Positions 1-28,416 of a stretch of DNA of 28,416 nucleotides are shown in pieces (within the stretch, counting starts at the first letter, position 1; each line of letters starts with the position of its first letter). The notes under the pieces are model-generated. The model did no database searches, was not told the origin of the DNA, and was given only the letters and a program-made list of their open reading frames with translations. Made by a program: the position numbers and the translations under genes. Source of the stretch: a virus; IMG/VR virus record IMGVR_UViG_3300035438_001527, positions 1 to 28,416 of that record; one strand, written 5' to 3'.

Positions 1-1770
1 CAAGGAGCTAAAGGTGATTTAGGTGCAAAAGGTGATTTAGGTGCAACAGGTGCAACAGGTGCTCAAGGAGCTAAAGGTGACTTAGGTGCTCAAGGAGCAA
101 AAGGTGATTTAGGACCTCAAGGTAATATTGGAAATACAGGTGCTCAAGGAGCTAAAGGTGATTTAGGACCTCAAGGTAATATTGGAAATACAGGTGCTCA
201 AGGAGCAAAAGGTGATTTAGGACCTCAAGGCAATATTGGAAATACAGGAGCTCAAGGAGCCAAAGGTGACTTAGGTGCAACAGGAGCTCAAGGAGCAAAA
301 GGTGACTTAGGTGCAACAGGAGCTCAAGGAGCAAAAGGTGACTTAGGTGCTCAAGGAGCAAAAGGTGACTTAGGTGCAATAGGAGCTCAAGGAGCTAAAG
401 GTGACTTAGGTGCAACAGGTGCTCAAGGTGCAAAAGGTGACTTAGGTGCTCAAGGTAGTTTAGGACCTCAAGGTAATATTGGAAATACAGGTGCTCAAGG
501 AGCAAAAGGTGATTTAGGACCTCAAGGCAATATTGGAAATACAGGAGCTAAAGGTGACTTAGGTGCAACAGGAGCTCAAGGAGCAAAAGGTGACTTAGGT
601 GCAACAGGTGCTCAAGGAGCAAAAGGTGACTTAGGTGCTCAAGGAGCAAAAGGTGACTTAGGTGCTCAAGGAGCAAAAGGTGACTTAGGTGCAACAGGTG
701 CTCAAGGAGCCAAAGGTGACTTAGGTGCAACAGGTGCTCAAGGAGCTAAAGGTGATTTAGGTGCAAAAGGTGATTTAGGTGCAACAGGTGCTCAAGGAGC
801 TAAAGGTGACTTAGGTGCTCAAGGAGCAAAAGGTGATTTAGGACCTCAAGGTAATATTGGAAATACAGGTGCTCAAGGAGCAAAAGGTGATCTAGGACCT
901 CAAGGTAATATTGGAAATACAGGTGCTCAAGGAGCAAAAGGTGATCTAGGACCTCAAGGTAATATTGGAAATACAGGTGCTCAAGGAGCTAAAGGTGATC
1001 AAGGAGCAACTGGGATTGGAATAGATGGTGCTCAAGGAGCTAAAGGTGATTTAGGTGCAACAGGAGCTCAAGGAGCAAAAGGTGATGCTGGAATTGGAAC
1101 TACTGGTGCTCAAGGAGCAAAAGGTGACTTAGGTGCAACAGGAGCTCAAGGAGCAAAAGGTGACTTAGGTGCAACAGGTGCTCAAGGAGCAAAAGGTGAC
1201 TTAGGTGCAACAGGAGCTCAAGGAGCAAAAGGTGACTTAGGTACAAAAGGAGATCAAGGAGCCAAAGGTGACTTAGGTACAAAAGGAGATCAAGGAGCAA
1301 CAGGAATTGGAATTGATGGAGCTCAAGGAGCTAAAGGTGACTTAGGTGCAACAGGTGCTCAAGGAGATAAAGGTGATACTGGAATTGGAACTACTGGAGC
1401 TCAAGGAGCTAAGGGTGAAATCGGTGTTACAGGTGCTCAAGGAGCTAAAGGCGAAATTGGTGTAAAAGGAGATCAAGGAGCTAAAGGTGACTTAGGTACA
1501 AAAGGAGATCAAGGTGCTCAAGGCGATTTAGGACCACAAGGTGCTCAAGGAGCAACAGGACCCGCTGGTTTATCTGGAGTTGATGGAGCGCAAGGTGCAA
1601 CTGGAACTGGAACTACTGGACCAACTGGACCAACTGGACCAACTGGAACAACTGGACCGACAGGTGCTCAAGGAGCTAAAGGTGACTTAGGTACAACAGG
1701 TGCTCAAGGAGCAAAAGGTGAAGTTGGTGTAAAAGGTGCTCAAGGAGCAACCGGAGCAGGAACACCAGGA
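1..1770 (+). repeat. Tandem Gly-X-Y coding repeats
   Basis: The DNA is built from short reiterated units such as GGTGCTCAAGGAGCAAAAGG and GGTAATATTGGAAATACAGG, combined in 18- to 45-base modules. This is coding repeat DNA within the fibre gene, not a CRISPR array: spacing is in multiples of nine bases and there are no unique spacers. Confidence 0.9.
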
Positions 1771-2334
1771 CCAGGTGGAACACCAGGATCTGATGGAGCT
1801 CAAGGTGCAACTGGACCCGCTGGTGCAGGTGGAGGTGTTTCAGGTTACGTTCAACTAGTATTAGCAGCTAACATTCCAAACCCTGTTAATTTATTTTTAC
1901 CAATGACACTTAGTACTGAACATGATACATTAAATAGAGTAACAAGTCCGGGTGGACAATACACTGCTATTAACATCTTATCTGGTGAAATATGGGAAGT
2001 TGAAGCGCATGTAACTTCATTTAATAACGCGCTTCAACATGGTATAACACTAGCATGGGTCACAGGAGCTGGAACATTAAACGAGGATTTTGAGCCAATT
2101 AAAACAGCTCAGATACCTGGTTTTCAAGATCATCCAGTAACATGTCATATTAGTGCTATAATAAGACCTAATGACAATCGACAATTGGCATTAATAAATT
2201 TAGTCGCATCTAGTAATTGTACAATTTTAGCACAAGATTATCCACTGGTCCAATTAGGTGGTAATAGTTTCACGAATGAAGATTGGAATGGCAAAGGAAA
2301 AGTAACTTGGTTATATGCTCATAGAATATCTTAA
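1..2334 (+). CDS. Collagen-like phage fibre protein, 5' end outside window
   Basis: One frame stays open from base 1 to the TAA at 2332-2334, giving 777 residues with no start visible, so the N-terminus is outside the window. Residues 1 to about 610 are almost uninterrupted Gly-X-Y triplets, dominated by the modules GAQGAKGDL, GATGAQ and GPQGNIGNT. Lysine nearly always occupies the Y position (AKG), and proline is mostly in X. The last 165 residues or so lack the triplet pattern and look like a compact C-terminal head, from GYVQLV to WLYAHRIS. Known Gly-X-Y phage proteins form trimeric fibres on tails or capsids, so a receptor-binding or surface fibre is inferred. The near-identical DNA repeats should recombine easily, so length may vary between isolates. 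An endolysin follows after 21 bases. Confidence 0.9.
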   Translation, partial: QGAKGDLGAKGDLGATGATGAQGAKGDLGAQGAKGDLGPQGNIGNTGAQGAKGDLGPQGNIGNTGAQGAKGDLGPQGNIGNTGAQGAKGDLGATGAQGAKGDLGATGAQGAKGDLGAQGAKGDLGAIGAQGAKGDLGATGAQGAKGDLGAQGSLGPQGNIGNTGAQGAKGDLGPQGNIGNTGAKGDLGATGAQGAKGDLGATGAQGAKGDLGAQGAKGDLGAQGAKGDLGATGAQGAKGDLGATGAQGAKGDLGAKGDLGATGAQGAKGDLGAQGAKGDLGPQGNIGNTGAQGAKGDLGPQGNIGNTGAQGAKGDLGPQGNIGNTGAQGAKGDQGATGIGIDGAQGAKGDLGATGAQGAKGDAGIGTTGAQGAKGDLGATGAQGAKGDLGATGAQGAKGDLGATGAQGAKGDLGTKGDQGAKGDLGTKGDQGATGIGIDGAQGAKGDLGATGAQGDKGDTGIGTTGAQGAKGEIGVTGAQGAKGEIGVKGDQGAKGDLGTKGDQGAQGDLGPQGAQGATGPAGLSGVDGAQGATGTGTTGPTGPTGPTGTTGPTGAQGAKGDLGTTGAQGAKGEVGVKGAQGATGAGTPGPGGTPGSDGAQGATGPAGAGGGVSGYVQLVLAANIPNPVNLFLPMTLSTEHDTLNRVTSPGGQYTAINILSGEIWEVEAHVTSFNNALQHGITLAWVTGAGTLNEDFEPIKTAQIPGFQDHPVTCHISAIIRPNDNRQLALINLVASSNCTILAQDYPLVQLGGNSFTNEDWNGKGKVTWLYAHRIS

Positions 2335-2355
2335 AATTAAAGAGATACATATTAT

Positions 2356-2811
2356 ATGAAAATTACAAAAATAGCTTCGAAAGGTTTGGATTTAATCAAA
2401 TCCTTTGAAGGTTTAAAACTAAAACCATATTTATGTTCTGCCAACGTACCAACTATCGGTTACGGCAATACATTTTATGAGAACAAAGCCAAAGTCACTT
2501 TAAAGGACTCGGCTATTACAGAACAACGTGCAGTAGAACTACTAGCCTGGTCATTAAAGGGCTTTGAGCAATACGTTGATTCATATTGTATAGATACTAT
2601 TACTCAAAATCAATTCGATGCGCTAGTCAGCTTCTGTTACAATCTAGGACCTGCTAACCTAAAATCAAGTACATTGCTTAAAAAAGTTAATGCTAATCCA
2701 AACGATCCAACTATTAGAGCTGAGTTTTTAAAATGGAACAAAGCTGGAGGTAGAGCACTTACAGGTCTAACCAGACGAAGAACAGCTGAAGCTAATCTTT
2801 ATTTTTCATAA
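2356..2811 (+). CDS. Phage endolysin, GH24 lysozyme
   Basis: A 151-residue lysozyme of the T4/P21 (GH24) type that hydrolyses the glycan strand of peptidoglycan to release phage. The N-terminal LIKSFEGLKLKPY carries catalytic Glu18. Spacing to Cys27 and Thr33 in PTIGYGNT gives the family triad E-8x-C-5x-T, with Cys replacing the Asp of T4 lysozyme, as in some lambdoid endolysins. The C-terminal FDALVSFCYNLG and GLTRRRTAEANLY segments are typical of the family. There is no signal peptide or SAR helix, so export should need a holin; a holin-like gene lies far away at 22215. The length is normal for a single-domain enzyme. Confidence 0.95.
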   Translation: MKITKIASKGLDLIKSFEGLKLKPYLCSANVPTIGYGNTFYENKAKVTLKDSAITEQRAVELLAWSLKGFEQYVDSYCIDTITQNQFDALVSFCYNLGPANLKSSTLLKKVNANPNDPTIRAEFLKWNKAGGRALTGLTRRRTAEANLYFS

Positions 2812-2814
2812 TCC

Positions 2815-2843
2815 TGAAACATAGAGATCTTTGGTTGTATAAT
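2815..2843 (+). promoter_or_regulatory. Class A phage promoter before tRNA-Arg
   Basis: TGAAAC at 2815-2820 and TATAAT at 2838-2843 are separated by exactly 17 bases, the same arrangement as at ten other places in this window. tRNA-Arg starts seven bases after the -10 element. Confidence 0.7.
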
Positions 2844-2849
2844 CAATAT

Positions 2850-2923
2850 GATCTCGTAGCTCAGCTGGATAGAGCAACTGCCTTCTAAGCAGTAGGTCAC
2901 AGGTTCGAATCCTGTCGGGATCA
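2850..2923 (+). tRNA. tRNA-Arg(TCT)
   Basis: Full cloverleaf: acceptor GATCTCG/CGGGATC, D-arm with GG in the loop, anticodon stem ACTGC/GCAGT with loop CTTCTAA, T-loop TTCGAAT. The anticodon TCT reads AGA/AGG. The 3' CCA is not encoded. It stands alone between endolysin and oxygenase. Confidence 0.95.
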
Positions 2924-2949
2924 CAACTAAATATAAATATAATATTAAT

Positions 2950-3543
2950 ATGGCTCGTCAAAATTTATTAATTATAGATAATTTCTATAATGATGCAGAA
3001 CAGGTTAGAGAATTAGCTCTAAAACAAGATTTCTGTGTTAGGGGTAATTACCCAGGACAACGTACAGTTCCCATGACAAATGATTCTGTCAAAACACTGC
3101 TTGCAAATGCAGTTAGACCAATGGCTGGTGAAATTATTTATTGGCCGACAGAAGAAAACAGTTATAATGGAGCATTCCAATATACTACTCAAAGAGATCG
3201 TAGTTGGATTCATGCAGATCATACTACAACATGGGCTGCAGTTTGCTATTTAACACCAAATGCACCAATCACAGGAGGTACAGGTTTATTTAGACATAAA
3301 GAAACTGGACTTTTCTCGGCACCAAGATTGGCAAATGGCAAAATGGATGATATATGGATGAGCGATATTTATAAAGATTCTCAAGACATGACTAAATGGG
3401 ATCTTGTTGACTTTGTCGGCAATAAATTTAATCGTTTAGTAATGTACCGTGGAGATTTATTTCATACGTCAATGGACTACTTTGGACGTGATATATACGA
3501 TGGAAGATTATTCCAAACGTTCTTTTTTAGCACTGAAAGATAA
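2950..3543 (+). CDS. 2OG-Fe(II) oxygenase-like protein (DUF6445 type)
   Basis: A 197-residue protein with the double-stranded beta-helix iron triad H-x-D...H. WIHAD gives His88 and Asp90, the third ligand is His172 in RGDLFHTSMDYFG, and Arg186 in GRLFQTFFF is placed to bind 2-oxoglutarate. The opening LLIIDNFYNDAEQVRELAL and the pattern of HxD, GGTGLF and a final F-rich strand recall the DUF6445 oxygenases of bacteria and phages. The substrate is unknown. It lies two genes downstream of a fibre rich in Gly-X-Lys triplets, so hydroxylation of that fibre is possible, but this is inference from neighbourhood only. ATG at 2950 is preceded by an A/T-rich leader without Shine-Dalgarno. Confidence 0.75.
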   Translation: MARQNLLIIDNFYNDAEQVRELALKQDFCVRGNYPGQRTVPMTNDSVKTLLANAVRPMAGEIIYWPTEENSYNGAFQYTTQRDRSWIHADHTTTWAAVCYLTPNAPITGGTGLFRHKETGLFSAPRLANGKMDDIWMSDIYKDSQDMTKWDLVDFVGNKFNRLVMYRGDLFHTSMDYFGRDIYDGRLFQTFFFSTER

Positions 3544-3549
3544 TAATAC

Positions 3550-3637
3550 GGAAGGATGGCAGAGTTGGTCGATTGCGTCAGACTTGAAATCTGATGTACC
3601 CTAGCGGGTACCGTGGGTTCGAATCCTACTCCTTCCG
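3550..3637 (+). tRNA. tRNA-Ser(TGA)
   Basis: Class II tRNA: acceptor GGAAGGA/TCCTTCC, anticodon stem TCAGA/TCTGA with loop CTTGAAA (anticodon TGA), long variable arm TACCCTAGCGGGTA, T-loop TTCGAAT, discriminator G. CCA is not encoded. Confidence 0.95.
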
Positions 3638-3645
3638 CACTTTTT

Positions 3646-3675
3646 TTGAAACAAAGATAATATCTACAGTATAAT
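3646..3675 (+). promoter_or_regulatory. Class A phage promoter before small lipoprotein
   Basis: TTGAAAC (3646-3652) and TATAAT (3670-3675) with exactly 17 bases between. The lipoprotein ATG is at 3706, giving a leader of about 20 bases. Confidence 0.75.
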
Positions 3676-3705
3676 AAACTCAATTAACAACTAAAACAAA
3701 CAAAG

Positions 3706-3870
3706 ATGAAAAAAGCAATTTTCGCAATCGCAGCAGTATTGACATTGGCTTTCACGGCATGTTCAACTACTCCAACAACGGAAACTACGTCAACAACTGA
3801 CAGTACTACTGTTATCGTTGATTCACTTGCAGTTGACTCAGCTATCGTAGCTGATACTTTAAGCAAGTAA
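3706..3870 (+). CDS. Small Thr/Ser-rich lipoprotein
   Basis: A 54-residue protein beginning MKKAIFAIAAVLTLAFTAC, a basic start, a hydrophobic stretch and a cysteine at position 19 in a lipobox-like setting. After cleavage about 35 residues rich in Thr, Ser, Asp and Val remain. It has its own class A promoter and a strong terminator directly after the stop, so it is a one-gene unit. Small phage lipoproteins often act in superinfection exclusion or as outer-membrane spanin subunits. Nothing in the sequence decides between these. Confidence 0.75.
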   Translation: MKKAIFAIAAVLTLAFTACSTTPTTETTSTTDSTTVIVDSLAVDSAIVADTLSK

Positions 3871-3878
3871 TTATCAAG

Positions 3879-3916
3879 AAGGAAAAGGTCCATAGGGCCT
3901 TTTCCTTTTATTTTTA
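3879..3916 (+). terminator. Intrinsic terminator
   Basis: A 13-bp stem AAGGAAAAGGTCC/GGGCCTTTTCCTT (one G-T pair) with loop ATA, followed by a T-rich tract. It starts nine bases after the lipoprotein stop. Confidence 0.9.
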
Positions 3917-3926
3917 AAGAATATTG

Positions 3927-3936
3927 GGTGCCCACC
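3927..3936 (+). repeat. Left copy of inverted repeat around zinc-ribbon gene
   Basis: GGTGCCCACC here is the exact reverse complement of GGTGGGCACC at 4810-4819. The match extends to ATTgGGTGCCCACC versus ATTaGGTGCCCACC when the second copy is read on the minus strand. The pair brackets the gene at 4018-4803. Confidence 0.7.
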
Positions 3937-4017
3937 AATTTGAGGTCCTGAGTCAATAATGGCTTTAGAGTTGTCATAACGGCAACAAGAGGATTTTAAT
4001 AAAAACCAACAGGTATC

Positions 4018-4803
4018 ATGAATAATACAACAACAGCGTTTATTACGCGAAGTAAAAGCCGTCTTAAGATCTACGGTGAAAACGTCTACATGAAAAGTGG
4101 AGAGAATTTCGAAATAGAACTTTTTAATGGTCATACAGACAATGTAATGGCTAAAATTTGGATCAATAATAAATTGATCTCAGAAAGCGGTTTAGTTCTT
4201 AAACCAGGACAACGTTACTTTTTAGAACGTTTTATCGATTCCAACAACAAATTTAAATATGAAACCTATGCAGTAGATGGTTCTGGCGATACAAGCAGAG
4301 CTATTGCAAATAATGGTTTAGTCAAAGTTGAATTTTACAAAGAAACATGTTTTAATTCGATCTTTTCAAAACCTCCTATTTTTGGAGGTTCATGGACAAC
4401 ATATCCAAATTGGAATCAACCATATTACCAACAACCAATTGGCGCACCGATAGGCGTACCAAATATTTGGTGTGGTAGTTCACTAACAGGTGGTACTGTA
4501 AATAATGCAAACTTAACTGTTACAAACAGTTCAAATGCTAATTTTTCTTTTACGTCAAGTGTATCTCAAGATAGTATAGAAACTGGTAGAATTGAAAAAG
4601 GTGGAGCATCAGATCAAAGTTTTGTTTCTATAAACATGAATTTTGAATCAATTCCATTTGCAACTTCAAATTGGCACATATTGCCACATTCGATCCAACC
4701 AATGGAAGTCTCTCAATTGAGAAACTACTGTGCTGGATGTGGAACAAGAGTTAAAAAACAGTCATGGAAATTCTGCCCATCGTGTGGTGAGAGTCTAGAC
4801 TAA
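4018..4803 (+). CDS. Unknown protein with C-terminal zinc ribbon
   Basis: A 261-residue protein whose last 26 residues are a clear zinc ribbon: Cys238 and Cys241 in CAGCG, Cys253 and Cys256 in CPSCG. Residues 1-115 appear to form a beta-rich domain (for example SRLKIYGENVYMKSGENFEI). A Pro/Tyr/Gln-rich linker at about 125-150 and an Asn/Ser/Thr-rich beta segment at 160-205 follow. I do not recognise the N-terminal family. It may be a virion or assembly protein. It lies inside a 10-bp inverted repeat and is followed by a second inserted gene, so this is a variable spot. Confidence 0.7.
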   Translation: MNNTTTAFITRSKSRLKIYGENVYMKSGENFEIELFNGHTDNVMAKIWINNKLISESGLVLKPGQRYFLERFIDSNNKFKYETYAVDGSGDTSRAIANNGLVKVEFYKETCFNSIFSKPPIFGGSWTTYPNWNQPYYQQPIGAPIGVPNIWCGSSLTGGTVNNANLTVTNSSNANFSFTSSVSQDSIETGRIEKGGASDQSFVSINMNFESIPFATSNWHILPHSIQPMEVSQLRNYCAGCGTRVKKQSWKFCPSCGESLD

Positions 4804-4809
4804 AATTCA

Positions 4810-4819
4810 GGTGGGCACC
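4810..4819 (-). repeat. Right copy of inverted repeat around zinc-ribbon gene
   Basis: GGTGGGCACC on the plus strand, inverse of 3927-3936. It starts six bases after the zinc-ribbon stop codon. Confidence 0.7.
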
Positions 4820-4821
4820 TA

Positions 4822-4848
4822 ATTTTTAATATATGGCAAAGAAACAAC
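4822..4848 (+). repeat. 27-bp direct repeat, copy 1 (truncated gene start)
   Basis: The 27 bases are identical to 5640-5666. They include the leader ATTTTTAATAT and the first codons ATGGCAAAGAAACAAC of the gene at 5651. Here the reading frame runs off into MAKKQLNKNIK and stops at 4866-4868, so this copy is a broken duplicate of the start of the downstream gene. Confidence 0.9.
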
Positions 4849-4867
4849 TCAATAAAAATATAAAATA

Positions 4868-5638
4868 ATGCAAAATACAAAAACATATATTGACATTTTA
4901 AAAGATGTTAAAAAAGAATATTTAGAAGATACTAGAAGAAATGAAAGTTGGAGATGTAAAAACATTATAACTTCAATGCCATTTTATGAAACAAAATTTT
5001 ATAAAGATTATTACGATTATGCATTACATATTTATAATAAATTAAAATTTAGTAATATACTTAAATTTAATACTTGGAAATTAGCAATGATTCCAAGTAC
5101 CGAAGGATTTAATAATTATGATATATGGAATAAATTTACATTTAAATTAAATGATATTATATCATCAACATGGCATATAAAACAATCACACCATTATTTT
5201 AAATATGAAGAATATACTGGAAAATCAATAAATGACTTTGATAGAATTGTTGAATTTGGCGGTGGCTGTGGTGATATGTGTAAGTTTATTAAACAAATGG
5301 GGTTTGATGGTGAATATATTATCATAGATCTTCCTGAAGTTCATGAAATACAAAAAAATAATCTTATAAGTTATTATAATATAAAATTCGAGACTAATCC
5401 AATTAAAGGGGATGAAAACAAAAGAACATTATTTATGGCAACATGGTCTATATCAGAAACAACATTAGAATTAAGAAATGAAATTATAAACACACTTCAA
5501 CCAAATGAATATCTAATAGTATATCAAAGACAATTCGAAAATATTTCTAATGTTAAATGGTTTAAAGATTGGAAAGGATATAGGGAGGAATTGCCGTGGA
5601 TCGTATGGGATGGCGGTAGTGAATATATTTTAAAATAA
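4868..5638 (+). CDS. SAM-dependent methyltransferase, sugar O-methyltransferase-like (inserted gene)
   Basis: A 256-residue Rossmann-fold methyltransferase. Motif I is IVEFGGGCGDMC (residues 127-138) for SAM binding, and IIIDLPE (151-157) holds the acidic residue at the end of strand 2. The general pattern recalls putative sugar O-methyltransferases of surface-polysaccharide loci. The N-terminal 120 residues are aromatic-rich and specific to the subtype. Its ATG overlaps the stop of the broken MAKKQ fragment. It is visibly more AT-rich than its neighbours, with many ATA, AAT and TAT codons. With the flanking 27-bp direct repeats this indicates recent acquisition. Methylation of phage or host surface glycans is a guess. 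Confidence 0.8.
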   Translation: MQNTKTYIDILKDVKKEYLEDTRRNESWRCKNIITSMPFYETKFYKDYYDYALHIYNKLKFSNILKFNTWKLAMIPSTEGFNNYDIWNKFTFKLNDIISSTWHIKQSHHYFKYEEYTGKSINDFDRIVEFGGGCGDMCKFIKQMGFDGEYIIIDLPEVHEIQKNNLISYYNIKFETNPIKGDENKRTLFMATWSISETTLELRNEIINTLQPNEYLIVYQRQFENISNVKWFKDWKGYREELPWIVWDGGSEYILK

Positions 5639-5639
5639 T

Positions 5640-5666
5640 ATTTTTAATATATGGCAAAGAAACAAC
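5640..5666 (+). repeat. 27-bp direct repeat, copy 2 (intact gene start)
   Basis: Identical to 4822-4848. This copy contains the functional start of the gene at 5651. The distance between copies, 818 bases, equals the inserted methyltransferase unit. Confidence 0.9.
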
Positions 5667-5863
5667 AAGAACCATTAGAACCAGCAACAAAATTCACACG
5701 AGTTTATGTTAGTGAAGATTCAACTGCCACGTGGCATTTTGATTTAACAAAGTTTCAGAATGGCCCAATCAAGGTAGAAATAGAATACTCTAAGGAATAC
5801 ATAGCAAAGTTATTTCCCAAGCCGGTCAAGAAGACAAGAAAAACCAGAACAAAAGTTAAGTAA
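5651..5863 (+). CDS. Small basic protein of unknown function
   Basis: 70 residues starting MAKKQQEPLEPATKF. The middle looks beta-rich (RVYVSEDSTATWHFDL, PIKVEIEYS). The tail KPVKKTRKTRTKVK is strongly basic, as expected for a nucleic-acid-binding or surface-contact tail. I do not recognise the family. The start is supported by the duplicated copy at 4833, which preserves leader and start codon. A terminator follows. Confidence 0.7.
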   Translation: MAKKQQEPLEPATKFTRVYVSEDSTATWHFDLTKFQNGPIKVEIEYSKEYIAKLFPKPVKKTRKTRTKVK

Positions 5864-5864
5864 T

Positions 5865-5876
5865 TGTTCGTAACTT
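5865..5876 (+). promoter_or_regulatory. TGTTCGTAACTT element, copy 1
   Basis: This 12-mer occurs identically at 5865, 9290 and 11684, each time 30-45 bases upstream of a compound promoter-like motif. Function unknown; an activator or sigma-linked upstream site is possible. Confidence 0.5.
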
Positions 5877-5880
5877 TTTT

Positions 5881-5917
5881 AAATCCGGGTGAAAATACTT
5901 TCGTCCGGATTTTTTTA
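5881..5917 (+). terminator. Intrinsic terminator
   Basis: A 14-bp stem AAATCCGGGTGAAA/TTTCGTCCGGATTT with two G-T pairs and the tetraloop ATAC, followed by six Ts. The T-tract runs straight into the class B promoter. Confidence 0.92.
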
Positions 5918-5950
5918 TGTCAAATATTTGGTGTATATTTACAGTATAAT
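5918..5950 (+). promoter_or_regulatory. Class B promoter-like motif, copy 1
   Basis: TGTCAA, then 10 bases, TATATTTAC, then 2 bases, TATAAT. The same elements with identical spacing occur at 9015 and 11726. ATG of the next gene is at 5967. Confidence 0.65.
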
Positions 5951-5966
5951 TAAAAGAAAGAAGAAT

Positions 5967-6194
5967 ATGATTTACAAAACTCTTAAAAACATCGATTTTC
6001 AAGCAGCTCAAGAGCTTTTTTATGGCAAAGAAGTTTTAACAGCTGAAGAAGCTCAATTGGTTAAAGAATTTATGCCTAAGGCAGCTAAAGAATATTTGTT
6101 TCATAATGATTGGAACAATACTTGGTTAAACCTTAACGTTTATTCTGAGGTTGAAAAAGAAAAGCGTGACTTAGCAATAGAAATGGGATACTAA
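5967..6194 (+). CDS. Small unknown phage protein
   Basis: 75 residues, MIYKTLKNIDFQAAQELF to EKEKRDLAIEMGY, mostly helical and charged, with Trp in NDWNNTWLNLN. The frame is open further upstream (possible GTG at 5889), but that would run through the terminator and the class B promoter. The ATG at 5967, 16 bases past the -10-like element, is therefore the better start. Family not recognised. The position right behind an early-type promoter suggests a host-takeover gene, which is inference. Confidence 0.7.
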   Translation: MIYKTLKNIDFQAAQELFYGKEVLTAEEAQLVKEFMPKAAKEYLFHNDWNNTWLNLNVYSEVEKEKRDLAIEMGY

Positions 6195-6331
6195 TCCAAT
6201 ACAACCAGATTGCACCCAATTCTTTTAATCTTAGTTATTATAAGTTAACTAAGCAAAGAGACTTAAAGCGCCAGAGAGCTTCTAATGACTTCTGAAACAA
6301 AACAGCAATTTAACCATAAGATAATAAAAAG
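6195..6331 (+). promoter_or_regulatory. Intergenic leader with hairpin
   Basis: An 8-bp inverted repeat CTTAGTTA/TAACTAAG (6230-6253) with an 8-base loop. Further on, TGAAAC at 6293-6298 is followed at 17 bases by a poor -10 (CATAAG). This may be a degenerate class A promoter for the gene at 6332. Confidence 0.4.
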
Positions 6332-6586
6332 ATGAGCAAAGAAATCGAAACATTTGACCAAATTTGGGATCAACACATTAAACCAATTCTTAAGAATCAA
6401 GAAGACTGGAAATCACCAATCGATGGTTTAATACCCGAAAATCAATATAATAAAATCAATGAAGTAGTTGAGTTTCTTACTGGAACTTCTTTAGAGATTA
6501 CCAATACATTTAGCACAGAAGAATCTGAAACGCTATATGAAGTTAAATCGCCAGGATACTCAAAGGGTCCAGCATCAAATTTTTAA
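6332..6586 (+). CDS. Small unknown phage protein
   Basis: 84 residues, acidic, starting MSKEIETFDQIWDQHIKPIL, with the end PGYSKGPASNF. No recognisable domain. It is the first of three tightly packed genes: the next ATG follows the stop by four bases. Confidence 0.7.
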   Translation: MSKEIETFDQIWDQHIKPILKNQEDWKSPIDGLIPENQYNKINEVVEFLTGTSLEITNTFSTEESETLYEVKSPGYSKGPASNF

Positions 6587-6590
6587 AACC

Positions 6591-6824
6591 ATGGAAAATC
6601 ATTTCGATAAACTTATTAAGATCGTAGAATCTTGTGAAACTCCAGATCAAATGAATGTTAGATTCATTAATTGGTCTTTTAGAGCCCTAGAGCACATGAA
6701 AACTCTTTTTAATGATGAAGAGTATGATAAAAAAGTAAGAACACTAGCAAAAACAATTCAAAATAGAAGTATAGAAGTATATGCACAAACGAATCATATT
6801 AGCAGGACCGGGAGCATCGGGTAA
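6591..6824 (+). CDS. Small unknown phage protein overlapping the kinase gene
   Basis: 77 residues, MENHFDKLIKIVESC onward, largely alpha-helical. The ATG at 6591 lies just behind the previous stop. A start at 6537 in the same frame is possible but would overlap the previous gene by 50 bases. The 3' end overlaps the kinase start by 44 bases in another frame, which is long even for a phage. Family not recognised. Confidence 0.65.
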   Translation: MENHFDKLIKIVESCETPDQMNVRFINWSFRALEHMKTLFNDEEYDKKVRTLAKTIQNRSIEVYAQTNHISRTGSIG

Positions 6825-7260
6825 GGATCACATGAGAAAGCTATTGGAATCTAGAGGTTTCAAATACGCTGTAAGTTACACAACAAGACCACCAAGACCA
6901 GGTGAAATAGAAGGAGTCGACTATTACTTTTTAACAAAAGAACAATGTCAACAAATGAAAGATGCTGGTCTATTTTATGAAGTGATAGACTTTAATGGTT
7001 GGTCTTATGGAACTTCTTTGGCCCAATTTTATAATGATGATGTTTTTATCATGACACCTTCAGGTTTAGAACACTTAAAGACTGAAGATCGCGCGACCTC
7101 ATTAGTTATGTTCTTTGACATTGAAGAATCAATAAGAATGGAACGATTAGCAGCCAGAGTAATGCCAGGACATTCAGTCGAAGCCAGATTACAAGCCGAC
7201 AGAGATTTATTTGCCGGATTTACAAACTATGACGTTAGGATTTCTGATCCTAACTTTTAA
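6781..7260 (+). CDS. gmk: Guanylate kinase-like nucleotide kinase
   Basis: 159 residues. The Walker A region is AGPGASGKDH (residues 8-17), with Asp where guanylate kinases have Ser/Thr; a GKD P-loop is known from T4 dNMP kinase. The GMP-binding hallmark VSYTTRPPRPGE (31-42) followed by GVDYYFL is that of guanylate kinases. The late Arg cluster RMERLAARV and the end NYDVRISD fit the family, but the protein is about 40 residues shorter than the bacterial enzyme. It would supply (d)GDP for phage replication. The altered P-loop could mean changed activity. Confidence 0.82.
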   Translation: MHKRIILAGPGASGKDHMRKLLESRGFKYAVSYTTRPPRPGEIEGVDYYFLTKEQCQQMKDAGLFYEVIDFNGWSYGTSLAQFYNDDVFIMTPSGLEHLKTEDRATSLVMFFDIEESIRMERLAARVMPGHSVEARLQADRDLFAGFTNYDVRISDPNF

Positions 7261-7262
7261 AA

Positions 7263-7291
7263 AGAAACTTTCAAGTCGAAGGATATATAAA
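7263..7291 (+). promoter_or_regulatory. Class A phage promoter
   Basis: AGAAAC (7263-7268) and TATAAA (7286-7291) with 17 bases between. Gene ATG at 7319. Confidence 0.6.
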
Positions 7292-7318
7292 AAACATAAT
7301 TTCTTAAAATTTTAAAAA

Positions 7319-7876
7319 ATGAAAAAAATCGAAGATTTAAAATCACAACTAGCTGAATTAGAGGTAAAAGCTGAAGCAGCTCAAAAAGAATCATCTGAAA
7401 CTTTGTATGATTTGGTATTGGAAAGTCCAAAAACCATCAAACAAATTCAAGATAGAATTAACAAAGATTACGAATGGGAGTCTCGTACTGCTGCCGTAGT
7501 TGTACATTTACATGATCGTTTGTCAGAAGAACGTAAACGTATTAGTGTAGCAGAAGCTAGTGAAGATGGCACAATTACAATCCAAATGAAAGGAATTGAA
7601 TTGAATGGTCTTTACCAAGCAATGTTAAACATGAAAGGCACAGGAGTTGAAAATGCTCGTACTTTCGCAAGATTATTAACAAGTATTGGTAAACAAGTTA
7701 CAGAGGCAATGCAATCTATGGCTGTTGTTAACCAAAAAGTGATGGAAATTCACAAAGAAATTTCAGAAGTTGAGAACGAGATCGCAAGAATCGAAGATGC
7801 TGAACTAGCTGAAAGATTAGAAGCTCAAGATCGCGCTAACAATCCAGTTGAGATTGAAGCAGATCAAAAAGCTTAA
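7319..7876 (+). CDS. Unknown coiled-coil protein
   Basis: 185 residues with heptad-like helices at both ends: residues 1-28 (MKKIEDLKSQLAELEVKAEA) and about 130-170 (VVNQKVMEIHKEISEVENEI). A middle domain of about 100 residues is mixed. It has its own class A promoter and is followed after 16 bases by a nuclease gene. No family recognised. A scaffold-like or DNA-metabolism accessory role is possible. Confidence 0.7.
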   Translation: MKKIEDLKSQLAELEVKAEAAQKESSETLYDLVLESPKTIKQIQDRINKDYEWESRTAAVVVHLHDRLSEERKRISVAEASEDGTITIQMKGIELNGLYQAMLNMKGTGVENARTFARLLTSIGKQVTEAMQSMAVVNQKVMEIHKEISEVENEIARIEDAELAERLEAQDRANNPVEIEADQKA

Positions 7877-7892
7877 AACATTACTTTAAACG

Positions 7893-8429
7893 ATGAAGAA
7901 TACAAGCAAGAGCAAGAATAGATTAGAACTTTTGGACATGGTGACTGAAGCAGTTACTAGTGACCGTATATTTGAAACAATTAATTATCAGACTCAGTCT
8001 GAAGATAAAATCAAGCAATTCATGTATCCTAACATTTTATCTTCTTTTAAGAAGTTTTTAATGGAACAAAGAGGATATGACGCAAATGTAGCTGATATGA
8101 AATCCAAACAAAGTTTACTTTGGGAAGGTAACAAGAAAACTACAGTCAAAAACATGATGTTTATGGGCACTCAAAACCGACCAGACATGGTTGTTGAATT
8201 GGGTGACGTAAGAATTGCTATTGAAATTAAACGTGGAGAAACTGGTTCTGATTTAAGATCTGGCTTTGGTCAATCAATGGTTTATGCAACTGTTTATGAC
8301 TTTGTATTGTATCTCTTCATCGATACCAGTAAAGACAAGAAAATCCTGAACTCAAGTACAGGTGGAAATGAAGTTGATTTCGTAGAAACAATTTGGAAGA
8401 ATTGGAACATAAGATTCGCAATAGTTTAA
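7893..8429 (+). CDS. PD-(D/E)XK nuclease-like protein
   Basis: 178 residues. The core RPDMVVELGDVRIAIEIKRG provides Asp98, Glu111 and Lys113 of the PD-(D/E)XK metal site, and GFGQSMVYA (124-132) carries the Gln of motif IV common in restriction- and recombination-type nucleases. The N-terminal 80 residues are helical and may bind DNA. Likely roles are host DNA degradation or processing of phage DNA. Its TAA shares one base with the ATG of the next gene. Confidence 0.75.
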   Translation: MKNTSKSKNRLELLDMVTEAVTSDRIFETINYQTQSEDKIKQFMYPNILSSFKKFLMEQRGYDANVADMKSKQSLLWEGNKKTTVKNMMFMGTQNRPDMVVELGDVRIAIEIKRGETGSDLRSGFGQSMVYATVYDFVLYLFIDTSKDKKILNSSTGGNEVDFVETIWKNWNIRFAIV

Positions 8430-8962
8430 TGAGCAAAATTTTTGTAACAGGCAACTTACAGTTTGGCCGACCAAGTATTATCAAGAAGATGAAAAGACCC
8501 TTTGAGTCTCTTGAAGAGATGCACGAAGAGTTGATTAAAAAATGGAATGCGGTTGTCGCCATAAACGATACAGTGTACCATTGTGGCAACTTTGCATGGG
8601 ATCCTGATACTGCAGAAACTATGTTAAACAAACTTAATGGTAACATTTATTTAATTCCAGGCGAAGATGACAATGCCATTTTAGATCTTGTTAAAAACAA
8701 AAGCGTGCCTAAGCATGCAGTTGTTATTGACACAATCAATGAAATCAGTGAATTAGAATCAGTATTGTCTTATTGGCCCATGACTGTGTGGCCTAAACAA
8801 AGTAGACGTTATTACAATGTGCATGCTTACCCAAGCAAAAAGCACTTATCAAATCACAAATCTAAAAGCCTAAATGTGGCATGTGATTTCTGGGGCTACA
8901 AGCCCATCGAATTAGAAACAGTTAAAGAGTTGGTAAATCTCAACGAAGAATTTACTGATTGA
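8429..8962 (+). CDS. Metallophosphoesterase-fold protein lacking metal ligands
   Basis: 177 residues with the layout of calcineurin-like phosphoesterases that normally read SDxHFGH...RPF...DxVYHLGDF...GNHD...HGH. Here the matching positions are TGNLQFGR (Asp to Asn, His to Gln), DTVYHCGNFAW (GDF to GNF), LIPGEDD (GNHD to GEDD) and VHAYPSK (HGH to HAY). So nearly every metal ligand is replaced while the scaffold is kept. It is probably a pseudoenzyme with a binding role. ATG at 8429 overlaps the upstream stop by one base; an in-frame start at 8393 would run into the nuclease gene. A terminator follows. Confidence 0.8.
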   Translation: MSKIFVTGNLQFGRPSIIKKMKRPFESLEEMHEELIKKWNAVVAINDTVYHCGNFAWDPDTAETMLNKLNGNIYLIPGEDDNAILDLVKNKSVPKHAVVIDTINEISELESVLSYWPMTVWPKQSRRYYNVHAYPSKKHLSNHKSKSLNVACDFWGYKPIELETVKELVNLNEEFTD

Positions 8963-8978
8963 TTACCAACTCTTTAAC

Positions 8979-9013
8979 ATTTATTTTCAAAAAAACTGAA
9001 AATAAATTTTTTT
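8979..9013 (+). terminator. Intrinsic terminator
   Basis: An 11-bp AT-rich stem ATTTATTTTCA/TGAAAATAAAT with a 7-base loop, followed by Ts. It abuts the class B promoter. Confidence 0.8.
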
Positions 9014-9014
9014 A

Positions 9015-9047
9015 TGTCAAGTTTTTTGTGTATATTTACACTATAAC
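9015..9047 (+). promoter_or_regulatory. Class B promoter-like motif, copy 2
   Basis: TGTCAA, 10 bases, TATATTTAC, 2 bases, TATAAC, the same spacing as copies 1 and 3. Gene ATG at 9059. Confidence 0.65.
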
Positions 9048-9058
9048 TTAAAAACAAT

Positions 9059-9298
9059 ATGAAACAATCGGAAAAGTATTTGAATCTTATCAACGAAGAT
9101 TATCAATTGGATCCAACCCATCCAGAGTATTATGGTTTTTTAAACACAAATCCTTCTGACTCTGGTGAATTTACAACGATAGCTACATATATTGCTCAGA
9201 ATCCTGAAAAATATAAAGATGTCTTGAATAAGCTTAATTTAGAGATTGGGTTCAATTCATGTAAAGAAGAAATGGTCTTTGTTAGAAAATGTTCGTAA
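9059..9298 (+). CDS. Small unknown phage protein
   Basis: 79 residues, MKQSEKYLNLINEDYQL onward, with DPTHPEYYGFLNTNPSDSG in the middle. Family not recognised. It stands alone behind a class B promoter. Its last codons overlap the TGTTCGTAACTT element that precedes the sigma-factor gene. Confidence 0.7.
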   Translation: MKQSEKYLNLINEDYQLDPTHPEYYGFLNTNPSDSGEFTTIATYIAQNPEKYKDVLNKLNLEIGFNSCKEEMVFVRKCS

Positions 9299-9301
9299 CT
9301 T
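9290..9301 (+). promoter_or_regulatory. TGTTCGTAACTT element, copy 2
   Basis: Identical 12-mer to those at 5865 and 11684. About 36 bases downstream, TATATTAGC-AG-TATGAAT (9338-9355) is a weak match to the class B core. Confidence 0.45.
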
Positions 9302-9349
9302 TTTAAAATAAAAGTGTCCGGTTTAAAAAGAATGTATTATATTAGCAGT

Positions 9350-10000
9350 ATGAATAACCAAAATAAAAACAGCAAACGTATGAAAGTAAAAAACAATAAC
9401 CTAAGCTATCGTGAATTAGCAGAAAATTTTGTAGCAACTAAATCTGAATCAGATTATGTGCAATTGTATAAAAAAGTTAAACCAGGTTTAAGATCTTATA
9501 TCTTTAAAACTGTTAAGGACTCTGCTGCAGCTGAAGATATTTTGACTAATACATTGACTAAGTTGTGGACCAAGATTGATCAGTATGATCCTCAGTATCA
9601 AATTACAACATGGTTATATCGCATTGCATTCAACGAGTGTCTTGGTTGGATTCGTGAACGTAATCGTAAGTATTCTTTGGATTCTATGCAAGAATTTGGT
9701 TTAGACATTGAAGAATCAACTGGTAAACTTACAAGTAACATTTCTGATTTGATGGAAGATTACGAAATGAAATCTGAAGCTGATTATTTAGCTGAAGATG
9801 CAGAACTTGATAGAGTTTATGAATCTACTTTGATGGCAATGGATAAGTTGAAACCAATATATAAGAATATACTTGTTGATCGAATCATCAATGAAATGAA
9901 ATACGAAGATTTGGCTGATAAGTATAAATTACCTTTGCAAACTATCAAAAATAGAATTCGTCGAGGTCGCTTATTGGTGATCGAGATGGTCGAAGCATAA
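9350..10000 (+). CDS. Phage sigma factor, sigma-70 family (ECF-like)
   Basis: About 216 residues with only region 2 and region 4. Region 2 runs from LRSYIFKTVKDSAAAEDILT through KLWTKIDQYDPQYQITTWLYRIAFNECLGWIRERNRK, typical for core-polymerase binding and -10 recognition. Region 4 is the C-terminal LKPIYKNILVDRIINEMKYEDLADKYKL with the helix-turn-helix PLQTIKNRIRRGRLLV. Between them is a 70-residue acidic linker. The start is uncertain: GTG 9314, ATG 9350 or ATG 9380. The class B-like motif at 9338-9355 would favour 9380 if it is active. It would redirect host RNA polymerase to phage promoters, perhaps the class A set in this window. Stop and next ATG overlap (TAATG). Confidence 0.88.
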   Translation: MNNQNKNSKRMKVKNNNLSYRELAENFVATKSESDYVQLYKKVKPGLRSYIFKTVKDSAAAEDILTNTLTKLWTKIDQYDPQYQITTWLYRIAFNECLGWIRERNRKYSLDSMQEFGLDIEESTGKLTSNISDLMEDYEMKSEADYLAEDAELDRVYESTLMAMDKLKPIYKNILVDRIINEMKYEDLADKYKLPLQTIKNRIRRGRLLVIEMVEA

Positions 10001-10206
10001 TGGAACAACCAAACAAACAAAGAAGCATGCAAATGTACCACATCATGAGCGAGGGCAATGCATTAGAAACTTGCATGACTAGTGAAACTGCTTTTAAAAA
10101 GGCAAAAGATCTTAATGCAGATAAAATTGAGTTAGTAAACATAGCATGGGATTCAACTGGAGAATCTACAATTAGTAGGCAAACCATTTGGTCAAAAAAG
10201 AAATAA
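10000..10206 (+). CDS. Small unknown protein downstream of sigma factor
   Basis: 68 residues, MEQPNKQRSMQMYHIMSEG to TIWSKKK, with a compact alpha/beta look (ALETCMTSETAFKKAKDLNADKIELVNIAW). Its ATG shares one base with the sigma-factor stop, so the two are translationally coupled. A partner of the sigma factor is possible; no family recognised. Confidence 0.7.
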   Translation: MEQPNKQRSMQMYHIMSEGNALETCMTSETAFKKAKDLNADKIELVNIAWDSTGESTISRQTIWSKKK

Positions 10207-10209
10207 ATT

Positions 10210-10866
10210 ATGGAACCAGAAAAAGACATATTCGACCAATGGGCTGAAGAACGTGAAAGTAAATCATGGATCATTAGAAAACTTGAGTTCATTCCAATGT
10301 GGTGGAGCAATGATGGCATGTATTTACATAAGACTATTTGGACTGGACTAAAGAATCTTTGGTATTGGTTTCCTATTATCTGGAAAGATCGCCATTGGGA
10401 TGACCATTATATCTTTGAAGTTATGATGCACAAACTTAAAGCCCAATCTAAATATATTGGTGACAGAGATTGGCATACAAGGTCACAAAGAGATGCTGAA
10501 ATTATGATGACTTGTGTTCGTCTAATGAAATTAGTTAAAGACGAGCATTACAGTTCAGAATATATGGATTATCATGAAACTAAACATTGGTTTGAACCAG
10601 TACCTGACAAAGAAGGTTATAGTTCATGGGAGTCAAGACAACTTAAAGAAAACTTTGATGACTTCTTTAAGAAACATCCATCAGCTTATAAAAAGGTTTT
10701 AGCAGATGAAAAACTACAGATCTTTGGAATAGAACCAAGAGATGGTGAAACTGAAACTGATGCTAAACAAAGAATCGCAATGAATATTGGTCACTATAAT
10801 CATAACAGAGCAAGAAAATTACTCTTTAAATTGATGGAAGAAAACATCGAAAAATGGTGGGACTAA
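10210..10866 (+). CDS. Trp-rich unknown phage protein
   Basis: 218 residues, rich in Trp, His and Tyr, for example FIPMWWSNDG, LKNLWYWFPIIWKDRHWDDHY and a final EKWWD. It is helical with many charged residues and no transmembrane segment or signal peptide. I recall similar unnamed proteins from large phages but cannot assign a function. Third gene of the sigma-factor operon (three bases after the previous stop). Confidence 0.7.
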   Translation: MEPEKDIFDQWAEERESKSWIIRKLEFIPMWWSNDGMYLHKTIWTGLKNLWYWFPIIWKDRHWDDHYIFEVMMHKLKAQSKYIGDRDWHTRSQRDAEIMMTCVRLMKLVKDEHYSSEYMDYHETKHWFEPVPDKEGYSSWESRQLKENFDDFFKKHPSAYKKVLADEKLQIFGIEPRDGETETDAKQRIAMNIGHYNHNRARKLLFKLMEENIEKWWD

Positions 10867-10932
10867 AATTTGATTCAGCTGAGTTATATATGTTACGCAT
10901 CAACGCGCATAAAATAACAAAAGTTCAATCAG

Positions 10933-11079
10933 ATGGCAAAAGCAAAAACCGGGGCTGCTTCTACAGGATTTAGAGCAACCACAAAAACAACAAGACCAGG
11001 AGTTCACTCTAAAAAGAAAAATTCTTCACACAAAAGAAGTAAGAATTATCGTAAGAAGAACAGAGGTCAAGGAAAATAA
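10933..11079 (+). CDS. Very basic 48-residue protein
   Basis: MAKAKTGAASTGFRATTKTT followed by RPGVHSKKKNSSHKRSKNYR and KKNRGQGK. About a third of the residues are Lys or Arg and none is acidic. It resembles a disordered nucleic-acid-binding tail or a ribosomal-protein extension. It lies between the sigma operon and the tRNA region. RNA or DNA compaction is a reasonable guess only. Confidence 0.75.
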   Translation: MAKAKTGAASTGFRATTKTTRPGVHSKKKNSSHKRSKNYRKKNRGQGK

Positions 11080-11101
11080 TTTAGAAAAAGTTTAAAAAAC
11101 G

Positions 11102-11131
11102 TTGAAACAAACGATTCGACAGATATATAAT
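11102..11131 (+). promoter_or_regulatory. Class A phage promoter before the RNA region
   Basis: TTGAAAC (11102-11108) and TATAAT (11126-11131), exactly 17 bases apart. It precedes a mini-ORF and a terminator, then tRNA-Phe. Confidence 0.75.
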
Positions 11132-11155
11132 CCTCAAACAACAATAAAACACAAG

Positions 11156-11251
11156 ATGAAACGCATAGATTTACATAAGAATTATCTACAAGTGATTAGC
11201 TGGGCATTTATACCGGGAACTAGTCATGGGCGTGCTTTATCTGTGAGTTGA
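11156..11251 (+). CDS. Possible 31-residue peptide
   Basis: ATG 11156 to TGA 11251: MKRIDLHKNYLQVISWAFIP then GTSHGRALSVS. It is the only ORF between the class A promoter and the terminator at 11277, which is why it is listed. It could instead be a non-coding leader, as nothing else supports translation. Confidence 0.35.
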   Translation: MKRIDLHKNYLQVISWAFIPGTSHGRALSVS

Positions 11252-11276
11252 TAAGAAATTATTTAAACTTAAAGTT

Positions 11277-11309
11277 AAAACCCAAGCCCTCAAAAAGCTT
11301 GGGTTTTTT
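11277..11309 (+). terminator. Intrinsic terminator
   Basis: A 10-bp stem AAACCCAAGC/GCTTGGGTTT with loop CCTCAAAAA and six Ts. tRNA-Phe begins 14 bases later. Confidence 0.92.
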
Positions 11310-11322
11310 ATTGGCCCTAAAT

Positions 11323-11398
11323 GGTGCGGTAGCTCAGATGGTAGAGCACAGGACTGAAAATCCTGGTGTCGGCGGTTCGATCCCGCCCCGCACCACCA
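11323..11398 (+). tRNA. tRNA-Phe(GAA)
   Basis: Acceptor GGTGCGG/CCGCACC, anticodon stem CAGGA/TCCTG with loop CTGAAAA (GAA), T-loop TTCGATC, discriminator A. The 3' CCA is encoded (11396-11398). Confidence 0.95.
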
Positions 11399-11405
11399 GA
11401 ATAAA

Positions 11406-11427
11406 TGTTCTTTGACATATTGGTAAA
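11406..11427 (+). promoter_or_regulatory. boxA-like antitermination site, copy 1
   Basis: TGTTCTTTGACATATTGG followed by TAAA. It resembles rRNA-leader boxA (E. coli GCTCTTTAACA, B. subtilis GTTCTTTGAAAA), which recruits NusB/NusE. It sits between tRNA-Phe and tRNA-Cys. Confidence 0.65.
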
Positions 11428-11430
11428 TTT

Positions 11431-11500
11431 GTATAAGTTGATCTTGGAGGTCAGTAGGTCTGCAAAATCTACGGAGTTGGTTCGATTCCAACCTTATACT
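11431..11500 (+). tRNA. tRNA-Cys(GCA)
   Basis: Acceptor GTATAAG/CTTATAC, D-stem GATC/GGTC, anticodon stem TAGGT/ATCTA with loop CTGCAAA (GCA), T-stem TTGG/CCAA with loop TTCGATT, discriminator T. A compact tRNA of 70 bases. Confidence 0.88.
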
Positions 11501-11503
11501 CAA

Positions 11504-11565
11504 TGTCCTGTACCCTTGAGAAACTCGTATCAAGTTAGTATGATTGACTGTGGATAAGCAGGACA
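11504..11565 (+). ncRNA. Structured spacer RNA closed by 7-bp stem
   Basis: TGTCCTG (11504-11510) pairs perfectly with CAGGACA (11559-11565). Inside is CTTGA/TCAAG. The size of 62 bases is near that of a tRNA, but no T-arm or anticodon arm is present. Function unknown. Confidence 0.4.
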
Positions 11566-11601
11566 GCACGAAATAAAGGGGTAAGAGAATAAGTGCACTA
11601 T

Positions 11602-11677
11602 CGGGATGTGGACTAATTGGCTAAGTCGCCACTTTTGGGAAGTGGACATCATCCAGGTTCGAGTCCTGGTATCCCGA
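11602..11677 (+). tRNA. tRNA-Pro(TGG)
   Basis: Acceptor CGGGATG/TATCCCG, D-stem GACT/AGTC, anticodon stem CCACT/AGTGG with loop TTTGGGA (TGG), T-stem CCAGG/CCTGG with loop TTCGAGT, discriminator A. Confidence 0.93.
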
Positions 11678-11683
11678 CAAAAA

Positions 11684-11695
11684 TGTTCGTAACTT
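11684..11695 (+). promoter_or_regulatory. TGTTCGTAACTT element, copy 3
   Basis: Identical 12-mer to 5865 and 9290, 30 bases upstream of class B copy 3. Confidence 0.45.
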
Positions 11696-11725
11696 CTGAA
11701 AAATAGTTGCAAATAAATTTTTTAT

Positions 11726-11758
11726 TGTCAAGTATTTCGTTTATATTTACTGTATAAT
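11726..11758 (+). promoter_or_regulatory. Class B promoter-like motif, copy 3, driving the tRNA array
   Basis: TGTCAA, 10 bases, TATATTTAC, 2 bases, TATAAT. boxA copy 2 follows 12 bases later, so any transcript would carry boxA at its 5' end, as rRNA operons do. Confidence 0.65.
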
Positions 11759-11769
11759 TAAAAACAAAA

Positions 11770-11791
11770 GATCTTTGACATATTGGTAAAA
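11770..11791 (+). promoter_or_regulatory. boxA-like antitermination site, copy 2
   Basis: GATCTTTGACATATTGG then TAAAAT, directly after the class B promoter and two bases before the first tRNA-like gene of the array. Confidence 0.65.
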
Positions 11792-11792
11792 T

Positions 11793-11886
11793 AATCATAA
11801 GCCCATTGGTTGGGAGCACCCCTCAAGGTTGAATCTTTGGATTCTTTATTGTAAAGCTGGAATTGGTTCGAATCCAATTATGATTA
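11793..11886 (+). tRNA. Atypical tRNA, possibly Leu(CAA)
   Basis: Acceptor AATCATA/TATGATT, D-arm CCCA/TGGG with GG in the loop, and T-arm ATTGG/CCAAT with TTCGAAT are all intact. The part between is not canonical: a weak hairpin around CCTCAAGG, then GAATC/GATTC and CTTTA/TAAAG hairpins, enclosed by AGC/GCT. If CTCAAGG is the anticodon loop the anticodon is CAA (Leu) with a long variable region, but the stem pairs poorly. It may be a degenerate or decoy tRNA. Confidence 0.45.
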
Positions 11887-11891
11887 CAAAC

Positions 11892-11988
11892 AGTCAGTCT
11901 TCAGAATGGTATCTGTATGACTACATGATAAACCACAAGGCTCAGAAAGTCAATCTTGTGGCTGTAGGTTCGAATCCTACACTGACTA
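11892..11988 (+). tRNA. tRNA-like RNA with abnormal anticodon domain
   Basis: Acceptor AGTCAGT/ACTGACT and T-arm GTAGG/CCTAC with TTCGAAT are perfect; a D-arm CAG/CTG with AATGGTAT loop is plausible. The middle has a 7-bp stem CCACAAG/CTTGTGG with a 15-base loop, preceded by 17 bases that do not form an anticodon stem. At 97 bases no clear anticodon can be given. Confidence 0.45.
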
Positions 11989-12001
11989 CAAAGTCCAGGA
12001 G

Positions 12002-12045
12002 TAATTAACTTGGTACCTGAGGTGTTCGAAAACCTCGATTGATTA
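12002..12045 (+). ncRNA. Small stem-loop RNA with T-arm-like loop
   Basis: TAATTAA/TTGATTA (one G-T) encloses GAGGT/ACCTC with loop GTTCGAAA. It overlaps the start of the next tRNA-like element, so the two are alternative or joint folds. Confidence 0.3.
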
Positions 12046-12112
12046 TGGTGTAAAGGTGCACAGCAGAACGTAATAGGGACGCAAGATTAAGGTTCAATTC
12101 CTTTTTAGTCAG
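12040..12112 (+). tRNA. Degenerate tRNA-like element
   Basis: D-stem GTGT/GCAC with AAAGGT, T-stem AAGG/CCTT with TTCAATT, and acceptor TGATTAT/TTAGTCA (6 of 7 pairs). The expected anticodon arm has only CGT/ACG around AATAGGG and lacks T33. Probably a decayed tRNA or a tRNA-like RNA. Confidence 0.4.
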
Positions 12113-12118
12113 CAATTT

Positions 12119-12204
12119 GGATCGGTTGAGCAATTGGTTGGCTCAGCGGACTGTAAATCCGCCCTCTTACGAGCATGTAGGTTCGAGTCCTACCCGGTCC
12201 ACCA
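12119..12204 (+). tRNA. tRNA-Tyr(GTA)
   Basis: Acceptor GGATCGG/CCGGTCC, anticodon stem GCGGA/TCCGC with loop CTGTAAA (GTA), long variable arm, T-stem GTAGG/CCTAC, CCA encoded (12202-12204). Confidence 0.95.
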
Positions 12205-12212
12205 AGAAAGTT

Positions 12213-12289
12213 GATTGGGGAATAGTATACTGTAACCTGATGATGGAGGTGGTATATAAGAGTTTGGAATCATCTTAGTAATGCCAATC
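12213..12289 (+). ncRNA. Structured spacer RNA followed by terminator
   Basis: GATTGG (12213-12218) pairs with CCAATC (12284-12289). Inside, GATGAT (12239-12244) pairs with ATCATC (12269-12274) and AGTATACT is a self-complementary octamer. It has no tRNA arms and ends just before a terminator hairpin, so it may be a discrete small RNA. Confidence 0.45.
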
Positions 12290-12292
12290 GTA

Positions 12293-12335
12293 AAAACAGA
12301 TGTCCACTGAACCATCTTCTGTTTTCTTTCTTTTT
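12293..12335 (+). terminator. Terminator inside the tRNA array
   Basis: AAAACAG(ATG)/(CAT)..CTGTTTT hairpin with a loop of about 10 bases, followed by CTTTCTTTTT. It would stop the first third of the array unless transcription is antiterminated. Confidence 0.65.
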
Positions 12336-12337
12336 AC

Positions 12338-12408
12338 ACGTTTGTGGTGCAATGGTAGCATACCGGTCTCCAAAACCGTTGATGGGGGTTCGAATCCCTC
12401 CAAGCGTG
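12338..12408 (+). tRNA. tRNA-Trp(CCA)
   Basis: Acceptor ACGTTTG/CAAGCGT, anticodon stem CGGT/ACCG with loop CTCCAAA (CCA), T-loop TTCGAAT, discriminator G. Confidence 0.93.
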
Positions 12409-12413
12409 CAAAT

Positions 12414-12490
12414 GGTCCTTTAGCTCAGTTGGTTAGAGCGCCGCACTCATAATGCGAGGGTCACAGGTTCAAATCCTGTAGGGACCACCA
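12414..12490 (+). tRNA. tRNA with CAT anticodon (Met or Ile2), first
   Basis: Acceptor GGTCCTT/AGGGACC, D-stem GCTC/GAGC, loop CTCATAA between CGCA/TGCG, T-loop TTCAAAT, CCA encoded. Elongator Met or lysidine-modified Ile cannot be told apart by eye. Confidence 0.9.
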
Positions 12491-12494
12491 ACAT

Positions 12495-12566
12495 AGTTTA
12501 TTAGTTCAATGGATAGAACACTTGACTACGGATCAAGAGATAAGGGTTCGAATCCTTTATAAACTA
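12495..12566 (+). tRNA. tRNA-Arg(ACG)
   Basis: Acceptor AGTTTAT/ATAAACT, anticodon stem CTTGA/TCAAG with loop CTACGGA (ACG), T-loop TTCGAAT. A34 would need the host deaminase TadA to read CGC/CGA. Confidence 0.93.
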
Positions 12567-12572
12567 CTAAAT

Positions 12573-12646
12573 TGCGATATGGTAGAGTTGGTTTCTTACG
12601 ATGCTCTCATAAGGCATAGACACTGGTTCGAGTCCAGTTGTCGCAA
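12573..12646 (+). tRNA. tRNA with CAT anticodon (Met or Ile2), second
   Basis: Acceptor TGCGATA/TGTCGCA, D-stem GTAG/TTAC, anticodon stem ATGCT/GGCAT with loop CTCATAA, T-stem ACTGG/CCAGT with TTCGAGT, discriminator A. Confidence 0.88.
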
Positions 12647-12655
12647 CAAAAATTT

Positions 12656-12729
12656 GATCTCGTAGCTCAGTTGGCTAGAGCACCTCACTTTTAATGAGGG
12701 AGTCAAGGGTTCGAGTCCCTTCGGGATCA
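12656..12729 (+). tRNA. tRNA-Lys(TTT)
   Basis: Acceptor GATCTCG/CGGGATC (same as the Arg-TCT tRNA at 2850), anticodon stem CCTCA/TGAGG with loop CTTTTAA (TTT), T-loop TTCGAGT. Confidence 0.95.
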
Positions 12730-12732
12730 CAA

Positions 12733-12819
12733 ACTTCATTTATAATACTACGATCTCTCAGTTAAAAGCTGTCGTAGAGTAAAGTTATAGTCCGACATGG
12801 CTATTGGTTATAATGAAGT
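12733..12819 (+). ncRNA. Structured RNA with 12-bp closing stem
   Basis: ACTTCATTTATAA pairs with TTATAATGAAGT (12 bp, one bulged T). Inside are two hairpins: CTACGA/TCGTAG with inner CAG/CTG, and ATAGtCC/GGCTAT around GACAT. The ends lie 3 and 4 bases from the neighbouring tRNAs Lys and Val, so it would be released by tRNA processing. No tRNA features. Confidence 0.6.
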
Positions 12820-12823
12820 ATTT

Positions 12824-12898
12824 GCTCTCTTAGCTCAGTTGGTTTAGAGCGCTGCCCTTACAAGGCAGATGTCGTAGGTTCGAATCCTACAGAGAGCA
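12824..12898 (+). tRNA. tRNA-Val(TAC)
   Basis: Acceptor GCTCTCT/AGAGAGC, anticodon stem CTGCC/GGCAG with loop CTTACAA (TAC), T-stem GTAGG/CCTAC. Confidence 0.95.
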
Positions 12899-12902
12899 CT
12901 CG

Positions 12903-12987
12903 CCGCACAAAGTGTGGAGGAACTGGCCAGAGATTTATTCTTGCAAACTCGATGCCGAAAGTCGAGCTGCCCATCTACGGGATGGGC
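12903..12987 (+). ncRNA. Three-hairpin spacer RNA
   Basis: Hairpins CCGCAC/GTGTGG (loop AAA), CTCGA/TCGAG and GCCCAT/ATGGGC lie in sequence between tRNA-Val and tRNA-His. The last is followed by TTT, so it could terminate or serve as a processing signal. Confidence 0.45.
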
Positions 12988-12992
12988 TTTAT

Positions 12993-13066
12993 GGTGGATG
13001 TAGCTCAATCGGGAGAGCGTTGGTTTGTGGAACCAAAGGTAGTGGGATCGAAACCCATCATTCACC
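12993..13066 (+). tRNA. tRNA-His(GTG)
   Basis: G-1 opposite C73, acceptor GTGGATG/CATTCAC, D-stem GCTC/GAGC, anticodon stem TTGGT/ACCAA with loop TTGTGGA (GTG). The T-loop ATCGAAA starts with A instead of T54, unusual. Confidence 0.92.
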
Positions 13067-13071
13067 CAAAT

Positions 13072-13158
13072 GGAAGATTGTCAGAGTGGTCTATCGTATC
13101 TCTTTGCTAAAGAGATGGTCGCGAAAGCGGCCCAGAGGTTCGAATCCTTTATCTTCCG
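13072..13158 (+). tRNA. tRNA-Ser(GCT)
   Basis: Acceptor GGAAGAT/ATCTTCC, anticodon stem TCTCT/AGAGA with loop TTGCTAA (GCT), long variable arm, T-loop TTCGAAT, discriminator G. Confidence 0.94.
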
Positions 13159-13187
13159 CTTAATTTTGATAAATAATAAATGAAGTT

Positions 13188-13217
13188 TTGAAACATACAA
13201 GCTTTGGTCTGTATAAC
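13188..13217 (+). promoter_or_regulatory. Class A phage promoter before tRNA-Leu
   Basis: TTGAAAC (13188-13194) and TATAAC (13212-13217) with 17 bases between. It drives tRNA-Leu(TAA) and the epimerase. Confidence 0.75.
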
Positions 13218-13254
13218 TAACATAACGTTCTTAAAATTATAAACGAATTAAAAT

Positions 13255-13340
13255 GCACTCGTGGTGAAATAGGTAGACACGAGGGACTTAAAATCCCTTG
13301 GCCAGTGATGGTCGTGCCGGTTCGATTCCGGCCGAGTGTA
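13255..13340 (+). tRNA. tRNA-Leu(TAA)
   Basis: Acceptor GCACTCG/CGAGTGT (G-T first pair), anticodon stem AGGGA/TCCCT with loop CTTAAAA (TAA), long variable arm, T-stem GCCGG/CCGGC. Confidence 0.94.
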
Positions 13341-13348
13341 CAAAAAGT

Positions 13349-14221
13349 ATGGCAAAAGCATTAGTTACAGGTGGAGCAGGTTTTATTGGATCTAATTTGG
13401 TCGACTTCTTATTAAAGGAAGGACACGAAGTTGAGGTTTGGGATGACTTATCCACTGGTAAACTTGAAAGACTTTCTAAAGAAGTAGAATTCAAAAGATT
13501 AGACTTAACTAGAGATGTTCTACCAGATATTGAAGTTGATTGGGTATTTCACTTAGCAGCACCAGTATCTGTTCAAGAATCTTTGGAAAATCCATCTAAA
13601 TATATGTATGGTTGTTTTGGTACAACTTATAGAATGTTAGATTGGTCTAGAAGAAATAGTGCTAAGAGCTTTACGTTAGCATCGACCGCTGCTGTGTATG
13701 GAGAAACAGAACAAATACCTGTTAAAGAAACAGATGAATTGAATCCTATTTCTCCATACGCTGAATGGAAATTAAAAGCTGAAGATTGTTTAAGCATGTA
13801 CAAATCATATTTTACATGTACAGCACTCAGATTCTTTAATGTCTATGGCAACGGTCAAAGTAGCACTGGAAGTTATGCTCCAGCTGTTGCAAGATTTTTA
13901 GATCAATATAGATCTGAACAACCAATAACAGTGACAGGTTCTGGCTTACAAACCAGAGATTATGTCAATGTTAATGATATATGTTCAGCACTATATGAAT
14001 CTGGAAAAAGAATTGGACCATTCTTAATAATGAATGTTGGATCAGGCAAAGAAATAGCTATCTTAGACATAGCAAAAGCCTTTGAAACAAATATAACATT
14101 CATTGATAAAAGAAAAGAACCAATGAGATCTGGAGCTGATATTACTTTAATTAAAAGTAAATTAGCATGGAGACCAAAGGAAAATATCTTTGAATGGATC
14201 AAACATAATTTAGATCTTTGA
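13349..14221 (+). CDS. NAD-dependent epimerase/dehydratase (extended SDR)
   Basis: A 290-residue Rossmann enzyme of the UDP-glucose 4-epimerase type. It has TGGAGFIGSN (residues 7-16) for NAD, Asp32-Asp33 at the end of strand 2, and HLAAPVSVQESLENP. The catalytic Ser/Thr is in ASTAAVYGE (111-119), with Tyr137 and Lys141 in SPYAEWK. RFFNVYG and RDYVNVNDI are substrate-domain hallmarks. It likely makes a nucleotide sugar for glycosylating virion or DNA. ATG 13349 lies nine bases after tRNA-Leu; a longer frame back to 13298 runs through the tRNA and is rejected. The TGA stop lies inside boxA copy 3. Confidence 0.92.
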   Translation: MAKALVTGGAGFIGSNLVDFLLKEGHEVEVWDDLSTGKLERLSKEVEFKRLDLTRDVLPDIEVDWVFHLAAPVSVQESLENPSKYMYGCFGTTYRMLDWSRRNSAKSFTLASTAAVYGETEQIPVKETDELNPISPYAEWKLKAEDCLSMYKSYFTCTALRFFNVYGNGQSSTGSYAPAVARFLDQYRSEQPITVTGSGLQTRDYVNVNDICSALYESGKRIGPFLIMNVGSGKEIAILDIAKAFETNITFIDKRKEPMRSGADITLIKSKLAWRPKENIFEWIKHNLDL

Positions 14222-14234
14222 CATATTGGTAAAA
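14214..14234 (+). promoter_or_regulatory. boxA-like antitermination site, copy 3
   Basis: ATCTTTGACATATTGG then TAAAA. The epimerase stop TGA is part of the motif, so antitermination would be reloaded exactly where translation ends and untranslated RNA resumes. Confidence 0.65.
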
Positions 14235-14244
14235 TAAAGAAATT

Positions 14245-14299
14245 AGGATGCATACAGCAAATTTAAAAACTTTTATTGGAAAAAGCAAAACTGCATCCT
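14245..14299 (+). ncRNA. Spacer RNA with 8-bp closing stem
   Basis: AGGATGCA (14245-14252) pairs perfectly with TGCATCCT (14292-14299), enclosing 39 A-rich bases. It lies between boxA copy 3 and tRNA-Ile. Confidence 0.45.
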
Positions 14300-14306
14300 G
14301 TTAAAT

Positions 14307-14380
14307 AGACACTTAGCTCAATTGGTTAGAGCATTCGCCTGATACGCGAAAGGTTACAAGTTCGATTCTTGTAGTGTCTA
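14307..14380 (+). tRNA. tRNA-Ile(GAT)
   Basis: Acceptor AGACACT/AGTGTCT, anticodon stem TTCGC/GCGAA with loop CTGATAC (GAT), T-stem ACAAG/CTTGT. Confidence 0.95.
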
Positions 14381-14386
14381 CGCAGA

Positions 14387-14513
14387 AATCCAACACAACG
14401 ACGACTTGCAAACAAAGTATTCTAGTGATAGAAGCAGTCATCCAAGTATGATTTGGAACGTGCACTGGTAGGCAACCAACCTATATTATGATACGAGCTA
14501 ATACTTGTGGATT
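14387..14513 (+). ncRNA. Structured spacer RNA
   Basis: AATCCA (14387-14392) pairs with TGGATT (14508-14513). Inside are TTCTA/TAGAA with loop GTGA, and TAGG/CCTA. A further hairpin ATCAG/CTGAT follows at about 14523-14539, before tRNA-Asp. The fold is approximate. Confidence 0.4.
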
Positions 14514-14545
14514 AAAGGTGACGATCAGGAAAGACTGATAATTTT

Positions 14546-14617
14546 GGTCTCATAGTTAATCGGCTATAATATTGCCCTGTCACGGCAAAGTGCCGGGTTC
14601 GATTCCCGGTGGGACCG
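14546..14617 (+). tRNA. tRNA-Asp(GTC)
   Basis: Acceptor GGTCTCA/TGGGACC, anticodon stem TTGCC/GGCAA with loop CTGTCAC (GTC), T-loop TTCGATT, discriminator G. Confidence 0.95.
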
Positions 14618-14629
14618 CAAACGATTGTT

Positions 14630-14645
14630 GTTCTTTGACATACTA
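14630..14645 (+). promoter_or_regulatory. boxA-like site, copy 4 (shorter)
   Basis: GTTCTTTGACATACTA; the 3' half diverges from the other copies. It lies between tRNA-Asp and the membrane-protein gene. Confidence 0.55.
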
Positions 14646-14665
14646 AAAAATAAAAATTAAAAAAT

Positions 14666-15016
14666 ATGGATACAATATCATTTATTTTAGGAATGTCCTC
14701 GGTGGTGGTTATCGCAATTGCGGTGGTTGCTGTCACAGGATTTTTTAAGGTCAGAAATGTTGAGAAACAATTCAATAACTACGAACAAAACTTTATGGTT
14801 GAGTTTGATAGTAGAACAAAAGAAATTCACGATAATATAAATTATGTAAATAATGATTTAAATCGTAGAATTGATGAAGAAGGCAATGAATTAAATCGTA
14901 GAATTGATAACACAGAAAGAGAAATCTTTTCCCAATTAGATTCTCGATTAGATAAATTGGAAACTAAATTGACAGACACAATTAAAAACGGTTGTGATCC
15001 TGTTAAAAATAATTAA
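14666..15016 (+). CDS. Small membrane-anchored coiled-coil protein
   Basis: 116 residues. One N-terminal transmembrane helix (about residues 8-27, SSVVVIAIAVVAVTGFF) is followed by a polar coiled coil with repeats NDLNRRIDEEGNELNRRID and DSRLDKLETKL. The layout, with a short N-terminus, one helix and a long coiled coil, recalls inner-membrane spanins, but no outer-membrane partner is adjacent. A similar architecture occurs at 26183. It is the only protein gene between tRNA-Asp and tRNA-Leu(TAG). Confidence 0.78.
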   Translation: MDTISFILGMSSVVVIAIAVVAVTGFFKVRNVEKQFNNYEQNFMVEFDSRTKEIHDNINYVNNDLNRRIDEEGNELNRRIDNTEREIFSQLDSRLDKLETKLTDTIKNGCDPVKNN

Positions 15017-15064
15017 CGAGTCATAAGACATAATAAATAAATCGTTAAAGACAATAATCGTTAT

Positions 15065-15138
15065 TACCCTTTCGTCTAATGGCAGGACAGCTGGTTTTGG
15101 TCCAGCTAATCGAGGTTCGAGTCCTTGAGGGGTAACCA
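15065..15138 (+). tRNA. tRNA-Gln(TTG)
   Basis: Acceptor TACCCTT/AGGGGTA, anticodon stem GCTGG/CCAGC with loop TTTTGGT (TTG), T-stem CGAGG/CCTTG, CCA encoded. Confidence 0.94.
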
Positions 15139-15143
15139 AACAT

Positions 15144-15219
15144 AGCGGGTTGGTAGAAGTGGTATCTCGCGAGCCTCATAAGCTCGAGGTCGGGGGTTCG
15201 AATCCCTCACCCGCAACCA
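15144..15219 (+). tRNA. tRNA with CAT anticodon (Met family), third
   Basis: Anticodon stem CGAGC/GCTCG with loop CTCATAA. Acceptor AGCGGGT/ACCCGCA has an unpaired first position (A1/A72), which is initiator-like, but the anticodon stem lacks the three G-C pairs of initiators. CCA encoded. Confidence 0.88.
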
Positions 15220-15221
15220 AA

Positions 15222-15298
15222 TGAAGTGTAGCTCAGTGACATTAATGAGAGCAAGTCGTAAAAGACCGTGACGGTAGGTTGAATTCCTCCCACTTCAT
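15222..15298 (+). tRNA. tRNA-like element with broken anticodon arm
   Basis: Acceptor TGAAGTG/CACTTCA is perfect and a D-arm GCTC..GAGAGC is present. The T-arm is altered (GTAGG/CCTCC, loop TTGAATT). The anticodon region shows only GTC/GAC around GTAAAA, so no anticodon can be assigned. Confidence 0.4.
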
Positions 15299-15302
15299 AT
15301 TT

Positions 15303-15374
15303 GGTCCCATCGTCTATCGGTTAGGACATCAGGTTTTCATCCTGAAAAGTCGGGTTCGACTCCCGGTGGGACTA
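15303..15374 (+). tRNA. tRNA-Glu(TTC)
   Basis: Acceptor GGTCCCA/TGGGACT, anticodon stem TCAGG/CCTGA with loop TTTTCAT (TTC), T-loop TTCGACT. Confidence 0.94.
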
Positions 15375-15376
15375 CT

Positions 15377-15517
15377 AAGAATAACTGTCACTCCATTCAA
15401 TGTGATGTCGACAATCACGAATGGATCAAAGTGTTCATCACCCTCAGCCTAGGCCTAGAGAAAACTCTAATGAAGCTGTTAAGATTGGAGCGAGACGGGT
15501 ACTCCAAAGTTATTCTT
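15377..15517 (+). ncRNA. Highly structured 141-base RNA
   Basis: A perfect 10-bp closing stem AAGAATAACT/AGTTATTCTT. Inside are CCATTC/GAATGG stacked over GTGAT/ATCAC with the 7-base loop GTCGACA, then TAGAG/CTCTA with loop AAAA, and TTGGAG/CTCCAA. This multi-branched fold is bounded 2 bases after tRNA-Glu and 4 bases before tRNA-Ala. I do not recognise a known RNA class. Confidence 0.7.
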
Positions 15518-15521
15518 AAAT

Positions 15522-15595
15522 GGGGAATTAGCTCAGCTGGCTAGAGCGCCTGCCTTGCACGCAGGAGGTCATCGGTTCGACTCCGATATTCTCCA
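15522..15595 (+). tRNA. tRNA-Ala(TGC)
   Basis: Acceptor GGGGAAT/ATTCTCC, anticodon stem CCTGC/GCAGG with loop CTTGCAC (TGC), T-loop TTCGACT. Confidence 0.95.
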
Positions 15596-15597
15596 CT

Positions 15598-15799
15598 ATT
15601 GATGATGAAATAGTAATTAAACGAGTATCCAGAGGGAACACTGCCAGAATCCCACAACAGATAGGACGGAGAAAAGTTAATGAAAGACAATGGCGCATCG
15701 GGAACTCACACAGGCCGCAATCTGTAATCGAGTATGAAGAGTACATACCAATAGCTCTCTTTATCCCGCAATGGTAAGAAAAATGGTCGACTCATCAAT
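15598..15799 (+). ncRNA. Structured 202-base spacer RNA
   Basis: ATTGATGA (15598-15605) pairs with TCATCAAT (15792-15799), 8 bp. An inner stem TACCA/TGGTA is seen; the rest is G/A-rich and its fold is unclear by eye. The ends lie 2 bases after tRNA-Ala and 4 bases before tRNA-Asn. Confidence 0.5.
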
Positions 15800-15803
15800 A
15801 AAT

Positions 15804-15875
15804 TCCTCGGTAGCTCAGCGGTAGAGCACGCGACTGTTAATCGTGTGGTCGTAGGTTCAAATCCTACCCGGGGAG
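15804..15875 (+). tRNA. tRNA-Asn(GTT)
   Basis: Acceptor TCCTCGG/CCGGGGA, anticodon stem CGCGA/TCGTG with loop CTGTTAA (GTT), T-stem GTAGG/CCTAC. Confidence 0.94.
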
Positions 15876-15985
15876 CAACTTAAAACCGATTCGGGTTCGA
15901 CGTAAAATGGATCCTGCGCCTTGAAATATAGACAAAACGTCATTAAATATCCATCATTGAAGGTGTCATCGGTGACCTTCTAATT
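15876..15985 (+). ncRNA. Spacer with hairpins
   Basis: GACGT/ACGTC (long range), ATGGAT/ATCCAT, and a strong hairpin GAAGG/CCTTC with inner TCA/TGA (about 15958-15980). It contains GGGTTCGACG, which resembles a T-arm half but has no partner. Less well defined than the other spacers. Confidence 0.35.
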
Positions 15986-16061
15986 GCGAATATCGTATAA
16001 TGGCTTATTACTCCAGCCTTCCAAGTTGGAGATCTCAGTTCGATTCTGAGTATTCGCTCCA
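15986..16061 (+). tRNA. tRNA-Gly(TCC)
   Basis: Acceptor GCGAATA/TATTCGC, anticodon stem CCAGC/GTTGG with loop CTTCCAA (TCC), T-stem CTCAG/CTGAG, discriminator T, CCA encoded. Confidence 0.94.
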
Positions 16062-16085
16062 AATTTTACCAATATGTAAATAAAT

Positions 16086-16167
16086 GCCTGAGTGGTGGAA
16101 TTGGTAGTCACGCCAGATTTAGGATCTGGTGCCGAAAGGCGTGTCGGTTCGAGTCCGACCTTGGGTA
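16086..16167 (+). tRNA. tRNA-Leu(TAG)
   Basis: Acceptor GCCTGAG/CTTGGGT with several G-T pairs, anticodon stem CCAGA/TCTGG with loop TTTAGGA (TAG), variable arm, T-stem GTCGG/CCGAC. Last tRNA of the main array. Confidence 0.93.
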
Positions 16168-16193
16168 CAAAAATAATAGATATATAAGCCAAT

Positions 16194-16892
16194 ATGTCAA
16201 AGTTAAAATCATTTTCTGAATTCGCTGGATTTAAAGAAGTCGATGCTCTTGGTTACGGCAACGAAGCTAAGAAACATCGCTTAACATATTCCAAAGAAAA
16301 ACCAGTTATCATTAAGATGACCAAAGAAAATGGTGTCTATGAACAACTCTTACACTTTCAAAATCCAAGAAATTCAAGTCAAGAAACTCTTTCTGAAATA
16401 GAAGAAAATATATCTTTGCAAAAAGAATTAAGCGATTCAGAAATTGAGTTTATTAAAAGAGCTGAAACTGACATGTTACTTTTAATCAATGAAAGATTAA
16501 TTGAACTAGGTGGAACTGATGAGATGCTTCTTCTACAAGCAGTAACTGCATTTACAGATCCTTTGCTTTATAAGTTAAAACATTTTTATAATAGACCAAG
16601 ACCTGCTCAATTAGCAAGAGCATTAGATTTAGAATTGTATCCTGTAATTCCTACTAATGCCTCAAGTGCAGCTTATCCAAGTGGACATGCTCTTGATTCA
16701 TATACATGTGGTTGGATCATTGGTCAAAAATATCCTGAATTAGCTGATCAAATTTCAACTTTTTGTGAAGAAGTAGCTTTTACCAGAATTCAGGCTGGTG
16801 TACACTACAGATCTGATGCTGATTTTTCTAAAATCATCTTTGATAAATTAGTAGAATCACAGACAATAACCTTGGATTATTTTTTATTGTAA
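16194..16892 (+). CDS. PAP2-superfamily phosphatase
   Basis: A 232-residue acid phosphatase/PAP2 protein with all three signature motifs: K-x6-RP as Lys129...Arg136-Pro137 in KHFYNRPRP, PSGH at 162-165, and R-x5-H-x3-D as Arg198, His204 and Asp208 in TRIQAGVHYRSD. It resembles soluble class A acid phosphatases rather than membrane lipid phosphatases, because no transmembrane helices are seen. The N-terminus MSKLKSFSEFAGFKE has no signal peptide and resembles the capsid-targeting leaders of T4 head-packaged proteins. The reaction is phosphomonoester hydrolysis; the substrate is unknown. Its 3' end overlaps the convergent minus-strand gene by nine bases. Confidence 0.88.
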   Translation: MSKLKSFSEFAGFKEVDALGYGNEAKKHRLTYSKEKPVIIKMTKENGVYEQLLHFQNPRNSSQETLSEIEENISLQKELSDSEIEFIKRAETDMLLLINERLIELGGTDEMLLLQAVTAFTDPLLYKLKHFYNRPRPAQLARALDLELYPVIPTNASSAAYPSGHALDSYTCGWIIGQKYPELADQISTFCEEVAFTRIQAGVHYRSDADFSKIIFDKLVESQTITLDYFLL

Positions 16893-17840
16893 GCCAAAAG
16901 CCCAATTCGCTTCATTATAAGAAGTCCAATAGCCATTAGCGTTTAATTCAGTTTTGGCAGTTGCTGCGTTAGCTGGACTAACTGTTACTAGAGTTTGTGC
17001 TAATTGTAAAAAAGCTGTATCATTCTTTGCACATCTTAAAAACTTGATATTGGCATTCTTGTTACCAAGAAAGTTAAAGCCATTTGGAACACTGTATTTT
17101 GAATTACTTTCAATAGTCATAACACCGTTTTGAGCTGGAGATAAACCAGGATATATCGCAGCGCCACCTGCGTCTATGCCAAATAAGTTTAAACCACCTG
17201 CACCTGCTGGAGATGCAGTTGGTGAATTATTCCAATTGCCACCATTTACTCTAATCCAACATGCATCATCTGTGGGTGATATTGCCATATCAATAATATC
17301 TCCATTTACCCAAGTTGGAGTACCTGACGACATGCCTAGGCCCGCGAATTGAATTGCGTTGGCATGCCAAAAGTTTCCATTACTAGAAAATCCAATACTA
17401 GCTGTATTATTTCCTAGAGGACTATTAGTCTTTATTCCATCATTACTAATACCAATATAAGACAATCCAGTTCCGGAAGTACATTTGACACTAAACATTA
17501 TTGATGATCCATCAAGTGGGCTTAATGTAAGCACTGATTGAATTACTGTGGTTCCTTGAGTAGCTGTTGTATTAGAATTACTTAATGTAATATTACTACC
17601 CATTACATTTGGATCTAAATAAAGATTATCGACTGGAAATTGAGTAGGTTGATTATTATTGGTATTATATACAGCAATGATATATCCTGGAACTTCATCT
17701 GGACCAGCATACCAATCTAATCCACCTAAGCCATCGTAATTTTGATTATCCACACCGATAACGATATTTCCCACTACAGATGTTCCAATAGGAGGACTTC
17801 CAGGATTTTGTGTGATTGCAAAGGGTCTAAATTGTGCCAT
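16884..17840 (-). CDS. SPRY/lectin-like virion protein, the only minus-strand gene
   Basis: A 318-residue protein, rich in Gly, Asn, Ser and Thr. The centre (SIGFSSNGNFW ... GDIIDMAIS ... CWIRVNGGNWN ... YPGL) has the order of a SPRY/B30.2-like beta-sandwich. The N-terminus MAQFRPFAITQNPGSPPIGT resembles phage neck or capsid decoration and fibre proteins. The final 50 residues (AANAATAKTELNANGYWTSY) look like a small separate domain. It is convergent with the phosphatase gene and divergent from 17904. A structural adhesin is likely; the inverted orientation suggests a separately acquired or separately regulated unit. Confidence 0.72.
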   Translation of the reverse strand: MAQFRPFAITQNPGSPPIGTSVVGNIVIGVDNQNYDGLGGLDWYAGPDEVPGYIIAVYNTNNNQPTQFPVDNLYLDPNVMGSNITLSNSNTTATQGTTVIQSVLTLSPLDGSSIMFSVKCTSGTGLSYIGISNDGIKTNSPLGNNTASIGFSSNGNFWHANAIQFAGLGMSSGTPTWVNGDIIDMAISPTDDACWIRVNGGNWNNSPTASPAGAGGLNLFGIDAGGAAIYPGLSPAQNGVMTIESNSKYSVPNGFNFLGNKNANIKFLRCAKNDTAFLQLAQTLVTVSPANAATAKTELNANGYWTSYNEANWAFGLQ

Positions 17841-17855
17841 TTAATATGATTATTT

Positions 17856-17885
17856 TCTTCTATATATTCAAAAAGATATATAGAA
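17856..17885. promoter_or_regulatory. Divergent ATATATAG promoter pair
   Basis: Plus strand GATATATAGAAAAAC (17875 on) faces minus strand GAATATATAGAAGA (17869 back to 17856). The same ATATATAGAA core lies at 26155 before another gene. It resembles a T4-type late -10 element. No class A -35 is present. Confidence 0.5.
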
Positions 17886-17903
17886 AAACAAAGTACATCT
17901 ACC

Positions 17904-18947
17904 GTGGAATTATTAACTTACGAATCATTTATAAACAGTTCTAAGATCGTTGAATCTAGAAGACAACTACTAATAAACATCTTTAATCAATTTGAAGATA
18001 TTAAGCCGATTATGAACGAGGCTATTGCTATCATAGAACTTGGATCTTTAGACGAGGCTTTCGAAGGAGAAATCAATGAAGAAAGCATCATGGCTAAAAT
18101 GAAAGATAAATTAGCTCAAGCTGTTGCTGTTGCAAAAGAAAAAGGCAAAGAAGCCTTGACTGGAGCTCAACAAAAAATTATTCAATTAGGTGGAAGTATT
18201 GGTAGTGTTATTAAATTAATGATTGGTAAATTAAAAGAATGGATTTCAGCTGCATTTACAGCTGCTAAAGGATTTTATGCCAAAGCTGCTCAAGCTAAAT
18301 CAGCTGATATTAAGGATATGGTTAGTAAAGCAAGCGATGATACAAAGAATTTAATGATTAAAGAAATAGGACATTTAAAAACAGTTACTTCTTCTACTGC
18401 TTCATGGGTAATGAGTGGATTTTCTAAAGATGCAACTAAAGCTGCGGCTGAAGCTGCTAAAGAAGATGTTAAAGAATCATTTGAATTGGTAATTTTAGAA
18501 TCTATTAATGAAGCTGTTTTATCAGGTGAATTGGACTTTACAGATCTTTTAGAATCTGATGGTCACAGTGCTGGAATTCCGTTTGTTAGTGCTATTGCAC
18601 ATAAAATGCACCATATTCCTCCATTTAATCTATTAGACAAAGTAAAACAAGGAGCTGAGAAAGTTGCCTCCGGAGTTTTAAATAAACTTTCATATTATGC
18701 AACTGAATTAGCAGGTGCTCCAGGCCCATTTAAATTTGTTGCTCTGGCCGCCATTATTGGTATTATAGCTGAAGTACAGTTTAAAGGTATTGCAAAACAT
18801 GCAGTTTTACACGCTGTTCCTGGATTAGGTTTAATGGCTTCTATTATATCTAACGTTGCAATGGCATTAGCCGTTGTTGGTATTGTTGAAGCGCTTATCG
18901 CTAAAAAAGATGGCGATGAAGAAGGTCACGACAAAGCTGAAGCCTAA
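17904..18947 (+). CDS. Unknown helical protein with two C-terminal membrane segments
   Basis: 347 residues starting at a GTG. The N-terminus MELLTYESFINSSKIVES resembles T4 capsid-targeting sequences (TY-x-x-FI). Residues 60-200 are Ala/Lys-rich helices (MKDKLAQAVAVAKEKGKEAL, KAAAEAAKEDVKESFELV). Two hydrophobic segments follow at about 279-296 and 312-337, then an acidic tail. It may be an internal head protein or a membrane-active virion protein delivered with DNA. Family not recognised. Confidence 0.7.
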   Translation: MELLTYESFINSSKIVESRRQLLINIFNQFEDIKPIMNEAIAIIELGSLDEAFEGEINEESIMAKMKDKLAQAVAVAKEKGKEALTGAQQKIIQLGGSIGSVIKLMIGKLKEWISAAFTAAKGFYAKAAQAKSADIKDMVSKASDDTKNLMIKEIGHLKTVTSSTASWVMSGFSKDATKAAAEAAKEDVKESFELVILESINEAVLSGELDFTDLLESDGHSAGIPFVSAIAHKMHHIPPFNLLDKVKQGAEKVASGVLNKLSYYATELAGAPGPFKFVALAAIIGIIAEVQFKGIAKHAVLHAVPGLGLMASIISNVAMALAVVGIVEALIAKKDGDEEGHDKAEA

Positions 18948-18948
18948 C

Positions 18949-18977
18949 TGAAACATTATTTTATTAGGGAGTATAAC
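18949..18977 (+). promoter_or_regulatory. Class A phage promoter before M42 peptidase
   Basis: TGAAAC (18949-18954) and TATAAC (18972-18977) with 17 bases between; ATG at 18994. Confidence 0.75.
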
Positions 18978-18990
18978 TCTAAAATAAAAT
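18958..18990 (+). terminator. Hairpin overlapping the promoter
   Basis: ATTTTATT pairs with AATAAAAT, with further pairs inside (GAG/CTC). It may end the transcript of the preceding gene or act on read-through RNA. It lacks a T-tract, so its termination role is uncertain. It ends three bases before the peptidase ATG. Confidence 0.4.
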
Positions 18991-18993
18991 TAC

Positions 18994-20088
18994 ATGGACT
19001 CAAAAGAATTTCTTTACAATTATCTAAACGCATTTTCACCAGTTGGTCAAGAGACCGAAGGACAGAAAATTTGGGCAGATTATATTAGACCATTTGCCGA
19101 TCAAGTAAAAGTCGATGCTTATGGTACTGCTTATGGCATCTTAAAAGGCAGCACAGCTGACCAAGATTTATCGCACAGATACGCTGAGCCATATCGAGTA
19201 GTTTTAGAAGCACATTGTGATGAAATTGCATGGATCATTACTCAAATCGAAAAAGACGGTTACGTTCGAGTTAAAAGAGCTGGTGGATCTGATAATATGA
19301 TCGCAGCTTCAAAATCTGTGATCGTACATACTCATAAAGGTCAAAAAGTTAAAGCATTCTTTGGTTCTCCAGCAGTTCATGTTAGAGAAAAATACACCGA
19401 AATGGGACCAGATCAGCATGAATTATGGTTGGATTTTGGAGTTGATTCAGCTGACAAAGTAAAAGAACTTGGAGTTGAAGTTGGCTGTATGGTTACTTTT
19501 GACGATCAGTTTAGTGAGTTAGGTGACTATTATGTTGGTCGTTCATTGGATAATAAGATTGGTGGTTATATCATCGCTGAAGCTCTTTTACGCATTTCAA
19601 AAATGAATCATCGTTTACCATTTGACTTATATGTAGTTAACTCAGTCCAAGAAGAGGTTGGCTTATTTGGAGCTCGTATGATTGCTCAAACTATCAAAGC
19701 TGATATTGCATTAGTACATGATGTTTGTCACAATACGAATCATCCAATGATGAATAAAGCCAAAGATGGCGATATTGAAGGTGGCAAAGGACCTTGTGTT
19801 GAATATACTGCACAAAACCATCGCAAACTGATCAAACTTTATCGCGATACAGCCCATGATCTTGAGATACCACTTCAATTAACAGTTGGATCTTATGGAA
19901 ATGATACAGTTTCTTTCTTCTTAGAGAATACTCCGACTGCAATTTTAGCAACACCATTGAAATACATGCACACAACGGTTGAAATGGCACATAAAGATGA
20001 CGTTGAAAACGCTATTACACTATTTGTCAATACTTTATTAAACCTAACGGTTTATGAAATCGAATCTATAAAAAATCCTAGAATCTAA
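18994..20088 (+). CDS. M42-family metalloaminopeptidase
   Basis: A 364-residue glutamyl-aminopeptidase/FrvX-type enzyme, full length. The di-metal site is complete: His74 and Asp76 in LEAHCDEIAW, Asp186 in SLDNKIGG, Glu220-Glu221 in VQEEVG (base and ligand), Asp243 in VHDVCH and His326 in YMHTTVE. The family cleaves N-terminal residues from peptides in large cytosolic complexes. This is an unusual cargo for a phage; recycling amino acids from degraded host protein is a plausible role. It is the first gene of a class A transcription unit; the stop overlaps the next ATG. Confidence 0.92.
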   Translation: MDSKEFLYNYLNAFSPVGQETEGQKIWADYIRPFADQVKVDAYGTAYGILKGSTADQDLSHRYAEPYRVVLEAHCDEIAWIITQIEKDGYVRVKRAGGSDNMIAASKSVIVHTHKGQKVKAFFGSPAVHVREKYTEMGPDQHELWLDFGVDSADKVKELGVEVGCMVTFDDQFSELGDYYVGRSLDNKIGGYIIAEALLRISKMNHRLPFDLYVVNSVQEEVGLFGARMIAQTIKADIALVHDVCHNTNHPMMNKAKDGDIEGGKGPCVEYTAQNHRKLIKLYRDTAHDLEIPLQLTVGSYGNDTVSFFLENTPTAILATPLKYMHTTVEMAHKDDVENAITLFVNTLLNLTVYEIESIKNPRI

Positions 20089-20270
20089 TGGAAACCTACA
20101 TTATTGTAAAAAACATCACAACTGAAACTGGCACACTTCCAGTCCTAATTCTAGATGGTCACTCTGAAATATTAGAATTTGACGATTTAGAAAAAGCTGA
20201 AGATACCAGGCAAATGCTACAAGAAAATAGTGATTCAGGTCATGTTTATACGATCAGAACTATCAAATGA
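20088..20270 (+). CDS. Small unknown protein
   Basis: 60 residues, METYIIVKNITTETGTLPVL to YTIRTIK, alpha/beta and acidic in the middle. Its ATG overlaps the peptidase TAA by one base, so it is translationally coupled. Its last bases carry the -35 element of the next class A promoter. Confidence 0.65.
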   Translation: METYIIVKNITTETGTLPVLILDGHSEILEFDDLEKAEDTRQMLQENSDSGHVYTIRTIK

Positions 20271-20296
20271 AACAATTCCAAACAGCTTCGTATAAA
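20268..20296 (+). promoter_or_regulatory. Class A phage promoter
   Basis: TGAAAC (20268-20273) and TATAAA (20291-20296) with 17 bases between. Gene ATG at 20320. Confidence 0.7.
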
Positions 20297-20319
20297 ATCT
20301 GTAACTTAAAAAATAAAGT

Positions 20320-20739
20320 ATGACCGTTTACCATTCATTTAAGAGATTATCACAGAAGTTGGCAATTAGAATGCATAGGGCTATGGATCCTGCACAGCAC
20401 ACTCAGCCAACAGAGTTTGAATTTGAAACTTTAGCAATTTGCAGATCACTAATTAATAGATCTAATTCAGAATTGTTAATTTCACCATTATCTGGTAAAA
20501 GATTTATCAAAAATTCAGATTCACAAATCTACTTTATTATTCAAGATGGCATGGTTGATATTATTAATCACACTTATTCTTATAATGTCAAAATTACTTT
20601 AAAGGCTTATCAGCGTTTGGTTAATGCCTTTGATATGGAAGTAGAATCTCGTCGCCAAGAAATGGAAGATGAGATCAGATCAAATGTAAAGCATTCATTA
20701 AAAACCATTTTTCAAACACTTTCAAATGAAGCAATCTAA
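20320..20739 (+). CDS. Unknown phage protein
   Basis: 139 residues. The basic N-terminus MTVYHSFKRLSQKLAIRMHR is followed by a mixed middle (FIKNSDSQIYFIIQDGMVDI) and a helical end (MEVESRRQEMEDEIRSNVKH). No family recognised. It overlaps the next gene by 14 bases in another frame. Confidence 0.68.
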   Translation: MTVYHSFKRLSQKLAIRMHRAMDPAQHTQPTEFEFETLAICRSLINRSNSELLISPLSGKRFIKNSDSQIYFIIQDGMVDIINHTYSYNVKITLKAYQRLVNAFDMEVESRRQEMEDEIRSNVKHSLKTIFQTLSNEAI

Positions 20740-20980
20740 ACTGCTATTCCTAGGAGGCGCATTTACCATATTATTAATTGTTGGCTTTTGTGGCATGATT
20801 ATTTGGGCATTTATTACTAAAAGCGATAATGTACCATTTCAATCAGTCAAAGAAAAGAAAGATTCAGTAGCAATTGAGATCAAAGAAGTAAAAGTGCCAG
20901 TTTATGTTCATGACACAGTTACAATTAAAATTCCATGTCGTAAACAACACTGTGAAATAAAAACAGACACTGCACAATAA
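20726..20980 (+). CDS. Small membrane protein
   Basis: 84 residues with one hydrophobic helix near the N-terminus (about residues 6-31, LLFLGGAFTILLIVGFCGMI), then a polar domain with KVPVYVHDTVTIKIPCRKQH. A single-pass, mostly non-cytoplasmic topology is likely. A lysis accessory or exclusion role is possible but not shown. Confidence 0.68.
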   Translation: MKQSKLLFLGGAFTILLIVGFCGMIIWAFITKSDNVPFQSVKEKKDSVAIEIKEVKVPVYVHDTVTIKIPCRKQHCEIKTDTAQ

Positions 20981-20982
20981 TT

Positions 20983-21012
20983 TTGAAACAAAAAAGAAAA
21001 CAAATATATAAT
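20983..21012 (+). promoter_or_regulatory. Class A phage promoter before histone-like gene
   Basis: TTGAAAC (20983-20989) and TATAAT (21007-21012), 17 bases apart. ATG at 21018, so the leader is almost absent. Confidence 0.75.
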
Positions 21013-21017
21013 TAACA

Positions 21018-21194
21018 ATGGAAAACTACAACAAAATCATCGCAGTTCTAGAAGAAGCTAGAGCAGATGCAGAAAAATTCTTTGAAAAAGGAAATAAAGC
21101 AGCTGGCACACGTGTTCGTAAAGCAATGCAAGATGTTAAAGCATTAGCACAAGCAGTACGCACAGAAGTTTCTGAAAAGAACAAAGAAGCGTAA
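21018..21194 (+). CDS. Histone H1-like (Hc1-type) DNA-binding protein
   Basis: 58 residues. The pattern LEEARADAEKFFEKGNKAAG followed by TRVRKAMQDVKALAQAVRTE matches the short histone H1-like proteins of Flavobacteriia (Hc1 family), which are chromosomal DNA-compacting proteins. It is a lysine-rich helical protein with conserved GNKAAGTR. A phage copy could condense phage DNA or alter the host nucleoid. It has its own promoter. The match is from memory of the family. Confidence 0.85.
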   Translation: MENYNKIIAVLEEARADAEKFFEKGNKAAGTRVRKAMQDVKALAQAVRTEVSEKNKEA

Positions 21195-21229
21195 AACGCA
21201 TTAAAGGTTTCTTACAGCAATAAAACAGC

Positions 21230-21313
21230 ATATAGAACCGGTACATTGTAGGTTCGAGTCCTACCTCTTATCGAAAGATAATTGTGGCGAAATTGGTAAA
21301 CGCGCTGGTAAGC
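21230..21313 (+). ncRNA. Circularly permuted tRNA-like sequence
   Basis: In order: ACCGG (21237-21241), variable part, T-arm GTAGG/CCTAC with TTCGAGT, 3' acceptor CTCTTATC, tetraloop GAAA, 5' acceptor-like GATAATTG, D-arm GCG/CGC with loop AAATTGGTAAA, then CTGGT (21305-21309), which can pair with the leading ACCGG. So the 3' half of a tRNA precedes the 5' half. Acceptor pairing has two mismatches and no anticodon is evident. Two adjacent tRNA fragments are the simpler alternative. Confidence 0.4.
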
Positions 21314-21336
21314 AAAAACAGAAACCTGACCTTATT

Positions 21337-21395
21337 GGGATACCTACAGCAACTACACAAAACTTCAATCTATAATGAACCAAAATGTGTATCCC
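21337..21395 (+). ncRNA. Spacer RNA with 7-bp closing stem
   Basis: GGGATAC pairs perfectly with GTATCCC around 45 A/C-rich bases. It lies nine bases upstream of tRNA-Thr. Same style as the spacers in the main array. Confidence 0.45.
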
Positions 21396-21403
21396 GTTAT
21401 TTT

Positions 21404-21476
21404 GCCTCCTTAGCTCAGCTGGTAGAGCAACTGATTTGTAATCAGTAGGTCGCTGGTTCGATCCCGGCAGGAGGCT
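21404..21476 (+). tRNA. tRNA-Thr(TGT)
   Basis: Acceptor GCCTCCT/AGGAGGC, D-stem GCTC/GAGC, anticodon stem ACTGA/TCAGT with loop TTTGTAA (TGT), T-stem GCTGG/CCGGC, discriminator T. Confidence 0.95.
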
Positions 21477-21514
21477 CACCTAACTTTTTTACCTTTTACA
21501 TAGATATATAGTTT

Positions 21515-22204
21515 ATGGAAAAGTTAAAAAAGAAACAAGCCACTAGAAGAAAATATCATTACATTTATAAAACAATCTGTATCATTACAAATAAATTTTA
21601 TATTGGAATGCACTCAACTGACAACTTAGAAGATGGTTATATTGGTTCAGGTAAAAGACTTTGGTACTCAATAAACAAATACGGCAAAGAAAATCATACT
21701 TGTGAGATATTAGAGTTCTTAGAATCAAGAGAACTTTTAAAAGAAAAAGAAAAACAATTAGTTAATCAGGATCTTTTAAATGATTCAATGTGTATGAATC
21801 TTGCAATTGGTGGAGAAGGAGGCCATGGCTCTAAATTTTTAACTAAAGAACAATTAGCAAAAGGCGGTAAAAATTCTATGGCTATTATAAAATTACTTAG
21901 AGAAACTGATCCAGAATATGCTAAAATAAATAGTAAGTCTATATCAAAGTCATATTATAAGGCGATTGAAGAGGGAAGAAGAATACCAAAAGCTTGGGGT
22001 AATTGGACTGGTAGGAAACACAAATTAGAAACTATTGAAAAATTAAAAGGTCATAGTCATCAAGTTGGTTTAAATAATTCCCAATATGGAAAATGTTGGA
22101 TAACAAATGGAATTGAAAGCCAAAAGATTTACAAAGGCGATTCTATTCCAGAAGGCTGGAAATTAGGTCGTAAACAAATTTTGAAACAAAATAAAAACAA
22201 TTAA
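21515..22204 (+). CDS. Free-standing GIY-YIG homing endonuclease
   Basis: 229 residues. The N-terminal GIY-YIG core is YIYKTICIITNKFYIGMH (residues 16-33) followed by DGYIGSGKRL. The C-terminal DNA-binding part has a NUMOD-like GNWTGRKHKLETIEKLKGHS and a repeat-type tail WITNGIESQKIYKGDSIPEG. No intron or split gene is seen around it, so it is a free-standing, Seg-like enzyme. It lies between two tRNA genes. T4 SegB also lies in a tRNA cluster and promotes its inheritance, so a similar role is plausible. Confidence 0.93.
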   Translation: MEKLKKKQATRRKYHYIYKTICIITNKFYIGMHSTDNLEDGYIGSGKRLWYSINKYGKENHTCEILEFLESRELLKEKEKQLVNQDLLNDSMCMNLAIGGEGGHGSKFLTKEQLAKGGKNSMAIIKLLRETDPEYAKINSKSISKSYYKAIEEGRRIPKAWGNWTGRKHKLETIEKLKGHSHQVGLNNSQYGKCWITNGIESQKIYKGDSIPEGWKLGRKQILKQNKNN

Positions 22205-22210
22205 TATAAC
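22181..22210 (+). promoter_or_regulatory. Class A phage promoter before holin
   Basis: TTGAAAC (22181-22187) and TATAAC (22205-22210), 17 bases apart, overlapping the end of the endonuclease gene. ATG at 22215. Confidence 0.7.
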
Positions 22211-22214
22211 TATT

Positions 22215-22382
22215 ATGAACAAAGAACAATTTTTAGGATTTTTACGTCACACTTTAACTGTATTAGGTGGTGTATTAGTAGCAAGAGGTTATATGGATGA
22301 TTCAATGTTAGCTGAAGGTGCAGGTATTATTACTGCTCTTGTAGGTTTTATTTGGTCAGCAGCTTCTAAGAAAACAGTATAA
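22215..22382 (+). CDS. Putative small holin (Pam3-gp28-like)
   Basis: 55 residues: MNKEQFLGFLRHTLTVLGGV, then LVARGYMDDSMLAEGAGIIT and ALVGFIWSAASKKTV. Two hydrophobic helices (about 11-25 and 35-50) flank a short acidic turn, with a conserved RHxLTxxGG opening and a WSxxSKK end. This matches my memory of the Pam3-gp28 family of small phage holins. It would pierce the inner membrane to let the GH24 endolysin out, although the two genes are 19 kb apart. The alternative is another small two-helix membrane protein. Confidence 0.75.
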   Translation: MNKEQFLGFLRHTLTVLGGVLVARGYMDDSMLAEGAGIITALVGFIWSAASKKTV

Positions 22383-22387
22383 TTATA

Positions 22388-22460
22388 TGGTGTCTCGGTA
22401 CGCTCTGACGAAAGTTAACGACGAGGTCTCGGTTGGCAGACGGCCTCTGATCCAACCCAC
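22388..22460 (+). ncRNA. Structured RNA between holin and tRNA-Gly
   Basis: GGTTGG/CCAACC and GAGG/CCTC compete for pairing, and CTCG/CGAG may close the first half. It is unusually GC-rich for the region. No known class recognised. Confidence 0.35.
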
Positions 22461-22463
22461 ATT

Positions 22464-22539
22464 GCGAAAGTAGCTCAGCTGGTAGAGCTCCAGTTTACCA
22501 AACTGGAGGTCGCGGGTTCGAATCCCGTCTTTCGCTCCA
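22464..22539 (+). tRNA. tRNA-Gly(ACC)
   Basis: Acceptor GCGAAAG/CTTTCGC, anticodon stem CCAGT/ACTGG extended to seven pairs, loop TTACCAA, so anticodon ACC; T-stem GCGGG/CCCGT, discriminator T, CCA encoded. A34 in a glycine tRNA is rare. Confidence 0.85.
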
Positions 22540-22557
22540 CTTTTAATTCAAAACAAA

Positions 22558-22887
22558 ATGACTGAAAACGAAATTTTCAAATTCGGTGAGATTCAATATC
22601 TAACAGGACGCTTAGATGAACTTTACTACAAAGCATTACCAAATGTCTTAGATCTACATGGTAACAGAGGTATTGATGCCAGAATCGGTAAATACTTAGA
22701 TAAGTTAAAATCAGTTGATGAGACAGCTTATTATCTTTACATGGTCGAGCATACTAATAGATCTCATGCCAGAACCAAAAGTCAAAAAGTAATTAAGAAT
22801 ATTTTAACTGAAGTTTTGGATCACGTGTCAGATGAGCCCTTAAAAGAAAAGATTCAAAGACATTTACATAAATACAGAAATGTATAA
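22558..22887 (+). CDS. Unknown helical protein
   Basis: 109 residues, helical and basic at the end (KEKIQRHLHKYRNV), with HTNRSHARTKSQKVIKNIL in the middle. No family recognised. It overlaps the next mini-gene by eight bases (ATG at 22880). Confidence 0.7.
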   Translation: MTENEIFKFGEIQYLTGRLDELYYKALPNVLDLHGNRGIDARIGKYLDKLKSVDETAYYLYMVEHTNRSHARTKSQKVIKNILTEVLDHVSDEPLKEKIQRHLHKYRNV

Positions 22888-23005
22888 GATAATTTTAATG
22901 TTTTGTGCAGTTTTCATGGTGTTGGTATTTGTAATGGAATATCCAACATGGAGACGAGCAAAAAGAAAAGCCAAAAGAAAAGCAGAACGAGAGAGAAATA
23001 AATAA
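22880..23005 (+). CDS. 41-residue membrane peptide with basic tail
   Basis: One hydrophobic helix (MYKIILMFCAVFMVLVFVME) is followed by YPTWRRAKRKAKRKAERERN and K. The architecture (N-terminal helix, strongly positive C-terminus) is typical of small phage membrane peptides, such as holin-like or inhibitor proteins. Overlap with the upstream gene and three bases to the next start place it in the operon. Confidence 0.6.
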   Translation: MYKIILMFCAVFMVLVFVMEYPTWRRAKRKAKRKAERERNK

Positions 23006-23008
23006 GTC

Positions 23009-23602
23009 ATGAAGAAACTATTATTGATAGCACTGCTATTAATTACAAATTTAACATACGCACAACACAGAAGAGACTCAGTTAGAATTAAGACTGATAT
23101 TTTTGAAGTAGTTTATTCAGAAGTTTTAGAACAACCAAGATGGATTCAATATTATGTTGAATGTCCAGATGGAACAGCCCCAAGATCTGGCTTAGAATTT
23201 AGATCTTATCCCAAAGTTAAAACATCTGATGATTCAGATTACGTAAATAATGTTTACGACAAAGGTCACATGGCACCAGCTGCCGATTTTGCATGTGATA
23301 GGTTTACAATAGCCAAAACATTTACTTATATCAATTGTGCTCTGCAACACCAAGATTTAAACAGAGGTGTTTGGAAAAACTTAGAAGTTTTCGAAAGAAA
23401 TTTAGCTTTACGTGGCATAAAGGTAAAAGTTACTATTAAAGTTGATTTTACCAATGCAAAGAAATTATCCACAGGAGCCACAATCCCAACAGGCTTTTGG
23501 AAAATGATAGAAGCAGACGGAAAGGTTTATGAATTTTACTTTCTAAACGTAACTCCTACAAAATCAGATTTCATGTTATATCAAACTAATTGCTGTAAAT
23601 AA
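23009..23602 (+). CDS. Secreted DNA/RNA non-specific endonuclease (NucA/ββα-Me)
   Basis: 197 residues. The signal peptide MKKLLLIALLLITNLTYA is followed by a nuclease domain with the DRGH-type motif YDKGHMAPAADF (catalytic His87) and the metal-binding helix QHQDLNRGVWKNLE (Asn118, Glu126). The C-terminal PTGFWKMIEADGKVYEFYFL is the usual PxxFWK strand. The enzyme should act in periplasm or outside, cutting DNA or RNA without sequence preference. Possible uses are nucleotide scavenging, clearing DNA at lysis or destroying DNA of competing phages. TAATG coupling to the next gene. Confidence 0.92.
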   Translation: MKKLLLIALLLITNLTYAQHRRDSVRIKTDIFEVVYSEVLEQPRWIQYYVECPDGTAPRSGLEFRSYPKVKTSDDSDYVNNVYDKGHMAPAADFACDRFTIAKTFTYINCALQHQDLNRGVWKNLEVFERNLALRGIKVKVTIKVDFTNAKKLSTGATIPTGFWKMIEADGKVYEFYFLNVTPTKSDFMLYQTNCCK

Positions 23603-24225
23603 TGCAATCAAATACAAACCAAAATCGAGTACTACATATTGTAACTCGATGCAGTAGAATAAACAATATCATAACAGTTGGTCAATCTATTCCAGTAAAA
23701 GATGATGGAATACAATGGCATATTATCTTTGATGCAAACGTCTTAAAAGATGTTAGTACTGAGATTCTTAGCACATTGCAACGAGATTATAATGCTAAAT
23801 TATACTTTGAATATTCTCAAAATGATTATCTTTACACAAGAATGAATAATGTCATTATTGATAATATCAAAGATGGTTGGGTATATTCTTTAGATGATGA
23901 CAATATTTTACACCAAGAGCTGTTTGACAATTTTAAATTAAATTTAGATTTTTGTGAACAGTCTAACTTATTTGCAATGATTTTTAATCAAGATGTTTCA
24001 TACAAAGATTGGACAGATCTTGATGTTAGGTTTGCAAAACCAGAGAATATGCGAGTTACTAAAATTGATCTAGCCCAATTTATTTTACACAGAACTGTCT
24101 TTAATAATTTTGAGTTTGAAGCTAGATATGATGCAGATGGTCGATTTATAGAGAGACTGTACGAAAACAACCCAGATAGATTTTTATTCATAGACAAGAT
24201 TCTATCATACTATAATTATTTATAA
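23602..24225 (+). CDS. Glycosyltransferase (GT-A-like)
   Basis: 207 residues. Opening LHIVTRCSRINNI is followed by HIIFDAN and a DxD-type motif VYSLDDDNILHQEL (Asp98-Asp100) that would hold the metal and sugar nucleotide. DLAQFILHRTVFNNFEFEAR and YDADGRFIERL resemble acceptor-side segments of short family-2-type phage and capsule transferases. The substrate is unknown; the epimerase at 13349 could supply a sugar donor. Middle gene of the nuclease operon. Confidence 0.75.
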   Translation: MQSNTNQNRVLHIVTRCSRINNIITVGQSIPVKDDGIQWHIIFDANVLKDVSTEILSTLQRDYNAKLYFEYSQNDYLYTRMNNVIIDNIKDGWVYSLDDDNILHQELFDNFKLNLDFCEQSNLFAMIFNQDVSYKDWTDLDVRFAKPENMRVTKIDLAQFILHRTVFNNFEFEARYDADGRFIERLYENNPDRFLFIDKILSYYNYL

Positions 24226-24636
24226 ATGATGCAATTATTAAACACACACCCTATTAAGAAGTCCGATTTGGGCTTTCATGGCAATTTATTTGGTGGTAAA
24301 CTAATGAGCTGGATTGATTCAGCTGCAGCTTCTTATGCCATGGAATATTGTCACAATAGAAGAATGGTTACTGTTAGAATCGATGAATGCATCTTTAAAA
24401 AACCAGCAAAAGAAGGCAGTTTATTAAAGATCTACGGCCGAATGGAAAAGATTGGCACTACAAGTTGTGAACTTTACATGGAAGCCAGATCATTTAATGT
24501 TTACACTCATGGTGAAGAGGTGATTCTTGAAACTAATATTACATTTGTTCGTATAGATGAAGATGGCAATCCAATTCCAATCAGTGACAAAGTAAAAAAG
24601 CAGTTTAATGAAACAAAAGTAAAGAATGATATATAA
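24226..24636 (+). CDS. Hotdog-fold acyl-CoA thioesterase
   Basis: A 136-residue YciA/BFIT-type thioesterase. The signature HPIKKSDLGFHGNLFGGKLM then SWIDSAAA contains HGN (18-20), GG and Asp31 of the active site. The beta-sheet MVTVRIDECIFKKPAKEGSL and KIYGRMEKIGTTS follows, as in the family. It hydrolyses acyl-CoA to fatty acid and CoA. As phage cargo it may alter host lipid metabolism or membranes. It follows the glycosyltransferase stop with no gap. A class A promoter for the next RNA overlaps its end. Confidence 0.9.
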   Translation: MMQLLNTHPIKKSDLGFHGNLFGGKLMSWIDSAAASYAMEYCHNRRMVTVRIDECIFKKPAKEGSLLKIYGRMEKIGTTSCELYMEARSFNVYTHGEEVILETNITFVRIDEDGNPIPISDKVKKQFNETKVKNDI

Positions 24637-24637
24637 A
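24609..24637 (+). promoter_or_regulatory. Class A phage promoter for the RNA at 24644
   Basis: TGAAAC (24609-24614) and TATAAA (24632-24637) with 17 bases between, in the end of the thioesterase gene. No ORF follows for 300 bases, only structured RNA. Confidence 0.7.
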
Positions 24638-24643
24638 TATCAA

Positions 24644-24920
24644 AGAAAACGTTCTTAAAGATATTGGACCCAAGGTATACGCTGCACCGATATAAAGTAT
24701 AATAACAGAGTTGAATACGCAGTCACACAAAGTTATACCTTGCCTACAAGTTTGGAGCAACCTGAGTTTAGCGACTCAGATATGGCCGCGGTAATGATAG
24801 AGTAAAGGTAATTTAGTCGACCTCTACAGGCTTAGTCCCTCTGTACACCACTATCATCGTGCATCATGCTGTGAAGAGATGCTTTATAATGGGTAAGTGC
24901 TGAGCTTCAAACTTTTTTAT
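24644..24920 (+). ncRNA. Structured non-coding RNA of about 275 bases
   Basis: No ORF of note. Perfect 9-bp stem CAAGGTATA/TATACCTTG (24671-24679 with 24734-24742), hairpin CTGAGT/ACTCAG (24762-24779), ATGATAG/CTATCAT (24794-24800 with 24851-24857) and GCATC/GATGC (24861-24882). A run of six Ts (24913-24918) could mark its end. It contains GCCGCGGTAA (24785-24794), the same ten bases as the 16S rRNA 530 loop. It has its own promoter. It is not tmRNA, since no tRNA-like end is present. Confidence 0.6.
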
Positions 24921-24946
24921 TTTAAAGAACATTAAACGAAAATAAT

Positions 24947-25402
24947 ATGTATTGGTATAAACTGTATAAAGAAATAAGATTGTGGTATATTTTCCGCAAA
25001 GTAGCCAAAGCTAATGAAGAATTCTTAGCTAATAACAATTTGCGAGTTGATTGGATCGGTAGGATCTATACCGTTCTTAATATGCCACCAGAAGTTTTGG
25101 CTTCTCCTGAAATAGCTCAAGAAGGTTGGGTATTTCAACAACTTCCAAAAATGACCAAAGTTTTAATGGAAATGGGTATTGCTGAAGCAGCCTTTCCTTC
25201 TATGGAAAAAATAGAAGGCACTGATGGCTTTTTAGTTGTCTTATGGCCAGAATTCGATAGACTTTCTTTTTGGTCTATTCTAGGTCACACTGTTTTGACT
25301 ACAGTTATCATCATCCTTGCAAAATTAGGATTTAACTTAGCTGCCAATCATTGGGAAGCTATTAGTCAAATGTGTTCTAACACCTGGAATTACATTTTTT
25401 AA
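24947..25402 (+). CDS. Unknown protein with C-terminal membrane helix
   Basis: 151 residues. Aromatic, basic N-terminus (MYWYKLYKEIRLWYIFRKVA), a middle of about 80 residues (VLNMPPEVLASPEIAQEGWV), and one hydrophobic helix at about 107-128 (SFWSILGHTVLTTVIIILA). A structural or membrane-attached phage protein; family not recognised. Its stop overlaps the exonuclease start. Confidence 0.68.
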   Translation: MYWYKLYKEIRLWYIFRKVAKANEEFLANNNLRVDWIGRIYTVLNMPPEVLASPEIAQEGWVFQQLPKMTKVLMEMGIAEAAFPSMEKIEGTDGFLVVLWPEFDRLSFWSILGHTVLTTVIIILAKLGFNLAANHWEAISQMCSNTWNYIF

Positions 25403-26163
25403 TGCAAACAATTAATAGAAGAGAAATTGGTGGCTTAAGGTTTTATGAAGTCTCAGACGACAATAAAATCATTGGCTTATTTCCATCTATCACAACTGTA
25501 TTAGGTCAAACAAAAGACCAATCAGGTTTAGATAAGTGGAAGAAAAGAGTTGGTGAATCTGAAGCCAATCGAATTTCGACTCTGTCTATGAATAGAGGAA
25601 CAGTAATGCATCGCTTACTTGAACTTTACAAACCAATTCCGGGTACTCAACAGGAAAAACTAGCAGATCTTAAAATATTAGCAGCAACTGATCATGAGGT
25701 CAATCAATTCAAAGATCATGAATCTGGTGAATTGTTTTTGTCCGAGGGTTGGAAATTCTTTATGAAGTTTTGGTATAATTCATCTAGAACTTTATCCAGA
25801 GTCGAAGAGGTCTTAACAGCCGAAGAATTCTTATGGACTGCTAGAATGGGTGGTTATGCTGGTACAGTTGATAATGTTTCCAAGACATTTGACAAAGGTG
25901 TTTTGATTATTGACTACAAAAACAGTCGTAGACCAAAAGAAGAGCAATGGATCCAAGATTACTTTATGCAAGGATCTGCCTATTACATTGCTTATTGGGA
26001 CAGGACTGGAATTAAACCAAATGGGGTTGAAATTTGGATAGCAAACGAAGAGGATGCTATACCCCAAGTATTTTCTTTAGATGACTCTGATGTTAAGTTT
26101 TATTTTAAAGAATTTGTTAAACGCCTAAAACAATTCCACTTTCAACGTGGTACGAATATATAG
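25402..26163 (+). CDS. RecB/Cas4-like PD-(D/E)XK exonuclease (MGME1 type)
   Basis: A 253-residue nuclease. Motifs in order: SITTVLG with a Trp-Lys helix, MNRGTVMHRLLELY with His70, GGYAGTVDNV with Asp157, VLIIDYKNSRRP with Asp171 and Lys173, and QDYFMQGSAYYIAYW with Gln190 and Tyr194. This is the RecB-family layout seen in MGME1 and phage ssDNA exonucleases. No iron-sulphur cysteines are present, so it is not a classical Cas4. It would process DNA ends in replication or recombination. TAATG-type coupling with the upstream gene. Confidence 0.88.
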   Translation: MQTINRREIGGLRFYEVSDDNKIIGLFPSITTVLGQTKDQSGLDKWKKRVGESEANRISTLSMNRGTVMHRLLELYKPIPGTQQEKLADLKILAATDHEVNQFKDHESGELFLSEGWKFFMKFWYNSSRTLSRVEEVLTAEEFLWTARMGGYAGTVDNVSKTFDKGVLIIDYKNSRRPKEEQWIQDYFMQGSAYYIAYWDRTGIKPNGVEIWIANEEDAIPQVFSLDDSDVKFYFKEFVKRLKQFHFQRGTNI

Positions 26164-26168
26164 AAAAA
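26155..26168 (+). promoter_or_regulatory. ATATATAG promoter-like site
   Basis: GAATATATAGAAAAACAAA matches the plus-strand site at 17875 over 17 bases. It overlaps the exonuclease stop and precedes the gene at 26183. Confidence 0.45.
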
Positions 26169-26182
26169 CAAAACCATAAATT

Positions 26183-26491
26183 ATGAATAAATTAAACGAT
26201 TTCGTAACAAAACATTTTACTAAGATTGTAGTAATTATGTTAGTAGTATTATTCTTTAGATCTTGCGGAGACGGAGGAACTAAAGGTTTAAACAAACGTA
26301 TTGACACTTTGACTGAAAAGGTTGAAGTTCTTGAAAACAAGATCGATGCTAGAGCAACCACAACTGATTTAATGATCGAAGGCCTAAAAGCTGAAAAGAG
26401 AATGATTCAGTCAACTGACAGAAAAATGTTAGATGTAACTAGACAAAGCGTTATTGATACTGAAATAGAAAAATTAGAGAAGTCTAAATAA
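26183..26491 (+). CDS. Small membrane-anchored coiled-coil protein
   Basis: 102 residues: short cytoplasmic start, one helix (about 14-27, KIVVIMLVVLFFRSCG), then a coiled coil KRIDTLTEKVEVLENKIDAR and further charged helix. The architecture parallels the protein at 14666, without obvious sequence repeat. Spanin-like or a membrane tether are options. Confidence 0.72.
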   Translation: MNKLNDFVTKHFTKIVVIMLVVLFFRSCGDGGTKGLNKRIDTLTEKVEVLENKIDARATTTDLMIEGLKAEKRMIQSTDRKMLDVTRQSVIDTEIEKLEKSK

Positions 26492-26493
26492 TA

Positions 26494-26673
26494 ATGGCTA
26501 AAGTAGTCAAATCGAGAGGATTAGGCGACGATATTGCTAAATTTACATCAGCAACTGGAATTGATAAGTTAGCTGAAAAATTAGCAAAGTTGGCTGGTGC
26601 TAATGATTGTGGCTGCGATGGCAGACAAGACAATTTAAATAAGTTGTTTCCAAAAAAGACAAAGAAAAAATGA
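26494..26673 (+). CDS. Small CGC-motif protein
   Basis: 59 residues: MAKVVKSRGLGDDIAKFTSA ... KLAGANDCGCDGRQDNLNKL followed by FPKKTKKK. The CGC-x-x-R-x-x-LN-x-x-FP ending is one I recall in small uncharacterised proteins of tailed phages. The cysteines could bind metal. It lies two bases after the previous stop, and its stop overlaps the next ATG (ATGA), so it is in one operon with the membrane protein that follows. Confidence 0.72.
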   Translation: MAKVVKSRGLGDDIAKFTSATGIDKLAEKLAKLAGANDCGCDGRQDNLNKLFPKKTKKK

Positions 26674-27650
26674 ATCAAAGTAAATTAGTAAATAGATTTG
26701 TAATAGGTACTTTTGTTACCTTATACCTGTTGGTTTCTACCATCTCAACAATTCACGTTATTGACTTCTTCGCGATGTCAAATCCATATTGGTTAGCAGT
26801 TACATTAGCAATTGCCTTTGAAGTTGGTGCAGCAGCATCTTTAGCTTCGTTAGTAGTTTTAGATAAAATGAACAAGGGTTTGATCTGGGCATTGTTTATC
26901 ACTATTACTTTGATGCAAATGCAAGGAAACATGTACTACGCATTTAAGAATCTTAATAACTACCAATCATGGGTAGAATTATTTAACTTAGTTGATGAGG
27001 ATCCTTTATACCAAAAAAGAATCTTATCATTTGTGTCTGGTGCTATCTTACCTTTGGTTGCTTTAGGATTTATTAAGTCATTGGTTGATTATATCAAACC
27101 TAGTGAAGAAAAACCTGCAATTGCTATAGAAGAGAATGTAGAATCAATGAGAGAGTTAGTTAAAGCTTATGATGATTTAGCTGAAGAAATGAAAGATTGG
27201 GAAGAAGCTTCATTGACAGATTTTGTTGATGAGTGGGAAGAATCTACATTGACAGATTTACAAGATCTTGTTGAAGAAAAAACAGAGATCGAAGAAGAAA
27301 AAGCAGAGATCGAAGAAATGATTGAAACAGAATCAGCAACTGAAGAGGTTTTAGAAGAAAGAATTGAAGAAGTTTTAGAAAGAGAAGAATCATTAGAATC
27401 TAAGATCGAAGAAGTAACTGAAGATATGACTAACGATTATATTTTTGGAAAGCAAATCTATCAAGATGCTATTAATAAAACAGCCAGAGCAAATGCTATT
27501 CTTAATGCTAGAAAATCTAAGATTGAGGATCCAATTGCCAAAGAAGAATCTATCATAGAAGAATCACCATCAGAAAGAGAAATAAGAACCAATAAAATAA
27601 GTTCAACAGGTGCAAGAAGACCTAGTGGTGGATCAGTTGGAATGTACTAA
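26670..27650 (+). CDS. Four-helix membrane protein with acidic coiled-coil tail
   Basis: 326 residues. Four transmembrane segments lie at about 10-30, 40-64, 69-88 and 116-138. The long highly acidic coiled coil (about 150-255) includes EEKTEIEEEKAEIEEMIETE and VLEERIEEVLEREESLESKI. The end (about 256-326) is basic and Ser/Gly-rich. No family recognised. It may anchor a phage structure at the membrane or be part of a virion injection apparatus. Confidence 0.72.
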   Translation: MNQSKLVNRFVIGTFVTLYLLVSTISTIHVIDFFAMSNPYWLAVTLAIAFEVGAAASLASLVVLDKMNKGLIWALFITITLMQMQGNMYYAFKNLNNYQSWVELFNLVDEDPLYQKRILSFVSGAILPLVALGFIKSLVDYIKPSEEKPAIAIEENVESMRELVKAYDDLAEEMKDWEEASLTDFVDEWEESTLTDLQDLVEEKTEIEEEKAEIEEMIETESATEEVLEERIEEVLEREESLESKIEEVTEDMTNDYIFGKQIYQDAINKTARANAILNARKSKIEDPIAKEESIIEESPSEREIRTNKISSTGARRPSGGSVGMY

Positions 27651-28113
27651 TACATTTGTTATTCCAGATGATTTTATTCTACAAAGCCTTTATATTTCTA
27701 ATCAATTAGAAAAGAGTGCTTTTTTAGAAATAGTCAAAGAAAATAGTAGATTTGTTGCAGATAATTTATATCACATCGCAAATGATATAAAAACCAGACA
27801 ACAGATCATAATCTATGATGGTGAATTACCGTATTTCTTTGAAGCTACTATTAATACTGAAACAGCATATATTGGTCAAGCAAGATACCAAGCACAAAGA
27901 GTTTATTTTACAAAGAAGTTATTAACCAGAGGACCTAAATACAAAATTAAAGTTAGAATAGAAGGCAAAGGATTTGATGTTAATCAAACCTATTTTACAA
28001 CTACTTATGAATCTAGCAATCCAGTTTTAATCACAAGAAAGATCAATTCACTATTAGAATACTTAAATTCAGGTAAACATTTAGATTTTATCCCGAAACA
28101 AATTCAAAGTTAA
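27637..28113 (+). CDS. Unknown phage protein, non-ATG start
   Basis: About 158-167 residues, depending on start. No ATG fits; in-frame GTG 27610, GTG 27625, GTG 27628 and TTG 27637 are possible. TTG 27637 gives the shortest overlap with the upstream gene (14 bases) and is used here. The body is beta-rich (IIIYDGELPYFFEATINTET, KYKIKVRIEGKGFDVNQTYF), suggesting a small structural or baseplate-type domain. Family not recognised. Confidence 0.6.
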   Translation: MECTNTFVIPDDFILQSLYISNQLEKSAFLEIVKENSRFVADNLYHIANDIKTRQQIIIYDGELPYFFEATINTETAYIGQARYQAQRVYFTKKLLTRGPKYKIKVRIEGKGFDVNQTYFTTTYESSNPVLITRKINSLLEYLNSGKHLDFIPKQIQS

Positions 28114-28122
28114 TCATATAAA
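28094..28122 (+). promoter_or_regulatory. Class A phage promoter
   Basis: CGAAAC (28094-28099) and TATAAA (28117-28122) with 17 bases between. Gene ATG at 28146. Confidence 0.55.
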
Positions 28123-28145
28123 GTAATACATTTAAACTATATAAT

Positions 28146-28373
28146 ATGTCACAAGAACAAACAACACAAGAAGCACCAGTAGCTGTAATGACTGATGGTC
28201 AAGCAATTCACTTATTGATCCAAGGAGTTAAAGCAGCTCAATCTAAAGGTGGAATCTACACATTAAACGATGCAGCTCTTTTAAACAAAGCAGTTGAGCA
28301 TTTTGATTTTATCTTTAAGGCTACTGAAGCCGAACAAGCTGAACCAGAACAAGCTGAATCAGTAGAAAAGTAA
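28146..28373 (+). CDS. Small acidic protein
   Basis: 75 residues, MSQEQTTQEAPVAVMTDGQA then a helical core (IHLLIQGVKAAQSKGGIYTL) and an acidic tail with the repeat AEQAEPEQAE. No family recognised. Last complete gene of the window. Confidence 0.7.
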   Translation: MSQEQTTQEAPVAVMTDGQAIHLLIQGVKAAQSKGGIYTLNDAALLNKAVEHFDFIFKATEAEQAEPEQAESVEK

Positions 28374-28416
28374 AAATACTTCACTTTTTCTTAAGCTTAC
28401 TAGATACATATAGTAA

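Follow-up and report, generated by a model that had tools for sequence, protein, structure and literature searches.

Rho would be expected to truncate transcription of phage tRNA arrays, given that these are long, structured and untranslated, and to our knowledge little work addresses how phages get such arrays transcribed. The locus described here raises that question. The window, by which we mean the whole 28,416-nt stretch of viral DNA analysed, carries 26 tRNAs (ARAGORN), which between them serve each of the 20 amino acids; 22 of the 26 lie at 11323-16168. On the plus strand throughout, this array opens with a stretch of about 2.0 kb from tRNA-Phe to tRNA-Leu(taa) (11323..13341), in which no gene was recognised, and is split by a nucleotide-sugar epimerase ORF (13298..14221), the listed start of which overlaps tRNA-Leu and the likelier start of which is an in-frame ATG at 13349. 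It continues from tRNA-Ile to tRNA-Asp (14307..14618) and, after a small ORF (14666..15016) that is hydrophobic at its N terminus and for which no Pfam family reached its cut-off, closes with a third stretch of about 1.1 kb from tRNA-Gln to tRNA-Leu(tag) (15065..16168). A gene for a phage sigma-70-type factor (9314..10000, plus strand) lies 1.3 kb 5' of the array.

The original prediction placed four boxA-like sites on the array strand, and these we recovered, as GTTCTTTGACATATTGG or a near variant, at 11407, 11770, 14213 and 14630. The 14-mer CTTTGACATATTGG occurs exactly at 11410-11423, 11773-11786 and 14216-14229 on the plus strand and with three mismatches, as CTTTGACATACTAA, at 14633-14646 on the same strand; the three preceding bases complete a 17-mer that opens with GTTC in copies 1 and 4 and with GATC in copies 2 and 3. 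Allowing up to three mismatches, the window holds 13 matches against a shuffle mean of 4.3 (maximum 11), and none of 100 shuffles reached 13. Copy 1 (GTTCTTTGACATATTGG, 11407..11423, plus) follows tRNA-Phe, with tRNA-Cys 7 nt downstream. For copy 2 (GATCTTTGACATATTGG, 11770..11786, plus) the next ARAGORN tRNA is 332 nt downstream; a tRNA-like stretch lies immediately 3' of this copy. Copy 3 (also GATCTTTGACATATTGG, 14213..14229, plus) sits on the epimerase stop codon and is followed by tRNA-Ile after 77 nt. Copy 4 (GTTCTTTGACATACTAA, 14630..14646, plus) comes after tRNA-Asp but has no tRNA directly behind it, the next feature being the ORF at 14666, 19 nt downstream. This placement and the diverged 3' end of copy 4 count against reading it as a boxA. 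So does the predicted partial pairing of copies 1, 3 and 4, copy 2 being predicted unpaired. The T-rich flanks that had been claimed are in fact A-rich: across 57 viral sites, A makes up 46-61% and T 25-32% at positions -7 to -3. An exact 14-mer on the minus strand (16189..16202), which covers the ATG of a PAP2-like ORF at 16194 and is retained in the relative L337, probably lies outside the boxA system. The consensus of Rfam RF02956 (DUF2693 RNA) starts GaUCUUUGACAUAcUUGAUA, a boxA-like 5' end to which copy 4 has a weak match; membership of that family was rejected, since the gathering score is 81.3 and the window matches reach 20.2 and 19.5 bits, the alignment shown covering the 5' end.

The identity of the element emerges from host rRNA operons. 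We used 87 host rRNA spacers, which alongside 111 viral contexts outline a 17-nt Bacteroidota boxA. All 29 Sphingobacteriales loci that could be evaluated have a 16S-23S spacer boxA identical to the element, Flavobacteriales spacers contain it within three mismatches in 27 of 29, and Flavobacteriaceae spacers carry GTTCATTGACATATTG[AG], one or two mismatches away, in 29 of 29; 200 shuffled motifs gave means of 0 to 0.01 in the same spacers. The original prediction had itself named absence from host rRNA leaders as a result that would speak against it; in host rRNA operons the element is present. The resemblance had been drawn to rRNA leaders, however, and there the match is weaker: a CTTTGA core occurs in 12 of 33 16S leaders and is absent from the other 21, and the best matches in 19 Flavobacteriaceae leaders have 2-6 mismatches, most frequently as GTTCATAAACATATTGA. 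It is therefore the spacer boxA, rather than that of the leader, that the element matches most closely. In viruses, the base before the queried 16-mer, itself outside the query, is G in 98% of 57 sites, as it is in host spacers. By its sequence the element qualifies as an rRNA-type boxA of Bacteroidota.

Host copies do not all serve rRNA. In an exact 16-mer scan of host genomes, a short 23S signature followed 47 of 120 copies at no more than 450 nt (the spacer boxA precedes 23S rRNA by about 50-220 nt), and another 22 occupied a third setting, extended by TTTACA/TTTACT or ATTACCG, with 17 of these 22 upstream of a TAnnTTTG box. The element thus has settings other than rRNA and tRNA leaders. 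One of the 120 copies abuts tmRNA. A gene for the factor that a boxA would require, nusB (TIGR01951), scored above cut-off in each of 41 Sphingobacteriales genomes, which are candidate hosts.

In viruses, the element is placed before tRNAs. Among 111 distinct exact viral contexts, a same-strand tRNA lies within 20 nt downstream in 56 and within 30 nt in 57, where random positions give 1.6 and 2.2, and 107 of the 111 copies fall outside ORFs of at least 120 aa, inside which 47% of random positions fall. The same holds for 73 phage contigs chosen without reference to the motif, the phage sigma-70-type factor gene serving as the marker for picking relatives: in this motif-blind set a tRNA lies no more than 25 nt downstream of 42 of 63 matches (mean of shuffles 0.02, maximum 3), or of 28 of 46 distinct matches once repeated contexts are removed. 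Of 38 strand-arrays of five or more tRNAs, 31 carried the box, and inside the 38 we counted 50 sense copies, 1 antisense copy and 0 copies of a reversed control. The link between boxA and phage tRNA arrays is general and not peculiar to this window.

The distance of 6-13 nt that separates 56 of the 57 near-tRNA sites from their tRNA would also suit a signal for processing of the tRNA 5' leader by RNase P or another nuclease. Yet just 1 of the window's 22 array tRNAs is preceded by a box at 30 nt or less, none of the 120 host-genome copies has a tRNA within 30 nt downstream, and copies also precede ORFs, 23S rRNA and other untranslated stretches, so that we give a processing signal almost no credence. 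The same tight spacing is compatible with recruitment of the rRNA-type Nus complex chiefly for faster elongation or for folding and processing of structured RNA, rather than for Rho resistance. Parts of PMC4807359 and PMC10250234 describe the E. coli rRNA complex as speeding elongation, with a proposed RNA-chaperone activity, and two host copies adjoin tmRNA (in L240 and, as the variant GACGTATTG, in L468). Against such a main benefit stand sites in the window and its relatives at which the nearest called tRNA is 53-332 nt away; we consider it unlikely, though worth keeping in mind. A further possibility is that the element is a short conserved repeat that seeds shuffling of tRNA cassettes by phages, as exact copies recur between tRNAs and the relative L122 keeps the box before a similar tRNA to that at copy 1 while the tRNA upstream of the box differs. 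Shuffling leaves unaccounted for the identity with host rRNA spacers, the 50:1 strand bias within arrays and the promoter-like spacing described below, and strikes us as extremely improbable.

Sequence variants offer another view of the rRNA-type boxA reading. Both copies covered in L256, a 92% relative, share one A-to-G change (GACGTATTGG), and a few hosts have the same change in their spacer boxA, as GACGTATTGA or GACGTATTGT. Within an array, variants resemble one another only slightly more than expected by chance (281 of 5000 permutations), which counts against the reading, and agreement between phage and host forms is only weakly borne out. Given such agreement, the host of the window phage more likely lies outside Flavobacteriaceae, since the spacer form in that family is CATTGACAT and not CTTTGACAT. 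The motif-blind set also contains the phage variants GTTATTTGAC and GTTAATTGAC, which alter positions that we would expect to be important to NusB-S10 and so count against a boxA function.

How polymerase might reach the element is suggested by the DNA upstream. The promoter originally proposed before copy 2 survives in part: a promoter-like box is present, but TATAAT at 11753 is not the likely element, and TATATTTA at 11742..11749 (plus strand), 28 nt 5' of the copy, takes its place as a -7-like element with a predicted +1 at about 11754. It is one base off the Bacteroidota-like consensus TAnnTTTG and is unchanged in L256. Another -7-like element, TATCTTTG (14185..14192, plus), falls within the 3'-terminal part of the epimerase ORF, again 28 nt 5' of copy 3. 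In Flavobacterium the -7 box covers -12 to -5 (according to part of PMC6847099). With the box 28 nt upstream, boxA is predicted at about +17 of the RNA for copies 2 and 3, a position that sets them apart from boxA in rRNA operons. No -7-like box was found within 70 nt upstream of copies 1 and 4, which counts against their being boxA leaders. Across the motif-blind set, 19 of 34 sites have TAnnTTT upstream at a distance of exactly 26-30 nt, compared with 2.0% of random positions and 3.3% of the same stretches shuffled; a wider promoter pattern, devised after viewing those sites, fits 23 of the 34. Strict TAnnTTTG occurs at -60 to -12 in 14 of the 57 exact near-tRNA sites (about 2.3 expected), the 14 distances spanning 12-46 nt, so that spacing is variable and not fixed everywhere; among motif-blind sites just 2 of 36 have it, which counts against a promoter-leader placement.

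These boxes, together with the sigma gene 5' of the array and a TTGACA within the element, might be taken to mean that the element is itself a promoter or initially transcribed region for a phage or host sigma factor and not an RNA signal. That is very improbable. Such a box is lacking at 15 of 34 motif-blind sites and 2 of 4 window copies, the element's TTTG used as a -33 box has no TAnnTTTG 19-21 nt downstream at any of 57 near-tRNA or 54 other sites, and the host copy lies mid-operon, between 16S and 23S. In addition, a tRNA lies no more than 40 nt upstream of 20 of the 57 exact near-tRNA sites, and 17 of the 57 lie directly behind a terminator-like hairpin. The latter also count against an RNA signal, as the arrival of polymerase is not accounted for, and so do the 13 of 57 that are preceded by no promoter-like box, terminator or tRNA.

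Taking these results together, we consider it quite probable that host NusB-S10 antitermination is loaded from an rRNA-type boxA onto phage tRNA operons. The phage would have put the 17-nt Bacteroidota rRNA boxA, GTTCTTTGACATATTGG, ahead of its tRNA operons. At copies 2 and 3, RNA polymerase would start at the promoter with its -7 box 28 nt upstream and boxA would emerge at around nucleotide 17, while at copies 1 and 4 polymerase would come through from the preceding tRNA. Host NusB-S10 would bind boxA and, with NusA and NusG, convert polymerase into an rRNA-type antitermination complex able to withstand Rho over the following 0.4-2.4 kb, mostly untranslated, until the next boxA reloads it. 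Like the boxA of rRNA operons, with which it shares its 17-nt sequence in Bacteroidota spacers, the phage box lies 5' of long untranslated structured stable RNA, and the factors would be the host's; unlike it, the phage boxes precede tRNA arrays with no 16S or 23S, at up to four copies per array here.

Lambdoid nut sites, as described in parts of PMC4807359 and PMC10250234, combine boxA with boxB and the N protein, the phage boxA recruiting host Nus factors. The box in the window differs in having the rRNA form and in serving tRNA rather than early mRNA. No boxB hairpin was identified, the predicted fold of the window's own copy 2 lacking a short hairpin immediately behind the box, and no N-like family was found among 20 window proteins scanned against PHROGs, the window being part of a phage genome. 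A boxA upstream of CRISPR arrays reportedly protects a long untranslated array from Rho (Stringer and colleagues, eLife 2020); the setting there is a bacterial CRISPR locus, and here it is tRNA arrays of Bacteroidota viruses. Large phage tRNA arrays also occur in T5 and Bacteroides phage crAss001 (ARAGORN finds 23 tRNAs for each phage in the stretch read), but crAss001 has no box within four mismatches at its array and T5 no E. coli-type boxA (up to two mismatches) before its tRNAs. Thus, tRNA arrays are able to do without boxA.

The sequences suggest that Bacteroidota viruses borrow the host's ribosome-making transcription machinery for long untranslated RNAs. More tentatively, and with some doubt on our part, rRNA boxA might be a general loader for such RNA across Bacteroidota phages. 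Phages with a full tRNA set would then seize the host rRNA antitermination complex without an N protein of their own, reload it at each promoter or interruption and track changes in the host boxA, and several boxes may also pull NusB-S10 off host rRNA operons during infection. The unit of promoter, boxA and tRNA would offer a concrete, testable answer to how many Bacteroidota phages transcribe their arrays, tying phage tRNA biology to host ribosome production, and so short an element would help to locate stable-RNA operons and perhaps to narrow down the hosts of uncultured Bacteroidota viruses.

The window, a virus record of 28.4 kb, carries genes for a tail fibre, an endolysin and other phage products, together with 26 tRNAs (ARAGORN) that cover all 20 amino acids, 22 of which lie on the plus strand between 11323 and 16168. 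The original prediction had placed four rRNA-type boxA sites in this array, and a search with the 14-mer (the 17-nt box minus its first three bases) recovered all of them in the window, three exact and one diverged. Copy 1 (14-mer exact at 11410, plus strand) lies between tRNA-Phe and tRNA-Cys, 7 nt 5' of tRNA-Cys; copy 2 (exact at 11773, plus strand) follows a promoter-like stretch; copy 3 (exact at 14216, plus strand) overlaps the stop codon of an epimerase ORF that interrupts the array; and copy 4 (three mismatches at 14633, plus strand) has tRNA-Asp on one side and a small ORF on the other. Allowing up to three mismatches, the 14-mer matched the window 13 times; 100 shuffles averaged 4.3 matches, and not one of them gave as many as 13. 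RNA fold prediction leaves copy 2 free of base pairs and puts part of each of copies 1, 3 and 4 into pairs.

Rfam at gathering scores recognised only tRNAs in the window, and the longest stretches of the array without a recognised gene measure about 2.0 and 1.1 kb. Several inter-tRNA stretches uncalled by ARAGORN (11503-11600, 11791-11890, 11893-11990, 12205-12330, 12900-12993, 15222-15300, 15380-15521 and 15600-15800) show, in some cases, T-arm-like or acceptor-like complementarity by eye, and they may be tRNAs that have diverged or been interrupted, or structured RNA of another kind; a sequence resembling the 11503 stretch follows a box in another retrieved locus, L020. Both the window (14666-15016) and Flavobacterium phage immuto (L245, 3276-3581) have a diverged box directly after a tRNA, followed by a small ORF whose N terminus is hydrophobic.

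To look at the setting of the box in other viruses, we searched IMG/VR for exact matches to TTCTTTGACATATTGG. The scan gave at least 120 stretches, a sample and not a census, and the 124 matches among those listed reduced to 111 distinct contexts. Among these listed matches, a same-strand tRNA lay within 20 nt in 56 of the 111 contexts, at 6-13 nt, compared with 1.6 for random positions in the same loci; within 30 nt the figures were 57 and 2.2, and 78 contexts had a tRNA within 500 nt. Nearly all of the listed viral copies (107/111) fell outside ORFs of at least 120 aa, inside which 47% of random positions fell. The base preceding the queried 16-mer was G in 98% of the 57 near-tRNA sites listed, and therefore the unit is at least 17 nt long. 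Three viral contigs (L085, L088 and L116), and loosely a fourth (L051), resemble one another in the sequence that follows the box (taagacaataaac...), and none has a called tRNA downstream; the shared sequence is a candidate unknown RNA.

Another way to view the association is through loci chosen without reference to the motif. The phage sigma factor, encoded 1.3 kb upstream of the array, served as the marker: of 80 loci with a relative of it, we retained the 73 that are no more than 66% identical (L258-L330) and dropped seven near-identical ones (L251-L257). Fifty of the 73 carry tRNAs, 486 in total. With up to three mismatches, GTTCTTTGACATATTGG matched 63 times in the 73 loci, and 42 of these matches, in 28 loci, had a tRNA no more than 25 nt downstream, while 200 shuffled motifs gave a mean of 5.9 matches (maximum 39) and 0.02 near tRNAs (maximum 3). 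Once repeated contexts were removed, 46 sites were left, 28 with a tRNA within 25 nt and 36 within 200 nt; a stricter redundancy key gave 34 distinct sites within 200 nt of a tRNA. Counting repeats, the box was present in 31 of 38 strand-arrays of at least five tRNAs, which together held 50 sense copies, one antisense copy and no copy of a reversed control.

The window itself has two inverted matches on its minus strand that could pair with boxA RNA. One, at 16189-16202, is a further exact 14-mer, the 14-nt reverse complement of the box, over the start codon of a PAP2-like ORF; the other, at 16066-16078, is a 13-nt reverse complement of the 3' half of the box and the adjoining TAAA. An anti-boxA role for the 16189 copy was considered and rejected, antisense copies amounting to only one in 38 related strand-arrays. 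Because of this rarity, and because the 16066-16078 match is absent in the relative L337, we treat both as chance or unrelated matches.

The likeness to host rRNA operons proposed in the original prediction was borne out in the 16S-23S spacer and proved weaker in the 16S leaders. For the spacers, we took the best 23S matches for three reference hosts: 30 loci for the Flavobacteriaceae, the family of G001 (matches in 122 of 249 genomes), 30 for the order to which the Pedobacter G005 belongs (54 of 61 genomes), and 29 new ones for the order of the Cryomorphaceae MAG G004, taken as Flavobacteriales (59 of 119 genomes), one locus being omitted from each of the first two samples for too short an upstream sequence. 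In the Flavobacteriaceae, GTTCATTGACATATTG[AG] was found in 29 of 29 evaluable loci (best 30 of 122), 113-218 nt before the 23S match. The exact 17-mer was likewise present in all 29 evaluable loci from the G005 order (best 30 of 54), a sample that favours box-bearing genomes in that its query started at the box, the G001 and G004 queries being box-free; and the box with up to three mismatches occurred in 27 of 29 loci in the order of G004 (best 29 new of 59). Shuffled motifs matched a mean of 0 to 0.01 loci in these samples. A second boxA upstream of 23S is described for E. coli and many other species in PMC4807359. Among 16S leaders, the CTTTGA core was found in 12 of 33 and missing in 21; in 19 Flavobacteriaceae leaders the best match had 2-6 mismatches, the commonest forms being GTTCATAAACATATTGA (five) and GTTCATTAACATATTGA (three). 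The CTTTGAC of the phage, rather than CATTGAC, would point away from the Flavobacteriaceae as the source of its host. In the order of G005, every one of 41 genomes has a nusB gene that scores over the cut-off.

An exact 16-mer scan of the genome collection gave at least 120 host copies, again a sample and not a census, and one that includes records whose titles are not of Bacteroidota, some of them probably matching by chance within genes. Among the 120 copies listed, 47 were followed within 450 nt by a short 23S signature, and 40 of these also had a 16S 3'-end signature upstream. In contrast to the viral set, in which tRNA-adjacent boxes are common, none of the 120 listed host copies had a tRNA within 30 nt downstream (two of the 120 with less than 110 nt of downstream sequence). 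Three loci whose record titles lie outside Bacteroidota (L144; L229, a Glaciecola amylolytica record; and L168, a Microcoleus MAG) carry a Bacteroidota-type box in the 16S-23S spacer; mislabelled or mixed assemblies are one possibility.

The box also occurs in other host settings. One of the 120 copies listed, in a Tenacibaculum contig (L240; box 6814-6829, minus strand), shares 2 nt with the start of a tmRNA gene called by ARAGORN, and a copy in L468 (box 1501-1515, minus strand, in the GACGTATTG form) shares 1 nt with the start of another, which suggests that boxA also serves ssrA in some Bacteroidota. In a third setting, found by record titles in Bacteroidales and other Bacteroidia (L133, L140, L151, L153, L205, L220, L224, L244 and other genome contigs), the 16-mer is extended as TTTACA or TTTACT in 17 and as ATTACCG in five of the 120 copies listed; a TAnnTTTG box follows within 150 nt in 17 of these 22 listed copies, before seemingly different genes. 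Rfam matched nothing in 14 loci searched for this setting, two of them with another extension.

The Flavobacterium -7 promoter box, TAnnTTTG, occupies positions -12 to -5 (PMC6847099). In the window, copies 2 and 3 have -7-like boxes on the plus strand (TATATTTA at 11742 and TATCTTTG at 14185) exactly 28 nt upstream; copies 1 and 4 have no -7-like box in the 70 nt before them. Judged from this spacing, copies 2 and 3 would sit near +17 of the predicted transcript. In the motif-blind set, a widened -7-like pattern, drawn up after these sites had been seen, was found at 26-30 nt before 23 of 34 sites, compared with 4.7% of random 60-nt stretches, and plain TAnnTTT at exactly 26-30 nt before 19 of 34, compared with 2.0% of random positions and 3.3% of same-stretch shuffles. 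Strict TAnnTTTG preceded only 2 of 36 sites, and thus these phages seem to use a variant -7 box. Among the exact-set matches listed, TAnnTTTG occurred at -60 to -12 in 14 of the 57 near-tRNA sites (about 2.3 expected), the exact-set distances running from 12 to 46 nt. The opposite geometry, with the TTTG of the box itself serving as a -33 box, was seen in none of the 57 near-tRNA and none of the 54 other viral sites listed. In overlapping categories, ten of the 57 listed near-tRNA sites stand behind a promoter-like box and 20 within 40 nt behind a tRNA; a terminator-like hairpin directly precedes 17 of them (random 1.1%), and 13 stand behind none of the three. Where a box comes directly after a terminator there is hardly space for a promoter, and polymerase may therefore need to read through to reach it.

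The box varies among phages, with forms that include CATTGAC, GACGTATTGG and TTATTTGAC, and variants such as GTTATTTGAC change core positions. Relatives and hosts hint at selection acting on the box sequence. L256 matches the window at 92% identity across the first 792 bases compared, and the two box copies that it covers share an A-to-G change, giving GACGTATTGG; the copy-2 promoter stretch and tRNA-Cys are unchanged, and the tRNA-Pro unit between them has diverged. A contig with a 62%-identical sigma factor (L122; L322) has kept the box and a similar downstream tRNA behind a different preceding tRNA. The A-to-G change also occurs in host spacers, as GTTCTTTGACGTATTGT at one Flavobacteriales locus, and TTCTTTGACGTATTG was found in 9 of 395 sampled genomes of the phylum (11 places; a reversed control in four genomes), with 23S downstream, tRNA-Ala upstream and A as the next base at three places in two genomes. 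The parallel change in L256 is the only clean case of co-variation seen. Strict host-phage co-variation of box variants had been anticipated but did not appear: CTTTGAC and CATTGAC forms are mixed within some arrays, and within-array similarity is weak (281 of 5000 permutations).

A 30-base consensus query of the phage collection gave 81 records, and we examined five named ones from the best 60 of 81 together with Flavobacterium phage immuto. None of the six (phi46:3, LoVEphage, Lak-A2, MaF61, V181 and immuto) has a box right before a tRNA. Prevotella phage Lak-A2 (L248, around 5003 and 5113) has two boxes about 110 nt apart between tRNAs, each shortly behind a promoter-like TATCTTTG box; Bacteroides LoVEphage (L247, around 2507) has one between an HTH gene and recombination genes, a placement that resembles a lambda nut site; and immuto has a diverged box before a small ORF. 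Cellulophaga phi46:3 and Flavobacterium MaF61 and V181 have no box core at the query match. For the sigma factor, the 30 relatives listed of 36 in the phage collection are 23-37% identical. Not every array has the arrangement: the Bacteroidota phage crAss001 carries 23 tRNAs but no box at their array, and none of the tRNAs of T5 has an E. coli-type box in front of it; in Vibrio phage Chloris a single weak candidate was seen.

In E. coli, NusB-S10 binds boxA, which is both necessary and sufficient for antitermination complexes of the rRNA type, and these resist Rho (PMC10250234 and PMC4807359). The phage boxes would act on tRNA arrays in the same manner, by loading NusB-S10 and conferring resistance to Rho. 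No N protein or Nus factor was found among 20 window proteins compared with PHROGs, the window being part of a genome. Use of boxA has reportedly been seen at CRISPR arrays. We found no account of boxA at phage tRNA arrays among the titles and abstracts listed in a search of mainly open-access literature, nor among those listed for the letters TCTTTGACAT, which is weak evidence of absence.

The finding of the original prediction is real and broader than reported, and the identity of the element as boxA is well supported. An rRNA-type boxA is recurrent in the tRNA arrays of a large set of Bacteroidota-like phages, for which we infer Bacteroidota hosts from the boxes and the named relatives, and by analogy with the rRNA operons antitermination is the likely function of the phage boxes.
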